The position numbers and the translations under genes were made by a program. The notes under the pieces are model-generated. The model did not search any database. It was not told where the DNA came from and saw only the letters and a list, made by a program, of their open reading frames with translations. A stretch of 64,000 bases of DNA, from positions 682,001 through 746,000 of the forward strand of contig NZ_JADKSG010000002.1 in NCBI RefSeq assembly GCF_015350805.1. Direction: 5' to 3'. This stretch comes from Herbiconiux sp. VKM Ac-1786. Lineage in GTDB: Bacteria > Actinomycetota > Actinomycetes > Actinomycetales > Microbacteriaceae. Of this stretch, positions 1 through 64,000 are shown one piece after another (the stretch's first letter is position 1; each line of letters opens with the position of its first letter).

Positions 1-144
1 CCGCTGACCCTCGAGAGCCTCTCGGAGGCTCTCGCCGAGCTCGGGGCGCGCCCGTGGCAGATTGACCTGACTGCACAGCCGATCCTCGAAGCCTTTGTGG
101 AACCCCACCAAAGCGCCGATCCGGCCGAGAAAGCCGATTCGTAG
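1..144 (+). CDS. rnd: Ribonuclease D, C-terminal end (partial)
   Basis: The window opens inside this gene; frame 1 is open from base 1 to a TAG at 142-144, giving the last 47 residues. The text includes LAELGARPWQIDLTAQPIL, which resembles the C-terminal helical end of actinobacterial RNase D-like HRDC proteins. RNase D is a 3'-5' exoribonuclease that trims structured RNAs; its catalytic DEDD domain would lie upstream of the window. A thiolase gene follows 70 bases downstream, an order I recall from other actinobacteria. The call rests on a short tail plus context, so it is moderate. Confidence 0.6.
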   Translation, partial: PLTLESLSEALAELGARPWQIDLTAQPILEAFVEPHQSADPAEKADS

Positions 145-214
145 GAACAGTCAATCGATTCCTGGCTGTCAGGGGCCCGCTCTACGATCGAGACGTTCCC
201 AACCAGGAGGCATT

Positions 215-1423
215 GTGGCCGAAAGAACTGAAGTCGTTTTCGTCGATGGAATGCGCACCCCCTTCGGGCGCGCGGGCGAGAAGGGCATGTACTGGCAGAC
301 CCGCGCCGACGACCTCGCGGTCAAGGCGATCACCGGCGTGCTGGAGCGCAACCCGCAGCTCCCCAAAGACCGCATCGACGACGTCGCCATCGCGGCGACC
401 ACCCAGCAGGGCGACCAGGGGCTGACCCTCGGCCGCACCACCGCCATCCTCGCGGGCCTGCCGCTCTCGGTGCCGGGCTACGCCATCGACCGCATGTGCG
501 CCGGTGCCATGACGAGCGTCACCACGGTGGCCGGGGCGATCGCCTTCGGCGCCTACGACTTCGCCATCGCGGGCGGAGTCGAGCACATGGGCCGGCACCC
601 GATGGGCTTCAACGCCGACCCGAACCCGCGCTTCCTCGCGGAGCGGCTGGTCAGCGGTGAGGCGCTGAACATGGGCAACACGGCCGAGCGCATCCACGAC
701 CGCTTCCCGCAGCTCACCAAGGAGCGCTCCGACCGCTACGCGCTGCGCAGCCAGCAGAAGGTCACGGCGGCCTACGAGGCGGGCAAGATCCAGCCCGACC
801 TGGTGCCGGTCGCCATCCGCAGCGGGGAGGGCTGGGGGCTCGCCACGCGTGACGAGGCGCCCCGCCCCGAGACCACGATGGAGGGCCTCGCCGGCCTCCG
901 CACCCCGTTCCGGCCGCACGGCCGGGTCACCGCGGGCAACTCCTCGGGCCTGAACGACGGCGCCACCGCCTCGCTCATCGCGAGCGAGAGCGCGGCCCGC
1001 GAGCTGGGGCTCCCGGTGCGGATGCGGCTGGTCTCCTTCGCCTTCGCCGGCGTCGAGCCCGAGATCATGGGCATCGGCCCGGTGCCGTCCACCGAGAAGG
1101 CCCTGCGCAAGGCCGGGCTGTCGATCGACGACATCGGCCTGTTCGAGCTGAACGAGGCGTTCGCGGTGCAGGTGCTCTCCTTCCTCGACCACTTCGCGAT
1201 CGATGACGACGACCCCCGGGTGAACCAGTACGGCGGTGCGATCGCGCTCGGGCATCCGCTCGCCTCATCGGGGGTGCGCCTGATGATCCAGCTCGCCCGG
1301 CAGTTCGAGGAGCACCCCGAGGTGCGCTACGGCCTCACCGCCATGTGCGTGGGCCTCGGCCAGGGCGGCACCGTCATCTGGGAGAACCCGAACTGGAACA
1401 AGAAGGCGAAGGCAGCGCGATGA
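215..1423 (+). CDS. fadA: Acetyl-CoA acyltransferase (thiolase)
   Basis: Catalyses thiolytic cleavage of 3-ketoacyl-CoA to acetyl-CoA and a shortened acyl-CoA, the last step of beta-oxidation. The GTG at 215 follows an AGGAGG at 205-210, so it is preferred over the in-frame ATG at 95. The 402-residue product has the full thiolase fold length. Nucleophile Cys95 lies in DRMCAGAM, NEAFAVQ precedes the GHP histidine motif, and the second active-site cysteine is in CVGLGQGG. Its stop overlaps the fadB start by four bases (ATGA), so the two are translationally coupled and probably form the two subunits of a trifunctional-like complex. Confidence 0.93.
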   Translation: MAERTEVVFVDGMRTPFGRAGEKGMYWQTRADDLAVKAITGVLERNPQLPKDRIDDVAIAATTQQGDQGLTLGRTTAILAGLPLSVPGYAIDRMCAGAMTSVTTVAGAIAFGAYDFAIAGGVEHMGRHPMGFNADPNPRFLAERLVSGEALNMGNTAERIHDRFPQLTKERSDRYALRSQQKVTAAYEAGKIQPDLVPVAIRSGEGWGLATRDEAPRPETTMEGLAGLRTPFRPHGRVTAGNSSGLNDGATASLIASESAARELGLPVRMRLVSFAFAGVEPEIMGIGPVPSTEKALRKAGLSIDDIGLFELNEAFAVQVLSFLDHFAIDDDDPRVNQYGGAIALGHPLASSGVRLMIQLARQFEEHPEVRYGLTAMCVGLGQGGTVIWENPNWNKKAKAAR

Positions 1424-3564
1424 CCGACTACGCAACGATCGACTTCTCCGATCTCGAGGCCTTCTCGGTCGACGAGGTCGTCACGCACTCGCTGGTGCGC
1501 GACGTGCCGCTGCCGAGCGGCAAGACGCTCGCCCTGATCACGCTCGACAACGGGCGCGACCACACCCGGCCGAACACGCTCGGGCCGGTCGGCCTGCTGG
1601 AGTACCTGCACACGCTGCAGGGCCTGCGCGCGCGAGCCGCGGCCGGCGAGATCGACGCGGTGGCCGTCACCGGCAAGCCGTACATCCTCGCCGCCGGCGC
1701 CGACCTGAGCAAGGTCGGCGAGATCCCGAGCAAGGACGCAGCGCGCAAGATGGCCCAGCTCGGCCACTACGCGTTCGGTGAGATGAAGAAGATCGGCGTG
1801 CCGAGCTTCGCCTTCGTCAACGGGCTCGCGCTCGGCGGCGGTGTCGAGGTGGCCCTGGCCGCCGACTACCGCACCATCGACTCCTCGACGCCCGCGCTCG
1901 CGCTGCCCGAGGTGTTCCTCGGCATCATCCCGGGCTGGGGCGGCGCCTACCTGCTGCCGAACCTGATCGGCATCGAGAACGCCCTGAAGGTCGTGATCGA
2001 GAATCCGCTCAAGAACAACCGCACCCTGAAGGGCCAGGAGGCCTTCGACCTCGGCATCGTCGACGCCATCTTCGGGCCGGGTAACTACCTGGAGGACTCG
2101 CTGAAGTGGGCCGACGGCGTGCTCACCGGAGCCGTGAAGGTCAAGCGCCCGAACGAGCCCGGCAAGGTCGAGCGCCTCGTGAAGTGGGATGCCGCGGTCG
2201 GCATCGCCCGCAAGATGCTCGAGTCGCGCATCGGCACCGTCGCGAAGTCGCCCTACCGGGCCCTCGACCTGCTGAAGGCCGCCAAGTCGGGCACGCCCGA
2301 GGAGGGCTTCGAGCGCGAGGACGAGGCGCTGGCCGAGCTGATCGCCGGCGACCAGTTCCGGGCGAGCATCTACGCCTTCAACCTGGTGCAGAAGCGCGCC
2401 AAGAAGCCGGCCGGCGCCCCCGACAAGGCGCTCGCGAAGAAGGTCACGAAGGTGGGCGTCATCGGCGCCGGTCTGATGGCCTCGCAGTTCGCGCTGCTGT
2501 TCGTGCGCCGGCTGCAGGTGCCGGTGGTCATCACCGACCTCGACCAGTCGCGGGTCGACAAGGGCCTGGAGTACATCCGCGGCGAGATCGCCACGCTGCT
2601 GTCGAAGGGCCGCATCTCGAGCGACGAGTCGAACCGCCTGAACGCGCTCGTCTCGGGCACCACCGACAAGGCGGAGTTCGCCGACGCCGACTGGGTGATC
2701 GAGGCCGTCTTCGAGGAGCTCGGCGTGAAGCAGGACGTCTTCGCGGAGATCGAGAAGCACGTCTCCGAGACCGCGGTGCTCGCCACGAACACCTCGTCCC
2801 TCTCGGTGGAGCAGATCGGGGCGAAGCTCGCCCACCCCGAGCGCCTGGTCGGCTTCCACTTCTTCAACCCGGTGGCGGTGATGCCGCTGATCGAGGTGGT
2901 GAACGCCCCGGCCACCGATGAGGCCACGCTGGCGACCGCGATGGGCGTGGCGGCGAAGCTGAAGAAGACCGCCGTCATCACCCGCGACACCCCCGGCTTC
3001 GTGGTCAACCGCGTGCTGGCCAAGGTGCTCGGCGAGGCGATGCACGCGGTCGACACGGGCACCCCGTTCGAGGTGATGAACCGGGCGCTCGACCGCTTCG
3101 GCCTGCCGATGACCCCGTTCGAGCTGCTCGAGCTGGTGGGCCTCAAGGTCGGTGCGCACGTGCTCGACACGCACCACGCGGCGTTCCCCGACCGCTTCTT
3201 CGAGAGCTCGAACCTGCACGCGCTCGCCGAGCACGGTCGCATCTTCGACCGCGACGACAAGGGCAAGATCAAGGGCTTCGACAAGACCGCGGTCAAGATC
3301 GTCACCCCACCCAAGGGCACCGGCACGCCGATGACCGAGGACGAGATCGCCCGCCGCGTCGAGGACGGCCTGGCCGACGAGGTGCACCGCATGCTCGAGG
3401 ACGACGTGGTGCACGCGGCGGAGGACATCGACCTCTGCCTCATCCTCGGCGCCGGCTACCCGTTCCAGATGGGCGGCCTCACGCCCTACCTCGACCGGGT
3501 CGGTGCCTCGGAGCGCGCCTTCGGCGACACCTTCCACCACCCCCTCATCAAGGGCGTCTCGTAG
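1420..3564 (+). CDS. fadB: Fatty oxidation complex alpha subunit: enoyl-CoA hydratase / 3-hydroxyacyl-CoA dehydrogenase
   Basis: Bifunctional beta-oxidation enzyme of 714 residues. The N-terminal crotonase part (about residues 1-330) shows the oxyanion-hole and catalytic glutamate region GLALGGGVEVALAADYR and LPEVFLGIIPGWGG. The second part starts with the Rossmann motif VGVIGAGLMASQFAL, then the catalytic histidine in VGFHFFNPV and the 3HCDH C-terminal segment TPGFVVNRVL. The ATG at 1420 overlaps the fadA stop. A hairpin at 3590-3621 follows and probably ends the operon. It supplies fadA with 3-ketoacyl-CoA. Confidence 0.93.
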   Translation: MTDYATIDFSDLEAFSVDEVVTHSLVRDVPLPSGKTLALITLDNGRDHTRPNTLGPVGLLEYLHTLQGLRARAAAGEIDAVAVTGKPYILAAGADLSKVGEIPSKDAARKMAQLGHYAFGEMKKIGVPSFAFVNGLALGGGVEVALAADYRTIDSSTPALALPEVFLGIIPGWGGAYLLPNLIGIENALKVVIENPLKNNRTLKGQEAFDLGIVDAIFGPGNYLEDSLKWADGVLTGAVKVKRPNEPGKVERLVKWDAAVGIARKMLESRIGTVAKSPYRALDLLKAAKSGTPEEGFEREDEALAELIAGDQFRASIYAFNLVQKRAKKPAGAPDKALAKKVTKVGVIGAGLMASQFALLFVRRLQVPVVITDLDQSRVDKGLEYIRGEIATLLSKGRISSDESNRLNALVSGTTDKAEFADADWVIEAVFEELGVKQDVFAEIEKHVSETAVLATNTSSLSVEQIGAKLAHPERLVGFHFFNPVAVMPLIEVVNAPATDEATLATAMGVAAKLKKTAVITRDTPGFVVNRVLAKVLGEAMHAVDTGTPFEVMNRALDRFGLPMTPFELLELVGLKVGAHVLDTHHAAFPDRFFESSNLHALAEHGRIFDRDDKGKIKGFDKTAVKIVTPPKGTGTPMTEDEIARRVEDGLADEVHRMLEDDVVHAAEDIDLCLILGAGYPFQMGGLTPYLDRVGASERAFGDTFHHPLIKGVS

Positions 3565-3589
3565 CCCCACGGCTCCCGCCCCACCCAGC

Positions 3590-3621
3590 GGCCACCGCAC
3601 CCTCCCGGGGTGTCGGTGGCC
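3590..3621 (+). terminator. Hairpin after fadAB; twin of the one at 5035-5068
   Basis: Arms GGCCACCG (3590-3597) and CGGTGGCC (3614-3621) pair perfectly and are extended by CACCC/GGGTG with one bulged T. It sits 25 bases after the fadB stop. There is no strong T tract. The same sequence with a 2-base indel recurs after the next gene. Confidence 0.6.
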
Positions 3622-3704
3622 ATTGGCGTTTGAGTAGGAAGTACCCATAACACCGACACCGGGGTCGGCCCGAGGATCGAGAGACCATTCGATCCGGAGG
3701 ACCC

Positions 3705-5021
3705 ATGCGACCACCCACCCGCACCACCCCATTCGCTCTCGCCACCGCGGCACTCGCCACCACCCTGCTGGCCGTCGGCGTCACGCCGGCCCAGGCGGTC
3801 GACGACACCCCGCCCATGCCCTTCTGCCCGCCCGTCTCGCAGTCGGTCGGCACCCACGTGCAGGAGAAGCTCTACGACCCCGATGCGCACCCCGGCCACT
3901 ACGTTCCCTCGGTCGCAGCCGGCGCCCTCCCCGGCGGGGCGACCCTCGTCGACGGCCAGTGGTTCGCCGAATACCAGTCCCCCACCCCCGCGGTCGGCAG
4001 CTACGACTTCACCCTCCGCCTCACCTCCGACTTCGGCTCCTTCCTCGACAAGACCTGCCACGTCGACGTCGTCGCCGACCTCGCCCTCACGGGAGTCACC
4101 ACCGTCGACCGCATCGGCGGAAGCGACCGCTACGACGTCGCGGCTGCCATCTCGAAGACGTCGGTTCCTGGCACGCGAACGCTGTATGTCGCATCGGGGG
4201 TGGACTTTCCAGACGCGCTCAGCGCTTCGCCCGTTGTGGCACACAATGAGAGTCGTCTGCTCTTGACAAAGCCTGACGAACTCCCCGAATCGATCTTCGA
4301 TGAGATTCACCGCGTCGATCCGTTGACGATCGTTGTGCTCGGTGGGACGTCAGCAGTCTCCACCGCAGTGGAGACCAGGTTGAAGACCCTGGGGGCCCTG
4401 GTGGTCCGTATCGAAGGATCTGACCGCTACGAGCTGTCTCGGAATCTGATCGCCGACAGCAGGTTCGGTGCCGCAGCCTCGTCCAAGGCCTACCTCGCGA
4501 CGGGTCGGTCCTTCCCGGATGCTTTGAGCGCCGCGTCAGCTGCCGCTCATGTCGGCGCGCCCGTCCTTCTTGCCGACGGTCAGGCCCCGTCCCTGTCGTC
4601 GGTGGAGACCGACCTCTTCACGACGCGGGGTGTCACCCGAACGATGATCTCGGGCGGCCCGACGGCTGTATCAACCGGAATCGAAGACAGTGTTCGGCTC
4701 TCGGTGACTCAGGTGAAGCGACCCACCGGCGGTGACCGGTACGCCACCTCGGCGGCGGTCGCTCGAGATGCGTTCAGCGTCAATAGCACAAGCCTCCCAA
4801 CGACAGCCTATGTAGCCACCGGACAGGCCTTCCCGGACGCGCTGACCGGAACGGTGCTGGCTGCCGAGAACGGATCGCCCCTCTACCTCGTGCGGAAGGA
4901 CTGCATTCCGCGCGACGCAGCTCAGCACATGGCTGATCTGAAGATCTCGAAGGTCGTGATCCTCGGCGGGCCGGCCGCGGTGTCGGACGACGTGGCGGCG
5001 CTCACGGTCTGCTCGGAGTAG
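3705..5021 (+). CDS. Secreted protein with cell wall binding repeat 2 (CWB2) domains
   Basis: A 438-residue exported protein. Residues 1-32 form a signal peptide (hydrophobic core ATAALATTLLAVGV, cleavage near AQA-VDD). Residues 33-125 look like an Ig-like putative cell-surface domain. Three CWB2 (PF04122-type) repeats follow, each with a GGSDRY-like start (RIGGSDRYD, RIEGSDRYE, PTGGDRYAT), a FPDALS/T core and a VVLGGTSAVS-like end. Such repeats attach proteins to the cell wall in Firmicutes and actinobacteria; the ligand here is unknown. The start is backed by GGAGG at 3695-3699. GC and codon use drop from about base 4150 onward, inside the first repeat. The gene lies alone between two near-identical hairpins. 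Confidence 0.85.
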   Translation: MRPPTRTTPFALATAALATTLLAVGVTPAQAVDDTPPMPFCPPVSQSVGTHVQEKLYDPDAHPGHYVPSVAAGALPGGATLVDGQWFAEYQSPTPAVGSYDFTLRLTSDFGSFLDKTCHVDVVADLALTGVTTVDRIGGSDRYDVAAAISKTSVPGTRTLYVASGVDFPDALSASPVVAHNESRLLLTKPDELPESIFDEIHRVDPLTIVVLGGTSAVSTAVETRLKTLGALVVRIEGSDRYELSRNLIADSRFGAAASSKAYLATGRSFPDALSAASAAAHVGAPVLLADGQAPSLSSVETDLFTTRGVTRTMISGGPTAVSTGIEDSVRLSVTQVKRPTGGDRYATSAAVARDAFSVNSTSLPTTAYVATGQAFPDALTGTVLAAENGSPLYLVRKDCIPRDAAQHMADLKISKVVILGGPAAVSDDVAALTVCSE

Positions 5022-5034
5022 GGCTCGCGATGAA

Positions 5035-5068
5035 GCGGCCACCGCACCCCCGGGGTGTCGGTGGCCGC
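5035..5068 (+). terminator. Hairpin after the CWB2 gene, second copy
   Basis: Arms GCGGCCACCG (5035-5044) and CGGTGGCCGC (5059-5068) pair perfectly, with an inner CACCCC/GGGGTG stem. It starts 14 bases after the CWB2 stop and lies just before the promoter of the next gene. The sequence matches the hairpin at 3590-3621 almost exactly. Confidence 0.65.
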
Positions 5069-5071
5069 TTC

Positions 5072-5083
5072 TATGGTGGGGGC
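5072..5083 (+). promoter_or_regulatory. -10 box of a leaderless promoter
   Basis: TATGGT at 5072-5077 is six bases before the ATG at 5084, so transcription would begin at or next to the start codon. No Shine-Dalgarno is evident. The same arrangement recurs at many genes in the window. Confidence 0.5.
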
Positions 5084-5644
5084 ATGGTGACGGGACGCAG
5101 TGGGAAGACGCAGTACTACGTGGCGGCCTCGGTCGACGGGTTCATCGCCGATCGGGAGGGCGGGCTGGAGTGGCTGCTGCAGTTCGGGTTCGAGGAGTTC
5201 CAGGGCGAGTACGACGCGTTCCTGGCCGAGGTGGGTGTGGTCGTGATGGGGTCGGCGACCTACGAGTTCGTGCTGGCCGAGGGCGGGCCGTGGGCCTACC
5301 CCGAGCAGGTGTCGTGGGTGCTGAGCTCGCGGCCGCTCTCCCTGCCCGAGGTGCAGGAGGGCGAGCTGCGGTTCGCCCGGGGTGACGTCGCCGAGCTGCA
5401 CGAGCAGTGGGTCGAGGCCGCGAACGGGCGCAACGTCTGGATCGTCGGTGGTGGCGTCGTGGCGGCACAGGTGACTGACGCGGGGCTCCTCGACGAGATC
5501 GTGCTGACGACGATGCCCGTGGTGCTCGGTGCGGGCACGCCGCTCCTACCCGTCGCTGCCACGAGCGGCGTGCTGAGCGCCTCGGGCACGCACGTGCATC
5601 CGAGCGGCGCGATCACCACGCGATACGCCCTCCCGCGCCCCTGA
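5084..5644 (+). CDS. Dihydrofolate reductase family (RibD C-terminal domain) protein
   Basis: A 186-residue single-domain protein of the RibD_C/DHFR-like fold. It starts with a strand TQYYVAASVDGFIAD, has VVMGSATYEF in the middle and the NADPH-side segment NVWIVGGGVVAAQV, then PVVLGAGTPLLP. These resemble the many stand-alone dihydrofolate reductase family proteins of actinobacteria, which probably reduce a pteridine- or flavin-like substrate; the true substrate is unknown. The ATG at 5084 is chosen over the in-frame ATG at 5030 because the latter lies in the preceding terminator hairpin. Confidence 0.8.
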   Translation: MVTGRSGKTQYYVAASVDGFIADREGGLEWLLQFGFEEFQGEYDAFLAEVGVVVMGSATYEFVLAEGGPWAYPEQVSWVLSSRPLSLPEVQEGELRFARGDVAELHEQWVEAANGRNVWIVGGGVVAAQVTDAGLLDEIVLTTMPVVLGAGTPLLPVAATSGVLSASGTHVHPSGAITTRYALPRP

Positions 5645-5666
5645 GCGCGCGCGAGCGCAGCCCCGC

Positions 5667-7667
5667 TCAGCGGCTGGCGGGGTGGAAGGGGGTCGAGCCG
5701 GTGTCGGCCGAGGGCGCCGTCGCGTCGGGGTGCGACGCCGCGGGGCCCGCGGAGGCGGGGCGGGAGTCGACGGGACGGGCGATCGGGATCTTGTTGCCAC
5801 GCACCTGCGCCACGAGGTCCTCCGCGATCTGCGTCGGCGTGAGGCCGACGCGCTCGAGGATCTGCTCACGGGTCGCGTGCTCGAGGAACTCGTCGGGCAG
5901 GCCCAGCTCGGTGACCGCCGTGTCGACGCCCGCCTCGCGCAGGTCCTGACGGATGCGCGTGCCGATACCGCCGACCCGCACACCGTCCTCGATCGTCACG
6001 ACGATGCGGTGCGCATCCGACAGCTCGATGATGCTCCACGGCACCGGCACGACCCAGCGCGGGTCGACCACGGTGCAGCCGATGCCCTGCTCGGCGAGCA
6101 GCTCGGCGACGTCGAGCGCGATCGTGGCCATGGTGCCCACGGCGACGATCAGCACGTCCTTCGACTCGCCCTCGCGCAGCACGTCGACGCCGTCCCCGGT
6201 TCGGCGCAGCGCCACCAGCTCGGGGCCGACGGAGCCCTTCGGGAAGCGGATGACCGTCGGCGCGTCGGTGACGCGCACCGCCTCGGCCAGCTCCTCCCGC
6301 AGGCGCTCGGCGTCGCGCGGGGCGGCGAGACGGATGCGGGGCACGACCTGGAGGATCGCGAGGTCCCACATGCCGTGGTGGCTCGCCCCGTCGGGCCCGG
6401 TCACGCCGGCCCGGTCGAGCACGAACGTGACGCCGGCCTGGTGCAGCCCGACGTCCATCAGGATCTGGTCGAACGCCCGGTTCACGAAGGTGGCGTAGAG
6501 CGCGACGACGGGGTGCAACCCGCCGAAGGCAAGCCCGGCGGCCGAGGTGACGGCGTGCTGTTCGGCGATGCCGACGTCGAGCACGCGCGAGGGGAACCGC
6601 TCGGCGAACTTGTGCAGCCCGGTGGGGCGCAGCATCGCGGCGGTGATGCCGACGATCGTCGGGTCGTTCTCGGCCTGCAAGACGATCTCGTCGGCGAACA
6701 CGCCCGTCCACGACGGCGCTCCCGAGGAGCCGATGGGCTCGCCCGTCTCGGGGTCGATCTGCCCGACGGCGTGGAACTGGTCGGCCACGTCGGCGAGGGC
6801 CGGCTCGTAGCCGCGGCCCTTCTCGGTGATGGCGTGCACGATGACGGGAGCGGCGTAATCCTTCGCCTGGCGCAGGGCCTCCTCCATCGCCCGCACGTCG
6901 TGCCCGTCGATGGGGCCGACGTACTTGATGTCGAGGTTGGCGTAGAGCGCCGCGTTGTTCGTCAGGCGGCTGAGGAAGCCGTGCAGCCCGCCGCGGGCAC
7001 CGCGATAGAGGGCTCGGCCGGGGGCCCCGAGGTGATCGAAGAGCCGACGGCTCGACTGGTGCAGCTGCTGGTACTTGGATGCGGTGCGCACGCCGTTGAG
7101 GTACCGCGCCATACCGCCGATGGTCGGCGCGTAGGAGCGGCCGTTGTCGTTGACGATGATGACGAGGTTGCGGGAGTTGTCGTCGCTGATGTTGTTCAGC
7201 GCCTCCCAGGTCATGCCGCCGGTGAGGGCGCCGTCGCCCACCACCGCGACCACGTGCCGGTCGGTCTGGCCGGTCATCTCGAAGGCGCGGGAGATGCCGT
7301 CGGCCCAGGACAGCGAGCTCGAGGCGTGCGAGGACTCCACGACGTCGTGCGGGCTCTCGGAGCGCTGCGGGTAGCCGGCGAGGCCGCCCTTTTGGCGCAG
7401 CATCGAGAAGTCCTGCCGTCCGGTGAGCATCTTGTGCACGTACGACTGGTGGCCCGTGTCGAAGACGATCGCGTCGCGCGGCGAGTCGAAGACCCGGTGG
7501 ATGGCGATGGTCGTCTCGACCACGCCGAGGTTCGGCCCCAGGTGCCCGCCGGTCTTGGAGACCTCGGCCACGAGGAACGCCCGCACCTCGGCCGCGAGGA
7601 CTTCGAGCTCCTCGGTCGAGAGGGCGTCGAGATCACGCGGACCCCGGATCTGTTCGAGCAGGCTCAT
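5667..7667 (-). CDS. dxs: 1-deoxy-D-xylulose-5-phosphate synthase
   Basis: Condenses pyruvate and glyceraldehyde 3-phosphate with thiamine diphosphate, the entry step of the MEP isoprenoid pathway. The 666-residue product has the N-terminal TPP half (GHQSYVHKMLTGR, GDGALTGGMTWEALNN), the pyrimidine-binding half with the catalytic glutamate in DVGIAEQHAVT, and a transketolase C domain. The final 45 or so residues are a Pro/Ala/Ser-rich tail. The ATG at 7667 has AAGGTGGAAGG just upstream; the GTG at 7676 lies inside that site and is less likely. It lies downstream of acnA in the same direction, separated by a hairpin. Confidence 0.96.
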   Translation of the reverse strand: MSLLEQIRGPRDLDALSTEELEVLAAEVRAFLVAEVSKTGGHLGPNLGVVETTIAIHRVFDSPRDAIVFDTGHQSYVHKMLTGRQDFSMLRQKGGLAGYPQRSESPHDVVESSHASSSLSWADGISRAFEMTGQTDRHVVAVVGDGALTGGMTWEALNNISDDNSRNLVIIVNDNGRSYAPTIGGMARYLNGVRTASKYQQLHQSSRRLFDHLGAPGRALYRGARGGLHGFLSRLTNNAALYANLDIKYVGPIDGHDVRAMEEALRQAKDYAAPVIVHAITEKGRGYEPALADVADQFHAVGQIDPETGEPIGSSGAPSWTGVFADEIVLQAENDPTIVGITAAMLRPTGLHKFAERFPSRVLDVGIAEQHAVTSAAGLAFGGLHPVVALYATFVNRAFDQILMDVGLHQAGVTFVLDRAGVTGPDGASHHGMWDLAILQVVPRIRLAAPRDAERLREELAEAVRVTDAPTVIRFPKGSVGPELVALRRTGDGVDVLREGESKDVLIVAVGTMATIALDVAELLAEQGIGCTVVDPRWVVPVPWSIIELSDAHRIVVTIEDGVRVGGIGTRIRQDLREAGVDTAVTELGLPDEFLEHATREQILERVGLTPTQIAEDLVAQVRGNKIPIARPVDSRPASAGPAASHPDATAPSADTGSTPFHPASR

Positions 7668-7747
7668 ACCTTCCACCTTCCCACGCCCAGCTGAATTCGC
7701 AGTCTACGCCGCTCGGGAACGTCGCCCGGGGACGCGCCGGAAACGAC

Positions 7748-7780
7748 CGAGCGGTGGGGCCCGGAGGCTCCCACCGCTCG
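7748..7780 (-). terminator. Terminator hairpin between acnA and dxs
   Basis: CGAGCGGTGGG (7748-7758) pairs with CCCACCGCTCG (7770-7780) around an 11-base loop. Read on the minus strand the stem is followed closely by GTCGTTT. It begins 15 bases after the acnA stop and probably separates acnA from dxs. Confidence 0.7.
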
Positions 7781-7794
7781 TTTCAGGGCACTGA

Positions 7795-10611
<2,817 letters not shown>

Positions 10612-10722
10612 GTCGACCTCACCTTCGCTGACTCACGACAATCCTTGTGCGTGAGAAGGGTGAATGGCTAGCAAGGGAACCCTTACCGAAAAAGGCCCCG
10701 GGAGCCGGTTCACGCCTGATTG

Positions 10723-10746
10723 ATTTATCTTGACGTCAAGATAAAT
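10723..10746. promoter_or_regulatory. Perfect 24-bp palindrome upstream of acnA (probable operator)
   Basis: The half site ATTTATCTTGAC (10723-10734) is followed directly by its exact reverse complement (10735-10746). It is AT-rich in a GC-rich setting and lies between the end of the P-type ATPase gene and the acnA start. A TATATT box lies just upstream of it on the minus strand (about 10748-10753). The shape fits a MarR- or TetR-type dimer operator. Confidence 0.65.
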
Positions 10747-10765
10747 ATAGCACCCGGCCCGCCGC

Positions 10766-13168
10766 TCACTCCCGGTCGGAGACCAGCCCCCTCGAGCGGG
10801 CGATGCGATACCAGAGCTCGATCCCGGCCGCTCCCACGACGCCGACGCCGACCGCGAAGGCGAGACCCGGCAGCCCGGGCACCTCGAGGGCGAAGAAGTC
10901 CCGGGCGAGCGGGATCGTGAACGACACGGCGAAGGCGAGGGTGACCGAGCCGATCAGGGCGAGCCGCGCCTTCGAGAACGGCCGCGCCAGCACGCTCAGC
11001 ACCCAGAGCGAGACGATGAACAGGGTGATCGTCACGAGGCTGCGGGTCTCGTCCAGCGGCAGCAGCTCGCTCAGCACCGCGAACGAGGCGATCACGGCGG
11101 CCGAGGCGATCAGCCCCGACGGGATCGAGAAGCTCAGGATGCGCTTCAGCACGCCCGGGCGGTACCGCCGTCGGTTCGGCGCCAGAGCGAGGAAGAACGA
11201 CGGGATGCCGATGGCCAGCGTCGACACCAGCGTCATCTGCCGGGGCAGGAACGGGAAGCGCCAGAGCAGCACGGCGACCACCACGGCCAGCACGATGCCG
11301 TAGACGGTCTTCGTCAGGAACAGATTCGACACCCGCTCGACGTTGGCGATCACCCGGCGGGCGTAGTCGAGCACGGTCGGCAGGCGGTCGAAGCGGCCCT
11401 CGAGCAGCACGATCCGCGACACCGCACGGGTGGCCGGGGTGGCGTTGCCCATCGCGATGCCGAGGTCGGCGTCCTTGACGGCCATGGCGTCGTTGACGCC
11501 GTCGCCGGTCATCGCCACGGTGTGCCCGTCGGCCTGCAGTTGGTGCACGACCCGGCGCTTCTGCTCGGGGGCGACGCGGCCGTAGACGCTGGTGCCGGCC
11601 AGCGCCTTAACCAGCGACTCGTCCGAGACGAGGGTCGAGGCGTCCCGCGCCTCGCCGGGCAGGCCGAGCTCCCCCGCGATCGCGCCGACCGTGACCGGGT
11701 TGTCGCCCGAGAGCACCACGACCCGCACGCCCTGCTCGTCGAAGTAGTCCAGCGTCGGCCGCGCATCCGTTCGCACCGTCTCATGGAAGACCGCGATCGC
11801 GGCCGGCCGGAAGCCCTCGCCCGGGGTGACCCGCTCGGCGTAGTCGGAGGCCGTGCCCGCGCCGCGCCCGAGCGCGAGCGCACGGCGACCGCCGGAGGCG
11901 ATGCCCTGGGCGGCGGCGAGGGCATCCGGGAACCCCTCGAGCAGGCGTTCGGGGGCGCCGAGCAGCCAGGTCTCGCGGGAGCCGTCGCGGTCGAAGGTGA
12001 CGGCGCTGAAGGCGCGGCGCGAGTTGAACGGCAGCCGCTCGAGCACGGTGCCGCCGTCGGCGTCGAAGTGGGTTCGCAGGGCCAGCGCGGTCTGGTTCGC
12101 CGCCACGTCGTGGGCGATCAGGCCGAGCACCGCGTCGAGCTCGGTGTCGCCGAACGGCGGCGAGCCGTCGGCCGGGTCGATCGTGACGAGACGCTCGAAG
12201 CCGATCTCGCCGGTGGTGAGCGTGCCGGTCTTGTCGAGGCAGAGCACGTCGACCCGGGCCAGCACCTCGACCGCGGCGAGCTCCTGCACGAGCACCTTCT
12301 GCCGCCCGAGCTGGATCACGGCGACCCCGAACGCGAGGCTCGTCAGCAGCACCAGGCCCTCGGGGATCATGCCGACCACGGCGGCGACCGTGTCGATACC
12401 GGCCTGCCGGAAGTCCTCGGGGCTCGTGCCGTCGCCGCTGTAGGCTATGACGCGCCCGATCACGACGATCGCGATGATCGGCAGCAGTAGCCAGGTCAGG
12501 TACACCAGGATGCGCGTGGTGGCGGCCCGCAGCTCGGAGTACACCACGGAGTGGCGCTTGATCTCGCGGGTCAGCGTGTTGGCGTAGGAGTCGGCGCCGA
12601 CCGCGGTGACCGTCGCCTCGGCGGTACCGGAGACCACCAGCGAGCCCGACAGCACCTTGTCGCCCGCGCGCTTGGCGACGGGCTCGGACTCGCCGGTCAG
12701 CATCGACTCGTCGACCAGCAGGTCGCTGGCGCTGCCGAGGGTGGCGTCGGCGGTGACCTGGTCGCCCGGCCGCAGCAGCATCAGGTCGTCGAGCACGATC
12801 CGCTCGGGCCGCACGACGACGACCGCTCCCCCGCGGCGCACGGCCGTCTCGGGGGCCGAGAGCAGCGCCAGGCGCTCGAGGCTGCGCTTGGCGCGCAGCT
12901 CCTGCACGATGCCGATCAGCGAGTTGACGACCACGATGCCGAAGAAGAGCCCGTCGCCGAGGTCGCCGAGCAGCAGCACGGCGATGAAGCAGGCGGTGAG
13001 GATGCCGTTGAAGAACGTGAGCACGTTCTCCCTGAGGATGCTCGAGACCGACCGCGAGAGCGACGCGTCCTGCTCGTTCGTCTGCCCGCGGGCGACCCGC
13101 TCGGCGACCTCCTCGGCGCTCAGCCCCGGCGCTTCCCCCGCACCGACGCGCTCCCCTGGCGCGGCCAC
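10766..13168 (-). CDS. Cation-translocating P-type ATPase, CtpE-like
   Basis: An 800-residue P-type ATPase without heavy-metal-binding N-terminal domains. The phosphorylation motif CLDKTGTLTTGE is near residue 310, the transmembrane ion-site motif IPEGLVLLTS precedes it, and the hinge GDGVNDAMAVKDADLGIAMG is near residue 557. About eight to ten hydrophobic helices are visible. The PEGL signature and size fit the CtpE type, proposed to move calcium in mycobacteria; the ion here is unproven. The GTG at 13168 overlaps the DUF3159 stop (TAGTG), so the long upstream in-frame extension to 13390 is rejected. Confidence 0.88.
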   Translation of the reverse strand: MAAPGERVGAGEAPGLSAEEVAERVARGQTNEQDASLSRSVSSILRENVLTFFNGILTACFIAVLLLGDLGDGLFFGIVVVNSLIGIVQELRAKRSLERLALLSAPETAVRRGGAVVVVRPERIVLDDLMLLRPGDQVTADATLGSASDLLVDESMLTGESEPVAKRAGDKVLSGSLVVSGTAEATVTAVGADSYANTLTREIKRHSVVYSELRAATTRILVYLTWLLLPIIAIVVIGRVIAYSGDGTSPEDFRQAGIDTVAAVVGMIPEGLVLLTSLAFGVAVIQLGRQKVLVQELAAVEVLARVDVLCLDKTGTLTTGEIGFERLVTIDPADGSPPFGDTELDAVLGLIAHDVAANQTALALRTHFDADGGTVLERLPFNSRRAFSAVTFDRDGSRETWLLGAPERLLEGFPDALAAAQGIASGGRRALALGRGAGTASDYAERVTPGEGFRPAAIAVFHETVRTDARPTLDYFDEQGVRVVVLSGDNPVTVGAIAGELGLPGEARDASTLVSDESLVKALAGTSVYGRVAPEQKRRVVHQLQADGHTVAMTGDGVNDAMAVKDADLGIAMGNATPATRAVSRIVLLEGRFDRLPTVLDYARRVIANVERVSNLFLTKTVYGIVLAVVVAVLLWRFPFLPRQMTLVSTLAIGIPSFFLALAPNRRRYRPGVLKRILSFSIPSGLIASAAVIASFAVLSELLPLDETRSLVTITLFIVSLWVLSVLARPFSKARLALIGSVTLAFAVSFTIPLARDFFALEVPGLPGLAFAVGVGVVGAAGIELWYRIARSRGLVSDRE

Positions 13169-13923
13169 TACTCGGTCGTCTCGGTCGACTCGGTCGTCTC
13201 GGCCGTCAGCGGGTCGGAGGCCGGCTTCGAGTACGCCGCCCGCACGAGCAGCCAGGTCACCCAGAGCAGCCCCGCGTACAGCGGCACGCCCATGATCAGC
13301 TTCACCGATCCGAGCAGCGTCGTCTCGCCCGCGAGGTAGAGCGGGAGCTCGAACAGCAGCCGCGCGGCGAACAGCCCGACCCAGCACCACGTCGCCACCA
13401 GCACGACCCGGCCCTTGGCGGGATCGGTGCGGTAGCCGGCCGGGTCATTGGCGAGGAGCCCGACGATCACGCCGATCAGCGGCCGGCGCACGATCAGCGA
13501 GACCAGCAGCACGATCAGGCAGACGGTGTTGATCGCGATGCCGACGAGGAAGTTGTCCTCGGCGCGGCCGGTGAACAGCGCCAGGGCCGCCGAGACGCCG
13601 ACGCCGAGCAGGCCGGCGATGGCGGGCATCGGAGCGCTCCGCATGACGAGCCGCACGATGACGAAGACCACCGAGACGGCGACCGGTGCCACGACCGCGA
13701 GCACGAGGTCTTTCGTGAAGGTGTAGATCACGAGGAAGGCGAGCCCGGGCAGGATCGACTCGATCAGCCCGCGCACGCCGCCGATGGCCCGAAGCAGCGA
13801 CGAGCCCGACGGGGTCTCCCCCGGCTTCACCTGCCCGATGCCGGCGTTCCGGGCCGCCTGGGCGAACGCCTCGTGGAAAGTGGGCTGACGCTCCGCGTCG
13901 CGGCCAGGTTGGGCGTCGCTCAC
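13168..13923 (-). CDS. DUF3159 family membrane protein
   Basis: A 251-residue integral membrane protein with an acidic/polar N-terminus (residues 1-55) and six or so hydrophobic segments, for example GLAFLVIYTFTKDLVLAVVAPVAVSVVFV in pieces. The central RPLIGVIVGLLANDPAGYR is typical of DUF3159, a conserved actinobacterial family of unknown function usually next to dut and DUF3710, as here. GTG start, 4 bases after the DUF3710 stop. Its stop overlaps the ATPase start, so the two are likely coupled. The C-terminus ends in an acidic TETTESTETTE tail. Confidence 0.85.
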   Translation of the reverse strand: MSDAQPGRDAERQPTFHEAFAQAARNAGIGQVKPGETPSGSSLLRAIGGVRGLIESILPGLAFLVIYTFTKDLVLAVVAPVAVSVVFVIVRLVMRSAPMPAIAGLLGVGVSAALALFTGRAEDNFLVGIAINTVCLIVLLVSLIVRRPLIGVIVGLLANDPAGYRTDPAKGRVVLVATWCWVGLFAARLLFELPLYLAGETTLLGSVKLIMGVPLYAGLLWVTWLLVRAAYSKPASDPLTAETTESTETTE

Positions 13924-13927
13924 GGCG

Positions 13928-14617
13928 CTAGCCGGCAGCGGGCGTGGCGCCCGAGGCCGCGGTCTTCGGGATGCTCAGCGGGATCAGGTCGCGCGGCGGC
14001 ATCGGCTGCGTGCCGCGCACGACGACGACGCTGCGGAACAGCTCCTCGACGGCCGCCTTGGCGGTGGGGTTCTGGATGGCCTCGCCGGCGATCACGCCGC
14101 GCAGCAGCCAGCGCGGGCCGTCGACGCCGATGAACCGGGCGATCCGCATGCCCTGCGTGCCGTCGGGCGCCGTGGCCGGCACCCCGGCCACGAGCTCGGG
14201 GCCGAACGGGCCCACCTGCGCGGTGCTCTTGCCGCCCTGCTTGAGGATCTGGTCCTCGATCTGCTCGCGGATCTCGTTCCACAGCCCGGTGGAACGAGGA
14301 GCGGCGAACGCCTGCACCTGCAGCGTCGATCCGGCGTAGTCGAGCCCGACCGCGACGACGCGGTTGGTGCCCTCCTCCACCTCCAGGCGCAGGTGCAGCC
14401 CCTCGCGGGGCAGGATCTTGAGGCCGCCGAGGTCGACGTAGGGCCGGGCGGGGCTCGCCTCGGTGGCGTCGAAGGGGCCGTCGGTGGCACGGTCGGCGGG
14501 CGCGGACTTGGCGTCGCGGTCGACGACCTCCGCGGCGTCGTCACCGGTGGCGGCGTCGTCGGTGGTCGCCAGCTCGCCCTCGGTGGGCTCTTCTGGAACG
14601 AGTTCGTTGTCGGTCAT
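13928..14617 (-). CDS. DUF3710 domain-containing protein
   Basis: A 229-residue soluble protein. Residues 1-60 are acidic and low-complexity; the conserved part begins RPYVDLGGLKILPREGLHLRLEV and runs to VVVRGTQPMPPRDLIPL. This matches DUF3710, an actinobacterial family of unknown function. The ATG at 14617 overlaps the dut stop (ATGA), so it is translationally coupled to dUTPase, an arrangement I recall as conserved (dut followed by Rv2696c in M. tuberculosis). No catalytic motif is recognisable. Confidence 0.88.
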   Translation of the reverse strand: MTDNELVPEEPTEGELATTDDAATGDDAAEVVDRDAKSAPADRATDGPFDATEASPARPYVDLGGLKILPREGLHLRLEVEEGTNRVVAVGLDYAGSTLQVQAFAAPRSTGLWNEIREQIEDQILKQGGKSTAQVGPFGPELVAGVPATAPDGTQGMRIARFIGVDGPRWLLRGVIAGEAIQNPTAKAAVEELFRSVVVVRGTQPMPPRDLIPLSIPKTAASGATPAAG

Positions 14618-15072
14618 GACTGGTTTCCGTTCGTGGGCGACGAGTATCCGGTCGACCCGAAGCCGCCCTGCCCGCGATCGCTCCCGGGGAGCGTCTCGAC
14701 GGGTACGAACACGGCTCGTGTCACCGGCATCACGATCAGTTGCGCGATTCTGTCGCCGACGGCGATATCGTACGGCACTGCGCTGTCGGTGTTGAGGAGG
14801 GCGACCTTGATCTCGCCGCGGTAGCCCGCGTCGACGGTGCCGGGCGCGTTGACGATCGTGATGCCGTGCTTCGCGGCGAGACCCGATCGGGGCACCACGA
14901 AGGCGGCGAAGCCGTCGGGCAGCGCGATGGCCACGCCGGTGCCGACGAGCCGCCGCTCCCCCGGGGTGAGCGTGAACGCCTCGGCCGAGCGGAGGTCGGC
15001 TCCCGCGTCTCCCGGGTGGGCGTACTCCGGCACCTCGGGCGCCGTGATCAGGATCTCGGTGGTGGATGTCAC
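14614..15072 (-). CDS. dut: Deoxyuridine 5'-triphosphate nucleotidohydrolase (dUTPase)
   Basis: Hydrolyses dUTP to dUMP and pyrophosphate, keeping uracil out of DNA and feeding thymidylate synthesis. The 152-residue trimeric dUTPase shows all five motifs: PGDAGADLRS (1), VVPRSGLAAKHGI (2), GTVDAGYRGEIKV (3), GDRIAQLIV (4) and the C-terminal RGQGGFGSTG (5). The GTG at 15072 has no Shine-Dalgarno; a TAGCCT box is six bases upstream, so it is probably leaderless. Confidence 0.96.
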   Translation of the reverse strand: MTSTTEILITAPEVPEYAHPGDAGADLRSAEAFTLTPGERRLVGTGVAIALPDGFAAFVVPRSGLAAKHGITIVNAPGTVDAGYRGEIKVALLNTDSAVPYDIAVGDRIAQLIVMPVTRAVFVPVETLPGSDRGQGGFGSTGYSSPTNGNQS

Positions 15073-15078
15073 GAGACG

Positions 15079-15084
15079 AGGCTA
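15079..15084 (-). promoter_or_regulatory. -10 box of the leaderless dut promoter
   Basis: On the minus strand TAGCCT is followed by CGTCTC and then the GTG start at 15072, placing the transcription start at the start codon. Confidence 0.55.
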
Positions 15085-15140
15085 GGGCATCCGCTCCCCG
15101 CCTGTCGGGCCCCACCCGCAAAGGATGATCGAATAGAGCC

Positions 15141-15587
15141 ATGTCGCACTATCGGGAACGGCTCACCCCGTCGCTCTGGGTCTTCGTGGCCACCGCCCTC
15201 GTCATCCCCGCGAGCATCCTGGTGTTCGCGCCGGTGACCGCGGTGCCGGGGCTCGTCGTCGGCACCGCCGTGGGGCTCGTGCTCTACGCCGGGGTGCTGG
15301 CCGTGCTGGTGGCGACCGCTCCGGTGATCGAGGTGTCGGGGGGCCGGCTGAGGGTCGGCCGCGCATCCATCGCCCTCGATCTTCTCGGCGGATGCACGGC
15401 TTACGAGGGCCCGGAGGCCTTCGCCGAGCGGGGTACCCGTCTCGACGCCCGGGCGTTCCTGTGCATCCGCGGCTGGATCAAGCCGGTGGTTAAAATGCGA
15501 ATCGCCGATCCGCAGGACCCGACACCCTACTGGCTGGTGTCGAGCCGGCGTCCCGGCGATCTCATCGATGCGGTGACGGTGCGCTAG
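15141..15587 (+). CDS. DUF3093 family membrane protein
   Basis: A 148-residue protein starting SHYRERLTPSLWVF, typical of DUF3093, with two hydrophobic segments (about residues 12-33 and 38-60) and then a soluble C-terminal part containing ISGGR-like VSGGRLRVGRASI and CIRGWIKPVVKM. Function unknown. It is divergent from dut across 68 bases, a neighbour relation I recall from other actinobacteria (Rv2698 beside dut). Confidence 0.82.
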   Translation: MSHYRERLTPSLWVFVATALVIPASILVFAPVTAVPGLVVGTAVGLVLYAGVLAVLVATAPVIEVSGGRLRVGRASIALDLLGGCTAYEGPEAFAERGTRLDARAFLCIRGWIKPVVKMRIADPQDPTPYWLVSSRRPGDLIDAVTVR

Positions 15588-15609
15588 GCGCGCCTCGCGC
15601 GAAGGGCCT

Positions 15610-15903
15610 CTAGGAGGCGCACTCCACGCAGATGGCGCCGAGCTTCTCCTCGTGATCGATCTGCGAGCGGTGCTTCACCAGGAAGCAGCTCACACAGGTG
15701 AACTCGTCGGCCTGCGGGGGCAGGACGACGACATCCAGGTCGAGGTCGGAGAGGTCGGCCCCGGGGAGTTCGAAACCACCCGGGTTGTCGGCGTCATCGA
15801 CATCTACGACGCCGGACATCTTGTCCGGAACTCGCTCCTTCAGCGCTTCGATCGAGTCCGAGTCGTCGTCGGTCTTGCGCGGTGCGTCGTAATCAGTCGC
15901 CAT
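15610..15903 (-). CDS. DUF4193 family zinc-ribbon-like protein
   Basis: A 97-residue acidic protein beginning MATDYDAPRKTDDD. The C-terminal half carries two CxxC pairs (FTCVSCFLV and AICVECAS) that could bind zinc. This is the conserved actinobacterial DUF4193 family; its role is unknown. The ATG at 15903 matches the usual family N-terminus; an ATG two codons upstream (15907-15909) is also possible. It is divergent from sepH. Confidence 0.87.
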   Translation of the reverse strand: MATDYDAPRKTDDDSDSIEALKERVPDKMSGVVDVDDADNPGGFELPGADLSDLDLDVVVLPPQADEFTCVSCFLVKHRSQIDHEEKLGAICVECAS

Positions 15904-16104
15904 GCCCATCCACTTCTTGAATACAGCCGTTTAACCAAATCGGCGGCGTTAGTTTGCATCATTGATGCCCGAATAGCAAACCGTCGAATGAGCAATGAAT
16001 ACTCATGGCGCCATCAACTTCCGGCACGCCCGGAACATTCCCTCGTGCGGGCCGCACCGCATGGCATCCTGTCAGCGAACAGTGACCTCTGGAGGCCTTC
16101 CACC

Positions 16105-17313
16105 ATGCAGGATCTAACGGTAATCGGAGTCGAGAACGGGGCGTTGATCGTCTCGAGCGACGGCGGGGAGCGTTTCCGCATCGTCATCGACGACGTGCTC
16201 CAATCCCGGCTCCGTGCGAGCATCGCGTCCGCGCAGGGCGGAAAGAAGGTCTCGCCGCGCGAGATCCAGATGCACATCCGCGCCGGGCTGTCGGCCGTCG
16301 AGGTCGCCGAGCTCACCGGGGCCGACGTCGAGTACGTCGAGCGCTTCGAGGGGCCCGTGCTCGCCGAGCGCCAGTTCATGGTCGACTCCGCCCTGCGGGT
16401 GCCCGTGCAGCCCACCTCCCCCGCCGACCCGCTCGGCGAGGAGCCGCTGTCGACCTTCGGCGACGCGCTCGAGGAGCGCCTCGAGGGCCTCGACGCGAAG
16501 GACGTGCGCTGGGCGAGCTGGAAGGACGAGTCGGGCTGGATCGTCAAGCTCACCTTCACCTCCCGCGAGATCGAGCACGACGCCCGCTGGCAGTTCGACC
16601 CGAAGCGCCACGTGCTCACCCCCCTGAACAACGAGGCCACCACGCTCTCCCGGCACGGCGAGCTGACCGAGGGGCTCATCCCGCGGCTGCGCGCGGTGTC
16701 GGCGAACGACGGCCAGCGCTTCGACAGCGGCGCCTTCGACCCGCTCGACGACCGCGGTGCCGACTCCGAGACGACTCCGGATGCGCACGCCGAGCCCACG
16801 GCACCCGCCGCACCCGCCCCGTCCGAGACCCCGACCACCGTGGTGGGTGCGAGCCGCCTGCTGCGCGACCCCTCCCGCGAGGCGGCCGGACGGGCCGAGA
16901 ACCGACCCTTCGACGCCTTCGCCGTGAAGCGCTCCGACGACGAGCCGGCCGACCACAACCAGACCGCCGACCTGCTCGAGGCGCTGCGGCGCCGGCGGGG
17001 CGAGCGCGAGGCGGCGGCGTCCGAGCCCGAGGAGACGGCCGAGCATCCGGTCTTCGGCGGGCCGCGGGCCCTCGACCGCGAGTCGACGGGCGGTGCCGAT
17101 CGCGACGACGCCCAGCAGATCGCCGACCTGTTCGGCCCCGAGGCCGGCGACACCCCGCTCGACGGCCTGGGCTCCGAGCTGGCCGACGCACCGGCCGGCA
17201 AGGGCGGGCGCGGGGCGACCGGCCCGCAGCCCCGGGCGAAGCGCCAGCGCGCGTCGATGCCGAGCTGGGACGAGATCGTCTTCGGCGCCCGCAGCGACGA
17301 CGACCCGGCCTAG
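16105..17313 (+). CDS. sepH: Septation protein SepH
   Basis: SepH is an actinobacterial cell-division protein that stimulates FtsZ assembly. The 402-residue product begins MQDLTVIGVENGALIVSS and contains a helix-turn-helix-like DUF3071 domain in residues 1-165 (REIQMHIRAGLSAVEVAELTGADVEYVERFEGP). The rest is an Ala/Pro/Glu-rich, probably disordered tail ending in a basic stretch (QPRAKRQRASMPSWDEIVFG) that is conserved in the family. The ATG at 16105 follows CTGGAGG at 16089-16095. The 195-base upstream gap is shared with DUF4193 and holds only AT-rich promoter-like sequence. Confidence 0.9.
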   Translation: MQDLTVIGVENGALIVSSDGGERFRIVIDDVLQSRLRASIASAQGGKKVSPREIQMHIRAGLSAVEVAELTGADVEYVERFEGPVLAERQFMVDSALRVPVQPTSPADPLGEEPLSTFGDALEERLEGLDAKDVRWASWKDESGWIVKLTFTSREIEHDARWQFDPKRHVLTPLNNEATTLSRHGELTEGLIPRLRAVSANDGQRFDSGAFDPLDDRGADSETTPDAHAEPTAPAAPAPSETPTTVVGASRLLRDPSREAAGRAENRPFDAFAVKRSDDEPADHNQTADLLEALRRRRGEREAAASEPEETAEHPVFGGPRALDRESTGGADRDDAQQIADLFGPEAGDTPLDGLGSELADAPAGKGGRGATGPQPRAKRQRASMPSWDEIVFGARSDDDPA

Positions 17314-17345
17314 GCGGACGCCGGCCGGGGCGGTTCCGGCCGCGA

Positions 17346-18506
17346 CTAGCGGGCGAACGCTCCGGCGCGCAAGAGCGGAACCATCGTCTCCTCGTCGGTG
17401 AGCGAGCCGTGCTGGCCGATCATCGACTGCCCCGTCGTGTCGCCGCCGCGTCCGTCGTAGTACGCGACCAGCTTGCGGGCGGCGACGATCACGTCGCCGA
17501 TCCGCGGCCGCACCTCGTCGTCGACCGTGGGGCCGAACCAGCCGGCGGCGACGGCCTCGTCGCGCGTCGCGATCCAGGCCCGGGAGCCCTCGGCGGCGCG
17601 CCAGGCGTCGGCCAGGCGGTCGGCGGCGGCACGGGCATCCGGAGCCGGCAGAGCGGGGTCGAGGTAGAGCTGCACGCAGCGCGGGTCGCCGCCGATGTGG
17701 CGCACGCCCTCGACGAGCGACGGCACCTCGCCGAAGAGCACGTGCCCCGTGACGGGCACGTCGACGACGCCGTGGTCGGCGGTGAGCAGCAGGCCCTCGC
17801 CGCGCCGCAGCTGCGACACGAAGCCGCCGTAGGCCTGGTCGAGCGTCTCGAGGGTGGCGAGCCAGCGGTCGGACTCCCAGCCCTTCGCGTGCGCGAGCTG
17901 GTCGAGCTCGGGCACGTAGAGATAGACGATGCGCCGGCCGCTCTGGTCGAGCAGGCGGCGGGCTGCGGCGAAGCGCTCGGCGATGGAGCCGGCGGGCACG
18001 TACTCGGCGCCGCGCAGGATGGCCTGCGTGAGGCCCGAGGTCGCGTACTTGGCGGGCCCGACGGTGTTCGAGGGGATACCCGCGGCGCGGAGCTGCTCGA
18101 AGACGGTGGGGCGGCGCTGCCAGGTGGCCGGGTCCATGGTCTCCGACCAGCCCGAGAGCTGGTTCACGACGGCGTTCGCGTGCGGCACGAGCGCCGTGTA
18201 GCCGACGATGCCGTGCTCGCCGGGCCGCGTGCCGGTCGTCAGCGACGAGAGGGCGGCGGCCGTGGTGGTCGGGAAGCCGCTGACGAGGCTGGAGCGCTTG
18301 GTGAGAGCGGCGGTCAGGGAGCGGGCGTGACCGGCTCGGGCCCGGAGGGCGGCCGTGCCGAGACCGTCGACCAGCACGACGACGATGCGCTCGGCCGCGG
18401 GGAGGTCGAGGGCGTTCGGCTCGCCCGCCAGTGCCCGCGTGCAACTCGGCAACACGTCGGCGAGCGTCAGCTCCCCCGCCGCGCGCGTCGGTAGCATGGT
18501 GACCAT
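17346..18506 (-). CDS. Alkaline phosphatase superfamily (nucleotide pyrophosphatase/phosphodiesterase-like) protein
   Basis: A 386-residue protein of the type I phosphodiesterase / nucleotide pyrophosphatase fold. The metal-binding start [10 protein letters not shown], the nucleophile region [17 protein letters not shown] (Thr), [14 protein letters not shown] and [11 protein letters not shown] with metal-binding Asp/His pairs are all present. The substrate is unknown. No signal peptide is visible. The ATG at 18506 has a CAGACT box seven bases upstream and may be leaderless; an ATG three codons later is an alternative. It converges with sepH. Confidence 0.85.
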
Positions 18507-18581
18507 TCGGCCAAGTCTGGCACACGACCTCCAGCCCCGCCCCTGCATCCGGGCGTGCGCGGCTCCACGAGAAACCATGGA

Positions 18582-21056
18582 ATGACAGCAGCGAAGAACG
18601 ATCCGTCCGAAGCCGTCGTCGAGAAGATCCTCGACGTCGACGTCTCGACGGAGATGCAGGACTCGTTCCTCGAGTACGCGTACTCGGTCATCTACTCCCG
18701 CGCCCTGCCCGATGCCCGCGACGGCCTGAAGCCCGTGCAGCGCCGCATCCTGTACATGATGAGCGACATGGGCCTGCGCCCCGACCGCGGGCACGTCAAG
18801 AGCGCCCGCGTCGTGGGCGAGGTGATGGGCAAGCTGCACCCGCACGGCGACACCGCCATCTACGACGCCCTGGTGCGCCTCGCGCAGTCCTGGACGATGC
18901 GGGTGCCGCTCGTCGACGGCCACGGCAACTTCGGCTCGCTCGACGACGGCCCCGCCGCCTCGCGCTACACCGAGGCCCGCCTCGACGCGGCCGCCATGGC
19001 CATGGTCGAGAACCTCGACGAGGACGTCGTGGAGTTCGTGCCGAACTACGACAACCAGCTCACCCAGCCCGACGTGCTCCCCGCGGCCATCCCGAACCTG
19101 CTCGTCAACGGCACCACGGGCATCGCGGTCGGCATGGCCACCAACATGGCCCCGCACAACCTGATCGAGGTCGTCGCCGGGGCCCGCTACCTGCTCGAGC
19201 ACCCCGATGCCTCGCTCGACGAGCTGATGTCGTTCATCCCGGGCCCCGACCTGCCGGGCGGCGGCACCATCGTGGGCCTGGCCGGCGTGCGCGACGCCTA
19301 CGAGACGGGCCGCGGCGCCTTCAAGACCCGGGCGAAGGTCTCGGTCGAGAACCTCACCGCCCGCAAGGTGGGCCTCGTCGTCACCGAGCTGCCCTACCTC
19401 GTCGGCCCCGAGAAGGTGATCGCCAAGATCAAGGACGGCGTCACCTCGAAGAAGCTGCAGGGCATCAGCGACGTCACCGACCTCACCGACCGCACCCACG
19501 GGCTGCGCCTCGTGATCGGCATCAAGACCGGCTTCAACCCGGAGGCGGTGCTCGAGCAGCTCTACAAGCTCACCCCGCTCGAGGACGGCTTCAACATCAA
19601 CAACGTGGCGCTCGTCGACGGCGGGCCGCTGACGCTCGGCCTCCGCGACCTGCTGATCGTCTACATCAACCACCGCATCGACGTGGTCACCCGGCGCACC
19701 CGCTACCGTCTGGCGCGCCGTAACGAGCGCCTGCACCTCGTCGAGGGTCTCCTGATCGCCATCCTCGACATCGACGAGGTGATCCAGGTCATCCGCACGA
19801 GCGACGACAGCGAGGCCGCCCGCGCCCGCCTGATCGAGGTCTTCGAGCTGAGCGTGCTGCAGGCCGACTACATCCTCGAGCTGCGCCTGCGCCGCCTGAC
19901 GAAGTTCTCGCTGATCGAGCTCGAGGCCGAGCGCGACCGCCTGCGCGAGGAGATCGCGCAGCTCGAGGCGCTGCTCGGCGACCCCGCGCTCATCCGCCGG
20001 GCCGTCTCCGACGAGCTCGAGGAGGTGGCCGAGAAGTTCGGCACCCCGCGCCGCACCCTGCTCACCGAGGCGCGACCGCAGGCGCCGGCCTCACGGCGCT
20101 CGCAGCCCGTGCTCGAGGTCGCCGATGCGCCGTGCACCGTCTACCTCAGCACGACGGGCCGCGTGCTCCGGGTCGACCGGGAGGAGCCGGCGGACGGCTC
20201 CGGCGGGTCGACGGGCCCCGTCGTGGGCGCCCGCCGCAGCAAGCACGACGCCATCCGCAGCGAGGTCACGACGACCCGCCGCTCCGAGGTCGGGGCGATC
20301 ACCGACACGGGCCGGCTGATCAGGATGCCCGTGCTCGACCTCCCCGCGGCGCCCGCCAACTCGGTGCAGCTCGGTGCCGGGGTGCGCGTCAGCGACTACC
20401 TCGCCCTCGACGCCAAGCGCGAGAAGATCGTGGGCCTGGTCTCGCTCACCTCGGCGGTCCCCGTCGCGCTCGGCACGGCCCAGGGGGTCGTCAAGCGCGT
20501 CGCCGCCGGCGCCTACCCCGCGAAGCCCGACTTCGAGGTCATCGCGCTGAAGCCCGGCGACAAGGTCGTCGGCGTCGCGCAGCACTCCGAGGACGACGAG
20601 CTGGTCTTCATCACCTCGGATGCGCAGCTGCTGCGCTTCTTCCAGGCGAGCGTGCGGCCGCAGGGCGTCACCGCGGGCGGCATGGCCGGCATCAACCTGG
20701 GCTCCGGCGCCTCGGTGATCTTCTTCGGCTCGGTGCCCGACACGGGAGACGCCGTCGTCGTGACGATCGCCGGGAGCACCGCGACGCTCGCCGGCGCCGA
20801 CCCGGGCACCGGCAAGGTGTCGGAGTTCACCGAGTTCCCGCCGAAGGGCCGGGCGACCGGCGGCGTGCGGGCCCACCGCTTCCTGAAGGGCGAGGACCTG
20901 CTCACCGTGGCCTGGGCGGGGCCGGCTCCGGCGCTCGCCGTCGCCAACGACGGCGCCGCCCGGACCCTCCCCGAGGTCGGGGCCCGGCGCGATGCGTCGG
21001 GAGTGGGTCTGGGCGGCGTCGTGGGGTCGGTCGGGGCCGAGCGCTCAGCGAGCTGA
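18582..21056 (+). CDS. parC: DNA topoisomerase IV / gyrase-type subunit A
   Basis: Type IIA topoisomerase breaking-rejoining subunit, which passes one duplex through another with ParE. The 824-residue protein has the winged-helix core ([14 protein letters not shown]), the catalytic tyrosine in [10 protein letters not shown], a coiled-coil arm, and a C-terminal beta-pinwheel (residues about 500-820) with repeats such as [11 protein letters not shown]. No canonical gyrase GyrA-box is obvious, and the paired parE 0.5 kb downstream supports topoisomerase IV rather than gyrase. The ATG at 18582 gives [12 protein letters not shown]; an upstream in-frame ATG at 18555 is less likely. Confidence 0.9.
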
Positions 21057-21083
21057 CGGAGCGGCGAGCTGACGGAGCGGCTG

Positions 21084-21311
21084 CTACTTCGAGAGCAGCT
21101 TCGCGGACTCGTCGTGCCAGCCGGTCGCGACCTGGGAGAGCTTCTCCTGGTACTTGCGACCGTGGTGGGCGCAGAACAGGAGCTCTCCGCCGGACGGCAT
21201 GTCGACTCGGATGTAGGCCTGCGCGCCGCAGCTGTCGCAGCGGTCGGCGGCGGTGAGCTGGTAGGCGTTCTCGATGTCGGAGACAGCCTCGGTGTCGGCG
21301 ATTGACTGCAT
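21084..21311 (-). CDS. DUF7455 family small zinc-finger-like protein
   Basis: A 75-residue protein. Its core LTAADRCDSCGAQAYIRV followed by LLFCAHHGRKY carries CxxC plus CxHH, a plausible zinc site. This family (DUF7455) is common in actinobacteria next to topoisomerase IV or sigma-factor genes; the function is unknown. AGGAGCAGAAG immediately before the ATG at 21311 sets the start; the longer in-frame reading to 21353 has no such site. Confidence 0.85.
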   Translation of the reverse strand: MQSIADTEAVSDIENAYQLTAADRCDSCGAQAYIRVDMPSGGELLFCAHHGRKYQEKLSQVATGWHDESAKLLSK

Positions 21312-21486
21312 CTTCTGCTCCTTAGCTGCTCGGGCGGATCGGGTTACCTGCAATCAAAGCACCGATTGGGGTGGCCTCGTCGCCAATGCCCCGTGTTTCG
21401 CTCTGCGCGTACCGTGCATCCGGTATCTCGGCCTCGGGCCTCGGGGTCCGCCTGTGTGGCGCGGCAGGGCGGCTCCGCCCAGCGAT

Positions 21487-21492
21487 TACCCT
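21487..21492 (+). promoter_or_regulatory. Probable -10 box for parE
   Basis: TACCCT at 21487-21492 would start a short leader before the parE ribosome binding site GAAGGAG at 21527-21533. Confidence 0.35.
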
Positions 21493-21538
21493 GGACGAGG
21501 AGGCCGACGTGCTCTCCGCGAACCACGAAGGAGACCCG

Positions 21539-23626
<2,088 letters not shown>

Positions 23627-23650
23627 CGCGACGCCAGGCCGTCCCCTCCG

Positions 23651-24415
23651 CTACTCGGAAAGGGGGCTGGCCGCGATCGTGGCGCGCGCCTGGCGGGCGC
23701 TCTCGTCGACGAGGCGGAGCGACTCGGGGGCCGGGTCGGTGTACTCGAGGCCTCGGCGCAGGCGCGCCGTGTCGAGCAGCGAGTCGGCGAGGGCCGGGTT
23801 GTTGGCGAGCACCGGGCCGTGCATGTGGGTGCCGAGGAGGTTGTCCTCCCAGAAGCCCTCCTCGCCCGGGGTCTCGGAGTTGCCGCGGCCGTAGACGACC
23901 CGGCCGAGCGTGCCGTGCGGACCGACGTCGACGAACGAGCCGCGGTTCTCGAAGCCCACGATCGGGCCGATCCGCGGCGAGTCGAGCACGAAGTCGCCCA
24001 CGACGCGGGTTCCGCCGTGGCGGGTCGCGACCGGGAACACCGAGGCGCCCTCGAGCACCTGGCCCGACTCCAGCGCGATCGTCTGACCGAGCAGCTGGAA
24101 CCCGGCACCGATGGCGAGCACGGGCCGGCCGTCGTCGGCCAGCGCCCGCAGGTCGCCGGCGATCGCCACGACGAGCGGATGCGCGATCAGCTCGGCCGAG
24201 ACCGGACCGCTGCCGATGAAGACCAGGTCGGCGTCGTCGAACCGCGACCGCACCGCGCTGTCGTCGGGGCCGTCGTAGCTGAGCACCTCGACCGGCAGGC
24301 CCCGGGCCTCGGCGCGCCGGCGCAGGATCTCGACGTTGCCGCTCTCGCCGTTCAGCCCGAGCAGCCGCGGGAACAGGTGCAGGATGCGCAGCGCACCCGT
24401 CGAGGCCGCGCTCAT
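23651..24415 (-). CDS. gatD: GatD-like type 1 glutamine amidotransferase lacking its catalytic cysteine
   Basis: GatD partners MurT in lipid II isoglutaminyl synthase: it normally hydrolyses glutamine and hands ammonia to MurT, which amidates D-isoglutamate in peptidoglycan stem peptides. The 254-residue product has the whole CobB/CobQ-like fold: ILHLFPRLLGLNGESGNVEIL at the start (in family position), VGFENRG and NLLGTHMHGPVL with catalytic His199. The nucleophile elbow, usually AICGGYQ-like, reads LAIGAGFQLLG: residue 103 is glycine (codon GGT, 24107-24109), not cysteine. Canonical glutaminase activity should therefore be absent. Its ATG overlaps the murT stop (ATGA). Confidence 0.88.
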   Translation of the reverse strand: MSAASTGALRILHLFPRLLGLNGESGNVEILRRRAEARGLPVEVLSYDGPDDSAVRSRFDDADLVFIGSGPVSAELIAHPLVVAIAGDLRALADDGRPVLAIGAGFQLLGQTIALESGQVLEGASVFPVATRHGGTRVVGDFVLDSPRIGPIVGFENRGSFVDVGPHGTLGRVVYGRGNSETPGEEGFWEDNLLGTHMHGPVLANNPALADSLLDTARLRRGLEYTDPAPESLRLVDESARQARATIAASPLSE

Positions 24416-25776
24416 GCCGCTCCCCCGCCCTCGAGCTCCTTGAAGCCCAGGATCTTGCGGATGCCCATCATCTGCTCGTAGTTCAGGATCATCACCTTGT
24501 GTCCGGTGGCCGGCTTCGGAAGCGCGAGGAACGCCTTCAGCGCCGCGCGCACGTCGAGGTCGACCGAGCCGACCGGGATGCCGAGGTAGCCGAAGCGCGT
24601 GGCGAACTGCCACGCCTTGGAGCCCGTGACGCCGTCGACGTGGTCGAGGGCCGAGAAGTCGATGTCCCAGATCCACGACGGATCGGGCGTGCCCTCGTCG
24701 ACCGCGAGGAAGACCTGCTCGGGCGCCGACTCGAGCGAGTCGAGGTTGAGCTGCAGGCTCGCCGGGTTCTTCATCATGATGATCTCGATCTGCTCGCCGT
24801 CGACGACGAGCATCTCGCCCCGCCCGTAGACGGTGGCGAGCGAGTCGAGCGCCTGGCTGACGAGCTCCGGACGGAAGCGGTCGCCGAGCACGCTGCGGGC
24901 GGTCGCGGCGGCACCGGCCGCGTCGAGCGCGTAGTGCAGGCCGCGGGACGGGAGCTTGACCTCGATCAGGGTGCGATCCTCCGGCGAGCCGGCCACCGCA
25001 TCCGTCGACCCGGCCGACGCGGAGGTCGTGCCCGCGTCGAGCGTCGCCTTCTCGATGGCCAGGGTGGCGCGGCTGCCGGTGAGGGCCACCACCTCGACCG
25101 CGGCCGGCCGGGAGCCGGGCTTCGCGCCGGCGTCGCCGAAGCGGTCGGCCGAGGCGACGCCGTGGCTGGCCGGCTCGACGAGCTCGGGCACTCCGCCGAA
25201 GAACGAGACCGCGCGGCCGGAGTGGGCGGGGATGCGGGTGTCGAGGTCGACCAGGAAGTTGTCCTCCCGGTTGAGGATCAGGCCGTCGGTCGACGTCGCC
25301 GCCACCCGGGCCAGCATCGCGGCGACGCGATCGGGCTCGTGGTAGCGGTTCAGCTGGTCGATCTGGATGTTCAGCAGCAGCACCGTCTTGGGCTTCAGCA
25401 GCTCGGCGAGCCGGGTGCCGTAGCCCTCGTCGACCTCGAGGATCGCGATGTCGGCGTCGAGCCGGCCGCCCACCGAGACCTCGGAGAGCAGCGCCGAGGC
25501 GATGCCCTGCGGCAGGTTGCCGCCGGAGGGGTTGGTGAAGACCTTCAGGCCGTGGGCCCGGATGATCGCCGCCAGCATGTTCGTGGTGGTCGACTTGCCG
25601 TTCGAGCCCGACACCGCGACGACGCCGTCGGGGATGGCGGCGATGGTGCGCTCGAGGAAGCCCGGGTCGATGCGCAGGGCGATGTTGCCGGGGATGGCCG
25701 AGCCGCCGCCGCGGAGGCGTGCGGCGACCCGGACGGCCCGTCCGACGAGGACGGCGGCCGTGGTGCGGACTGTCAC
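24412..25776 (-). CDS. murT: MurT-like Mur ligase (DUF1727) without the Cys4 zinc ribbon
   Basis: Mur-ligase family protein that activates the alpha-carboxyl of D-Glu in lipid II with ATP. The 454-residue product has the P-loop SGSNGKSTTTNM (Lys61), the central domain (LLNIQIDQLNRYHEPDRV) and the DUF1727 C-terminal domain with the Asp-rich SWIWDIDFSALDHVDG near residue 370. Family members such as those of Staphylococcus and Streptococcus carry a Cys4 zinc ribbon in the central domain; this protein contains no cysteine, and residues 195-270 are instead Ala/Gly/Ser-rich. The GTG at 25776 is four bases after the sigA stop. With the Cys-less GatD it forms an unusual pair. Confidence 0.88.
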   Translation of the reverse strand: MTVRTTAAVLVGRAVRVAARLRGGGSAIPGNIALRIDPGFLERTIAAIPDGVVAVSGSNGKSTTTNMLAAIIRAHGLKVFTNPSGGNLPQGIASALLSEVSVGGRLDADIAILEVDEGYGTRLAELLKPKTVLLLNIQIDQLNRYHEPDRVAAMLARVAATSTDGLILNREDNFLVDLDTRIPAHSGRAVSFFGGVPELVEPASHGVASADRFGDAGAKPGSRPAAVEVVALTGSRATLAIEKATLDAGTTSASAGSTDAVAGSPEDRTLIEVKLPSRGLHYALDAAGAAATARSVLGDRFRPELVSQALDSLATVYGRGEMLVVDGEQIEIIMMKNPASLQLNLDSLESAPEQVFLAVDEGTPDPSWIWDIDFSALDHVDGVTGSKAWQFATRFGYLGIPVGSVDLDVRAALKAFLALPKPATGHKVMILNYEQMMGIRKILGFKELEGGGAA

Positions 25777-25780
25777 CGGC

Positions 25781-27103
25781 CTACTCGAGGTAGTCGCGGA
25801 GCGACTGCGAGCGGGACGGGTGGCGGAGCTTGGCCATGGTCTTCGACTCGATCTGGCGGATGCGCTCGCGCGTGACCCCGAAGGTGTCGCCGATCTGGTC
25901 GAGGGTCTTCGGCATGCCGTCGCCCAGGCCGAAGCGCATGCGGATGACGCCGGCCTCGCGCTCGGAGAGCGAGTCGAGCAGCGACTCGAGCTGCTTCTGC
26001 AGCATGGTGAAGCCCACCGCGTCGGCCGGCACGACCGCCTCGGTGTCCTCGATCAGGTCGCCGAACTCGCTGTCGCCGTCCTCGCCGAGGGGCGTGTGCA
26101 GCGAGATGGGCTCGCGGCCGTACTTCTGCACCTCGACGACCTTCTCGGGCGTCATGTCGAGCTCGCGGCTGAGCTCTTCCGGCGTGGGCTCGCGGCCCAG
26201 GTCCTGCAGCATCTGGCGCTGAACGCGGGCCAGCTTGTTGATCACCTCGACCATGTGCACAGGGATGCGGATGGTGCGGGCCTGGTCGGCCATGGCGCGG
26301 GTGATGGCCTGACGGATCCACCACGTGGCGTAGGTCGAGAACTTGAAGCCCTTGGTGTAGTCGAACTTCTCGACCGCACGGATGAGACCGAGGTTGCCCT
26401 CCTGGATCAGGTCGAGGAACTGCATGCCGCGACCGGTGTAGCGCTTGGCGAGGCTGACCACGAGGCGGAGGTTCGCCCCGAGCAGGTGGCTCTTCGCGCG
26501 CTGGCCGTCCTTCGCGACCCACTGCAGCTCGCGCTTGAGCTGCGGGGTCATGTTCTCGGTGTTGGCCAGCTTGTCCTCGGCGAACAGACCCGCCTCGATG
26601 CGCATGGCGAGCTCGACCTCTTCGGCCGCGTTCAGGAGCGCGACCTTGCCGATCTGCTTCAGGTAGTCCTTGACCGGGTCGGCGGTGGCGCCCGTGATGG
26701 TGCTGGAGTAGACCGGCACCTCGTCCTCGTCGTCGACGAGCGAGAGCACGAGGGCGCCGGTGGGCAGCGCCTCCTCGGCCGCGGCGGGCTTCGCCGTCTT
26801 GTCGTCGTCGCCGTCGGTGTCGCCCTCGGCCGTGTCGGCGTCGCCCTCGGCGACGGTCTCCGTGTCGGCCTCGACGTCGACCTCGACCTCGGTCTCCTCG
26901 TCGGGCTCGGTCTCGTCGTCGTCGGAGGCCTTGGCCTTGGTGGCGCGCTTGGGGGCGGCCTTCGCCGCGGTCTTCGGCTTGGCGGCGGTCTTGGTGGCCG
27001 GCTTCGCCTTCGCGGCGGGCCGCTTGGCGGCGGGAGCCGCCGTCTCGACCTCGTCGGGCGTCGTCGCCTTCTCGAGGGTGTCTGCGGACTTGGGGGTGGC
27101 CAT
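25781..27103 (-). CDS. sigA: Primary RNA polymerase sigma factor (SigA/HrdB/RpoD)
   Basis: Directs RNA polymerase to housekeeping promoters. The 440-residue protein has a long N-terminal region: Lys/Ala-rich repeats (residues 20-60) then an acidic run (60-105), typical of actinobacterial primary sigma factors. Region 1.2 is [14 protein letters not shown]; region 2 contains [22 protein letters not shown] and [16 protein letters not shown] (-10 recognition and melting); region 4.2 is the helix-turn-helix [14 protein letters not shown] (-35 recognition). The ATG at 27103 has AAAGGTG about eight bases upstream. A 216-base upstream region separates it from the MFS gene, with a CATAAT box on the minus strand at 27271-27276 as a possible -10. 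Confidence 0.95.
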
Positions 27104-27319
27104 TAGTTCACCTTTCACGCCACGCGGCGGGCGGATCGAGCTCGTGGCTCCGGGCGGAGAGCCCACTGCGTGAAGATGTTTTTGGACATTACTAAGACCC
27201 ATGTCAAGTGCCGGTTTCGCGCAGCCTCTGAAAGCGCTGCAACCGTGCACAGGAACGGGTCTTCATATCAATTATGACATGGAAACGGAAGACCGCTCAC
27301 CGTCTCGCCCCCGGACGGG

Positions 27320-28633
27320 TCACCCTCTCCGCTTCCACTTCCTGAGGAGTGCAACCCAGATGGGGCCCACGGATATTCCCTCGTCCTCCTCCATCTTGCG
27401 GCGGGTGCGGCGTCGCGCGCGCAGCAGCATCACGACCCCGAAGCCGATCACGAGGTACTGGACGGAGAAGGCGAGCCGGAAGGCGTCGAGGTCGTAGAGC
27501 GAGCCGCTCCAGCCCGCGTCGAACTGCGCGTCGAGGATCAGGCCGATCAGGAACATGATCACGAAGCTGGCCGTGAAGCCGCCGACGTTGACGATGCCGT
27601 TGGCCGAGCCGAGCGAGCGGATCGGGTTGAACGAGCGGGCGAAGTCGAAGCCGATCAGCGAGCCCGGGCCGCCGACGCCCATCGACACGACGAGCAGCAC
27701 GATCAGCCAGAACGGCGGCACGCCGGGCCACAGCAGCACGGCCGCCCAGACGAGCCCGAGGGTCGCCGTGATGCCGAGCACCAGGTTCGAGCGGCGGAGC
27801 GGGAAGCGCGCGGTCAGGATGCCGAGGATCGGCCCGGCCACGAGTCCGGTGAGCACGATCAGCACGAGCAGCACGGAGGCGGTGCCCTGCTCGATCCCGA
27901 CGGCCGAGACCAGGAAGGGGAAGCCCCAGAACAGCGCGAACGCGGTTCCGGAGGACTGGGTCACGTAGTGCGTCCAGAAGCCCAGCTGGGTGCCCGGGCG
28001 CTTGAGCGTCGTGCCCAGGCCGCGCACGGCATCCTTCACCGACGCGACCCGGGGCTGCTCGGGCACCCCCGCGGGACGGTCGGCGAGGAAGGCGACGCCG
28101 AGCACGAAGCCCGCGAACGAGAGCGAGGCGGCCGCCGCGAACGCCGGCGTCCAGCCGACGTTGTGCAGCACCCAGGCGAACGGCAGGGCGCTCAGGATCT
28201 GCCCGATCGCCCCGATGTTGCCCGTCCACTGCGACAGCAGCGGAACACTGCGGCCCTGGAACCAGGAGTTGATCAGCCGGATCAGGGAGATGAACACGGC
28301 GGCGTCGCCCGCGCCGACGAGGATGCGGCCCGCGATGGCGATACCGATCGACGGGGCGAAGGCGAGCACGAGCTGACCGGCGACCATGATCGCCGAGCCG
28401 GTGGTGATCAGGAGCTTCGGGCCGACCCGGTCGATCAGGAGGCCGATGGGGATCTGCAGGCCGGCGTACACGACCAGCTGCAGCACGGCCAGCGCGGAGA
28501 GCAGGGCGGCCGAGGTCTCGAACCGCTCGGCTGCGTCGACTCCGGCGACACCGAGGGTCGACCGCTGGAGCACCGCCGCCATGTAGGCGAACACGCCGAC
28601 CGCGAAGACGATCCAGGAGCGGCGGGAGTTCAC
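27320..28633 (-). CDS. Major facilitator superfamily transporter
   Basis: A 437-residue membrane protein with about twelve hydrophobic helices and the MFS fold. The loop after helix 2 reads IPIGLLIDRVGPKLL, a version of the GxLaDrxGrk motif. The C-terminal tail is basic. The substrate cannot be told from sequence; similar proteins are often annotated as nitrate/nitrite- or sugar-type MFS without proof. The GTG at 28633 has TAGCAT seven bases upstream and no Shine-Dalgarno, so it is probably leaderless. Confidence 0.85.
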   Translation of the reverse strand: MNSRRSWIVFAVGVFAYMAAVLQRSTLGVAGVDAAERFETSAALLSALAVLQLVVYAGLQIPIGLLIDRVGPKLLITTGSAIMVAGQLVLAFAPSIGIAIAGRILVGAGDAAVFISLIRLINSWFQGRSVPLLSQWTGNIGAIGQILSALPFAWVLHNVGWTPAFAAAASLSFAGFVLGVAFLADRPAGVPEQPRVASVKDAVRGLGTTLKRPGTQLGFWTHYVTQSSGTAFALFWGFPFLVSAVGIEQGTASVLLVLIVLTGLVAGPILGILTARFPLRRSNLVLGITATLGLVWAAVLLWPGVPPFWLIVLLVVSMGVGGPGSLIGFDFARSFNPIRSLGSANGIVNVGGFTASFVIMFLIGLILDAQFDAGWSGSLYDLDAFRLAFSVQYLVIGFGVVMLLRARRRTRRKMEEDEGISVGPIWVALLRKWKRRG

Positions 28634-28640
28634 TGCGCCA

Positions 28641-28646
28641 ATGCTA
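28641..28646 (-). promoter_or_regulatory. -10 box of the leaderless MFS promoter
   Basis: On the minus strand TAGCAT is followed by seven bases (TGGCGCA) and the GTG start at 28633. Confidence 0.5.
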
Positions 28647-28684
28647 CTCCGGGCCGGTCAGGCGCCGGGCGGAACGGGCGTCCG

Positions 28685-29611
28685 TCAGGCGGAGCGGCCG
28701 TCGTCGTCGCCGAAGCGGTTGCCCGCCAGGAAGCGCTCGAGCTCGTCGGCGATCTCGTCGGCCGAGGGCAGCTCGCCGTCGACGTCGGTGAGCGGGGAGC
28801 GCACGCCGTTGCCCTCCATGTAGGCGTCGTGGCGCTCCTCGAGGGTCGTCACCAGCCGGGCCAGCTCGGTGTTCGACTGCACCTGCTCGTCGATCTTGCC
28901 GAGGAATACCCGACCCTCCTCACGGAGGCGGTCGGTGGGGAAGATCAGGCTGGTGGCCGCGCTCACGCTCTCGACCGCCACGAGGGCGGCGGTGGGGTAC
29001 TCGGTGTCGGCGAGGTAGTGCGGCACGAGCAGCACGAACCCGGCGATCGGATGCCCGAGCTCCTGCAGGCGGTACTCCACCAGGTGGAGAGCGTTCGCCG
29101 GCGCCTGGGTCGTGGGCTTCCAGACCGAGAGCGCGTCGATCAGCTCGGAGCGGTTGCCGCTGACGGTCACGCGCACCGGACGGGTGTGCGGCACCGGCAT
29201 CGGGATGGCGTGCACCCACGTGGTGGTGCTCACGGCGAACAGCTGCACCAGCTCGATCACGGCGGCCGAGAAGCGCTCCCACTGGAAGTCGGGCTCGAAG
29301 CCGTTGAGGAACAGGAAGCGCTGCCCGATCTCGTCGGTCATCAGGTGCAGGCGCAGGGCCTGCGGCTGGTAGTCGCTGATGTGGTCCTGATCGAAGGTGA
29401 TGATCGGCCGGCGGGCCCGGTAGTCGAGCAGGATGTCGGGGTCGAACTCGGCGACGACCGTCGACTCGAGCGTGTCGAGGAGGTACTCGCCGAACTGCGC
29501 CACGGCGCCACCGGCGTCGGTGAAGCCCGACAGGGCGGCCACGAGCTGGAGCCCGTCGGGCACGAGGCCCGGTTCGGCCACGACGTCATAGAGACCGCTC
29601 GGATTGTCCAT
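28685..29611 (-). CDS. PAC2 family protein
   Basis: A 308-residue protein of the PAC2 (proteasome assembly chaperone 2-like) family, recognised by LVAALSGFTDAGGAVAQFG near the N-terminus, ITFDQDHISDYQP, and LLVPHYLADTEYPTAALV. In bacteria the family is found in actinobacteria, some of which have proteasomes; its bacterial role is unproven. The C-terminal 90 residues are polar. TAGAGT six bases before the ATG at 29611 and no Shine-Dalgarno suggest a leaderless mRNA. It is divergent from pepA. Confidence 0.85.
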   Translation of the reverse strand: MDNPSGLYDVVAEPGLVPDGLQLVAALSGFTDAGGAVAQFGEYLLDTLESTVVAEFDPDILLDYRARRPIITFDQDHISDYQPQALRLHLMTDEIGQRFLFLNGFEPDFQWERFSAAVIELVQLFAVSTTTWVHAIPMPVPHTRPVRVTVSGNRSELIDALSVWKPTTQAPANALHLVEYRLQELGHPIAGFVLLVPHYLADTEYPTAALVAVESVSAATSLIFPTDRLREEGRVFLGKIDEQVQSNTELARLVTTLEERHDAYMEGNGVRSPLTDVDGELPSADEIADELERFLAGNRFGDDDGRSA

Positions 29612-29617
29612 GCTTCA

Positions 29618-29623
29618 ACTCTA
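29618..29623 (-). promoter_or_regulatory. -10 box of the leaderless PAC2 promoter
   Basis: On the minus strand TAGAGT is followed by TGAAGC and the ATG at 29611. Confidence 0.5.
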
Positions 29624-29745
29624 ATCGGGAGCGTCGGCGCGCCTCGGGCGCGGGTCGCATGCCCAGAGCGAACAGGGATCGGGAATAGCGGAGGTGCAGG
29701 GGGATCACGGCGCGCGGGCATCGGGACCGGCCGATTCCGCCCGGT

Positions 29746-29751
29746 TAGGCT
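29746..29751 (+). promoter_or_regulatory. -10 box of the leaderless pepA promoter
   Basis: TAGGCT is followed by GACGGG and the ATG at 29758. GACGGG is a poor ribosome site at that distance, so a leaderless start is favoured. Confidence 0.5.
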
Positions 29752-29757
29752 GACGGG

Positions 29758-31278
29758 ATGACTTCGGCTTCGCTCTCCCTCCGCTCCCCCGACCAGCAGC
29801 TCACCGACGAGGAGCTGCTCGTGGTCGCCGCCTCCACCGCCGACGGCGAGGTGAGTGTGCGCGGCTCGCTCGGCGCCTCCTTCGGCACCGAGATCGAGGC
29901 CGCCCTCGAGGCGTCGCTGGAGGCCGTGGCCTTCGGCGGCAAGAAGGACGAGTTCGTGCGCCTGCCCGCCCCCGCCGGCGTCGCGGCGAAGGCCGTGGCG
30001 GTCGTCGGACTCGGCACCGCCGAGCCCGACCTCGAGGCCCTCCGCTACGCCGCGGGCGTCGCCGGACGCCGGGCCACCGGAGCCGCACCGGTCGTGCTCG
30101 ACTTCGGCGTCGAGACGCCCGCCGAGCTCGAGGCCGTCGCCGAGGGTGCCGGGCTCGGTGCCTATGACTACACCGACTACCGGGGCACCGGCACCACCTC
30201 CGAGGAGCCCGTGGCCCCGCGCCGCCTCGAGATCGTGCACGGGGCGCTCGCCGCGGAGGACGCCGCGACCGCGCTGGAGCGTGCCCGCACCTCGGTCGAG
30301 GCCGTCGACCTCGTGCGCGACCTGGTGAACGTGCCCGCCCTCGACCTCTACCCGTCGAACTACGCCGACCAGGTGCAGGCGCTCGTGGAGGGCCTGCCGA
30401 TCGAGGTGGCCGTGTGGGACGAGGAGCAGCTCGTGGCGCAGGGGTTCGGCGGCATCGCCGGGGTCGGCCAGGGCTCGACCCGCCCGCCCCGCCTGGTGAA
30501 GGTCTCGTACCACCCGGCCGCGGCCGAGAAGCACATCGCGCTGGTCGGCAAGGGCATCACCTTCGACACGGGCGGCCTCTCGCTGAAGCCCCCGGTGTCG
30601 ATGATCGGCATGAAGTACGACATGGCCGGCTCGGCGACGGTGCTCGCCGCCGTCATCGCCGCCGCCCGCCTCGACCTGCCCGTGCGGCTCACGGCGTGGC
30701 TCTGCCTGGCCGAGAACATGCCGTCGGGCGTGGCCATCCGCCCCGGCGACGTGCTGACCATCCGCGGCGGCCGCACGGTCGAGGTGCTGAACACCGACGC
30801 CGAGGGCCGGCTCGTGATGGCCGACGGCCTCGTCGCCGCGAGCGAGGAGAAGCCCGACGCGATCATCGACGTCGCCACCCTCACCGGCGCCGCCGTCGTG
30901 GCGCTCGGCAACCGCTACACCGCCGCGATGGGCGACGAGCGCCTCGTCGACCAGGTGCTCCAGGCCGCCGACGCCGCCGGCGAGAAGATCTGGCCGATGC
31001 CGCTGCCCGACGAGCTCCGGGCGCTGCTCGCCTCCGACATCGCCGACATCGCCAACGTGAAGCCGGGCAACACCGCCGGCGGGATGCTCGTCGCCGGCGT
31101 CTTCCTCAAGGACTTCATCGGCAAGGACGACGCCGGGGTGACGATCCCCTGGGCCCACCTCGACATCGCCGGCCCGGCCCAGAACAAGGACGGCGGCTAC
31201 GGCTACACCGTCAAGGGACCGACCGGTGTGACGGTGCGCACCCTGCTCCGCCTTGCCGAGGCCTTCTCCCGCGCGTAG
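29758..31278 (+). CDS. pepA: Leucyl aminopeptidase (M17 cytosol aminopeptidase)
   Basis: Two-metal exopeptidase that removes N-terminal residues, important in peptide and glutathione turnover. The 506-residue product has the variable N-terminal domain (residues 1-175) and the catalytic domain with VGKGITFDTGGLSLKP (metal-binding Lys and Asp), the hallmark NTDAEGRLVMADGL, and GNRYTAAMGD. The C-terminal IPWAHLDIAGPA is also typical. In M. tuberculosis the homologue (pepB) also precedes the E2/lipoate region, matching the order here. Confidence 0.95.
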   Translation: MTSASLSLRSPDQQLTDEELLVVAASTADGEVSVRGSLGASFGTEIEAALEASLEAVAFGGKKDEFVRLPAPAGVAAKAVAVVGLGTAEPDLEALRYAAGVAGRRATGAAPVVLDFGVETPAELEAVAEGAGLGAYDYTDYRGTGTTSEEPVAPRRLEIVHGALAAEDAATALERARTSVEAVDLVRDLVNVPALDLYPSNYADQVQALVEGLPIEVAVWDEEQLVAQGFGGIAGVGQGSTRPPRLVKVSYHPAAAEKHIALVGKGITFDTGGLSLKPPVSMIGMKYDMAGSATVLAAVIAAARLDLPVRLTAWLCLAENMPSGVAIRPGDVLTIRGGRTVEVLNTDAEGRLVMADGLVAASEEKPDAIIDVATLTGAAVVALGNRYTAAMGDERLVDQVLQAADAAGEKIWPMPLPDELRALLASDIADIANVKPGNTAGGMLVAGVFLKDFIGKDDAGVTIPWAHLDIAGPAQNKDGGYGYTVKGPTGVTVRTLLRLAEAFSRA

Positions 31279-31368
31279 TAAGGTCGTAGGGGCGAAAACA
31301 ACATCGCCCTTCTTCCATGCCCACCCACGCATGCGGGCCTGGATCTCTATGCACGAGGGAGTTGCTAG

Positions 31369-32742
31369 GTGTCGGAACAGAATTTTGACATTGTGGTTCT
31401 CGGCGGCGGCAGCGGCGGCTATGCGGCCGCTCTGCGGGCCAGTCAGCTGGGCTTCACGGTCGCGATGATCGAGAAGGACAAGGTGGGCGGCACCTGCCTC
31501 CACCGCGGCTGCATCCCGACGAAGGCGCTCCTGCACTCGGCCGAGGTCGCCGACGTCTCGCGCGAGTCGGCGAAGTACGGCGTGAACACCACCTTCGGCG
31601 GCATCGACATCGCGGCGGTCACGGCCTACCGCGAGGGCATCGTCGCCTCGAAGTACAAGGGCCTCGAGGGCCTCGTCAAGGCGCGCGGCATCACGACCAT
31701 CTCCGGCGAGGGCCGGCTGACCTCCCCCACCACGGTGCAGGTCGGCGACCAGACCATCACGGGCGGCAAGATCGTGCTCGCGACCGGGTCGTACTCGCGC
31801 ACCCTCCCCGGCCTCGAGATCGGCGGCCGGGTGATCACCTCCGAGCAGGCCCTGGCCCTCGACTTCATCCCGAACAAGGTCGTCATCCTCGGCGGCGGCG
31901 TCATCGGCGTCGAGTTCGCGAGCGTCTGGAAGTCGTTCGGTGTCGACGTCACCATCGTCGAGGCGCTCCCCCACCTGGTGCCGAACGAGGACGAGGCGAT
32001 CTCGAAGCAGTTCGAGCGCGCCTTCCGCAAGCGCGGCATCGCCTTCAACCTCGGCACCCGCTTCTCGGGCGTCACGCAGAACGAGAACGGCGTCGTCGTC
32101 TCGCTGGAAGACGGCAAGACCTTCGAGGGCGACCTGCTGCTCGTCGCCGTCGGGCGCGGCCCGGCGACCGCCGGCCTCGGCTTCGAGGAGGCGGGCGTGA
32201 ACGTCGACCGCGGCTTCGTCATCACCGACCACCGCCTCCAGACGAGCGTCCCCGGCGTCTACGCCGTCGGCGACATCGTTCCCGGCCTCCAGCTCGCCCA
32301 CCGCGGCTTCCAGCAGGGCATCTTCGTGGCCGAGGAGATCGCGGGCCTGAACCCGCAGGTCGTCGAGGACGTGAACATCCCCAAGGTCACCTACTCCGAC
32401 CCCGAGGTCGCGTCGGTCGGCCTCACCGAGGCGAAGGCCAAGGAGAAGTACGGCGACGAGAAGGTCTCCGTCTACGACTACAACCTGGCCGGCAACGGCA
32501 AGAGCCACATCATCGGCACCACCGGTTCTGTGAAGGTCGTGCGTCTGAACGACGGCCCGGTCATCGGCATCCACATGATCGGCGCCCGCGTCGGCGAGCT
32601 GATCGGCGAGGGGCAGCTGATCGTGAACTGGGAGGCCTACCCCGAAGACGTGGCCTCGCTCGTGCACGCGCACCCCACGCAGAACGAGGCACTCGGCGAG
32701 GCGCACCTCGCTCTGGCCGGAAAGCCCCTGCACGCCATCTGA
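31369..32742 (+). CDS. lpd: Dihydrolipoyl dehydrogenase (E3)
   Basis: Flavoprotein that reoxidises the lipoyl groups of pyruvate and 2-oxoglutarate dehydrogenase complexes, passing electrons to NAD+. The 457-residue product has the FAD motif VVLGGGSGGYAAA, the redox disulfide GGTCLHRGCIPTK (Cys43, Cys48), the NAD motif VVILGGGVIGVEFA and the C-terminal catalytic base in HAHPTQNEAL. The GTG at 31369 follows GAGGGAG (31354-31360). A TAAGGT box overlaps the end of pepA (31279-31284). The E2 gene follows 96 bases downstream with its own promoter-like TAGGCT. Confidence 0.95.
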   Translation: MSEQNFDIVVLGGGSGGYAAALRASQLGFTVAMIEKDKVGGTCLHRGCIPTKALLHSAEVADVSRESAKYGVNTTFGGIDIAAVTAYREGIVASKYKGLEGLVKARGITTISGEGRLTSPTTVQVGDQTITGGKIVLATGSYSRTLPGLEIGGRVITSEQALALDFIPNKVVILGGGVIGVEFASVWKSFGVDVTIVEALPHLVPNEDEAISKQFERAFRKRGIAFNLGTRFSGVTQNENGVVVSLEDGKTFEGDLLLVAVGRGPATAGLGFEEAGVNVDRGFVITDHRLQTSVPGVYAVGDIVPGLQLAHRGFQQGIFVAEEIAGLNPQVVEDVNIPKVTYSDPEVASVGLTEAKAKEKYGDEKVSVYDYNLAGNGKSHIIGTTGSVKVVRLNDGPVIGIHMIGARVGELIGEGQLIVNWEAYPEDVASLVHAHPTQNEALGEAHLALAGKPLHAI

Positions 32743-32799
32743 TCGGACGGGCCTCCGGGCCGCACCGACCGGGCCCGTGCCCCCAACCACCGTGCCGAC

Positions 32800-32805
32800 T
32801 AGGCT
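32800..32805 (+). promoter_or_regulatory. Probable -10 box of the E2 gene
   Basis: TAGGCT lies 33 bases before the ATG at 32839. The leader would contain the strong ribosome site AAGGAGAC (32824-32831), so this is a leadered start. Confidence 0.45.
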
Positions 32806-32838
32806 GAATAAGAACTGTTCCATAAGGAGACAAAGGTC

Positions 32839-34377
32839 ATGAGCGAATCCGTCAACCTTCCCGCACTCGGTGAGAGTGTCACCGAAGGAACGGTCACCCG
32901 GTGGCTCAAGAACGTCGGCGATCGCGTCGAAGTTGACGAGCCCCTTCTCGAGGTCTCGACCGACAAGGTCGACACCGAGATCCCGTCGCCCGTCGCGGGA
33001 GTGATCGAAGAGATCCTCGTCCAGGAGGACGAGACCGTCGAGGTCGGCACCGCGCTTGTGCGCATCGGCGACGGCTCGGGTGGAGGCGACTCTGCTCCGG
33101 CCCCGGCCGAGGCCCCCGCCGAGGAGGCGCCCGCCGCTCCCGCCGAGTCGGCCGCCCCGGCTCAGCCGGCCGCCGCCGCGGAGCCCGCTCCGGCCGCTCC
33201 CGCCGAGGAGAAGCCCGAGGAGGTCGTGACCCCCTCGGTCGACGCCCCGGCCCCCGCCGAGGAGCCCGCGCCGTCGGCTCCCGAGCCCGTGCAGGAGACC
33301 CCCGCTCCGGCTCCGGCCGCCCCGGCCGCTGCTGCCCCGGCCCCCGCTGCTGCTCCGGCTCCCGCCGCTGCCGCCCCGGCTCCGGCCGCTGCTCCCGCTG
33401 CTGCTCCGGCCCCGGCCGCTGCTGCCCCGGCCGCCGCTGCTCCGGCCACCCAGTCCGGTCCTAACGCCGGCTACGTCACCCCGCTGGTGCGCAAGCTCGC
33501 CCACGACCAGGGCGTCGACCTGTCGACCGTCACCGGTTCGGGTGTCGGCGGCCGCATCCGCAAGGAGGACGTGCTCGCCGCCGCCGAGGCGGCCAAGGCC
33601 CCCGCCACCGCTCCGGCCGCCGCCGAGAAGCCGGCCGCGAGCACCAAGCTCGAGACCTCGCCGCTGCGGGGCACCACGCAGCCGATGTCGCGCCTGCGCA
33701 AGGTCGTCGCCGAGCGCGCCGTGGCCTCGATGCAGGCGTCGGCGCAGCTGACGACCGTGGTCGAGGTCGACGTCACCAAGGTCGCGGCCTTCCGCGACTC
33801 GGTGAAGGGCTCGTTCCTCGAGAAGACCGGCCAGAAGCTCTCCTTCCTGCCGTTCTTCGCCCTGGCCGCTGCCGAGGCGCTCAAGGCGTTCCCGATCATC
33901 AACGCCACGGTCGACGGCGACAGCATCGTCTACCCCGACCACGAGAGCATCAGCATCGCGGTCGACACCGAGCGCGGCCTCCTCACCCCCGTGGTGAAGA
34001 ACGCCGGTGACCTCGACATCGCGGGCTTCGCGGCCCAGATCGCCGACCTCGCCGCCCGCACCCGCGACAACAAGCTGAAGCCCGACGAGCTGGCCGGCGG
34101 CACCTTCACCCTCACCAACACCGGTTCGCGCGGCGCGCTGTTCGACACGCCGCTCGTCTTCCTCCCGCAGGTCGCCATCCTCGGCACCGGCGCGGTCGTG
34201 AAGAAGCCGGCCATCGTGAAGGTCGACGGAGCCGACGCCATCGCCGTGCGCTCGATGGTCTACCTGGCCCTCAGTTACGACCACCGCATCGTCGACGGTG
34301 CCGACGCCGCCCGCTTCCTCAGCGCGGTCAAGAACCGTCTCGAAGAGGGCGCCTTCGAGGCTGACCTCGGCATCTGA
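32839..34377 (+). CDS. sucB: 2-oxo acid dehydrogenase E2 (dihydrolipoamide acyltransferase)
   Basis: The acyltransferase core of the 2-oxo acid dehydrogenase complexes; also called dlaT in actinobacteria, where it serves AceE-type pyruvate dehydrogenase. Domains: one lipoyl domain (residues 1-80, Lys43 in VSTDKVDTEIPS), a 125-residue Ala/Pro linker made of APAP-like repeats (33100-33450), the E3-binding domain (VTPLVRKLAHDQGVDLSTV), and the catalytic domain ending LSYDHRIVDGADAARFL with the active-site His. Many actinobacterial homologues have two or three lipoyl domains, so one is on the short side. It is a natural partner of lpd upstream and aceE at 55 kb. Confidence 0.93.
   Translation: MSESVNLPALGESVTEGTVTRWLKNVGDRVEVDEPLLEVSTDKVDTEIPSPVAGVIEEILVQEDETVEVGTALVRIGDGSGGGDSAPAPAEAPAEEAPAAPAESAAPAQPAAAAEPAPAAPAEEKPEEVVTPSVDAPAPAEEPAPSAPEPVQETPAPAPAAPAAAAPAPAAAPAPAAAAPAPAAAPAAAPAPAAAAPAAAAPATQSGPNAGYVTPLVRKLAHDQGVDLSTVTGSGVGGRIRKEDVLAAAEAAKAPATAPAAAEKPAASTKLETSPLRGTTQPMSRLRKVVAERAVASMQASAQLTTVVEVDVTKVAAFRDSVKGSFLEKTGQKLSFLPFFALAAAEALKAFPIINATVDGDSIVYPDHESISIAVDTERGLLTPVVKNAGDLDIAGFAAQIADLAARTRDNKLKPDELAGGTFTLTNTGSRGALFDTPLVFLPQVAILGTGAVVKKPAIVKVDGADAIAVRSMVYLALSYDHRIVDGADAARFLSAVKNRLEEGAFEADLGI
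33085..33460 (+). repeat. Ala/Pro-rich linker repeats within the E2 gene
   Basis: Short GC-rich units reading APAPAA, AAPAP and similar are repeated many times, with blocks such as GCTGCTCCGGC and GCCGCTGCTCC recurring. The matching antisense reading is a run of Ala and Gly and is not a gene. This is a swinging-arm linker; copy number may vary by slippage. Confidence 0.7.
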
Positions 34378-35712
34378 CCCCGCGGTCGACTCCAGCTCGT
34401 ACGAGCGGATCCTGAAGCCGGTCTCGCCCCTCACCACGAGGAGCGAGACCGGCTTCGCCGTTTCCGCCCCACCGTCCGTCGCGCCTGACACGGTGGCCCG
34501 CAGCAGCACCAGTCCCCCGAAGTCCTGCACCACCTCGACCCCGCCCACGGTGCCGCCCAGCGGATCGGCTGCACCGTGCTCGCTGACGCCTGCCGTCTGT
34601 GCCTGATCTTGAGCGAGTGCCGGAGAGCCTTGGCTCTCGACCCGTTCCAGGCAGTCGTCTCCCTCCCCCGCCAGGCAGGCCGCTCGATCGGCCAGCAGCT
34701 CCGTGACAGCCGCCACCGGATCGGCCTTGGGGTCGGCGTAGCCGGGCACGGCCGGCACCACGGGCGAGGCGCCTCCGGACGGCGACGGTGACGCCGCACC
34801 CGGCTCGGCGGGAGGCACGCGGGACGCGGCCTCCCCCTCGCCCCGGACGGGCACGAGCAACGCCACCACCACGACGGCGACCGCCGCCGCCGCCGCACCG
34901 ACCACCAGAGCGATCCGCCGGTGCCGGCCCGCCACGGCGCGCCGTCCGCGCGACCGCACCGAGCGGCGCACGGCCGCCCAGCTCTCCCGCACCGCCAGCA
35001 CGGCGGGCTCCAGCGTCTCGACGAACTGCAGCTCCGGCGCCTCGACCGGCTCCACGTCCACCGGCCGCCACGGATCACGCGCGACCAGCGGCGGCTCCGG
35101 CTGCTGGTGCGACTGCGTGACATCCGGCCGCATGACCGATGCGTCGGCCTCGTTCGGCCCGCCGCCGTCAGCGCCCATACCGCCCCGCGCCACCGCGAGC
35201 AGCACCCGGAGGTCGGCTGCCCGCGCGACCTCGTAGTCCGCCCGCCCGGCGTGCGCCGGGTCGAGCATCACCGCCCGCCCGAACCCCACGACGCCCAAGC
35301 CTCCGCCGGCATCGACGAGCAACGCCGAGCGGTCGAGCGCGCCGTGCGCGATCCCGATCGCGTGCAGCGCCGCGACCGTGGCGGCGAGGGAGGCCGCCGC
35401 CTCCGGGCCCAGCGCCGCCGGCTCGGCCGGCCGGCCCGGAACGAGCGTCATCACCGTGACGGGATCGTCGTGCGACGTACGCAGGCACGCCACGAGCGTC
35501 GGCATCGCCGCGACGGGATGCCGCGCCAGCACCTCGCACTCCGCGCGGCAGGCGGCCCGCGCATCCGGAACCCACACCTTGACGATCACCGTCGCCCCGG
35601 GGGACGCGACGGGATGCGCGCGGAACACGTTGGCCCGCTCCCCCACCGCCACGAGCTCGGTGAGACGGTAGCCGGGAACGTAGCCGGGGCCGAGGGGTGC
35701 GGGAACGGTCAT
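34378..35712 (-). CDS. Membrane pseudokinase-like protein; 3' end not defined
   Basis: Begins at ATG 35712 (MTVPAPLGPGYVPGYRL). Residues 15-175 resemble a Ser/Thr kinase domain: VIVKVW (Lys45) and a P-loop-less start. The HRD motif reads HGALDRSALLV and DFG reads GFG, so the catalytic and metal Asp are missing. A polar stretch and one transmembrane helix (267-289, RIALVVGAAAAAVAVVVVALL) follow, then a secreted part rich in Pro/Ser and a small domain ending near RSYELESTAG. No in-frame stop occurs there: the frame stays open antisense to sucB and beyond to 29341. I end the feature at the sucB stop; the true end may have been lost or frameshifted. Confidence 0.6.
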
Positions 35713-35848
35713 GCGAGAAGGCTGCCGCGCCCGACGGAGGCCGTGGCGGTCACCGCGCGATCTGGGGAGGGACGAGCATCCGGAACTGCCTGTGCAGGAA
35801 CACCGCACGCCCGCAGAGAACGTGGCCCCCGACGACGGTGCCACCCCG

Positions 35849-35854
35849 TATCCT
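35849..35854 (+). promoter_or_regulatory. -10 box of the leaderless DUF4191 promoter
   Basis: TATCCT is followed by seven bases (TGGAGTC) and the ATG at 35862. GGAG is only three bases from the ATG, too close for a normal ribosome site. Confidence 0.5.
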
Positions 35855-35861
35855 TGGAGTC

Positions 35862-36575
35862 ATGGCACGCAACACCGAGAAGACCCCGAAGAAGCCCAAA
35901 GAGCCCGGCCGTCTGAAGCAGATGTGGTCGGTCTTCAAGATGACCCGCCGCTACGACTCCCACGCGGTGTGGATCATGGCGCTCGGCTTCGCCCTGCCCG
36001 TGATCGTCGGCGTGGTGCTGGCGCTCGTGCTCGCGGGCGGAAACGTCTTCGGCATGGTGATGTGGATCCTGGCGGGCGTGCTCGCGGGTCTGCTGGCCGC
36101 CCTGATCATCCTCGGCCGTCGTGCCGAGCGCGCCGCCTACAAGCAGATCGAGGGTCAGCCTGGTGCCGTCGGTGCCGTGCTCCGCAGCTCGCTCCGCCGC
36201 AGCTGGACGGGCAGCGAGATGCCCATCGCGGTCAACGGCAAGACGCAGGACGCGGTCTACCGCGCGGTCGGCCGCGGCGGTGTCGTGCTGATCGGCGAAG
36301 GCTCGAAGACCCGCACCACGAAGATGCAGGAGGACGAGCGCCGCAAGGTGCTGCGCATCCTCCCGAACGTGCCCGTGACCTTCATCAACGTCGGCCCCGA
36401 CGCCGGCACGGTGCCGCTGCACCGCGTGCCGCGCACCCTCGCGAAGATCAAGCCGACGCTCACCAAGCCCGAGGTGCTCGCGGTGTCGAACCGGCTGACG
36501 TCGCTGTCGTCGTCGCCGCTGCCGATCCCCAAGGGCATCGACCCGATGCGCATGCGCCCGCAGCGCGGCCGGTAA
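35862..36575 (+). CDS. DUF4191 family membrane protein
   Basis: A 237-residue protein with a basic N-terminus (ARNTEKTPKKPKEPGRLKQM), two adjacent transmembrane helices (about residues 38-58 and 62-82) and a soluble basic C-terminal domain with RAVGRGGVVLIGEG. This is DUF4191, a conserved actinobacterial family usually beside lipA/glnA (Rv2219 in M. tuberculosis); the function is unknown. A perfect 17-bp hairpin follows. Confidence 0.88.
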   Translation: MARNTEKTPKKPKEPGRLKQMWSVFKMTRRYDSHAVWIMALGFALPVIVGVVLALVLAGGNVFGMVMWILAGVLAGLLAALIILGRRAERAAYKQIEGQPGAVGAVLRSSLRRSWTGSEMPIAVNGKTQDAVYRAVGRGGVVLIGEGSKTRTTKMQEDERRKVLRILPNVPVTFINVGPDAGTVPLHRVPRTLAKIKPTLTKPEVLAVSNRLTSLSSSPLPIPKGIDPMRMRPQRGR

Positions 36576-36592
36576 GCGAAAGCGCCCCGTAA

Positions 36593-36630
36593 CGACTGAA
36601 GGCCCCGTCACGCGACGGGGCCTTCAGTCG
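36593..36630. terminator. Perfect 17-bp terminator stem between DUF4191 and RDD genes
   Basis: Arms 36593-36609 and 36614-36630 are exact reverse complements (CGACTGAAGGCCCCGTC and its partner) around a 4-base loop. It lies 18 bases after DUF4191 and 37 bases beyond the RDD stop, so it can serve both convergent genes. Confidence 0.85.
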
Positions 36631-36666
36631 TAGGAGTAGGAGCAGGAGTAGGAGAACCGCAGCCGA

Positions 36667-37089
36667 TCAGCGCTTGATCAGCATCGTCCCCGCGAACACG
36701 TCATGCAGCCCCCGCTGATCCGAGTCCCAGATCACGGCGGGAATCACCAGCACGAGCAGCACCGTGCGGAGGATCGGCCGCCACCGCCCCGCCCAGCTCC
36801 CGTCGAGCCGCACGAGCCGCATCCCCAGCAGCAGATGCCCGACACCTCCGCCGAGCAGGATCAGCAGCACGATCTGCTCGACCAGGAAGATCAGCAGACT
36901 GGCCCAGTCGCTGCCGAAGAAGAACGCGAAGTAGATCACGTAGCACAGCGCGAAGTCGATGAGCAGGGCGGCGATCCGGCGGCCGGGGCGGGCGATCGAG
37001 CCGTGGCCCTCGCGGTTCAGACCGAGGCGCTCGCCCGGCCAGTCGCTCGGGGCGGCCCCACCGGGCGGGAGTGGTGCAGAAGACGTCAC
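36667..37089 (-). CDS. RDD family membrane protein
   Basis: A 140-residue protein with an RDD domain: RPGRRIAALLIDFALCYVIY opens the first helix, then VEQIVLLILLGGGVGHLLLGMRLVRLDG and a last helix with RTVLLVLVIPAVIWDSDQRGLHD. RDD proteins are small membrane proteins, some linked to ion exchange; the role here is unknown. It sits divergent from glnA as in M. tuberculosis (Rv2219A). The GTG at 37089 has TAGGCT six bases upstream, so it is probably leaderless. Confidence 0.87.
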   Translation of the reverse strand: MTSSAPLPPGGAAPSDWPGERLGLNREGHGSIARPGRRIAALLIDFALCYVIYFAFFFGSDWASLLIFLVEQIVLLILLGGGVGHLLLGMRLVRLDGSWAGRWRPILRTVLLVLVIPAVIWDSDQRGLHDVFAGTMLIKR

Positions 37090-37095
37090 CCCACA

Positions 37096-37101
37096 AGCCT
37101 A
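37096..37101 (-). promoter_or_regulatory. -10 box of the leaderless RDD-gene promoter
   Basis: On the minus strand TAGGCT is followed by TGTGGG and the GTG at 37089. Confidence 0.5.
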
Positions 37102-37156
37102 GGGGCGAAGAGTGAACGGATGCCCGGCCCCGCGTCGCTCCCAGATCCGTGAAGCC

Positions 37157-37194
37157 GTAACATCCCGGAAACAATGGCGACACAGTCGGGCAAC
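37157..37194 (+). promoter_or_regulatory. GlnR-type double operator upstream of glnA
   Basis: GTAAC-N6-GAAAC (37157-37172) matches the actinobacterial GlnR consensus GTnAC-N6-GAAAC exactly. After another six bases comes GACAC-N6-GCAAC (37179-37194), the same pattern with one mismatch per half. The four half sites keep the canonical 6-base spacing. A TATCCT -10 box lies 10 bases further on. Confidence 0.65.
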
Positions 37195-37204
37195 CCCCTG
37201 CACC

Positions 37205-37210
37205 TATCCT
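37205..37210 (+). promoter_or_regulatory. Probable -10 box of glnA
   Basis: TATCCT at 37205-37210 would start the transcript near 37217, giving a roughly 50-base leader with GGAGAT (37254-37259) before the ATG at 37267. Confidence 0.5.
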
Positions 37211-37266
37211 GACGAGTGGCTGCATCTGCAGCTTTTTCTGTACCAAGCCATTTGGAGATCTCTCAC

Positions 37267-38691
37267 ATGTTCAGTGATTCTTCCGAGGTGCTCAAGTTCA
37301 TCAAGGACACGGATGTCAAGTTCCTCGACATCCGCTTCACGGACCTTCCCGGGGTCCAGCAGCACTTCAACATCCCCGCCTCCACCGTCGACGAGGAGTT
37401 CTTCGCCGTCGGTCAGCTCTTCGACGGCTCGTCGATCCGCGGCTTCGCGTCGATCCACGAGTCGGACATGCAGCTCATCCCTGACGTCTCCACGGCTTAC
37501 GTCGACCCCTTCCGGGCCGAGCGCACCCTCATCATCGTCTTCGACATCTACAACCCGCGGAACGGCGAGATCTACTCGCGCGACCCGCGTCAGGTGGCCA
37601 AGAAGGCCGAGAAGTACCTGGCGTCGACCGGCATCGCCGACACCGCGTTCTTCGCCCCCGAGGCCGAGTTCTACATCTTCGACGACGTGCGCTACGAGGT
37701 GAAGCAGAACTCCAGCTTCTACTCGGTCGACTCCAGCGAGGCCGCGTGGAACACGGGCCGCGAGGAGGAGGGCGGGAACCTCGCCAACAAGACCCCCTAC
37801 AAGGGCGGCTACTTCCCCGTCTCCCCGGTCGACCAGCACGCCGACCTGCGCGACGACATCTGCCTCAAGCTGATCGACGCCGGCCTCATCCTCGAGCGCT
37901 CGCACCACGAGGTCGGCACCGCCGGCCAGGGTGAGATCAACTACCGCTTCGACACCATGGTGCACGCGGCCGACGACATCCTGAAGTTCAAGTACATCGT
38001 GAAGAACACGGCGAACCTCTGGGGCAAGACCGCGACGTTCATGCCGAAGCCGCTCTTCGGCGACAACGGCTCGGGCATGCACACCCACCAGTCGCTGTGG
38101 AACGACGGCACCCCGCTGTTCTACGACGAGGCCGGCTACGGCGGGCTCAGCGACATCGCTCGCTGGTACATCGGCGGTCTGCTGAAGCACGCCCCCGCGG
38201 TGCTCGCCTTCACGAACCCGACGGTGAACTCCTACCACCGCCTGGTGCCCGGCTTCGAGGCCCCCGTGAACCTGGTCTACTCGGCCGGCAACCGCTCGGC
38301 GTCGATCCGCATCCCGATCACGGGCACGAACCCCAAGGCCAAGCGCATCGAGTTCCGTGCGCCCGACGCCTCGGGCAACCCGTACCTCGCGTTCGCCGCG
38401 CAGCTGATGGCGGGCCTCGACGGCATCGCCAACCGCATCGAGCCGCACGAGCCCGTCGACAAGGACCTGTACGAGCTTCCCCCCGAGGAGGCGAAGAACA
38501 TCCCGCAGGTTCCCGCGACGCTCGATGCCGCGCTCGACGCGCTCGAGGCCGACCACGAGTTCCTCACCAAGGGCAACGTCTTCACTCCCGACCTGATCGA
38601 GACCTGGATCTCGTACAAGCGCGAGAACGAGATCAAGCCCATCGCCCAGCGCCCGCACCCCTTCGAGTTCGAGCTCTACTACGGCGTGTAG
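37267..38691 (+). CDS. glnA: Glutamine synthetase type I
   Basis: Makes glutamine from glutamate, ammonia and ATP. The 474-residue GSI-beta protein has the beta-grasp N-terminus ([15 protein letters not shown]), the latch [16 protein letters not shown], the metal glutamates in [12 protein letters not shown] and [21 protein letters not shown], and the adenylylation tyrosine in DLYELPPEE. That tyrosine fits control by the glnE product encoded convergently next door. The ATG at 37267 follows GGAGAT. A GlnR-like double operator and a -10 box lie upstream. Confidence 0.97.
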
Positions 38692-38708
38692 GCACTCCGC
38701 ACGATCAC

Positions 38709-38738
38709 GGGCCGCATCCTCTCGCGAGGGTGCGGCCC
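38709..38738 (+). terminator. glnA terminator
   Basis: GGGCCGCATCCTC (38709-38721) pairs with GAGGGTGCGGCCC (38726-38738), one G-T pair, 4-base loop, followed by TTGT. It lies 18 bases after the glnA stop and before the convergent glnE stop. Confidence 0.8.
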
Positions 38739-38825
38739 TTGTCATCGCAGCGGGCGAGCGGATGCGCGGCAGCGCCCCGAGCCGTCACGACGCCACGGCA
38801 CCGAGCCCCGGCGCGGCCGCGAGCC

Positions 38826-41813
38826 CTACTGCCCGTAGAACAGCCGCTCGAAGACCGTGCGCGACCGCCGGGTGACCCCGAGGTAGTCCTCCTCGAGCTG
38901 CGACGCCGAGCCCGGAGGGTACTCCAGCAGCCGCGCCACGCCCTCGAGCGAGCGGCGGTCGGACGGCAGCACGTCGGAGGTCTTGTTCGTCCACAGCGTC
39001 ATCGCCGAGCGGGCCCGCGAGGCGAAGATCCACGCCTCCCGCAGCTTGCGGGCGTCGTCGTGGTTGATCAGCCCGGCGGCCTCCTCGGCGGCGAGGGCGA
39101 GCAGCGTCGACGTCGTGCGCAGCGACGGGATCGGCGAGGCGTTCTGCAGCTGCAGGAGCTGCACGTACCACTCGACGTCGCTCAGCGAGCCACGGCCGAG
39201 CTTCAGGTGCCGGGCCGGGTCGGCGCCCTGCGGCAGCCGCTCCTTCTCGACCCGGGCCTTGATGCGCTTGACCTCGCGCGCCTCGGTCTCCGACAGCGAG
39301 GACGGGTAGCGCACCGTGTCGGCCAGGGCGTGGAACGCCTCGATCAGCTCGCGGTCGCCGGCCACGCCGTTCGCGCGCAGCAGCGCCTGCGCCTCCCAGG
39401 TCAGCGACCAGCGCTCGTAGTAGGTGGTGTACGAGGCGAGGGAGCGCACCGCGGGGCCGTTCTTGCCCTCGGGACGCAGATCGATGTCGAGGTCGAGCGG
39501 CAGCCGCGCATCCTCGGTCAGGCGCACCAGCTCGTTGACGATGAACTGCGCCACCGACTGGCCCGTCGCGCTGTCGACCCGCACGGGCCGGTAGACGTAG
39601 AGCACGTCGGCGTCGGAGCCGAAGCCGAGCTCGCCGCCGCCGTAGCGGCCCATGCCGATGATCGCGAACTCGATGCCGTCGCCCGTGGCGGGGGCGGCCG
39701 ACTGACGGATGACCGCGAGCGTGCCCTCGAGCAGAACCGTCGTGACGTCGGTCAGCCCCTTGCCGAGCTCCTGCACGGTGACCATGCCGAGGATCGACGC
39801 GATCGCGAGCCGCAGCACCTCGCGCCGGCGGGCGGTGCGGAGCGCCATCGCCGCGGCGTCGGGTGTGTCGTGGCGGGCCACGATCGAGCGCATCTCCTCG
39901 TCGAGAACGGCGCGCGGGCGGGGCCGCAGCTCCTCGTCGTTCTCGAGCCAGGCGGCGGCCTCGGGGATGCGCTCCAGCAGCTCCCCCACGAAGCGCGAGC
40001 CCGACAGCACCTGGGTGAGCCGCGCGGCGGCCCCCGAGGAGTCCCGGAGCATCCTGAGGAACCAATACGTCTCCCCCAGCGTGTCCGACAGTCGCCGGAA
40101 CGCCAGCAGCCCGTAGTCGGGGTCGGCCCCGTTCGCGAACCACTGCAGCATCACGGGCAGCAGCGTGCGCTGGATCTGCGCCCGCCGTGAGACCCCCGCC
40201 GTCATGGCGCGGATGTGCCCGAGCGCCCCGGCCGGGTTCTGGAAGCCGATGGCTGCGAGCCGTGCCTCGGCCTGCGCGCTCGTCAGCGCCTGCTCGTCGG
40301 GCGAGAGCGCGGCGACCGCGGCGAGCAGCGGACGGTAGAACAGGCGCTCGTGCAGGCTCCGCACGCGCACCTTGATGGCGGTCCAGCGGGTGACGAGGTC
40401 GGCGGCGCTGCCGGCGAGGCCGGTGCCGCGGGCGAGCACCCGCTGCTCCGACTCGTCGCGGGGCATCAGGTGGGTGCGGCTGAGCTGCCGCAGCTGCAGG
40501 CGGTGCTCGAGCAGGCGCAGGATGCGGTAGTCCTGCCCGAACTCCACGGCCTCGACGCGGCCGATGTAGCCGGCGTCGGCCAGGGCGGTGAGCGCCGGCA
40601 GGGTTCCGCGCTGCCGCACCGTCTCGTCGGTCTGCCCGTGCACGAGCTGCAGCAGCTGCACGGTGAACTCGATGTCGCGGAGGCCGCCCGGGCCGAGCTT
40701 CAGCTGGTACTCGACGTCGTCGTTCTTGATGTGTTCGGTGACCCGCTCGCGCATGCGCTGCACCGACTCGACGAAGTTCTCCCGCGAGGCGCTCGACCAG
40801 ACCTGGGGCACCACGAGCCGGGTGTACTCCTCGCCGAGCGCGAGGTCGCCGGCCAGCGGGCGCGCCTTCAGCAGCGCCTGGAACTCCCAGTTCTTCGCCC
40901 AGCGGTCGTAGTAGGCCGCGTGCGACTCGAGCGAGCGCACGAGCGCACCCGCCTTGCCTTCGGGGCGCAGGTTCGGGTCGACCTCCCAGAGGCCGGGTTC
41001 GAGACCGGATTCGCCGATGCCGCGCATGGTCACCATCGCCAGGCGGGTCGCGATCTCCATCGCGCTCGATGTGGGCAGCGACCCCGAGCCCTCGCCCACG
41101 AAGATGACGTCGACGTCGCTGACGTAGTTCAGCTCGCCGGCGCCGGCCTTGCCCATGCCGATGATCGCGAGGCGGGTGGCGCGCACGTCGTCGGCCGGGA
41201 ACTGCCAGAGCCCGTTGCCCTTGGTGGAGATCTGGCTGCGGGCCACGGCGAGGGCTGCCTCGAGGGCCCCGGCGGCGAGGTCGGCCAGGGCAGCGGCCAC
41301 GTCGGGCACGCCCGCCACCGGGTTCGGCTGCTCGAGGTCGTAGGCCGTGACGAGGGCGAGCAGCACGCGGTAGCGCACCCGCAGCGCCGTCCAGGCGTCC
41401 TCCCCGACGAGCGCCGAGAAGCCGTCGACGGCGCCGACGGAGTCGAGCAGCGACCGTCCGGCGCCTTCCGCGTCGGGCAGCCGCAGGGTCTCGACGTCGA
41501 GCGCGGCCAGCTCGCGCGGGTGCCGGGTGAAGAAGTCGGTGAGACCGGCGGATGCCCCGAACACGCGGATCACGCGGGAGCGCAGCCGCGCATCCGCGAA
41601 TGACGACCGCAGCACCTCGGGCGAGCGCAGACCGAAGCGCCGCGCACCCTCGAGCGCCTGATCGGGGTCGGCCGCCGCCTGGAACGCGGGCAGCAGCTCC
41701 TCGACCGGCACGCCGCTCGCCTCGGCCAGGGCGGGCAGCTCCTCGGCCGCCCAGCTCAGCCGGGCGAAGCCGATGCGCGCCAGATCGGTCAGCGCGGTCT
41801 TGGAACGGGGCAT
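38826..41813 (-). CDS. glnE: Bifunctional glutamine synthetase adenylyltransferase / adenylyl-removing enzyme
   Basis: Adds and removes AMP on the glutamine synthetase tyrosine, switching it off and on with nitrogen supply. The 995-residue protein has two nucleotidyltransferase domains. The N-terminal one carries GKAGAGELNYVSDVDVIFV; the C-terminal one carries GMGRYGGGELGFGSDADVLYV, each with the paired acidic residues. The ATG at 41813 gives MPRSKTALTDLARIGF; a GTG eleven codons upstream (41846) is possible. It lies between its two likely targets, glnA (convergent) and glnA2 (upstream, same strand), 51 bases from the latter. Confidence 0.95.
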   Translation of the reverse strand: MPRSKTALTDLARIGFARLSWAAEELPALAEASGVPVEELLPAFQAAADPDQALEGARRFGLRSPEVLRSSFADARLRSRVIRVFGASAGLTDFFTRHPRELAALDVETLRLPDAEGAGRSLLDSVGAVDGFSALVGEDAWTALRVRYRVLLALVTAYDLEQPNPVAGVPDVAAALADLAAGALEAALAVARSQISTKGNGLWQFPADDVRATRLAIIGMGKAGAGELNYVSDVDVIFVGEGSGSLPTSSAMEIATRLAMVTMRGIGESGLEPGLWEVDPNLRPEGKAGALVRSLESHAAYYDRWAKNWEFQALLKARPLAGDLALGEEYTRLVVPQVWSSASRENFVESVQRMRERVTEHIKNDDVEYQLKLGPGGLRDIEFTVQLLQLVHGQTDETVRQRGTLPALTALADAGYIGRVEAVEFGQDYRILRLLEHRLQLRQLSRTHLMPRDESEQRVLARGTGLAGSAADLVTRWTAIKVRVRSLHERLFYRPLLAAVAALSPDEQALTSAQAEARLAAIGFQNPAGALGHIRAMTAGVSRRAQIQRTLLPVMLQWFANGADPDYGLLAFRRLSDTLGETYWFLRMLRDSSGAAARLTQVLSGSRFVGELLERIPEAAAWLENDEELRPRPRAVLDEEMRSIVARHDTPDAAAMALRTARRREVLRLAIASILGMVTVQELGKGLTDVTTVLLEGTLAVIRQSAAPATGDGIEFAIIGMGRYGGGELGFGSDADVLYVYRPVRVDSATGQSVAQFIVNELVRLTEDARLPLDLDIDLRPEGKNGPAVRSLASYTTYYERWSLTWEAQALLRANGVAGDRELIEAFHALADTVRYPSSLSETEAREVKRIKARVEKERLPQGADPARHLKLGRGSLSDVEWYVQLLQLQNASPIPSLRTTSTLLALAAEEAAGLINHDDARKLREAWIFASRARSAMTLWTNKTSDVLPSDRRSLEGVARLLEYPPGSASQLEEDYLGVTRRSRTVFERLFYGQ

Positions 41814-41864
41814 CGGCGGCGTCTCAGCGGAGCCGCCGCCCGGCACACGGCCGGGCGGCAGGAC

Positions 41865-43202
41865 TCACAGGATCTCGAGGTTGGACTGCAGCTCGTAGGG
41901 CGTGACCTGGGCGCGGTAGGCCTTCCACTCCTGCCGCTTGTTCAGCAGCACGTAGTTGAAGACCTGCTCGCCGAGCGTCTCGGCGACGAGCTCCGACTCC
42001 TCCATCAGGCTGATGGCGCGGTCGAGCGAGGCCGGCAGCGCGTCGTAGCCGAGCGCCTTGCGCTCCGCGTCGGTGAGGCTCCACACGTTGTCTTCTGCCT
42101 CGGGCGGCAGCTCGTAGCCCTCTTCGATGCCCTTCAGGCCCGCGGCGAGCAGCAGCGAGTAGGCCAGGTACGGGTTCGCCGCCGAGTCGATCGCGCGGTA
42201 CTCGATGCGCGAGGACTGGCCCTTGTTGGGCTTGTAGAGCGGCACGCGCACGAGCGCCGAGCGGTTGTTGTGACCCCAGCAGACGAAGCTCGGGGCCTCG
42301 TCGCCGCCCCAGAGGCGCTTGTAGGAGTTGACGAACTGGTTCGTCACCGCCGTGATCTCGGGGGCGTGCTTCAACAGGCCCGCGATGAAGTTGCGGCCGA
42401 TCTTCGACAGCTGGTACTCGGCGCCCTGCTCGTAGAAGGCGTTCGCGTCGCCCTCGAACAGCGACAGGTGGGTGTGCATGCCCGATCCCGGATGCCCGGA
42501 CAGCGGCTTCGGCATGAACGTCGCATAGACGCCCTGCTCGATCGCGACCTCTTTGATCACCGTGCGGAAGGTCATGATGTTGTCGGCGGTGGTGAGCGCG
42601 TCGGCGTAGCGGAGGTCGATCTCGTTCTGACCCGGGCCCGCCTCGTGGTGGCTGAACTCCACCGAGATGCCGAGGTCTTCGAGCATGCGCACCGAACGGC
42701 GGCGGAAGTCGTGGGCCGTGCCGCCGGGGACGTTGTCGAAGTAGCCGGCCGAGTCGACCGGCTCGGGGCCGGCCGGGCCGTACTGCGACGACTTCAGCAG
42801 GTAGAACTCGATCTCGGGGTGCGTGTAGAAGGTGAAGCCCCGGTCGGCGGCCTTCGCGAGCGTGCGCTTCAGCACGTTGCGCGGGTCGGCGACGGCGGGC
42901 TGGCCGTCGGGCGTCGTGATGTCGCAGAACATGCGCGCCGTGGGGTCGATCTCGCCCCGCCAGGGCAGGATCTGGAAGGTCGTGGGGTCGGGATGCGCGA
43001 GCACGTCGGCCTCGAACGACCGCGTCAGGCCCTCGATCGCCGAGCCGTCGAAACCGAGGCCCTCGGCGAACGCGCCCTCCACCTCGGCGGGGGCGATCGC
43101 GACGGATTTCAGGGTGCCGACGACGTCGGTGAACCAGAGTCGAACGAACTTGATGCCCCGCTCCTCGATGGTTCGAAGAACGAAGTCCCGTTGCTTATCC
43201 AT
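41865..43202 (-). CDS. glnA2: Glutamine synthetase, second type I paralogue (GlnA2)
   Basis: A 445-residue GSI-alpha-like paralogue. Motifs include GFDGSAIEGLTRSFEADV, THPEIEFYLL, EFSHHEAGPGQNEIDLR, NNRSALVRVP and EGYELPPEAEDNV. It lacks the 25-residue insertion of GSI-beta enzymes. M. tuberculosis has the same glnA-glnE-glnA2 order (Rv2220-Rv2222c). In M. tuberculosis GlnA2 is not the main ammonia-assimilating enzyme. The ATG at 43202 gives the family N-terminus MDKQRDFVLRTIEERG; the GTG at 43229 is less likely. Its -10 box overlaps that of nadE. Confidence 0.94.
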   Translation of the reverse strand: MDKQRDFVLRTIEERGIKFVRLWFTDVVGTLKSVAIAPAEVEGAFAEGLGFDGSAIEGLTRSFEADVLAHPDPTTFQILPWRGEIDPTARMFCDITTPDGQPAVADPRNVLKRTLAKAADRGFTFYTHPEIEFYLLKSSQYGPAGPEPVDSAGYFDNVPGGTAHDFRRRSVRMLEDLGISVEFSHHEAGPGQNEIDLRYADALTTADNIMTFRTVIKEVAIEQGVYATFMPKPLSGHPGSGMHTHLSLFEGDANAFYEQGAEYQLSKIGRNFIAGLLKHAPEITAVTNQFVNSYKRLWGGDEAPSFVCWGHNNRSALVRVPLYKPNKGQSSRIEYRAIDSAANPYLAYSLLLAAGLKGIEEGYELPPEAEDNVWSLTDAERKALGYDALPASLDRAISLMEESELVAETLGEQVFNYVLLNKRQEWKAYRAQVTPYELQSNLEIL

Positions 43203-43245
43203 CTGGCGAACAGACCCTCTCTCCGGCACACGCTCATGCCCCTAT

Positions 43246-43252
43246 TAGGCTA
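43246..43252. promoter_or_regulatory. Shared symmetric -10 element for divergent nadE and glnA2
   Basis: The 7-mer TAGGCTA reads TAGGCT on the plus strand (43246-43251), seven bases before the nadE ATG at 43259. It reads TAGCCT on the minus strand (43252-43247), upstream of glnA2. One element thus appears to drive both genes. Confidence 0.5.
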
Positions 43253-43258
43253 GTGGCT

Positions 43259-44995
43259 ATGCCGAGACTTCGCTTAGCGTTGGCCCAGACGAACCCCGTG
43301 CTGGGAGACCTCGAGGGGAACTCCCGCGAGATCATCCGCTTGACCCGGGAGGCGGCCGAGGCGGGCAGCGACCTCGTCGCGTTCGGCGAGATGGCCATCT
43401 CGGGCTATCCCATCGAAGACCTCGCGCTGCGGCCGAGCTTCCTCGCCGCGGCGCACGAGCGGGTCGACCGTCTGGCGGCCGAGCTCGCGGAGGCCGGCCT
43501 CGGCGACGTGCCCGTGATCGTGGGCCACCCCGACGGGCCGTTCGAGCCGCGGCTGCTCGGCACGTCCAACGCGCCCACCGCGATCGCGCAGAACGCCGCG
43601 AGCGTGCTGCAGGGCGGGCGCGTCGTGGCGCGCTACGCGAAGCACCACCTGCCGAACTACTCGGTGTTCGACGAGTACCGCATCTTCATCCCGGGCGACG
43701 AGCTGCTCGTCATCCGTCTCAAGGGCATCGACGTGGCGCTGCTGATCTGCGAAGACCTGTGGCGCGACGGCGGTCCGGTCAGCCGGGTGCTGAACGCCGA
43801 CGCCGGCCTCCTCGTCGTGATCAACGGCTCGCCGTACGAGCGGGACAAGGACGAGGTGCGCCTGCCGCTCGTCACGCGCCGGGCCACCGAGACCGACACG
43901 ATCGTCGCCTACGTCAACCTCGTCGGCGGGCAGGACGACCTCGTCTTCGACGGCGACAGCGTCGTGGTCGACCGCGACGGCGGCATCCTCGCCCGGGCTC
44001 CGCAGTTCCGCGAGCACCTGCTCGTGGTCGACCTCGAGCCCGAGGCCGCCACGCACGCCCAGCTGCCCGACGACGTGCGGCGCATCGCGCTCTCCCCCGG
44101 TGCCGACGAGGCCACGAAGCCGTCGATCTCAGCCGACGTCGCCGAGCTGCCGGATGATCGGCAGCAGATCTGGGACGCGATCGTGCTGGCGCTCCGCGAC
44201 TACGTGGAGAAGAACCGCTTCCCGTCGGTCATCCTCGGCCTCTCGGGCGGGATCGACTCGGCCGTCTGCGCTGCCCTCGCGGCCGACGCCATCGGGGCCG
44301 AGCGCGTGTTCGGTGTCTCGATGCCCTCGCGCTGGTCGTCCGACCACTCGCGCTCCGACGCCGACGACCTCGCCGAGCGGATCGGGCTGCACTACCGCAC
44401 CGAGGCCATCGCCGACCTCGTCATCCCGTTCGAGAACCAGCTCGGGCTGACCGACATCGCCGCCGAGAACCTGCAGGCGCGCACCCGCGGCGTCATTCTG
44501 ATGGGGCTGTCGAACCAGGAGGGGCACCTCGTGCTCACCACCGGCAACAAGAGCGAGCTGGCCGTGGGCTACTCCACCATCTACGGCGACTCGGTCGGCG
44601 GCTTCGCGCCGCTGAAGGACGTGCCGAAGATGCTCGTCTGGGAGCTCGCGCGGTGGCGGAACGCCCACGCCGAGTCGCTCGGCCTGACGCCGCCGATCCC
44701 CGAGAACTCGATCTCGAAGCCGCCGTCGGCCGAGCTCCGCCCCGGACAGACCGACCAGGACTCGCTGCCCGACTACGTGGAGCTCGACGCCATCCTCGAG
44801 GCGTACATCAACGGCGGGCTCAGCATCGCCGACATCGTCGAGCTCGGCTTCGACACCGCCACCGTGCGGCGCATCACCACGCTCGTCGACCGCGCGGAGT
44901 GGAAGCGCCGGCAGAGCGCCATCGGGCCGAAGATCTCGCGCACGGCCTTCGGCCGCGACCGGCGGCTGCCGATCACCTACCGGCCGAACCTGTAG
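43259..44995 (+). CDS. nadE: Glutamine-dependent NAD+ synthetase
   Basis: Converts deamido-NAD, ATP and glutamine to NAD+. The 578-residue product fuses a nitrilase-type glutaminase domain (Glu44 in FGEMAISGYP, Lys128 in YAKHHLPNYSVFDEYR, Cys164 in LLICEDLWRDGG) to the synthetase domain (PP-loop LGLSGGIDSAV, then TTGNKSELAVGYSTIYGD). All three nitrilase residues are intact, so it should use glutamine directly. The ATG at 43259 is leaderless-like; a GTG two codons earlier (43253) is in frame but lies between the -10 box and the ATG. Confidence 0.96.
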   Translation: MPRLRLALAQTNPVLGDLEGNSREIIRLTREAAEAGSDLVAFGEMAISGYPIEDLALRPSFLAAAHERVDRLAAELAEAGLGDVPVIVGHPDGPFEPRLLGTSNAPTAIAQNAASVLQGGRVVARYAKHHLPNYSVFDEYRIFIPGDELLVIRLKGIDVALLICEDLWRDGGPVSRVLNADAGLLVVINGSPYERDKDEVRLPLVTRRATETDTIVAYVNLVGGQDDLVFDGDSVVVDRDGGILARAPQFREHLLVVDLEPEAATHAQLPDDVRRIALSPGADEATKPSISADVAELPDDRQQIWDAIVLALRDYVEKNRFPSVILGLSGGIDSAVCAALAADAIGAERVFGVSMPSRWSSDHSRSDADDLAERIGLHYRTEAIADLVIPFENQLGLTDIAAENLQARTRGVILMGLSNQEGHLVLTTGNKSELAVGYSTIYGDSVGGFAPLKDVPKMLVWELARWRNAHAESLGLTPPIPENSISKPPSAELRPGQTDQDSLPDYVELDAILEAYINGGLSIADIVELGFDTATVRRITTLVDRAEWKRRQSAIGPKISRTAFGRDRRLPITYRPNL

Positions 44996-45003
44996 CAGGT
45001 TCC

Positions 45004-45034
45004 GCGGGCGGCGCCGGGTTCCGGCGCCGCCCGC
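45004..45034. terminator. Bidirectional terminator between nadE and the hydrolase gene
   Basis: GCGGGCGGCGCCG (45004-45016) pairs exactly with CGGCGCCGCCCGC (45022-45034) around GGTTC. It starts 9 bases after nadE and ends 5 bases before the convergent gene's stop. Confidence 0.75.
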
Positions 45035-45038
45035 AGGG

Positions 45039-47003
45039 TCAGCTGGGGAGGACCGCCACCCAGACGAACCAGACGATCATTCCCAGCCAGACGATGGTGG
45101 CCGCCGCCGCCAGGGCCGCCGCCGCGCGACCGCCGAGGCGCCAGACGGGGATGATGCCGAGGAAGCCGACCCCGAGCAGGATGCCGAGCCACGGCGTCAC
45201 CGTCGGCACCCCCACGAGCGTGAACGCGGGGCTCGCCGCCAGCGCCGACGACACCGTCACCCAGAGCGCCGCGAGGAACGCCACGCCCGTCACCGGCGCG
45301 ATGCCGGTGGCGATCAGCAGCCCGATCGACTCCCGCCGGAGCGCCTGCACGATGACCGTGATCAGCCAGCCGAGGAACCACAGCCCCGCGAAGCCGCCGA
45401 AGATCAGCGGGATCGTCAGCGGGAACGGCTCCTGGTCCTCCACCGCCGTGACCACCGAGTCGAAGCGCGAGGTCGGATGCACGTCGTCGGCCGAGATCGT
45501 CGGGTTCGCCTCCGCGAGATCGGAGCAGGTGGTCTCCACCGGCACCCCCGTCTGGGCGAGCCACGCGGCCAGCTGGTCCATGCCGCACGGGTCGGCCAGC
45601 ACGCCGGCGCGTCCGGCGCCCTGCAGCGTCACGACCTGGCTGTTCGGGAACGAGCCCGTTCCGCTCTGCACCACGGCGAGCGGGATGAGCGGGTCGGTGT
45701 CGCTGCCGAAGATCAGCGCCGGCTGCTGCTGCGGCACGATCGTGCGGGTCTCCCCCGCGGATGCCGACAGCCCGAGCGGTCCGCAGAGCTGGTCGGCGGC
45801 CGTCAGGTAGGTGAGCACCGGCTTCGGCGTCGGCTCCTCCTCGGAGCCCTCGGCGACCGGTTCGAGCGGATCGGCCGACCAGAACGGCTGCTCGTCGCGG
45901 CACGCCTCGATCCAGTACTGGGCGAGGCTCGTGCGGGACAGGTTCTCGAGCACCGGATCGACGATCGGGTTCAGCGCGTCGGTCTCGCCGTCGGCCAGCC
46001 GCTGCAGCAGGTACGGCACGGCCGCGGCCGTCTCCGGGTCGTAGAGCGCCTGCTGCACGATCGTCACCGCGTCGGACCCGGTCAGCGAGTAGTAGCGCTG
46101 CCGGTTCGTGAAGGGGTTCGTCAGCAGGCCGTTGACCGGCTCGTCGCTGAACAGCGCCGCCGTGTCGGCGAGATCGGTGTTCAGATCGGCGTACTCGCCG
46201 CCGCTGCGATCCGAGAGCGTGCGGAGCGCGTTCTCGAGCGCCGCGTAGGCGTCGCCCTTGATGTCGCGGTCGATCGGGCTGAAGGCGTTGAGCACGACGG
46301 CGTCGACGCCGGCCGAGTCGGTCATGGCGACCGTCTGCATGACCTTGGTCGACCACGAGTCGCCGAACAGGGTCCAGCTCGGGTAGGCGAGCACGGTGCG
46401 CAGCTCGACGAGGTCGGCGGCGGTCTCGGTGCGGGTGTAGGCCGCGACGTTGCCGCCCTGCTCGGCGAAGGCCGCGAGGCACTCCTTCAGTTCGACGGCC
46501 ACCGTCGTCATCTCGGCCGCGGGGCTCGAGTCGTCGGTGAAGGTGTCGACGTAGGCGGCCGACGCGGCCGGGCAGTCCAGCGGTGCGCTCGACTCGAGGC
46601 TGCCGCGCTGCGCCAGCGCGATGATGTCGCGGGTGCCACCGATCCGCGGGTCGGCCGCGAGGGCCTGGGCGATCGAGGTGGAGCTCTGACCGGGCCCGCC
46701 CGCCATGGTGACGACCGGGGTGCCGGTCGCCGGCTGGGTCTCGGCCGGGATGACCACGTACGGCAGGTCGATCGCCCGGCTCGCCGGGTCGCCGCGGGTC
46801 TCGGGGACGCTCAGCGCGCCGCAGACGGCGCGGTCGGGCAGCCCGTCCTCACAGCTGCGCTCGGCGATCGACGCGGCCTGGGCGGCAGGCGGCGAACCGA
46901 GCACCGGCCCCGAGAGGATGAGGGCGGCGAGTACAGTCGCCGCCGCGATCGGAACGGTGATACGACGGCCCACGTCTCCCCTTCGGCCAGGTGCGAGAAT
47001 CAC
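45039..47003 (-). CDS. Exported Hip1/CaeA-like alpha/beta hydrolase with a degraded catalytic triad and a membrane tail
   Basis: A 654-residue protein. Residues 15-44 form a signal peptide; the alpha/beta-hydrolase and TAP-like C-terminal domains follow, with VVTMAGGPGQSS (oxyanion region), the nucleophile elbow LFGDSWSTKV (Ser216), and the acid region FGSDTDPLIP (Asp435 or Asp437). The usual catalytic His of the TAP C-terminal domain (GxGH) is Arg465 in LQGAGRAGVL (codon CGC). After residue 525 there are four or five hydrophobic helices. Position beside panB and glnA2 matches M. tuberculosis Rv2224c (hip1/caeA), a serine protease. Activity is doubtful here. The GTG start at 47003 lacks a clear Shine-Dalgarno. 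Confidence 0.8.
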   Translation of the reverse strand: MILAPGRRGDVGRRITVPIAAATVLAALILSGPVLGSPPAAQAASIAERSCEDGLPDRAVCGALSVPETRGDPASRAIDLPYVVIPAETQPATGTPVVTMAGGPGQSSTSIAQALAADPRIGGTRDIIALAQRGSLESSAPLDCPAASAAYVDTFTDDSSPAAEMTTVAVELKECLAAFAEQGGNVAAYTRTETAADLVELRTVLAYPSWTLFGDSWSTKVMQTVAMTDSAGVDAVVLNAFSPIDRDIKGDAYAALENALRTLSDRSGGEYADLNTDLADTAALFSDEPVNGLLTNPFTNRQRYYSLTGSDAVTIVQQALYDPETAAAVPYLLQRLADGETDALNPIVDPVLENLSRTSLAQYWIEACRDEQPFWSADPLEPVAEGSEEEPTPKPVLTYLTAADQLCGPLGLSASAGETRTIVPQQQPALIFGSDTDPLIPLAVVQSGTGSFPNSQVVTLQGAGRAGVLADPCGMDQLAAWLAQTGVPVETTCSDLAEANPTISADDVHPTSRFDSVVTAVEDQEPFPLTIPLIFGGFAGLWFLGWLITVIVQALRRESIGLLIATGIAPVTGVAFLAALWVTVSSALAASPAFTLVGVPTVTPWLGILLGVGFLGIIPVWRLGGRAAAALAAAATIVWLGMIVWFVWVAVLPS

Positions 47004-47059
47004 GCATTCGGGTTACGTGACCCTCAACCTAACGCATCCGCCCGCCGAAGCCGCGGAAC

Positions 47060-47065
47060 TAGACT
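47060..47065 (+). promoter_or_regulatory. -10 box of the leaderless panB promoter
   Basis: TAGACT is followed by GGTGAC and the ATG at 47072. Confidence 0.55.
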
Positions 47066-47071
47066 GGTGAC

Positions 47072-47905
47072 ATGCCAGAGCAGACGACGCCGTCGGACAA
47101 GCCCGTGTCCAAGCGGGTGCGCACCCGTCACTTCCAGACGGCGAAGGAGTCGGGCATCCGCATCACGGGGCTGACCAGCTACGACATGCTCTCGGCGCAG
47201 ATCTTCGACGAGGCCGGCATCGACTTCCTGCTGGTCGGCGACTCGGCGGGCAACAACGTGCTGGGCTATGACACGACCGTCCCCGTCACGGTCGACGAGC
47301 TGATCCCGCTCGCGCGTGGCGTGGCGGGCGCCGTGTCCCGCGCCTTCGTCGTGGCCGACATGCCGTTCGGGTCCTACGAGAACAGTGCCGAGGAGGCGCT
47401 GCACACCGCGGTGCGCTTCATGAAGGAGTCCCGCGCCCACGCCGTGAAGCTCGAGGGCGGTGTGCGCAGCGCCGACAAGATCCGCCGCATCGTCGACGCG
47501 GGCATCCCCGTGATGGCGCACATCGGCTTCACCCCGCAGAGCGAGCACGGGCTCGGCGGCCACATCATCCAGGGCCGCGGCGAGGGCGAGGCGGCCCTGA
47601 TCGACGACGCGCTGGCGGTCGAGGAGGCCGGGGCGTTCGCCGTGGTGCTCGAGATGGTGCCGGCCGAGGCGGCCCGCCACGTCACGGAGCGGCTGCGCAT
47701 CCCCACCATCGGTGTCGGCGCCGGCCCCCACGTCGACGGCCAGCTGCTCGTCTGGACCGACTTCGCCGGCTTCTCCACCGGCCGCGTACCGAAGTTCGTC
47801 AAGCAGTACGCCGATCTGCGGGGTGCGCTGACGGATGCGGTGACCGCGTTCCGCAGCGACGTCGCCGAGGGCGCCTACCCGGGCCCCGAGCACAGCTACG
47901 AATAG
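47072..47905 (+). CDS. panB: 3-methyl-2-oxobutanoate hydroxymethyltransferase
   Basis: Transfers a hydroxymethyl group from methylene-tetrahydrofolate to 2-oxoisovalerate to give ketopantoate, the first committed step to pantothenate and CoA. The 277-residue TIM barrel has ITGLTSYDMLSAQIFDEAGID, the metal site VGDSAGNNVLGYDTTVPVT, VKLEGG and MAHIGFTPQS. The ATG at 47072 has no Shine-Dalgarno; a TAGACT box is six bases upstream. panC and panD are not in the window. Confidence 0.96.
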   Translation: MPEQTTPSDKPVSKRVRTRHFQTAKESGIRITGLTSYDMLSAQIFDEAGIDFLLVGDSAGNNVLGYDTTVPVTVDELIPLARGVAGAVSRAFVVADMPFGSYENSAEEALHTAVRFMKESRAHAVKLEGGVRSADKIRRIVDAGIPVMAHIGFTPQSEHGLGGHIIQGRGEGEAALIDDALAVEEAGAFAVVLEMVPAEAARHVTERLRIPTIGVGAGPHVDGQLLVWTDFAGFSTGRVPKFVKQYADLRGALTDAVTAFRSDVAEGAYPGPEHSYE

Positions 47906-47956
47906 TCTTTCCCCAGCTCCACCGCCCCACGACAACCCAGCCCCACGGAGGACACG

Positions 47957-48145
47957 ATGAGCGACGACCCGTCGACGCAGTACTGGTACAACATGAAGAC
48001 CGGCCAGGTCGAGAAGGGCTACGTGTCCTCCGTCGTCGACCGCGTCGGCCCGTTCGAGACCCACGAGGAGGCCGAGCACGCGCTCGAGACCCTCCGCGCG
48101 AACAGCGCGAAGTGGGCCGAAGACGACGCGAACGACAACCGGTGA
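47957..48145 (+). CDS. Small SPOR-like domain protein
   Basis: A 62-residue acidic protein, STQYWYNMKTGQVEKGYVS then VGPFETHEEAEHALETLRAN. The second half has the SPOR-like pattern VGPFxTxxEAExAL. Similar short proteins are widespread in actinobacteria and sometimes carry a mistaken methionine aminopeptidase label; the function is unknown. ACGGAGGAC (47944-47952) precedes the ATG. Its stop overlaps the ppgK start (GTGA), so the two are co-translated. Confidence 0.85.
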   Translation: MSDDPSTQYWYNMKTGQVEKGYVSSVVDRVGPFETHEEAEHALETLRANSAKWAEDDANDNR

Positions 48146-48921
48146 CGGAGAACACGCCCGACACCGTCGCGGTCGGCATCGACATCGGCGGCACCGGGAT
48201 CAAGGGCGCCATCGTCGACGTGACGACGGGCGAGCTGCTCACCGACCGCAAGAAGTTCGCCACGCCCGAGGGCGGCCGGCCCGACGACATCGCCAAGACG
48301 GTCACCGACCTGATGGAGTCGCTCGGCGACATCCCGGCGGCCGCGACCGTGGGCATCTGCTTCCCGGCCGTCGTGCGCCACGGCGTCACGATGTCGGCGG
48401 CGAACGTGTCGAAGAAGTGGATCGGCTTCGAGGCCGAGAAGCTGTTCGAGAAGACGCTCGGCCGCGACATCACCTTCGTCAACGACGCCGACGCCGCAGG
48501 CTTCGCCGAGGTGCGCTACGGCGCGGCCAAGGGCAAGAGCGGGCTGATCATCCTGACCACGCTCGGCACCGGCATCGGCACCGCCCTGATCTACAACGGC
48601 GTGCTCACCCCGAACGCCGAGCTCGGGCACCTCGAGATCGGCGGCGTCGACTACGAGACCAAGGCCGCCTACTCGGCCAAGGAGCGCGAAGACCTGAGCT
48701 GGAAGAAGTGGGCCGAGCGCCTGCAGGTCTACTACGAGCGCCTCGAGGCCCTGTTCTCCCCCGACGGCTTCATCGTCGGCGGCGGGGTGTCGAAGCACCA
48801 CGAGGAGTTCCTGCCGCTGCTGAAGCTCAGCACGCCGATCGTGCCCGCGACGCTCCGCAACAACGCGGGCATCCTGGGCGCGGCCAGCCTGTCGACCATG
48901 CGCACGACGTTCCTGGAGTAG
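48142..48921 (+). CDS. ppgK: Polyphosphate glucokinase
   Basis: Phosphorylates glucose using polyphosphate (and ATP) as donor, typical of actinobacteria. The 259-residue ROK-family protein has the phosphate-binding GIDIGGTGIKGAIVDV, the catalytic region FVNDADAAGFAEVRYG, LTTLGTGIGTALI and ELGHLEIGG. The zinc-binding cysteines of other ROK kinases are absent, as expected for PpgK. The GTG at 48142 overlaps the stop of the preceding small gene. The rnpB promoter begins just after its stop. Confidence 0.94.
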   Translation: MTENTPDTVAVGIDIGGTGIKGAIVDVTTGELLTDRKKFATPEGGRPDDIAKTVTDLMESLGDIPAAATVGICFPAVVRHGVTMSAANVSKKWIGFEAEKLFEKTLGRDITFVNDADAAGFAEVRYGAAKGKSGLIILTTLGTGIGTALIYNGVLTPNAELGHLEIGGVDYETKAAYSAKEREDLSWKKWAERLQVYYERLEALFSPDGFIVGGGVSKHHEEFLPLLKLSTPIVPATLRNNAGILGAASLSTMRTTFLE

Positions 48922-48925
48922 CGGC

Positions 48926-48931
48926 TACACT
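48926..48931 (+). promoter_or_regulatory. -10 box of the RNase P RNA gene
   Basis: TACACT lies about 7 bases before the expected 5' end of the RNA near 48938-48941. Confidence 0.5.
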
Positions 48932-48940
48932 CGACACCGT

Positions 48941-49319
48941 GAATGGGCCGGCAGACGGTCGCGTCACCGCGCCGGGCCTCGCGCCCGGTTCGGTGCCGAG
49001 GAACGTCCGGGCTCCACAGAGCAGGGCGGTGGGTAACACCCACCCGGGGCAACCCGCGAGACAGTGCCACAGAAAGCAGACCGCCACGGGCTCCGGCCCG
49101 CGGTAAGGGTGAAACGGTGGTGTAAGAGACCACCAGCGGCCGTGGTGACACGGTCGGCTCGGTAAACCTCGCCCGGAGCAAGGTCAGACAGGAAGCGTTG
49201 AGGCTGCTCGCGGAGCTTCCGGGTAGACCGCTCGAGGGCTGCGGTGACGCAGCTCCTAGATAGATGGCCGTCAGGGAGCGTGCTCCCTACAGAACCCGGC
49301 GTATAGCCGGCCCATTCAC
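48941..49319 (+). ncRNA. rnpB: RNase P RNA, bacterial class A
   Basis: Catalytic RNA that removes 5' leaders from pre-tRNAs. The ends GAATGGGCCGG (48941-48951) and CCGGCCCATTC pair to form P1. Conserved core blocks are present: GAGGAACGTCCGGGCTCC (P4/CR-I region), GGGTAACACCC, AGAAAGCAGACCGCC, AAGGGTGAAACGGTG, and near the 3' end TAGATAGATGGCCGTC followed by ACAGAACCCGGCGTATAG. The two P4 halves are both found. The exact ends may differ by a few bases. Confidence 0.95.
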
Positions 49320-49363
49320 CTCACCCGGCGGGCGGGCGCCGCCGCGCATCCGGGAGTCGGCTG

Positions 49364-50098
49364 TTACAGCCCCGACTCGTCGGTGCGCACCAGGATGCAG
49401 GTGCTCTCGGGGTCGAGCACGACGTCGTCGGGCGCCGCCGCGCGGATGGCCGCGAGGTCGGTGCCGGTGAGCTCGACGTTGCTGCCGAGCGACACGCGCC
49501 GCTGCAGCAGGGCCGCGCCGACGCCGTAGCGCTCGCGGAGCTTCTGGTAGAGGGCGAGCAGCTCGGGCACGATGCCGCCCGCCACCGCGTCGCGCTCCGA
49601 GCGGGCGATCTCGAGCTGCTTCAGGATGCGCTGCCTCTGCTCGTCGCGGGCGCCGGCCAGCATCCGCTCCTCGGTCGCGATGTCGTCGCGGCGGGCGGTG
49701 ATCGCTCCGAGCCGCACCTCGATCTCCTCGACGCGCTCCATCACCGCGAGCTCGGTGTCCTCGAGGGTGAGCCGGCGTACGCGGAGCGACTCGAGCTCGC
49801 GCTCGAGGCCCTGGATGTCCTTGGACGAGGAGGTCGCCTGCAGGCGCTCGTTGTCGCGCTTCTCGCGCGCGGTGACCGTGTGGATGTCGGCCTCGACGCG
49901 GGTGATCTCGTTCTGCGCGCTCTCGAGCTCACCGCTGACCGAGGCGTACTCGGCGCGGGCGGCGGCGGAGTCGCGCTGCAGCTCGGCGAGGCGCTTCTCC
50001 TGCGGCAGGGTGCGGAGCGAGTGCTCGAGCTGCGCCACCTGGTTGTCGGCGGCCTGGAGGTCGAGGAGCTTGAGCTGTTCGGCGGCGGGAGCCTTCAT
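49364..50098 (-). CDS. C4 zinc-ribbon family coiled-coil protein without its zinc ligands
   Basis: A 244-residue protein of the family usually annotated zinc ribbon domain-containing protein (Rv2229c in M. tuberculosis), upstream neighbour of Nif3. Residues 1-175 are a long coiled coil. The C-terminal domain keeps the framework VELTGTDLAAIRAAAPDDVV and ILVRTDESGL. The two CxxC pairs, normally just before LEL and before ILVRT, are gone: the first reads VSLGSN and the second DPEST. The only cysteine, Cys234, is not at a ligand position. AAGGAC 12 bases before the ATG supports the start. Its function is unknown. Confidence 0.85.
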   Translation of the reverse strand: MKAPAAEQLKLLDLQAADNQVAQLEHSLRTLPQEKRLAELQRDSAAARAEYASVSGELESAQNEITRVEADIHTVTAREKRDNERLQATSSSKDIQGLERELESLRVRRLTLEDTELAVMERVEEIEVRLGAITARRDDIATEERMLAGARDEQRQRILKQLEIARSERDAVAGGIVPELLALYQKLRERYGVGAALLQRRVSLGSNVELTGTDLAAIRAAAPDDVVLDPESTCILVRTDESGL

Positions 50099-50132
50099 CG
50101 GGTGTCCTTCGGAATTCGGTGGAGGTCGGAGG

Positions 50133-50951
50133 TCACTGCGTCACCACGAAGTCCCAGGGGTCGGTGCGCAGTTCGCTCACAGCGAACTCGACCCCGGGAA
50201 GCGCCTCGGCGAGCTGCGCCGCGGCGGTCTCGAGCCAGAGCCACTCGCTGGCCCAGTGCGAGACGTCGACGAGCGCAGGGCCGCCGGCGACGAGCGTCTG
50301 CTCGCGCGACTCGGAGGCCGGGTGGTGCCGGAGGTCGGAGGTGATGTAGACGTCGGAGGCGCGCACGGCGGGGTCGGCGAGCAGCGAGTCGCCCGCTCCG
50401 CCGCAGAGCGCGACGGTCGAGACGGGCTGGTCGTAGTCGCCCGCGACCCGCACGCCCGTGGCCGTGGCGGGCAGCACGTCGCCGAGCGCGAGCGCCAGGC
50501 GGCCGAGGGTGGTGGGCTCGGGCATCCGCCCCACCCGGCCGAGGCCGGTGCCTTCGCGTGCGCCCGGCACGATCGGCCGGACGTCGACCAGGCCGAGCTT
50601 CGCGGCCAGCACCGCGGAGGTGCCGTCGTCGACGATGTCGGCGTTGGTGTGGGCGGCGATGAGGCCGCAGCGGGCCCGGATGAGGCGGGCCAGCAGGGCG
50701 CCCTTGTAGCCGGTCTCGGCGACGGTGGTCACTCCACGCAGGAGCAGGGGGTGGTGCACGAGCAGCAGGTCGGCGCCGGTCTCGACGGCCTCCTCGACGG
50801 TGGCGTCGACCGCGTCGACCGCGAGCAGCACGCGCCGCACCTCGTCACCCGGGGCGCCGCTGAGAAGACCCGGCGCATCCCACCCCTCGGCGAACTCGGT
50901 GGGCCACAGCCGCTCGACGGCGGCGTTCAGATCGGCAAGCGAGGTCGGCAC
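50133..50951 (-). CDS. Nif3-like dinuclear metal center protein
   Basis: A 272-residue Nif3/YbgI family protein, sometimes labelled GTP cyclohydrolase type 2-like. The motifs are ADLLLVHHPLLLRG (metal histidines), LIAAHTNADIVDDG, and the C-terminal YITSDLRHHPASE and LVDVSHWASEW with further metal ligands. The biochemical role is uncertain; it forms toroidal hexamers in other bacteria. The GTG at 50951 has TAGACT six bases upstream and is probably leaderless. The coiled-coil protein gene follows 34 bases downstream. Confidence 0.9.
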   Translation of the reverse strand: MPTSLADLNAAVERLWPTEFAEGWDAPGLLSGAPGDEVRRVLLAVDAVDATVEEAVETGADLLLVHHPLLLRGVTTVAETGYKGALLARLIRARCGLIAAHTNADIVDDGTSAVLAAKLGLVDVRPIVPGAREGTGLGRVGRMPEPTTLGRLALALGDVLPATATGVRVAGDYDQPVSTVALCGGAGDSLLADPAVRASDVYITSDLRHHPASESREQTLVAGGPALVDVSHWASEWLWLETAAAQLAEALPGVEFAVSELRTDPWDFVVTQ

Positions 50952-50957
50952 GGTGCG

Positions 50958-50963
50958 AGTCTA
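50958..50963 (-). promoter_or_regulatory. -10 box of the leaderless Nif3-like gene promoter
   Basis: On the minus strand TAGACT is followed by CGCACC and the GTG at 50951. Confidence 0.55.
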
Positions 50964-50980
50964 CCGGGGGCGCCCGCGCC

Positions 50981-51823
50981 CTAGCGGGACGGAAGGCCCA
51001 CGAGCTCGGCCGAGCGCTCCCACAGCTCGCGCGCCACGTCGGCGTCGTCGGCCTGCCGCGCCGTGCGGCCTCCGGCCTTGAGCCCGTCGAAGTAGGTGCC
51101 GCTCGGCGCCGGAACCGGGCCGTCGGAGACGAGTGCGTCCAGCGGCGCCGCACCCGCCTCGGGGGTGGTGCCCCAGTGCCCGCCGGTCAGCGCCGTGCCC
51201 ACCCGGATCAGCACCGAGTCGCTGCCGAACGAGGTCACCACGGCTCCCGGATGCACGCTGAACGCCTGCACGGCGCTCTCGCGCCGCGCCAGCTCCTTCA
51301 TCGTCAGCACCACCGCCAGCTTCGCGGTGCAGTACGGCAGCCACCCGCCGAACCACGGCCGCCGCCGGCCCTCGAGGTCGTCGAAGCGGATGCGCCCCCA
51401 CCGGTTCGCGGCACTCGCCGTCGCGACGACGCGCGCGTCGCGCCCTTCGTCGGCGGCTGCGCGCAGCGCCGGCAGCATCAGGCGCATGAGGAGGTACGGC
51501 GCGAAGTGGTTCACCTGGAAGCCGAGGTCGTGCCCGTCGACGGTCGTGCCGCGCTTCGAGACGAGGCCGCCGGCGTTAGCCAGCAGCACGTCGACCGCGC
51601 CGTAGCGCTCGTGCAGGGCATCCGCGAGCCCGCGCACCTCGTCGAGCCGCGCGAAGTCGGCGACGAACGCCTCGCCGCCCACCCGCCGGGCGACGCTCCG
51701 CGTGCGCCCCGCGTCCCGCCCCACGACCGCGACGCGGTCGCCCCGCCCGGCGGCCTGATCGGCCACCACGGCCCCGATCCCCGAACTCGCCCCGGTCACG
51801 ACGACGACCCGCTCCGCACTCAT
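50981..51823 (-). CDS. Short-chain dehydrogenase/reductase
   Basis: A 280-residue SDR with the cofactor motif VVVTGASSGIGAVVA, LLANAGG (NAG), and the catalytic YCTAK. The arginine after the first turn (GRDAGRTRSVAR) suggests NADP(H). The C-terminal part resembles retinol dehydrogenase-like SDRs (FSVHPGAVVTSFGSD). The substrate is unknown. The ATG at 51823 follows a GGTGGGGGG run. It may be a single-gene unit between the Nif3-like gene and tRNA-Val. Confidence 0.88.
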   Translation of the reverse strand: MSAERVVVVTGASSGIGAVVADQAAGRGDRVAVVGRDAGRTRSVARRVGGEAFVADFARLDEVRGLADALHERYGAVDVLLANAGGLVSKRGTTVDGHDLGFQVNHFAPYLLMRLMLPALRAAADEGRDARVVATASAANRWGRIRFDDLEGRRRPWFGGWLPYCTAKLAVVLTMKELARRESAVQAFSVHPGAVVTSFGSDSVLIRVGTALTGGHWGTTPEAGAAPLDALVSDGPVPAPSGTYFDGLKAGGRTARQADDADVARELWERSAELVGLPSR

Positions 51824-51899
51824 CCCCCCACCCTGGCACCCGCGGACCGTCCTGGTGGCGGTCTGGCGGAACGGGTGGTGCGATCCGGTGACGGTGAGG

Positions 51900-51972
51900 T
51901 GGGCCCTACCGGGCTCGAACCGATGACATCCACGGTGTAAACGTGGCGCTCTACCAACTGAGCTAAAGGCCC
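51900..51972 (-). tRNA. tRNA-Val (anticodon TAC)
   Basis: On the minus strand a 73-base cloverleaf can be drawn: acceptor GGGCCTT pairs with AGGGCCC, D arm GCTCAGTTGGTAGAGC, anticodon stem CCACG/CGTGG with loop TTTACAC, and T arm with GGTTCGAGCC. The anticodon TAC (bases 51937-51939 read in reverse complement) decodes GUA/GUG valine. CCA is not encoded. Confidence 0.95.
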
Positions 51973-52008
51973 CTGCGCGCGTGGGCAGGCACGACAAGCT
52001 TAGCCGCC

Positions 52009-52014
52009 TAGACT
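52009..52014 (+). promoter_or_regulatory. -10 box of a leaderless promoter
   Basis: TAGACT is followed by seven bases (GCGGAGC) and the GTG at 52022. Confidence 0.55.
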
Positions 52015-52021
52015 GCGGAGC

Positions 52022-52726
52022 GTGACGGACGACGGCGGCGAGAGCGCCACGACAGAGCGGGCGCAGGCCGAGCACCGGTGGCCGGCCGCGATCGGGGTGC
52101 TGGTCATCCTGAGCTGCTACGCGCTGCTGCCGCCGAACCTGTTCGGCACCGTGCGCTACGGGGTGATCGCGCTCTGCGTGGCCCTGCTGATGGCGGTGGT
52201 GGTGATCAACCCGCACCGGCTGGTGCGCGAGACCGCGGCGTCGCGGCGGCTGGGGCTCGCGCTGACGCTCGTGATCGGGCTGACGAACCAGGTGCTGCTC
52301 GTGGTGCTGATCACCATGCTCGTGCAGAACGGCGAGGACGGGCCGACCCTGCTGCTCGGCGCCCTCGAGATCTGGCTGACGAACGTGATCGGCTTCGCGC
52401 TGCTGTTCTGGGAGCTCGACCGCGGCGGCCCCGTGGTGCGCACGCAGCGCTCCCGCCGCGAGCTGCCGCCCGCCGACTTCCGCTTCCCCCAGGACGAGGA
52501 CGACGACGCCATCGACGAGGTCGCCGCCCACTCCTCGAAGTCGAGCAACTGGCGGCCGGGCTTCGTCGACTACCTCTACTTCTCGCTGTCGAACTCGATG
52601 GCGTTCAGCCCCACCGACACGATGCCGCTGACCCACCGCACCAAGCTGCTGATGGGCCTCGAGGCCTTCGCCGGTTTCGTGCTGCTGGCCCTCGTCATCG
52701 CTCGCGGCGTCAGCCTGCTTGGCTGA
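52022..52726 (+). CDS. Ion-channel-like integral membrane protein
   Basis: A 234-residue protein with five or six hydrophobic helices. The final part, FVDYLYFSLSNSMAFSPTDTMPLT then RTKLLMGLEAFAGFVLLALV, has the layout of the pore and last helix of two-helix potassium channels. The filter sequence TVGYG is missing, so selectivity cannot be assigned. Between helices 4 and 5 is an acidic loop (PQDEDDDAIDEV). It could also be classed near DUF1345 proteins. The GTG start lacks a Shine-Dalgarno and has TAGACT seven bases upstream. It converges on the SatD operon through a hairpin. Confidence 0.7.
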   Translation: MTDDGGESATTERAQAEHRWPAAIGVLVILSCYALLPPNLFGTVRYGVIALCVALLMAVVVINPHRLVRETAASRRLGLALTLVIGLTNQVLLVVLITMLVQNGEDGPTLLLGALEIWLTNVIGFALLFWELDRGGPVVRTQRSRRELPPADFRFPQDEDDDAIDEVAAHSSKSSNWRPGFVDYLYFSLSNSMAFSPTDTMPLTHRTKLLMGLEAFAGFVLLALVIARGVSLLG

Positions 52727-52729
52727 GAC

Positions 52730-52774
52730 ATCAGCCCAGAGCTGATATAGGCCGATTATCAGCTGTGGGCTGAT
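52730..52774. terminator. 18-bp imperfect palindrome between convergent genes
   Basis: Arms 52730-52747 and 52757-52774 pair with one mismatch (ATCAGCCCAGAGCTGATA against its partner) around a 9-base spacer. It starts 4 bases after the plus-strand stop and includes the last codons and stop of the minus-strand membrane gene. It probably serves as a bidirectional terminator. Confidence 0.65.
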
Positions 52775-53658
52775 AGCCAGAGCGCCCCGGCGGCCAGCAG
52801 CGCCAGCGCCCAGCTGACGAAGCTGCCCACGAGGAAGTACTCGGCCTTCGACCCGCCCGCCCGGTCGTTCGAGATCTCGGGGAATCGCACGATGCCCTTG
52901 GCCGCGAGCAGCCCGGCGACGATCGGCAGCGCCCCGACGAGCGACAGCGCGACGATCAGCAGCCGCTCGAGCGGCCCGATCAGGCGCCCGCCCCGCAGGT
53001 CGGCGACCGTCGGCACGACCGACCCCGCGGGCTCCCCCTCGCGCACGACGACCCGGCTGCGCGCGAAGAACGGCCCGGGGGTCTCGACCTCCAGGGTCCG
53101 TCCGCCCCCGTCGACCGGCGGCTCCTCGGCCGCCTCCACCCCGTCGAACAGCGCGGGCCGCAGCGCCGAGCGCACCACGATGTTGGCACTCTCCACCAGG
53201 AACAGCAGGATGCCCGCCCCGAGCACGACCGTCGAGATCCCCAGCCCCGCCACCGCCCGCACCGGCGACTGCGCCAGCCCGTAGACGAGGTACCCCGACG
53301 GCGCCGCGGCGAGCGGGTTCCAGAAGAACGACCCGGCGAGCACCAGCAGCACGGCGAGGGCGGGCAGGATGCGCAGCCGGGGGTGCCGCGACGGAGCCAC
53401 CGCCGGGCTCCCCGCCGGTCGGGCGCCAGCGTCGGCCGCGGTCGAGACGATCCACCCCAGAGCCAGCACCACGGGCAGCGCGAGCCAGAGCGGAGGCACG
53501 CCGAGCCCCGTGGCCGCCAGCCCGAGCAGCACGGCCCAGATCAGCACGATGAGCACGGCGACGCCGGCGCGGGCGCGCGGTCGCGCATCCGGAACCAGCC
53601 CGGCGCGGGCGATGTCGGCACTGCCGATGAGCGCGAGCAGCACCGCCGCGAGTATCAC
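52759..53658 (-). CDS. SatD-associated integral membrane protein
   Basis: A 299-residue protein with about eight hydrophobic helices: a short N-terminal pair, a cytosolic loop (residues 165-200, polar), then a conserved-looking C-terminal block GRLIGPLERLLIVALSL, AAKGIVRFPEIS and KAEYFLVGSFVSW. That block resembles the end of the DUF3307-type membrane proteins that I recall next to satD in many bacteria. No function is known. The GTG at 53658 overlaps the SatD stop (GTGA), so the pair is translationally coupled. Confidence 0.75.
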   Translation of the reverse strand: MILAAVLLALIGSADIARAGLVPDARPRARAGVAVLIVLIWAVLLGLAATGLGVPPLWLALPVVLALGWIVSTAADAGARPAGSPAVAPSRHPRLRILPALAVLLVLAGSFFWNPLAAAPSGYLVYGLAQSPVRAVAGLGISTVVLGAGILLFLVESANIVVRSALRPALFDGVEAAEEPPVDGGGRTLEVETPGPFFARSRVVVREGEPAGSVVPTVADLRGGRLIGPLERLLIVALSLVGALPIVAGLLAAKGIVRFPEISNDRAGGSKAEYFLVGSFVSWALALLAAGALWLSAHS

Positions 53659-54290
53659 AGCGCCGCCTTCAGCGCGGCGGTGGCCGTGAGCACGCTCATG
53701 CCGCCCGAGCGCCGGAGCGACTGCGACACCGCCCCCTGGGAGATGCCCTCCCGCTCGGCCAGCTCGGACTGCACGCGCCCCTGCAGGGTGCCGTAGGTGA
53801 GGCGGCGGGCGCGGGGGCTCATGGCGCTGACCACGTGGTCGCGGGTGAGTAGGTAGGCGTTCACGGTGGCCGTGAGCCGGGGGTCGCCCTCGCTCGCGAA
53901 CCAGCTGCGGAGTGTCGGGGTGCGGGAGTCCTCGCGCTCGTGTGCCTCCTCGATGGCCGCGCGGGCGTGCCACCAGGCCGAGCCGTCCTGCACGGCGCCC
54001 CGGGTGCCGCGGCCGACCTCGCGCAGCTCGCCCCAGCCGACGCCGAAGCGGCAGTCGACGCCCTCGGGCAGCGCGAGCCGGGCCGCGAGGGTCGCCTCCA
54101 GGGCCGAACCGAGGGTGGGATAGACCGCCTGGAACTCGTCGCCGACCGTGGCGACGAGCGGTTCGGTGCCGGGCACCAGCTCGTCGACGCCGGCGAACGC
54201 CCGCTCGAGGGCGGCTTGCGTCTGCTGACGGTCGGCGATCTTCTTCGAATCGACGATGTCCACGATCACCGCTGCGCGTTCGGAGCTCAT
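53655..54290 (-). CDS. SatD family protein
   Basis: A 211-residue protein. The N-terminal half (AVIVDIVDSKKIADR, VATVGDEFQAVYPTLGSAL, RFGVGWGEL) is laid out like a class III nucleotidyl cyclase: two Asp positions that could bind metal, then a GxG strand. The C-terminal 55 residues hold a helix-turn-helix (GTLQGRVQSELAEREGISQGAVSQSLRR). The SatD family has no established biochemistry. The ATG at 54290 has TAGACT six bases upstream (leaderless), and a palindrome lies over the expected -35 region, so the helix-turn-helix may act on it. Confidence 0.78.
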   Translation of the reverse strand: MSSERAAVIVDIVDSKKIADRQQTQAALERAFAGVDELVPGTEPLVATVGDEFQAVYPTLGSALEATLAARLALPEGVDCRFGVGWGELREVGRGTRGAVQDGSAWWHARAAIEEAHEREDSRTPTLRSWFASEGDPRLTATVNAYLLTRDHVVSAMSPRARRLTYGTLQGRVQSELAEREGISQGAVSQSLRRSGGMSVLTATAALKAAL

Positions 54291-54296
54291 CGCATA

Positions 54297-54302
54297 AGTC
54301 TA
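54297..54302 (-). promoter_or_regulatory. -10 box of the leaderless satD promoter
   Basis: On the minus strand TAGACT is followed by TATGCG and the ATG at 54290. Confidence 0.55.
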
Positions 54303-54305
54303 GCG

Positions 54306-54326
54306 CTTATATTTCGCGAATATAAG
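54306..54326. promoter_or_regulatory. Operator-like inverted repeat upstream of satD
   Basis: CTTATATT (54306-54313), spacer TCGCG, AATATAAG (54319-54326): an exact 8-bp inverted repeat, AT-rich, directly upstream of the -10 box. A further GCTTAT half-like copy occurs at 54333-54338. Confidence 0.55.
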
Positions 54327-54338
54327 GTGATGGCTTAT

Positions 54339-54812
54339 TCAGACGCGGGCGGGCAGCAGGTCCTCGAGGGCGGCGCGGTAGGCGGCGATCGACCGGGCCT
54401 CACCCGGCGCGGTGATGAACGAGGCGCGGATGATGCGGTTCGTGTCGATCAGGAAGGTCGCGCGGTTGGCGAAGCCCTTCTCGTCCAGGAACACCCCGTA
54501 GTCCTTCGCGACGTCGCCGTGCGGCCAGAAGTCGGCGACGAGGTCGAAGTCGTAGCCCTCCTTCTCGGCCCAGGCGCGGAGAGTGGCCTTGGAGTCGACG
54601 GAGATGCCGATGAGCTTCACATTCGCGTCGTCGAAGAGCGAGATGTTGTCCTCGAGCGCGCAGAGCTCGCTCGTGCAGACGCCGGAGAAGGCGAGCGGGA
54701 AGAACACCAGGGCCACGGGCTTCTTGCCCTGGAACTGGCTGAGCCGGATGCGCTCCCCGTACTGGTTGGGGAGGTCGAAATCGGGAGCGAGGGTGTCGTT
54801 CTCCAAAGCCAT
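54339..54812 (-). CDS. Peroxiredoxin (AhpE type)
   Basis: Thiol peroxidase that reduces peroxides. The 157-residue protein starts MALENDTLAPDFDLPNQYG and has the peroxidatic Cys46 in FPLAFSGVCTSELC plus Cys51, and the Arg in TFLIDTNRIIRASF. Length and sequence fit the AhpE subfamily, which is one-cysteine in M. tuberculosis; Cys51 is close and may or may not act as resolving cysteine. It is divergent from aceE, as Rv2238c lies near aceE in M. tuberculosis. AAAGG is about 10 bases before the ATG at 54812. Confidence 0.92.
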   Translation of the reverse strand: MALENDTLAPDFDLPNQYGERIRLSQFQGKKPVALVFFPLAFSGVCTSELCALEDNISLFDDANVKLIGISVDSKATLRAWAEKEGYDFDLVADFWPHGDVAKDYGVFLDEKGFANRATFLIDTNRIIRASFITAPGEARSIAAYRAALEDLLPARV

Positions 54813-54936
54813 GATCGGCTGCCTTTCCGCTGCCGGGTGTCTCTCGGCAAACGCGCAAGCCATGTTAGACCTCTGCGTGATGAACTCCAAGCGCTGTGGG
54901 CTCGCCGCACGGCGCGGTATCCCCGGTTTAAGTCAG

Positions 54937-54942
54937 TAGGCT
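54937..54942 (+). promoter_or_regulatory. Probable -10 box of aceE
   Basis: TAGGCT at 54937-54942 would give a leader of about 70 bases with AGAGAGG (55010-55016) before the GTG at 55023. Confidence 0.4.
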
Positions 54943-55022
54943 TGTCGGTGGCGTTCCGAACCCCATCCTGGCAAGGGCGCCCGACGAGAACAGATCTGTA
55001 AACAACAGAAGAGAGGTCGCCG

Positions 55023-57749
55023 GTGACTGTCAACGACCAGGACCCGTACTCCTCGGGGCACATCGACTCCGATCCCGAAGAGACCGCCGAGTGGAACGAG
55101 TCGCTCGACGCGCTCGTCGAAGCCCGCGGCCACGGCCGAGCACGCGACATCATGCTCAGCCTGCTGAAGCGCTCGAAAGAACTGCACCTCGGTGTCCCGA
55201 TGGTTCCGACGACGGACTACATCAACACCATCGCGCCCGAGAACGAGGCGCCCTTCCCGGGTGACGAGGCGCTCGAGCGCAAGTACCGGGCGTGGATCCG
55301 GTGGAACGCGGCCATGACCGTGCACCGTGCGCAGCGCCCCGGCATCGCCGTCGGCGGCCACATCTCGACCTACGCGTCGAGCGCAGCGCTCTACGAGGTG
55401 GGCTTCAACCACTTCTTCCGCGGCCAGGACCACCCGGGCGGCGGCGACCAGATCTTCATCCAGGGCCACGCCTCCCCCGGCACCTACGCCCGCGCCTACC
55501 TCGAGGGCCGGCTCGACGAGAACCAGCTCGACGGCTTCCGCCAGGAGAAGTCGCACCCCGGCGGCGGCCTCAGCTCCTACCCGCACCCGCGGCTGATGCC
55601 CGAGTTCTGGCAGTTCCCCACGGTCTCGATGGGCCTCGGCCCGATCAACGCGATCTACCAGGCCCAGGCCAACAAGTACCTCACCAACCGCGGCATCAAG
55701 GATGCGTCCGACCAGCAGGTCTGGGCGTTCCTCGGCGACGGCGAGATGGACGAGGTCGAGAGCCGCGGCCAGCTCCAGGTCGCCGCGAACGACGGCCTCG
55801 ACAACCTGAACTTCGTGATCAACTGCAACCTGCAGCGGCTCGACGGCCCGGTGCGCGGCAACGGCAAGATCATCCAGGAGCTCGAGAGCTTCTTCCGCGG
55901 TGCCGGCTGGAACGTCATCAAGGTCATCTGGGGCCGCGAGTGGGACGACCTGCTCGCCCGCGACACCGACGGTGCGCTGCTGAACCTGATGAACACGGTT
56001 CCCGACGGCGACTTCCAGACCTACAAGGCCGAGTCGGGCGCCTACGTGCGCGAGAACTTCTTCGGCCGCGACCCGCGCGCCCTGAAGCTCGTCGAGACCT
56101 ACTCCGACGACGAGATCTGGAACCTCAAGCGCGGCGGCCACGACTACCGCAAGGTCTACGCGGCCTTCAAGGCGGCGTCCGAGCACAAGGGCCAGCCCAC
56201 CGTCATCCTGGCGCACACGATCAAGGGCTACGGCCTGGGGCCGTCGTTCGAGGGCCGCAACGCGACCCACCAGATGAAGAAGATGACCCTCGACAACCTC
56301 AAGATGTTCCGCGACGAGATGCACATCCCCATCTCCGACGCGCAGCTCGAGGAGAACCCGTACCTGCCGCCGTACTACAAGCCGGGCGAGGACGACGAGG
56401 CCATCCAGTACCTGCACGAGCGCCGCCGCGCGCTCGGCGGCTACCTGCCCGAGCGCCGCACGAAGTACACCCCCGTCAATCTCCCCGACGACTCCAGCTA
56501 CCAGACCCTGAAGAAGGGCTCCGGCACGCAGGAGATCGCCACGACGATGGCCTTCGTGCGCCTGTTGAAAGACCTGACCCGCTCGAAGGACTTCGGCAAC
56601 CGCGTGGTGCCGATCATCCCCGACGAGGCGCGCACCTTCGGCATGGACGCCTTCTTCCCGTCGAACAAGATCTACAACCCCAAGGGCCAGACCTACACCT
56701 CCGTCGACCGGGAGCTGCTCCTGGCCTACAAGGAGAGCCCCCAGGGCCAGATCATCCACGTGGGCATCAACGAGGCCGGCGCCATGGCGTCGTTCACCGC
56801 GATCGGCACGAGCTACTCGACCCAGGGCGAGCCGCTCATCCCGATCTACGTGTTCTACTCGATGTTCGGCTTCCAGCGCACGGGCGACGCCCTGTGGGCG
56901 GCGGGCGACCAGATGGCCCGCGGCTTCGTGATCGGCGCCACCGCCGGCCGCACCACCCTGACGGGTGAGGGCCTGCAGCACGCCGACGGCCACTCGCCGC
57001 TGCTCGCGTCGACCAACCCCGCGGTGGTGAGCTACGACCCGGCCTACGGCTACGAGCTCAACCACATCGTGCGGTCGGGCCTGGAGCGCATGTACGGCGG
57101 TCAGCACGAAGACCCGAACGTCATGTACTACCTGACGGTCTACAACGAGCCGCACGTGCAGCCGGCCGAGCCCGAGGGGCTCGACGTCGAAGGCGTCGTG
57201 CGCGGCATCTACCGCCTGAAGTCGGGCTGGATCGAGGGCCCGAAGGCCCAGATCCTCTCCTCCGGCGTGGCGGTGCCGTGGGCCCTCGAGGCGCAGGAGC
57301 TGCTGGCCAACGACTGGGGTGTGTCGGCCGACGTCTGGTCGGTCACCTCGTGGGGCGAGCTGCGCCGCGACGGTCTGCGGGCCGAGTCGCACAACTTCCT
57401 GCACCCCACCGAGGAGCGTCAGACGGCCTACGTCACCACCAAGCTGCAGGATGCGCACGGTCCGTTCGTGGCCGTGAGCGACTACATGCACGCGGTGCCC
57501 GACCAGATCCGTCAGTTCGTGCCCGGTGAGTACGCCACGCTCGGCGCCGACGACTTCGGCTTCTCCGACACGCGTCCGGCCGCTCGTCGCTTCTTCAAGA
57601 TCGACGGCCCCTCGGTCGTGGTGCGCGTGCTCGAGCAGCTCGCGGCCCGCGGCGAAGTCGACCAGAACGCTCCGTCCTGGGCGATCGAGAAGTACCGCCT
57701 CTACGACGTCACCGCCGGCACCTCCGGCTCGGCGGGCGGCGAGAGCTGA
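55023..57749 (+). CDS. aceE: Pyruvate dehydrogenase E1 component, homodimeric
   Basis: Decarboxylates pyruvate with thiamine diphosphate and acetylates the lipoyl group of E2. The 908-residue length fits the homodimeric AceE type. Landmarks: [40 protein letters not shown] split around the TPP site, [13 protein letters not shown] (GDG...N metal site), and the C-terminal [17 protein letters not shown]. Its partners in the window are the E2 gene at 32.8 kb and lpd at 31.4 kb. The GTG at 55023 follows AGAGAGG. The fatty-acid synthesis cluster follows, linking acetyl-CoA supply to use. Confidence 0.97.
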
Positions 57750-57823
57750 CCCGGAGCAGATGATCACACGATCGATCGCGGTCGAGGGCCCAGGGCCCCG
57801 CGGGTTCATCCCGGGAGGCGCCG

Positions 57824-59053
57824 ATGCCTAAGACCAAGGAGCAGACACTCGCGTGGCTGCGCACCATCTCGGGCGAGCTCTCGACCGCGACGATCAAGAA
57901 GCTCGACGCCACGCTGCCCTGGTACGGCGACATGCCTCCGGGGCGGCGTTCGGCCGTCGGGCTGGTGGCCCAGCAGGGCATCAAGTCGTTCATCCAGTGG
58001 TACGACGACCCCACCACCACCACCTGGATCGCCGCCGACGTCTTCGGCTCGGCCCCCCGTGAGCTCCTCCGCTCGGTGAGCCTGCAGCAGACCCTGCAGC
58101 TCATCCGCGTGGTGGTCGAGGTCGTCGAGGAGCGCGTCCGCGGCACCGACGCCTCCCTCCGCGAGGCGATCCTGCTCTACTCGCGCGAGATCGCCTTCGC
58201 CGCCGCCGACGTCTACGCCCGAGCTGCCGAGGCCCGTGGCCTCTGGGACGCCCGGCTCGAGGCCCTCGTCGTCGACAGCATCCTGAGCGGCGAGTACGAC
58301 GACGAGCTACCCTCCCGCATCGCGGCCCTCGGCTGGCACGGCCACGGCGAGGTCAGCGTGCTGGTCGGCACGACGCCCCGCCAGCTCGACGTCGACCAGC
58401 TGCGCCGCACGGCCCGGCACCTGAACGCCGATCTCCTGATCGGGGTGCAGGGCGGCCGCCTCGTGCTCGTCATCGGGCGCGCCCAGCCGGCCTCCTCGTA
58501 CGAGCAGATCCCGGATGCCCAGACCGGCGATCCCGCGGCAGACACGGCTCCTGCCGAACCGGCCCTCTCCTTCCTCGACATCGCCACGCAGCTCGAGCCG
58601 GGCTTCGGACCGGGTTACCTCGTGCTCGGCCACGAGGTGCCGAGCGTCGTCGACGCGTCCCGCAGCGCCAAGGCGGCTCTCGCCGGCTTCGCGGTCGCCC
58701 GCGCCTGGCGGAACGCCCCGCGCCCGATGCTCGCCGACGACCTGCTGCCCGAGCGGGCCCTCGCGGGCGACCCGCTCGCCCGCTCCACCCTCGTCAACCG
58801 GGTCTACCGTCCGCTGCAGGACCAGTCGCCGGAGTTGATGACCACCCTCTGGTGCTACCTCGACAACGGCCGCTCGCTCGAGGCGACCGCCCGCGAGCTG
58901 TTCGTACACCCCAACACCGTGCGGTACCGTCTGAAGCGGGTCACCCAGGTCATCGGCTGGGACGCCACCGGCGCCCGCGAGGCCCTCATCCTGCAGTCGG
59001 CGCTCATCCTCGGATCGATGAACGATCACGACTCGCCGGGCCATCGGCGCTGA
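57824..59053 (+). CDS. fasR: PucR/CdaR-type regulator of fatty acid synthesis (FasR)
   Basis: A 409-residue regulator with a central GGDEF-like/CdaR region and a C-terminal PucR helix-turn-helix (YLDNGRSLEATARELFVHPNTVRYRLKRV). Position directly before fabD-fabH-acpP-fabF matches fasR of Streptomyces coelicolor, an activator of that operon; Rv2242 of M. tuberculosis has a similar place. GGGAGG (57813-57818) precedes the ATG. A 95-base gap to fabD contains a TATACC box (59069-59074) and may hold the FasR target. Confidence 0.85.
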   Translation: MPKTKEQTLAWLRTISGELSTATIKKLDATLPWYGDMPPGRRSAVGLVAQQGIKSFIQWYDDPTTTTWIAADVFGSAPRELLRSVSLQQTLQLIRVVVEVVEERVRGTDASLREAILLYSREIAFAAADVYARAAEARGLWDARLEALVVDSILSGEYDDELPSRIAALGWHGHGEVSVLVGTTPRQLDVDQLRRTARHLNADLLIGVQGGRLVLVIGRAQPASSYEQIPDAQTGDPAADTAPAEPALSFLDIATQLEPGFGPGYLVLGHEVPSVVDASRSAKAALAGFAVARAWRNAPRPMLADDLLPERALAGDPLARSTLVNRVYRPLQDQSPELMTTLWCYLDNGRSLEATARELFVHPNTVRYRLKRVTQVIGWDATGAREALILQSALILGSMNDHDSPGHRR

Positions 59054-59148
59054 GCCACCCCCGTTCTGTATACCTTCGACAATGGATCTCGGAGACTGTT
59101 GGCCCTCGTCGACACGGACTCCGACCGAACACCTGGGAGACTGAAGCA

Positions 59149-60069
59149 ATGATTGTCGTCGTGTGCCCCGGCCAGGGGTCCCAGACCCCCGGCTTCCTCG
59201 AGCCCTGGATCGCCGAGTCCTCGTTCCGCGACACGCTCGCCGAGCTGGGAGCCGCCGCCTCGTCCGACCTCGTCGCGCACGGCACCACGAGCGACGCCGA
59301 CACCATCCGCGACACCGCGGTGGCGCAGCCGCTGATCGTGGCGGCCGGGCTGCTGACGCTGCGCACCCTGTTCGCCGACGGGCGCCGCGAGAAGGTGGGC
59401 GGCATCGCCGGCCACTCCGTGGGCGAGATCACGGCGGCGGCGGGGGCGGGCATCCTGAGCGAGACCGACGCCATGCGCTTCGTGGGCGAGCGGGGCCGCG
59501 CGATGGCCGACGCGGCCGCCCTCACCACGACCGGCATGAGCGCCGTGGTCGGCGGCGAGCAGGCCGTGCTGCTCGAGCTCTTCGACGAGGTCGGGGTCAT
59601 CCCCGCCAACTACAACGGCGGCGGCCAGATCGTCGTCGCCGGTGCTCCCGAGGCCCTGGCCGCCCTGGCGGAGCGCGCTCCCCGCGGAGTGCGGGTCATC
59701 CCGCTGCAGGTCGCGGGCGCCTTCCACACCCACTACATGGCTCCGGCCGTCGAGCGCCTCGCGGCCGTCGCCGCGACGCTCGCACCGGCCGATCCGACCC
59801 TCCCGATCTGGACGAACCACGACGGCTCGGCCGTGACGAGCGGCTCCCGCTTCGTCGAGCTCCTCGTCGGCCAGGTCTCCTCGCCGGTTCGCTGGGACCT
59901 CTGCATGGAGTCGTTCGCCGCGGCCGGGGTCACCGGGCTGATCGAGGTCTCCCCCGCCGGTGCCCTCACCGGCTTGGCGAAGCGCGGGCTCAAGGGCGTG
60001 CCCGCCGTCGCCGTGAAGACGCCCGACGACCTGCCGCAGGCCATCGAGCTCATCGACCAGGCCGCCTGA
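59149..60069 (+). CDS. fabD: Malonyl-CoA:ACP transacylase
   Basis: Loads malonyl groups on acyl carrier protein. The 306-residue protein has FPGQGSQ-like CPGQGSQTPG, the nucleophile GIAGHSVGEI (GHSxG), AGAFHTHYMAPA (catalytic His) and NYNGGGQIVVAG. GGGAGA precedes the ATG at 59149. It is the first gene of the fab operon; fabH starts 38 bases after it. Confidence 0.95.
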   Translation: MIVVVCPGQGSQTPGFLEPWIAESSFRDTLAELGAAASSDLVAHGTTSDADTIRDTAVAQPLIVAAGLLTLRTLFADGRREKVGGIAGHSVGEITAAAGAGILSETDAMRFVGERGRAMADAAALTTTGMSAVVGGEQAVLLELFDEVGVIPANYNGGGQIVVAGAPEALAALAERAPRGVRVIPLQVAGAFHTHYMAPAVERLAAVAATLAPADPTLPIWTNHDGSAVTSGSRFVELLVGQVSSPVRWDLCMESFAAAGVTGLIEVSPAGALTGLAKRGLKGVPAVAVKTPDDLPQAIELIDQAA

Positions 60070-60107
60070 GCGACCGCATCACAGACGGAAAGGCAGCGAG
60101 AACCCGT

Positions 60108-61112
60108 ATGACCACGCCCACCCTGAAGCAGTCCACCGGACCGCAGTTCACCCGCATCTACGCGATCGGCGCCGCCCGCGGCGACATCTCGGTTCCGAAC
60201 GACGACCTGGTCGGCCCGATCGACTCCTCCGACGAGTGGATCCGGCAGCGCACCGGCATCATCGAGCGCAAGCGCGCCTCGCACGACGTGCTCGCCGTCG
60301 ACCTGGCGCAGAGCGCCTCGCTGGAGGCCATCGAGGGCGCGGGCATCGCCCCCTCCCAGATCGGTGCGATCCTCGTCTCCACCATCTCCAACCCGGTCAT
60401 CACCCCGTCACTCGCCACCCAGGTGGCCGAGCGGATCGGCGCACCGCTGGCCGCCGCCTACGACATCAGCGCGGCCTGCGCCGGCTACGCCTACGGCATC
60501 GGCCAGGCCGACTCGCTGATCCGCGCCGGTCTCGCCGAGTACGTGCTCGTGATCGGCGCCGAGAAGCTCTCGGAGTTCGTCGACCCGACCGACCGCTCCA
60601 TCTCCTTCCTGCTGGGCGACGGCGCCGGCGCCGCGATCATCGGCCCGAGCGACTCGGTCGGCATCGGCCCGACCATCTGGGGCTCGGACGCCACGAAGCG
60701 CGACGAGATCTACATGACCGGCACCAACATCGGCTTCCGCGACCAGGAGTCGGAGTGGCCGACGCTGCGCCAGAACGGCCAGGCGGTCTTCCGCTGGGCC
60801 GTCTGGGAGATGGTCAAGGTCGCGAACCAGGCCATCGAGGCCGCCGGCATCACCGTCGACGACCTGGCCGCGTTCATCCCGCACCAGGCGAACATGCGCA
60901 TCATCGACGAATTCGCCAAGCAGCTGAAGCTCCCCGACACGGTCGCCATCGGCCGTGACATCGCCACCACCGGCAACACCTCGGCCGCGTCCATCCCGCT
61001 CGCGACGCACCGGCTGCTCGAGGAGCAGCCCGGGCTCTCGGGCGGGCTCGCGCTGCAGATCGGCTTCGGCGCCGGTCTGGTCTTCGGCGCCCAGGTGGTC
61101 GTGCTGCCGTAG
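60108..61112 (+). CDS. fabH: 3-oxoacyl-ACP synthase III
   Basis: Starts fatty acid chains by condensing acyl-CoA with malonyl-ACP; in actinobacteria it often uses branched starters. The 334-residue thiolase-fold protein has the Cys in DISAACAGYAYG, His in FIPHQANMRI and Asn in TTGNTSAAS, the full KAS III triad. ATG at 60108, with GGAAAGG some 10 bases upstream. Its presence shows a bacterial type II synthase; M. tuberculosis lacks fabH at this place. Confidence 0.95.
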   Translation: MTTPTLKQSTGPQFTRIYAIGAARGDISVPNDDLVGPIDSSDEWIRQRTGIIERKRASHDVLAVDLAQSASLEAIEGAGIAPSQIGAILVSTISNPVITPSLATQVAERIGAPLAAAYDISAACAGYAYGIGQADSLIRAGLAEYVLVIGAEKLSEFVDPTDRSISFLLGDGAGAAIIGPSDSVGIGPTIWGSDATKRDEIYMTGTNIGFRDQESEWPTLRQNGQAVFRWAVWEMVKVANQAIEAAGITVDDLAAFIPHQANMRIIDEFAKQLKLPDTVAIGRDIATTGNTSAASIPLATHRLLEEQPGLSGGLALQIGFGAGLVFGAQVVVLP

Positions 61113-61169
61113 TCCGGCGCCCGACTACACTGAGACTCGGTCAAAATCACACCCCCAAGGAGAAGAACA

Positions 61170-61418
61170 ATGGCATTGTCCACCGAAGAAGTCCTGGCCG
61201 GCCTGGCCGAGCTGATCAACGACGAGACCGGCATCGCCACCGACACCGTCGAGCTGGACAAGTCCTTCACCGACGACCTCGACATCGACTCCATCTCGAT
61301 GATGACCATCGTCGTGAACGCCGAAGAGAAGTTCGACGTGAAGATCCCCGACGAAGAGGTCAAGAACCTGAAGACCGTCGGCGACGCCGTCAGCTTCATC
61401 GTCGCGGCCCAGGGCTGA
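61170..61418 (+). CDS. acpP: Acyl carrier protein
   Basis: An 82-residue acidic carrier protein. The phosphopantetheine attachment serine is Ser41 in DDLDIDSISMM. A strong AAGGAGAAG precedes the ATG. It lies 57 bases after fabH. A hairpin at 61435-61469 separates it from fabF and may keep acpP transcript levels above those of fabF. Confidence 0.95.
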   Translation: MALSTEEVLAGLAELINDETGIATDTVELDKSFTDDLDIDSISMMTIVVNAEEKFDVKIPDEEVKNLKTVGDAVSFIVAAQG

Positions 61419-61434
61419 CACCCGAGCGGCTGGT

Positions 61435-61469
61435 CGGCAGGATCGTCGGCGTGATGCCCGATCCTGCCG
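61435..61469 (+). terminator. Intercistronic hairpin between acpP and fabF
   Basis: CGGCAGGATCG (61435-61445) pairs exactly with CGATCCTGCCG (61459-61469), with an inner GGC/GCC. There is no T tract. It starts 16 bases after the acpP stop. It may act as a partial terminator or an RNA 3' end stabiliser. Confidence 0.55.
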
Positions 61470-61522
61470 GCCGCACTGCGCACCCCCCTGTCCTGGACTG
61501 ACCACCCACAGAAAGTTTCACC

Positions 61523-62761
61523 ATGAGCACGAAGAAGATCGTCGTCACCGGAATCGGCACGACATCGCCCCTCGGCGGAACCGCCCGCGAGTCGTGGCAG
61601 AACCTCCTCGCCGGCCAGTCCGGCGCGTCGACCCTCGAGCAGGCCTGGGTGGCCGAGAACCAGCTGCCCGTGACCTTCGCCGCTCAGGCCCGCGTCCCCG
61701 CCTCCGAGGTGCTGGAGCGCATCGAGACCAAGCGCCTCGACCCGGGCAGCCAGTTCGCGCTCATCGCCGCGCGTGAGGCCTGGGCCGACGCCGGCTCCCC
61801 CGAGGTCGTTCCCGAGCGCTTCGGCGTCGACTGGGCCACCGGCATCGGCGGCGTCTGGACGCTGCTGGACGCGTGGGACACCCTGCGCGAGAAGGGGCCG
61901 CGCCGCGTGCTCCCGATGACCGTGCCGATGCTCATGCCGAACGGCCCGGCCGCCGCCATCGAGATGTCGCTCGGCGCCCGCGCCGGTGCCCGCACCGTCG
62001 TCTCGGCCTGCGCCTCCAGCACGGAGTCGATCGCCAACGCCTACGACCACCTGCAGGCCGGTCTCGCCGACATCATCATCGCCGGAGGGTCGGAGGCGGC
62101 CATCCACCCGCTGCCGATCGCCTCGTTCGCGTCGATGCAGGCGCTGTCCAAGCGCAACGACGACCCCGCCACCGCCTCGCGCCCCTACGACCTCACCCGG
62201 GACGGCTTCGTGCTCGGCGAGGGCGGCGCCGCCCTCGTGCTCGAGACCGAGGAGCACGCGCTGGCCCGCGGCGCCCGCATCTACGCCGAGCTGCTCGGCG
62301 GAGCGGTCACGAGCGACGCGTACCACATCACCGCTCCCGACCCCGAGGGTTCGGCGGCGGCCCGCGCGATGCTCGCGGCCATCTCGAACGCCGGCTACTC
62401 GCTCGACGACGTCGCGCACATCAACGCCCACGCCACCTCGACCCCGGTCGGAGACATCGCGGAGTACAAGGCGATGGAGCACGTGTTCGGCGAGCGTCTG
62501 GCGGGCATCCCGGTGTCGGCCACGAAGGCCTCGACCGGTCACCTCCTGGGCGGTGCCGGTGGCATCGAGGCGATCTTCACGGTGCTGGCGCTGCACGAGC
62601 GCACCGCGCCGCCGACGATCAACCTCACCGAGGCCGACCCGGCCATCCCGCTCGACGTGGTGCGCGAGCCGCGCACCCTCCCCGAGGGCGACCTCGTGGC
62701 GATCAGCAACTCCTTCGGCTTCGGCGGCCACAACGCCGTCATCGCCTTCAAGACGGCCTGA
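61523..62761 (+). CDS. fabF: 3-oxoacyl-ACP synthase II
   Basis: Elongates acyl chains by condensing acyl-ACP with malonyl-ACP. The 412-residue protein has the nucleophile Cys in VVSACASSTESIANAYD, the two histidines in NAHATSTPVGD and KASTGHLLGGAGG, and the C-terminal SNSFGFGGHNAVIAF. ATG at 61523 with a weak ribosome site. Last gene of the fab operon. Confidence 0.96.
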   Translation: MSTKKIVVTGIGTTSPLGGTARESWQNLLAGQSGASTLEQAWVAENQLPVTFAAQARVPASEVLERIETKRLDPGSQFALIAAREAWADAGSPEVVPERFGVDWATGIGGVWTLLDAWDTLREKGPRRVLPMTVPMLMPNGPAAAIEMSLGARAGARTVVSACASSTESIANAYDHLQAGLADIIIAGGSEAAIHPLPIASFASMQALSKRNDDPATASRPYDLTRDGFVLGEGGAALVLETEEHALARGARIYAELLGGAVTSDAYHITAPDPEGSAAARAMLAAISNAGYSLDDVAHINAHATSTPVGDIAEYKAMEHVFGERLAGIPVSATKASTGHLLGGAGGIEAIFTVLALHERTAPPTINLTEADPAIPLDVVREPRTLPEGDLVAISNSFGFGGHNAVIAFKTA

Positions 62762-62797
62762 CCCGTGTGAGCTGATGCCCGCCCCCGCGGGCGGGCG

Positions 62798-63304
62798 TCA
62801 GCCGAAGGAGCGGTGCAGCCAGACCACGGGCGACATGTCGCTGGCGTAGCGGAAGGGCTCGAGCTCGTCGTCCCACGCCTGGCCGAGGGCGAGCCGCAGC
62901 TCGCGGTGCAGCTCGAGGGCGTTGGTTCCGGCCGACTCCATGGCGCTGCGGATACGGTCCTCCGGGATGACGGTGTTGCCCGCGCTGTCGACCTGCGCGT
63001 AGAAGACGCCGAGGTCGGGCGTGTGCATCCACCGGCCGCCGTCGGTGCCCTCGCTGGGCTCCTCGGTCACCTCGTAGCGCAGGTGCTCCCAGCCGCGCAG
63101 GGCCGAGGCGATGGCGGCGCCCGTGCCGGGCTCGCCCTCCCAGTAGAAGTCGGCCCGCTGGGTGCCGCGCAGCACGGGCTGCTCGATCCAGTCGAAGTTC
63201 ACCGCACGACCGATAGCGCGACCTGCGGCCCACTCGATGTGGGGGCAGAGCGCGCGGGGAGCGGAGTGGACGTAGACCACTCCGCGAGCACCGTTCGCCG
63301 CCAT
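62798..63304 (-). CDS. DUF3145 family protein
   Basis: A 168-residue protein starting ANGARGVVYVHSAPRALCPHIEWA, the signature of DUF3145, found in actinobacteria next to the fab cluster as here. Other conserved parts are VNFDWIEQPVLRGT and MSPVVWLHRSFG at the very end. The function is unknown; the location suggests a link with lipid metabolism. AACGGAGAAG precedes the ATG at 63304. Convergent with fabF, 36 bases apart. Confidence 0.9.
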   Translation of the reverse strand: MAANGARGVVYVHSAPRALCPHIEWAAGRAIGRAVNFDWIEQPVLRGTQRADFYWEGEPGTGAAIASALRGWEHLRYEVTEEPSEGTDGGRWMHTPDLGVFYAQVDSAGNTVIPEDRIRSAMESAGTNALELHRELRLALGQAWDDELEPFRYASDMSPVVWLHRSFG

Positions 63305-63428
63305 TTTCTTCTCCGTTCGTGAGGGACGTCTTCCCCAACGGCCTCTGTGAACGCAGTGATGGCGGTGCTATCCAGTTGTGATCTCATTGTGCCAGTGCCG
63401 ATCCCCGAATCACAACCGTGTCATCCGC

Positions 63429-63440
63429 GGTTCGCGAACC
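63429..63440. promoter_or_regulatory. 12-bp palindrome upstream of the PadR-like gene
   Basis: GGTTCGCGAACC is a perfect palindrome placed 9 bases before a TAGACT -10 box (63449-63454). It could be the operator of the regulator encoded downstream. Confidence 0.4.
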
Positions 63441-63448
63441 TCACAGCC

Positions 63449-63454
63449 TAGACT
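63449..63454 (+). promoter_or_regulatory. Probable -10 box of the PadR-like gene
   Basis: TAGACT at 63449-63454 would start a leader of about 60 bases containing GGGAGGAG before the ATG at 63519. Confidence 0.4.
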
Positions 63455-63518
63455 CGCGATTGTCTACGGAGTGAACAATTCCGGGTGAGCGCCCGGACGG
63501 CCGGGCGGGAGGAGCAGC

Positions 63519-64000
63519 ATGTCGATCCGATCGGGCATCCTGGCGGTGCTGACCGCCACCGACGCCTACGGCCTGCAGCTGCACGGCGAGCTCGAGGAGC
63601 GCACGGAGCGCGTCGGACGGGTGAACGTGGGCCAGATCTACTCGACGCTCGACCGGCTCGTCACGGCGGGGCTCGTGCGGGCATCCGGAGCCACCGACGA
63701 CGGGCTGCCGCTCTACGGCCTCACCGACGAGGGCGCCGCCGCCGCCGAGGCCTGGCTGGCCGACGCGTCGACCGACGGCGCCGACCCCTGGGGCGACACC
63801 ACGTTCAAGGTGCTGCTGGCCACGAGCCTCGGGCACGAGGGGGCCCCGGCACTCGTCGCGCGCTACCGCACGGCCTGGCGGCGCGAGGCGACCGCGGCCG
63901 AGGGGCACTCCCCCGGCGAGCTCGCGCGACGACGGCTCGCCACGGCCGCCCTGGCCTGGCTCGACGACCTCGAGGCGCTGCCGGGCGGCCTCGAGGCCCT
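63519..64000 (+). CDS. PadR family transcriptional regulator (partial, cut by window end)
   Basis: The first 160 residues are present; no stop occurs before base 64000. The N-terminal winged helix reads SIRSGILAVLTATDAYGLQLHGELEER, then GQIYSTLDRLVTAGLVRASG and LYGLTDEGAAAAEAWL, a typical PadR helix-turn-helix with wing. The C-terminal part (residues 95-160) is the usual effector/dimerisation helices. GGGAGGAGCAGC precedes the ATG at 63519. PadR-type regulators often control the adjacent transporter genes, which would lie beyond the window. Confidence 0.87.
   Translation, partial: MSIRSGILAVLTATDAYGLQLHGELEERTERVGRVNVGQIYSTLDRLVTAGLVRASGATDDGLPLYGLTDEGAAAAEAWLADASTDGADPWGDTTFKVLLATSLGHEGAPALVARYRTAWRREATAAEGHSPGELARRRLATAALAWLDDLEALPGGLEA

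Follow-up and report, generated by a model that had tools for sequence, protein, structure and literature searches.

A MurT-GatD pair without the catalytic cysteine of GatD, next to sigA in Herbiconiux, as a candidate amino-acid ligase for B-type peptidoglycan

In B-type walls the D-Glu alpha-carboxyl of the stem peptide carries the cross-bridge, and this peptidoglycan type has reportedly served as a taxonomic marker since Schleifer and Kandler in 1972. Building such a bridge requires that the alpha-carboxyl of the stem D-Glu be activated and then attacked by an amine; bridge enzymes of the Fem and D-Asp types activate the incoming amino acid instead. In one open-access library we found no paper naming an enzyme that builds the D-Glu-linked bridge of B-type peptidoglycan. 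The locus described here comes from Herbiconiux, a genus of the Microbacteriaceae, a bacterial family of soil and plants.

The closest described gene pair is MurT-GatD, the lipid II isoglutaminyl synthase of Staphylococcus aureus and Streptococcus pneumoniae. Excerpts of the S. aureus work report that the GatD substitutions C94G and C94S abolish lipid II amidation with glutamine (PMC6113224, PMC3266927), that the MurT/GatD-C94G pair keeps an NH3-dependent activity at pH 8.5 which is absent at pH 7.5 (PMC3266927), and that MurT without GatD is inactive (PMC3266927). Since the C94G pair still uses NH3 and MurT alone is inactive, a glutaminase-dead GatD can serve MurT with an outside amine. The accessible part of a pangenomic survey describes bacterial MurT as mostly single copy and archaeal MurT-like genes as lacking GatD; in that part we found no mention of a GatD without the cysteine (PMC11915815).

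We analysed a window of 64,000 nucleotides from Herbiconiux sp. VKM Ac-1786 (contig NZ_JADKSG010000002.1), in which a murT-gatD pair overlapping by 4 nt fills the interval, or slot, between sigA and parE. No curated RNA families were found in positions 21000-28800. The features are as follows.

21371..23626, plus strand: parE/gyrB-like topoisomerase ORF, convergent, one border of the slot
23651..24415, minus strand: gatD, class-I glutamine amidotransferase-like subunit (PF07685) without the catalytic cysteine, 254 aa
23819..23821, minus strand: His199 of gatD (in GTHMHGP), equivalent of S. aureus His189, kept in the window
24107..24109, minus strand: gatD codon 103, GGT (Gly), inside AIGAGFQLLG, the site of the catalytic Cys94 of S. 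aureus GatD
24412..25776, minus strand: murT, Mur-ligase-like subunit (PF08245, PF08353), 454 aa with zero cysteines
24682..24684, minus strand: Asp365 of murT, first Asp of DPSW, equivalent of S. aureus Asp349
25426..25440, minus strand: acidic motif LEVDE of murT, Mg binding by analogy with MurC and pneumococcal MurT
25588..25614, minus strand: ATP-binding motif VSGSNGKST of murT, mostly GTNGKTT in the Cys-type sister clade
25781..27250, minus strand: sigA ORF (primary sigma factor), the other border of the slot, 4 nt upstream of murT

The original prediction, that glycine stands in for the catalytic cysteine at this codon while the rest of the GatD fold is intact, His199 and the VGFENRG region included, was confirmed. 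A phmmer alignment paired Gly103 with the cysteine of S. aureus GatD (ICGGYQ) and with that of streptococcal GatD. The protein has the class-I amidotransferase fold, as judged by its PF07685 match (67.9 bits, cut-off 27), by an AlphaFold2 model with a mean pLDDT of 95.8, and by Foldseek, whose top PDB matches were the S. aureus GatD chains 6gs2/6h5e (TM 0.86-0.87). The other marks of a MurT-GatD system are present as well: the catalytic His of GatD, the Asp349 equivalent of MurT, and an adjacent MurT with an ATP-binding motif and a MurT_C domain. Against the NCBIfam equivalog models for GatD and MurT, which may simply be tuned to Bacillota, the scores fell below the cut-offs (138.8 of 450 and 91.3 of 400; 111.4 of 800 and 96 of 800 bits). 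By analogy with C94G and C94S, which abolish glutamine use in S. aureus, this GatD should be dead as a glutaminase, as had been proposed.

The MurT model reached a mean pLDDT of 91.3 (AlphaFold2), and among PDB structures Foldseek matched it to S. pyogenes MurT (9sq9/9sqj, TM 0.58-0.61) and S. aureus MurT (6h5e/6gs2, TM 0.45). Regular expressions for the ATP-binding and acidic motifs, G..GK[ST] and E-x-D-E, found them in 159 and 156 of 160 loci, respectively. A second MurT that might act as the true amidase was sought in the same genome and none was found, the genome giving one MurT_C match and one MurT at E 1e-40.

All 11 genomes read from the genus (coded g1) have glycine at this position, and so do all 10 named near relatives (L001-L010); the two sets overlap, L004 and G250, for example, sharing murT coordinates. 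Among the 10 genus genomes whose codons were compared, the glycine is written GGC in six, GGT in two and GGA in two, and the median dN/dS within the genus is 0.25 for gatD and 0.154 for murT (45 of 45 pairs). Given the agreement of all genus genomes, the synonymous codon variation and the dN/dS of gatD, we reject a sequencing error or a pseudogene; the statement that gatD is not a decaying gene was borne out, the gene being under selection. A contig search with a single protein returned 15 loci, of which 10 belong to close relatives; among named relatives the best come from Herbiconiux at 77-92% identity, with two of the ten filed under other names. Some close relatives carry extra ORFs between gatD and parE (L006:6783-11972, L004:6743-7842), which by eye look glycosyltransferase-like, ATP-grasp-like and cell-wall-binding-repeat-like.

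The GatD column was read in 180 coded genomes, 102 of them in family f1, which we took as Microbacteriaceae because Herbiconiux belongs there (PMC10011130, in excerpt), and 78 in 25 other families; the samples are not random, f1 being represented by roughly a genome from each genus together with the closest matches and the other families by best matches plus one or a few genomes each. GatD lacked the cysteine in 88 of the 102 f1 genomes (Gly alone in 68, Ala alone in 10, others in 10), while 12 had the Cys form only and two both types. Outside f1, 75 of 78 genomes keep the cysteine, the exceptions being Arg in f7 (L156), Asp in f34 (L233) and one f21 sequence unreadable at a contig end. A general link to Microbacteriaceae needs correcting, as the family is not uniformly Cys-less: by genus (68 read) 56 are Cys-less only, nine are Cys-type only and three have both (g16, g54, g66), and further genomes are without murT. 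Pseudoclavibacter soli has a Cys-type pair only. The His189 equivalent is His in 74 of 116 Cys-less f1 loci, another residue in 34 and a gap in eight. Column assignment is unsure for the most divergent GatD rows (e.g., L105, L107, L109, L110 and L242); L227 was unreadable, at a contig end, and L116 was assigned Cys by hand.

On a FastTree phylogeny of concatenated MurT and GatD, the main Cys-less group forms one clade (support 1.0, 58 of 125 rows); 36 of 161 loci had been left out as window copies, near-identical rows or, in the case of L111, as a match too weak to keep (25 bits); L016 and L112 are copies of the window. In an IQ-TREE analysis of 94 rows (31 of the 125 left out), from which the Cys and His columns were omitted, the same group falls on one side of a branch with an SH-aLRT of 100 (45 of 94 rows). 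Its sister is a Cys clade without the zinc ribbon. CxxC pairs are absent from most of that sister clade too, and we rejected zinc-ribbon loss as part of the change. The 94-row tree needs three changes of the Cys state: in the main clade, in f7 and in a second clade of five f1 rows with long branches and unsure placement. A second Cys-less MurT-GatD lineage was seen in L103, L104, L106, L108, L110 and, by motif only, L245; in its GatDs the cysteine is replaced by His, Gln, Asn or Gly, most of its MurTs have CxxC pairs, and L103, L104 and L106 adjoin sigA.

In a count of loci within the available flanks, some of them from one genome, sigA adjoins 122 of the 128 Cys-less loci in f1 or named Microbacteriaceae. 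It adjoins none of the 28 Cys-type loci in f1 or the named set, which takes in four named loci from other phyla or classes, and none of the 79 loci in other families. Cysteine does occur in relatives, in part, but in another clade and away from sigA in the loci read. The gap from sigA to murT has a median of 10 bp between matches (63 loci with all four genes). The six exceptions to adjacency are L069, L160, L108, L110, L240 and L245; for L069 and L160 sigA sits further upstream (visible in L318 and L317), and near L108 none was found within 14 kb around (L319). The eight Cys-type genera examined all lack a cassette at this place, with 5 to ~620 bp separating sigA from parE.

Genomes of the family without murT often fill the slot with a different ligase. 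sigA was found in 18 of the 19 murT-less f1 genomes searched, and in 13 of these 18 the slot holds a CofE-like ORF (L276-L281, L285-L287, L291, L292, L294, L310), which matches PF01996 with 50.4 bits in the G075 copy (cut-off 25). By tblastn, 11 of the 13 slots also have an ATP-grasp ORF (PF14397, 137 bits) and six an Alr-like ORF (PF01168). Elsewhere, sigA lies directly by parE (G019, G051, G062), the sequence stops at a contig end (G044), or the slot contains transporter-like ORFs as read by eye (G049). The CofE-like start lies at most 60 bp from the sigA match in 12 of 14 genomes compared.

Across 398 f1 genomes, murT of either type was present in 319 and the CofE-like gene in 65; three had both, 62 the CofE-like gene only and 17 neither, some of these 17 being incomplete. 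Put differently, 62 of the 79 murT-less genomes have the CofE-like gene, an avoidance with a Fisher p of 9e-53 when kinship is ignored. murT was scored with profile A2 at E ≤1e-40 over the best four first-look candidates per genome, and the CofE-like gene at E ≤1e-20 over the best seven. Since 16 of the 21 genera with the CofE-like gene also have species with murT (of the Cys type in g14), the change between the two must have happened many times. Identity of the CofE-like protein to the query reaches only 39-40% in the genomes with both ligases (G053, G123 and G147); in G123 and G053 the two genes are side by side, the order in G123 being sigA-cofE-murT-gatD-alr-parE.

The slot ligase is not a CofE equivalog by TIGR01916, where the G020 copy scored 31.3 of 180.65 bits. 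In a sample of the order, four of 69 genomes, all from f11, have a relative of it with 48-54% identity. There (L305-L308) the CofE-like part is the end of a longer ORF and itself falls below the Pfam cut-off; the front is asparagine synthase by Pfam in two of the three scanned (L306, 238 bits; L305, 49.9 bits; not L307). Folylpolyglutamate synthase is Mur-ligase-like. CofE joins glutamate to a carboxyl terminus, and the non-homologous folylpolyglutamate synthase does likewise (PMC10861534, in excerpt); with such a pair of unrelated enzymes sharing one chemistry, the alternation of MurT with a CofE-like ligase is chemically sensible. Several bacteria use AsnB-type enzymes for amidating their peptidoglycan (PMC8554201, in excerpt), to which the f11 ORF may offer a faint parallel.

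Some slots carry genes that could supply a bridge amino acid. In G020 the slot encodes EctB, diaminobutyrate--2-oxoglutarate transaminase (TIGR02407, 601.8 bits, cut-off 552.2), and tblastn found ectB in the slots of G057 (67% identity) and G625 (75%) and not in the remaining loci examined, many of which cover just part of the slot. The order in G625 is sigA-ectB-murT-gatD(Gly)-alr-parE, with 35 bp between the ectB and murT matches. Among Cys-less f1 genomes with 700 bp or more of sequence downstream, 12 of 62 have an Alr-like ORF adjoining gatD, and the other 50 have no racemase next to it; such an ORF adjoins gatD in none of 12 named Cys-less loci, none of 58 Cys-type genomes and none of six named Cys-type loci. 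Among the 27 genomes searched, all 15 with a slot racemase have a further strong Alr elsewhere. In some loci the slot racemase appears as two neighbouring ORFs (L317:8523-10255, similarly L278 and L292), one with an alanine-racemase N-terminal domain and the other, by eye, resembling a separate second half. The window's own slot has no ectB, racemase or ATP-grasp; its genome has a tandem pair of alanine-racemase-like genes off the slot (L309:4853-6699, G000 contig 1), one of which may serve diaminobutyrate.

The expected B-type wall was found in the literature: the Herbiconiux wall is described as B2-gamma with D- and L-2,4-diaminobutyrate, diaminobutyrate being detected in five strains, in the accessible part of a paper whose species descriptions nonetheless give the 'diamino acids' as alanine, glutamic acid and glycine (PMC10011130). 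Excerpts on other genera give B2-gamma for Subtercola and B2-beta with D-Orn for Frondihabitans (PMC5945732), and B2-beta for Rhodoluna, whose hydrolysate contained the peptides D-Ala-D-Dab and Gly-D-Glu (PMC4156110); an A-type wall is also known to bear glycine at the alpha-carboxyl of D-Glu (PMC3035309, in excerpt). We draw the link of the slot to wall type from Herbiconiux and from gene content.

Because MurT activates the stem carboxyl in the known system and its alternation with a CofE-like ligase makes chemical sense, we propose that the window's murT-gatD encodes an amino-acid ligase rather than an amidase, with GatD in a structural role, a reading to which we give a probability of roughly two in three on the sequence evidence. 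MurT would use ATP to convert the D-Glu alpha-carboxyl of the lipid-linked wall precursor into an acyl phosphate, and the attacking amine would be that of the cross-bridge amino acid, not ammonia; GatD would hydrolyse no glutamine and be kept as the partner that MurT needs for activity. In Herbiconiux the bridge amino acid is probably D-2,4-diaminobutyrate, which we hold less firmly than ligation itself. The acceptor carboxyl, the donor amine and a CofE-like enzyme doing the same step are what we infer from gene context. For the ligase reading we count a clade-wide absence of the cysteine, the selection acting on murT and gatD alike, MurT motifs that are still intact, the position between sigA and parE, the CofE-like alternation, the diaminobutyrate transaminase and racemase genes of some slots, the S. 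aureus C94G pair that still takes NH3 from outside, the B2-gamma wall of Herbiconiux, and the frequent replacement of the GatD His (34 of the 116 Cys-less f1 loci) while the MurT motifs stay. His199 and Asp365 of the window count against it, since a dead triad does not require them. The same goes for the window's slot with its lack of ectB, racemase and ATP-grasp genes, for the 50 of 62 Cys-less genomes in which gatD has no racemase neighbour, and for the three genomes with both ligases and the 17 with neither. The suggestion that MurT-GatD was repurposed for amino-acid attachment is thus partly supported, by a gene neighbourhood that points to ligation; the attachment itself and the amino acid attached are still predictions.

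Three other explanations deserve weighing against the ligase. MurT-GatD and the CofE-like enzyme may act at different steps, as the three genomes with both suggest, or on another carboxyl of the wall or another polymer, for instance at a second bridge residue, the slot merely gathering wall genes; the side-by-side ligases of G123 and G053 and the ATP-grasp ORFs of the slot agree with this, but 62 of the 65 CofE-like genomes are without murT and both kinds of ligase directly follow sigA in most loci compared, and we consider it unlikely. Similarly unlikely, in our estimate, is that the pair has stayed an amidase of the D-Glu alpha-carboxyl despite its dead glutaminase, with MurT drawing on free ammonia or on ammonia from another glutaminase. 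The fold and the MurT motifs are kept, but amidation would block the very carboxyl on which the B-type bridge sits, and the CofE-like alternation and the ectB and racemase neighbours would be left unexplained. The S. aureus C94G pair bears on both sides here, using NH3 at pH 8.5 but not at pH 7.5 (PMC3266927, in excerpt). Least probable, and by our judgement quite remote, is that GatD is a regulatory or scaffold pseudoenzyme in a complex that no longer catalyses, the genes being relics linked to sigA: many GatD sequences of the family are strongly divergent, but the dN/dS medians of both genes, the retained ATP and acidic motifs of MurT and the CofE-like gene standing in for murT in 62 of 79 genomes all speak against relics.

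Taking the ligase reading to the family level, natural alternation with an unrelated CofE-like enzyme would be evidence of equal function. The sigA-parE interval could then be a wall chemotype locus of Microbacteriaceae, holding one of two unrelated bridge ligases, MurT with a dead GatD or the CofE-like enzyme. Either ligase would attach the first amino acid of the bridge to lipid II, at the alpha-carboxyl of D-Glu, and genes for the synthesis or racemisation of this residue would often lie alongside; a cassette passed from one species to another would switch the wall type, and the missing enzyme of B-type peptidoglycan would lie here. We put this wider proposal at even odds. Should Cys-type genera without the cassette, or genomes with neither ligase, prove to have B-type walls, another enzyme does the job there. 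For the B-type bridge the proposal supplies two candidate ligases that can be tested and one small locus to look at; if true, it would also be a clear case of a glutamine amidotransferase that lost its glutaminase, turning an amidase into an amino-acid ligase.

Compared with the MurT-GatD isoglutaminyl synthases of S. aureus and S. pneumoniae, the window has the same gene pair, the same folds, the same ATP and acidic motifs in MurT and the same His199 and Asp365 equivalents; it differs in the glycine at the catalytic cysteine, in its sigA-parE slot, in the absence of zinc-ribbon cysteines and in scores far under the NCBIfam equivalog cut-offs. CofE/FbiB, the F420-0 gamma-glutamyl ligase, shares PF01996 with the alternative ligase of the slot, which stands far under the TIGR01916 equivalog cut-off. 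With MurC-F, archaeal pMur ligases and folylpolyglutamate synthase, MurT shares the Mur-ligase middle domain and, on the reading proposed here for the Herbiconiux pair, the joining of an amino acid's amine to an activated carboxyl; in the available excerpts it differs from them in a truncated N-terminal domain and in working with GatD.
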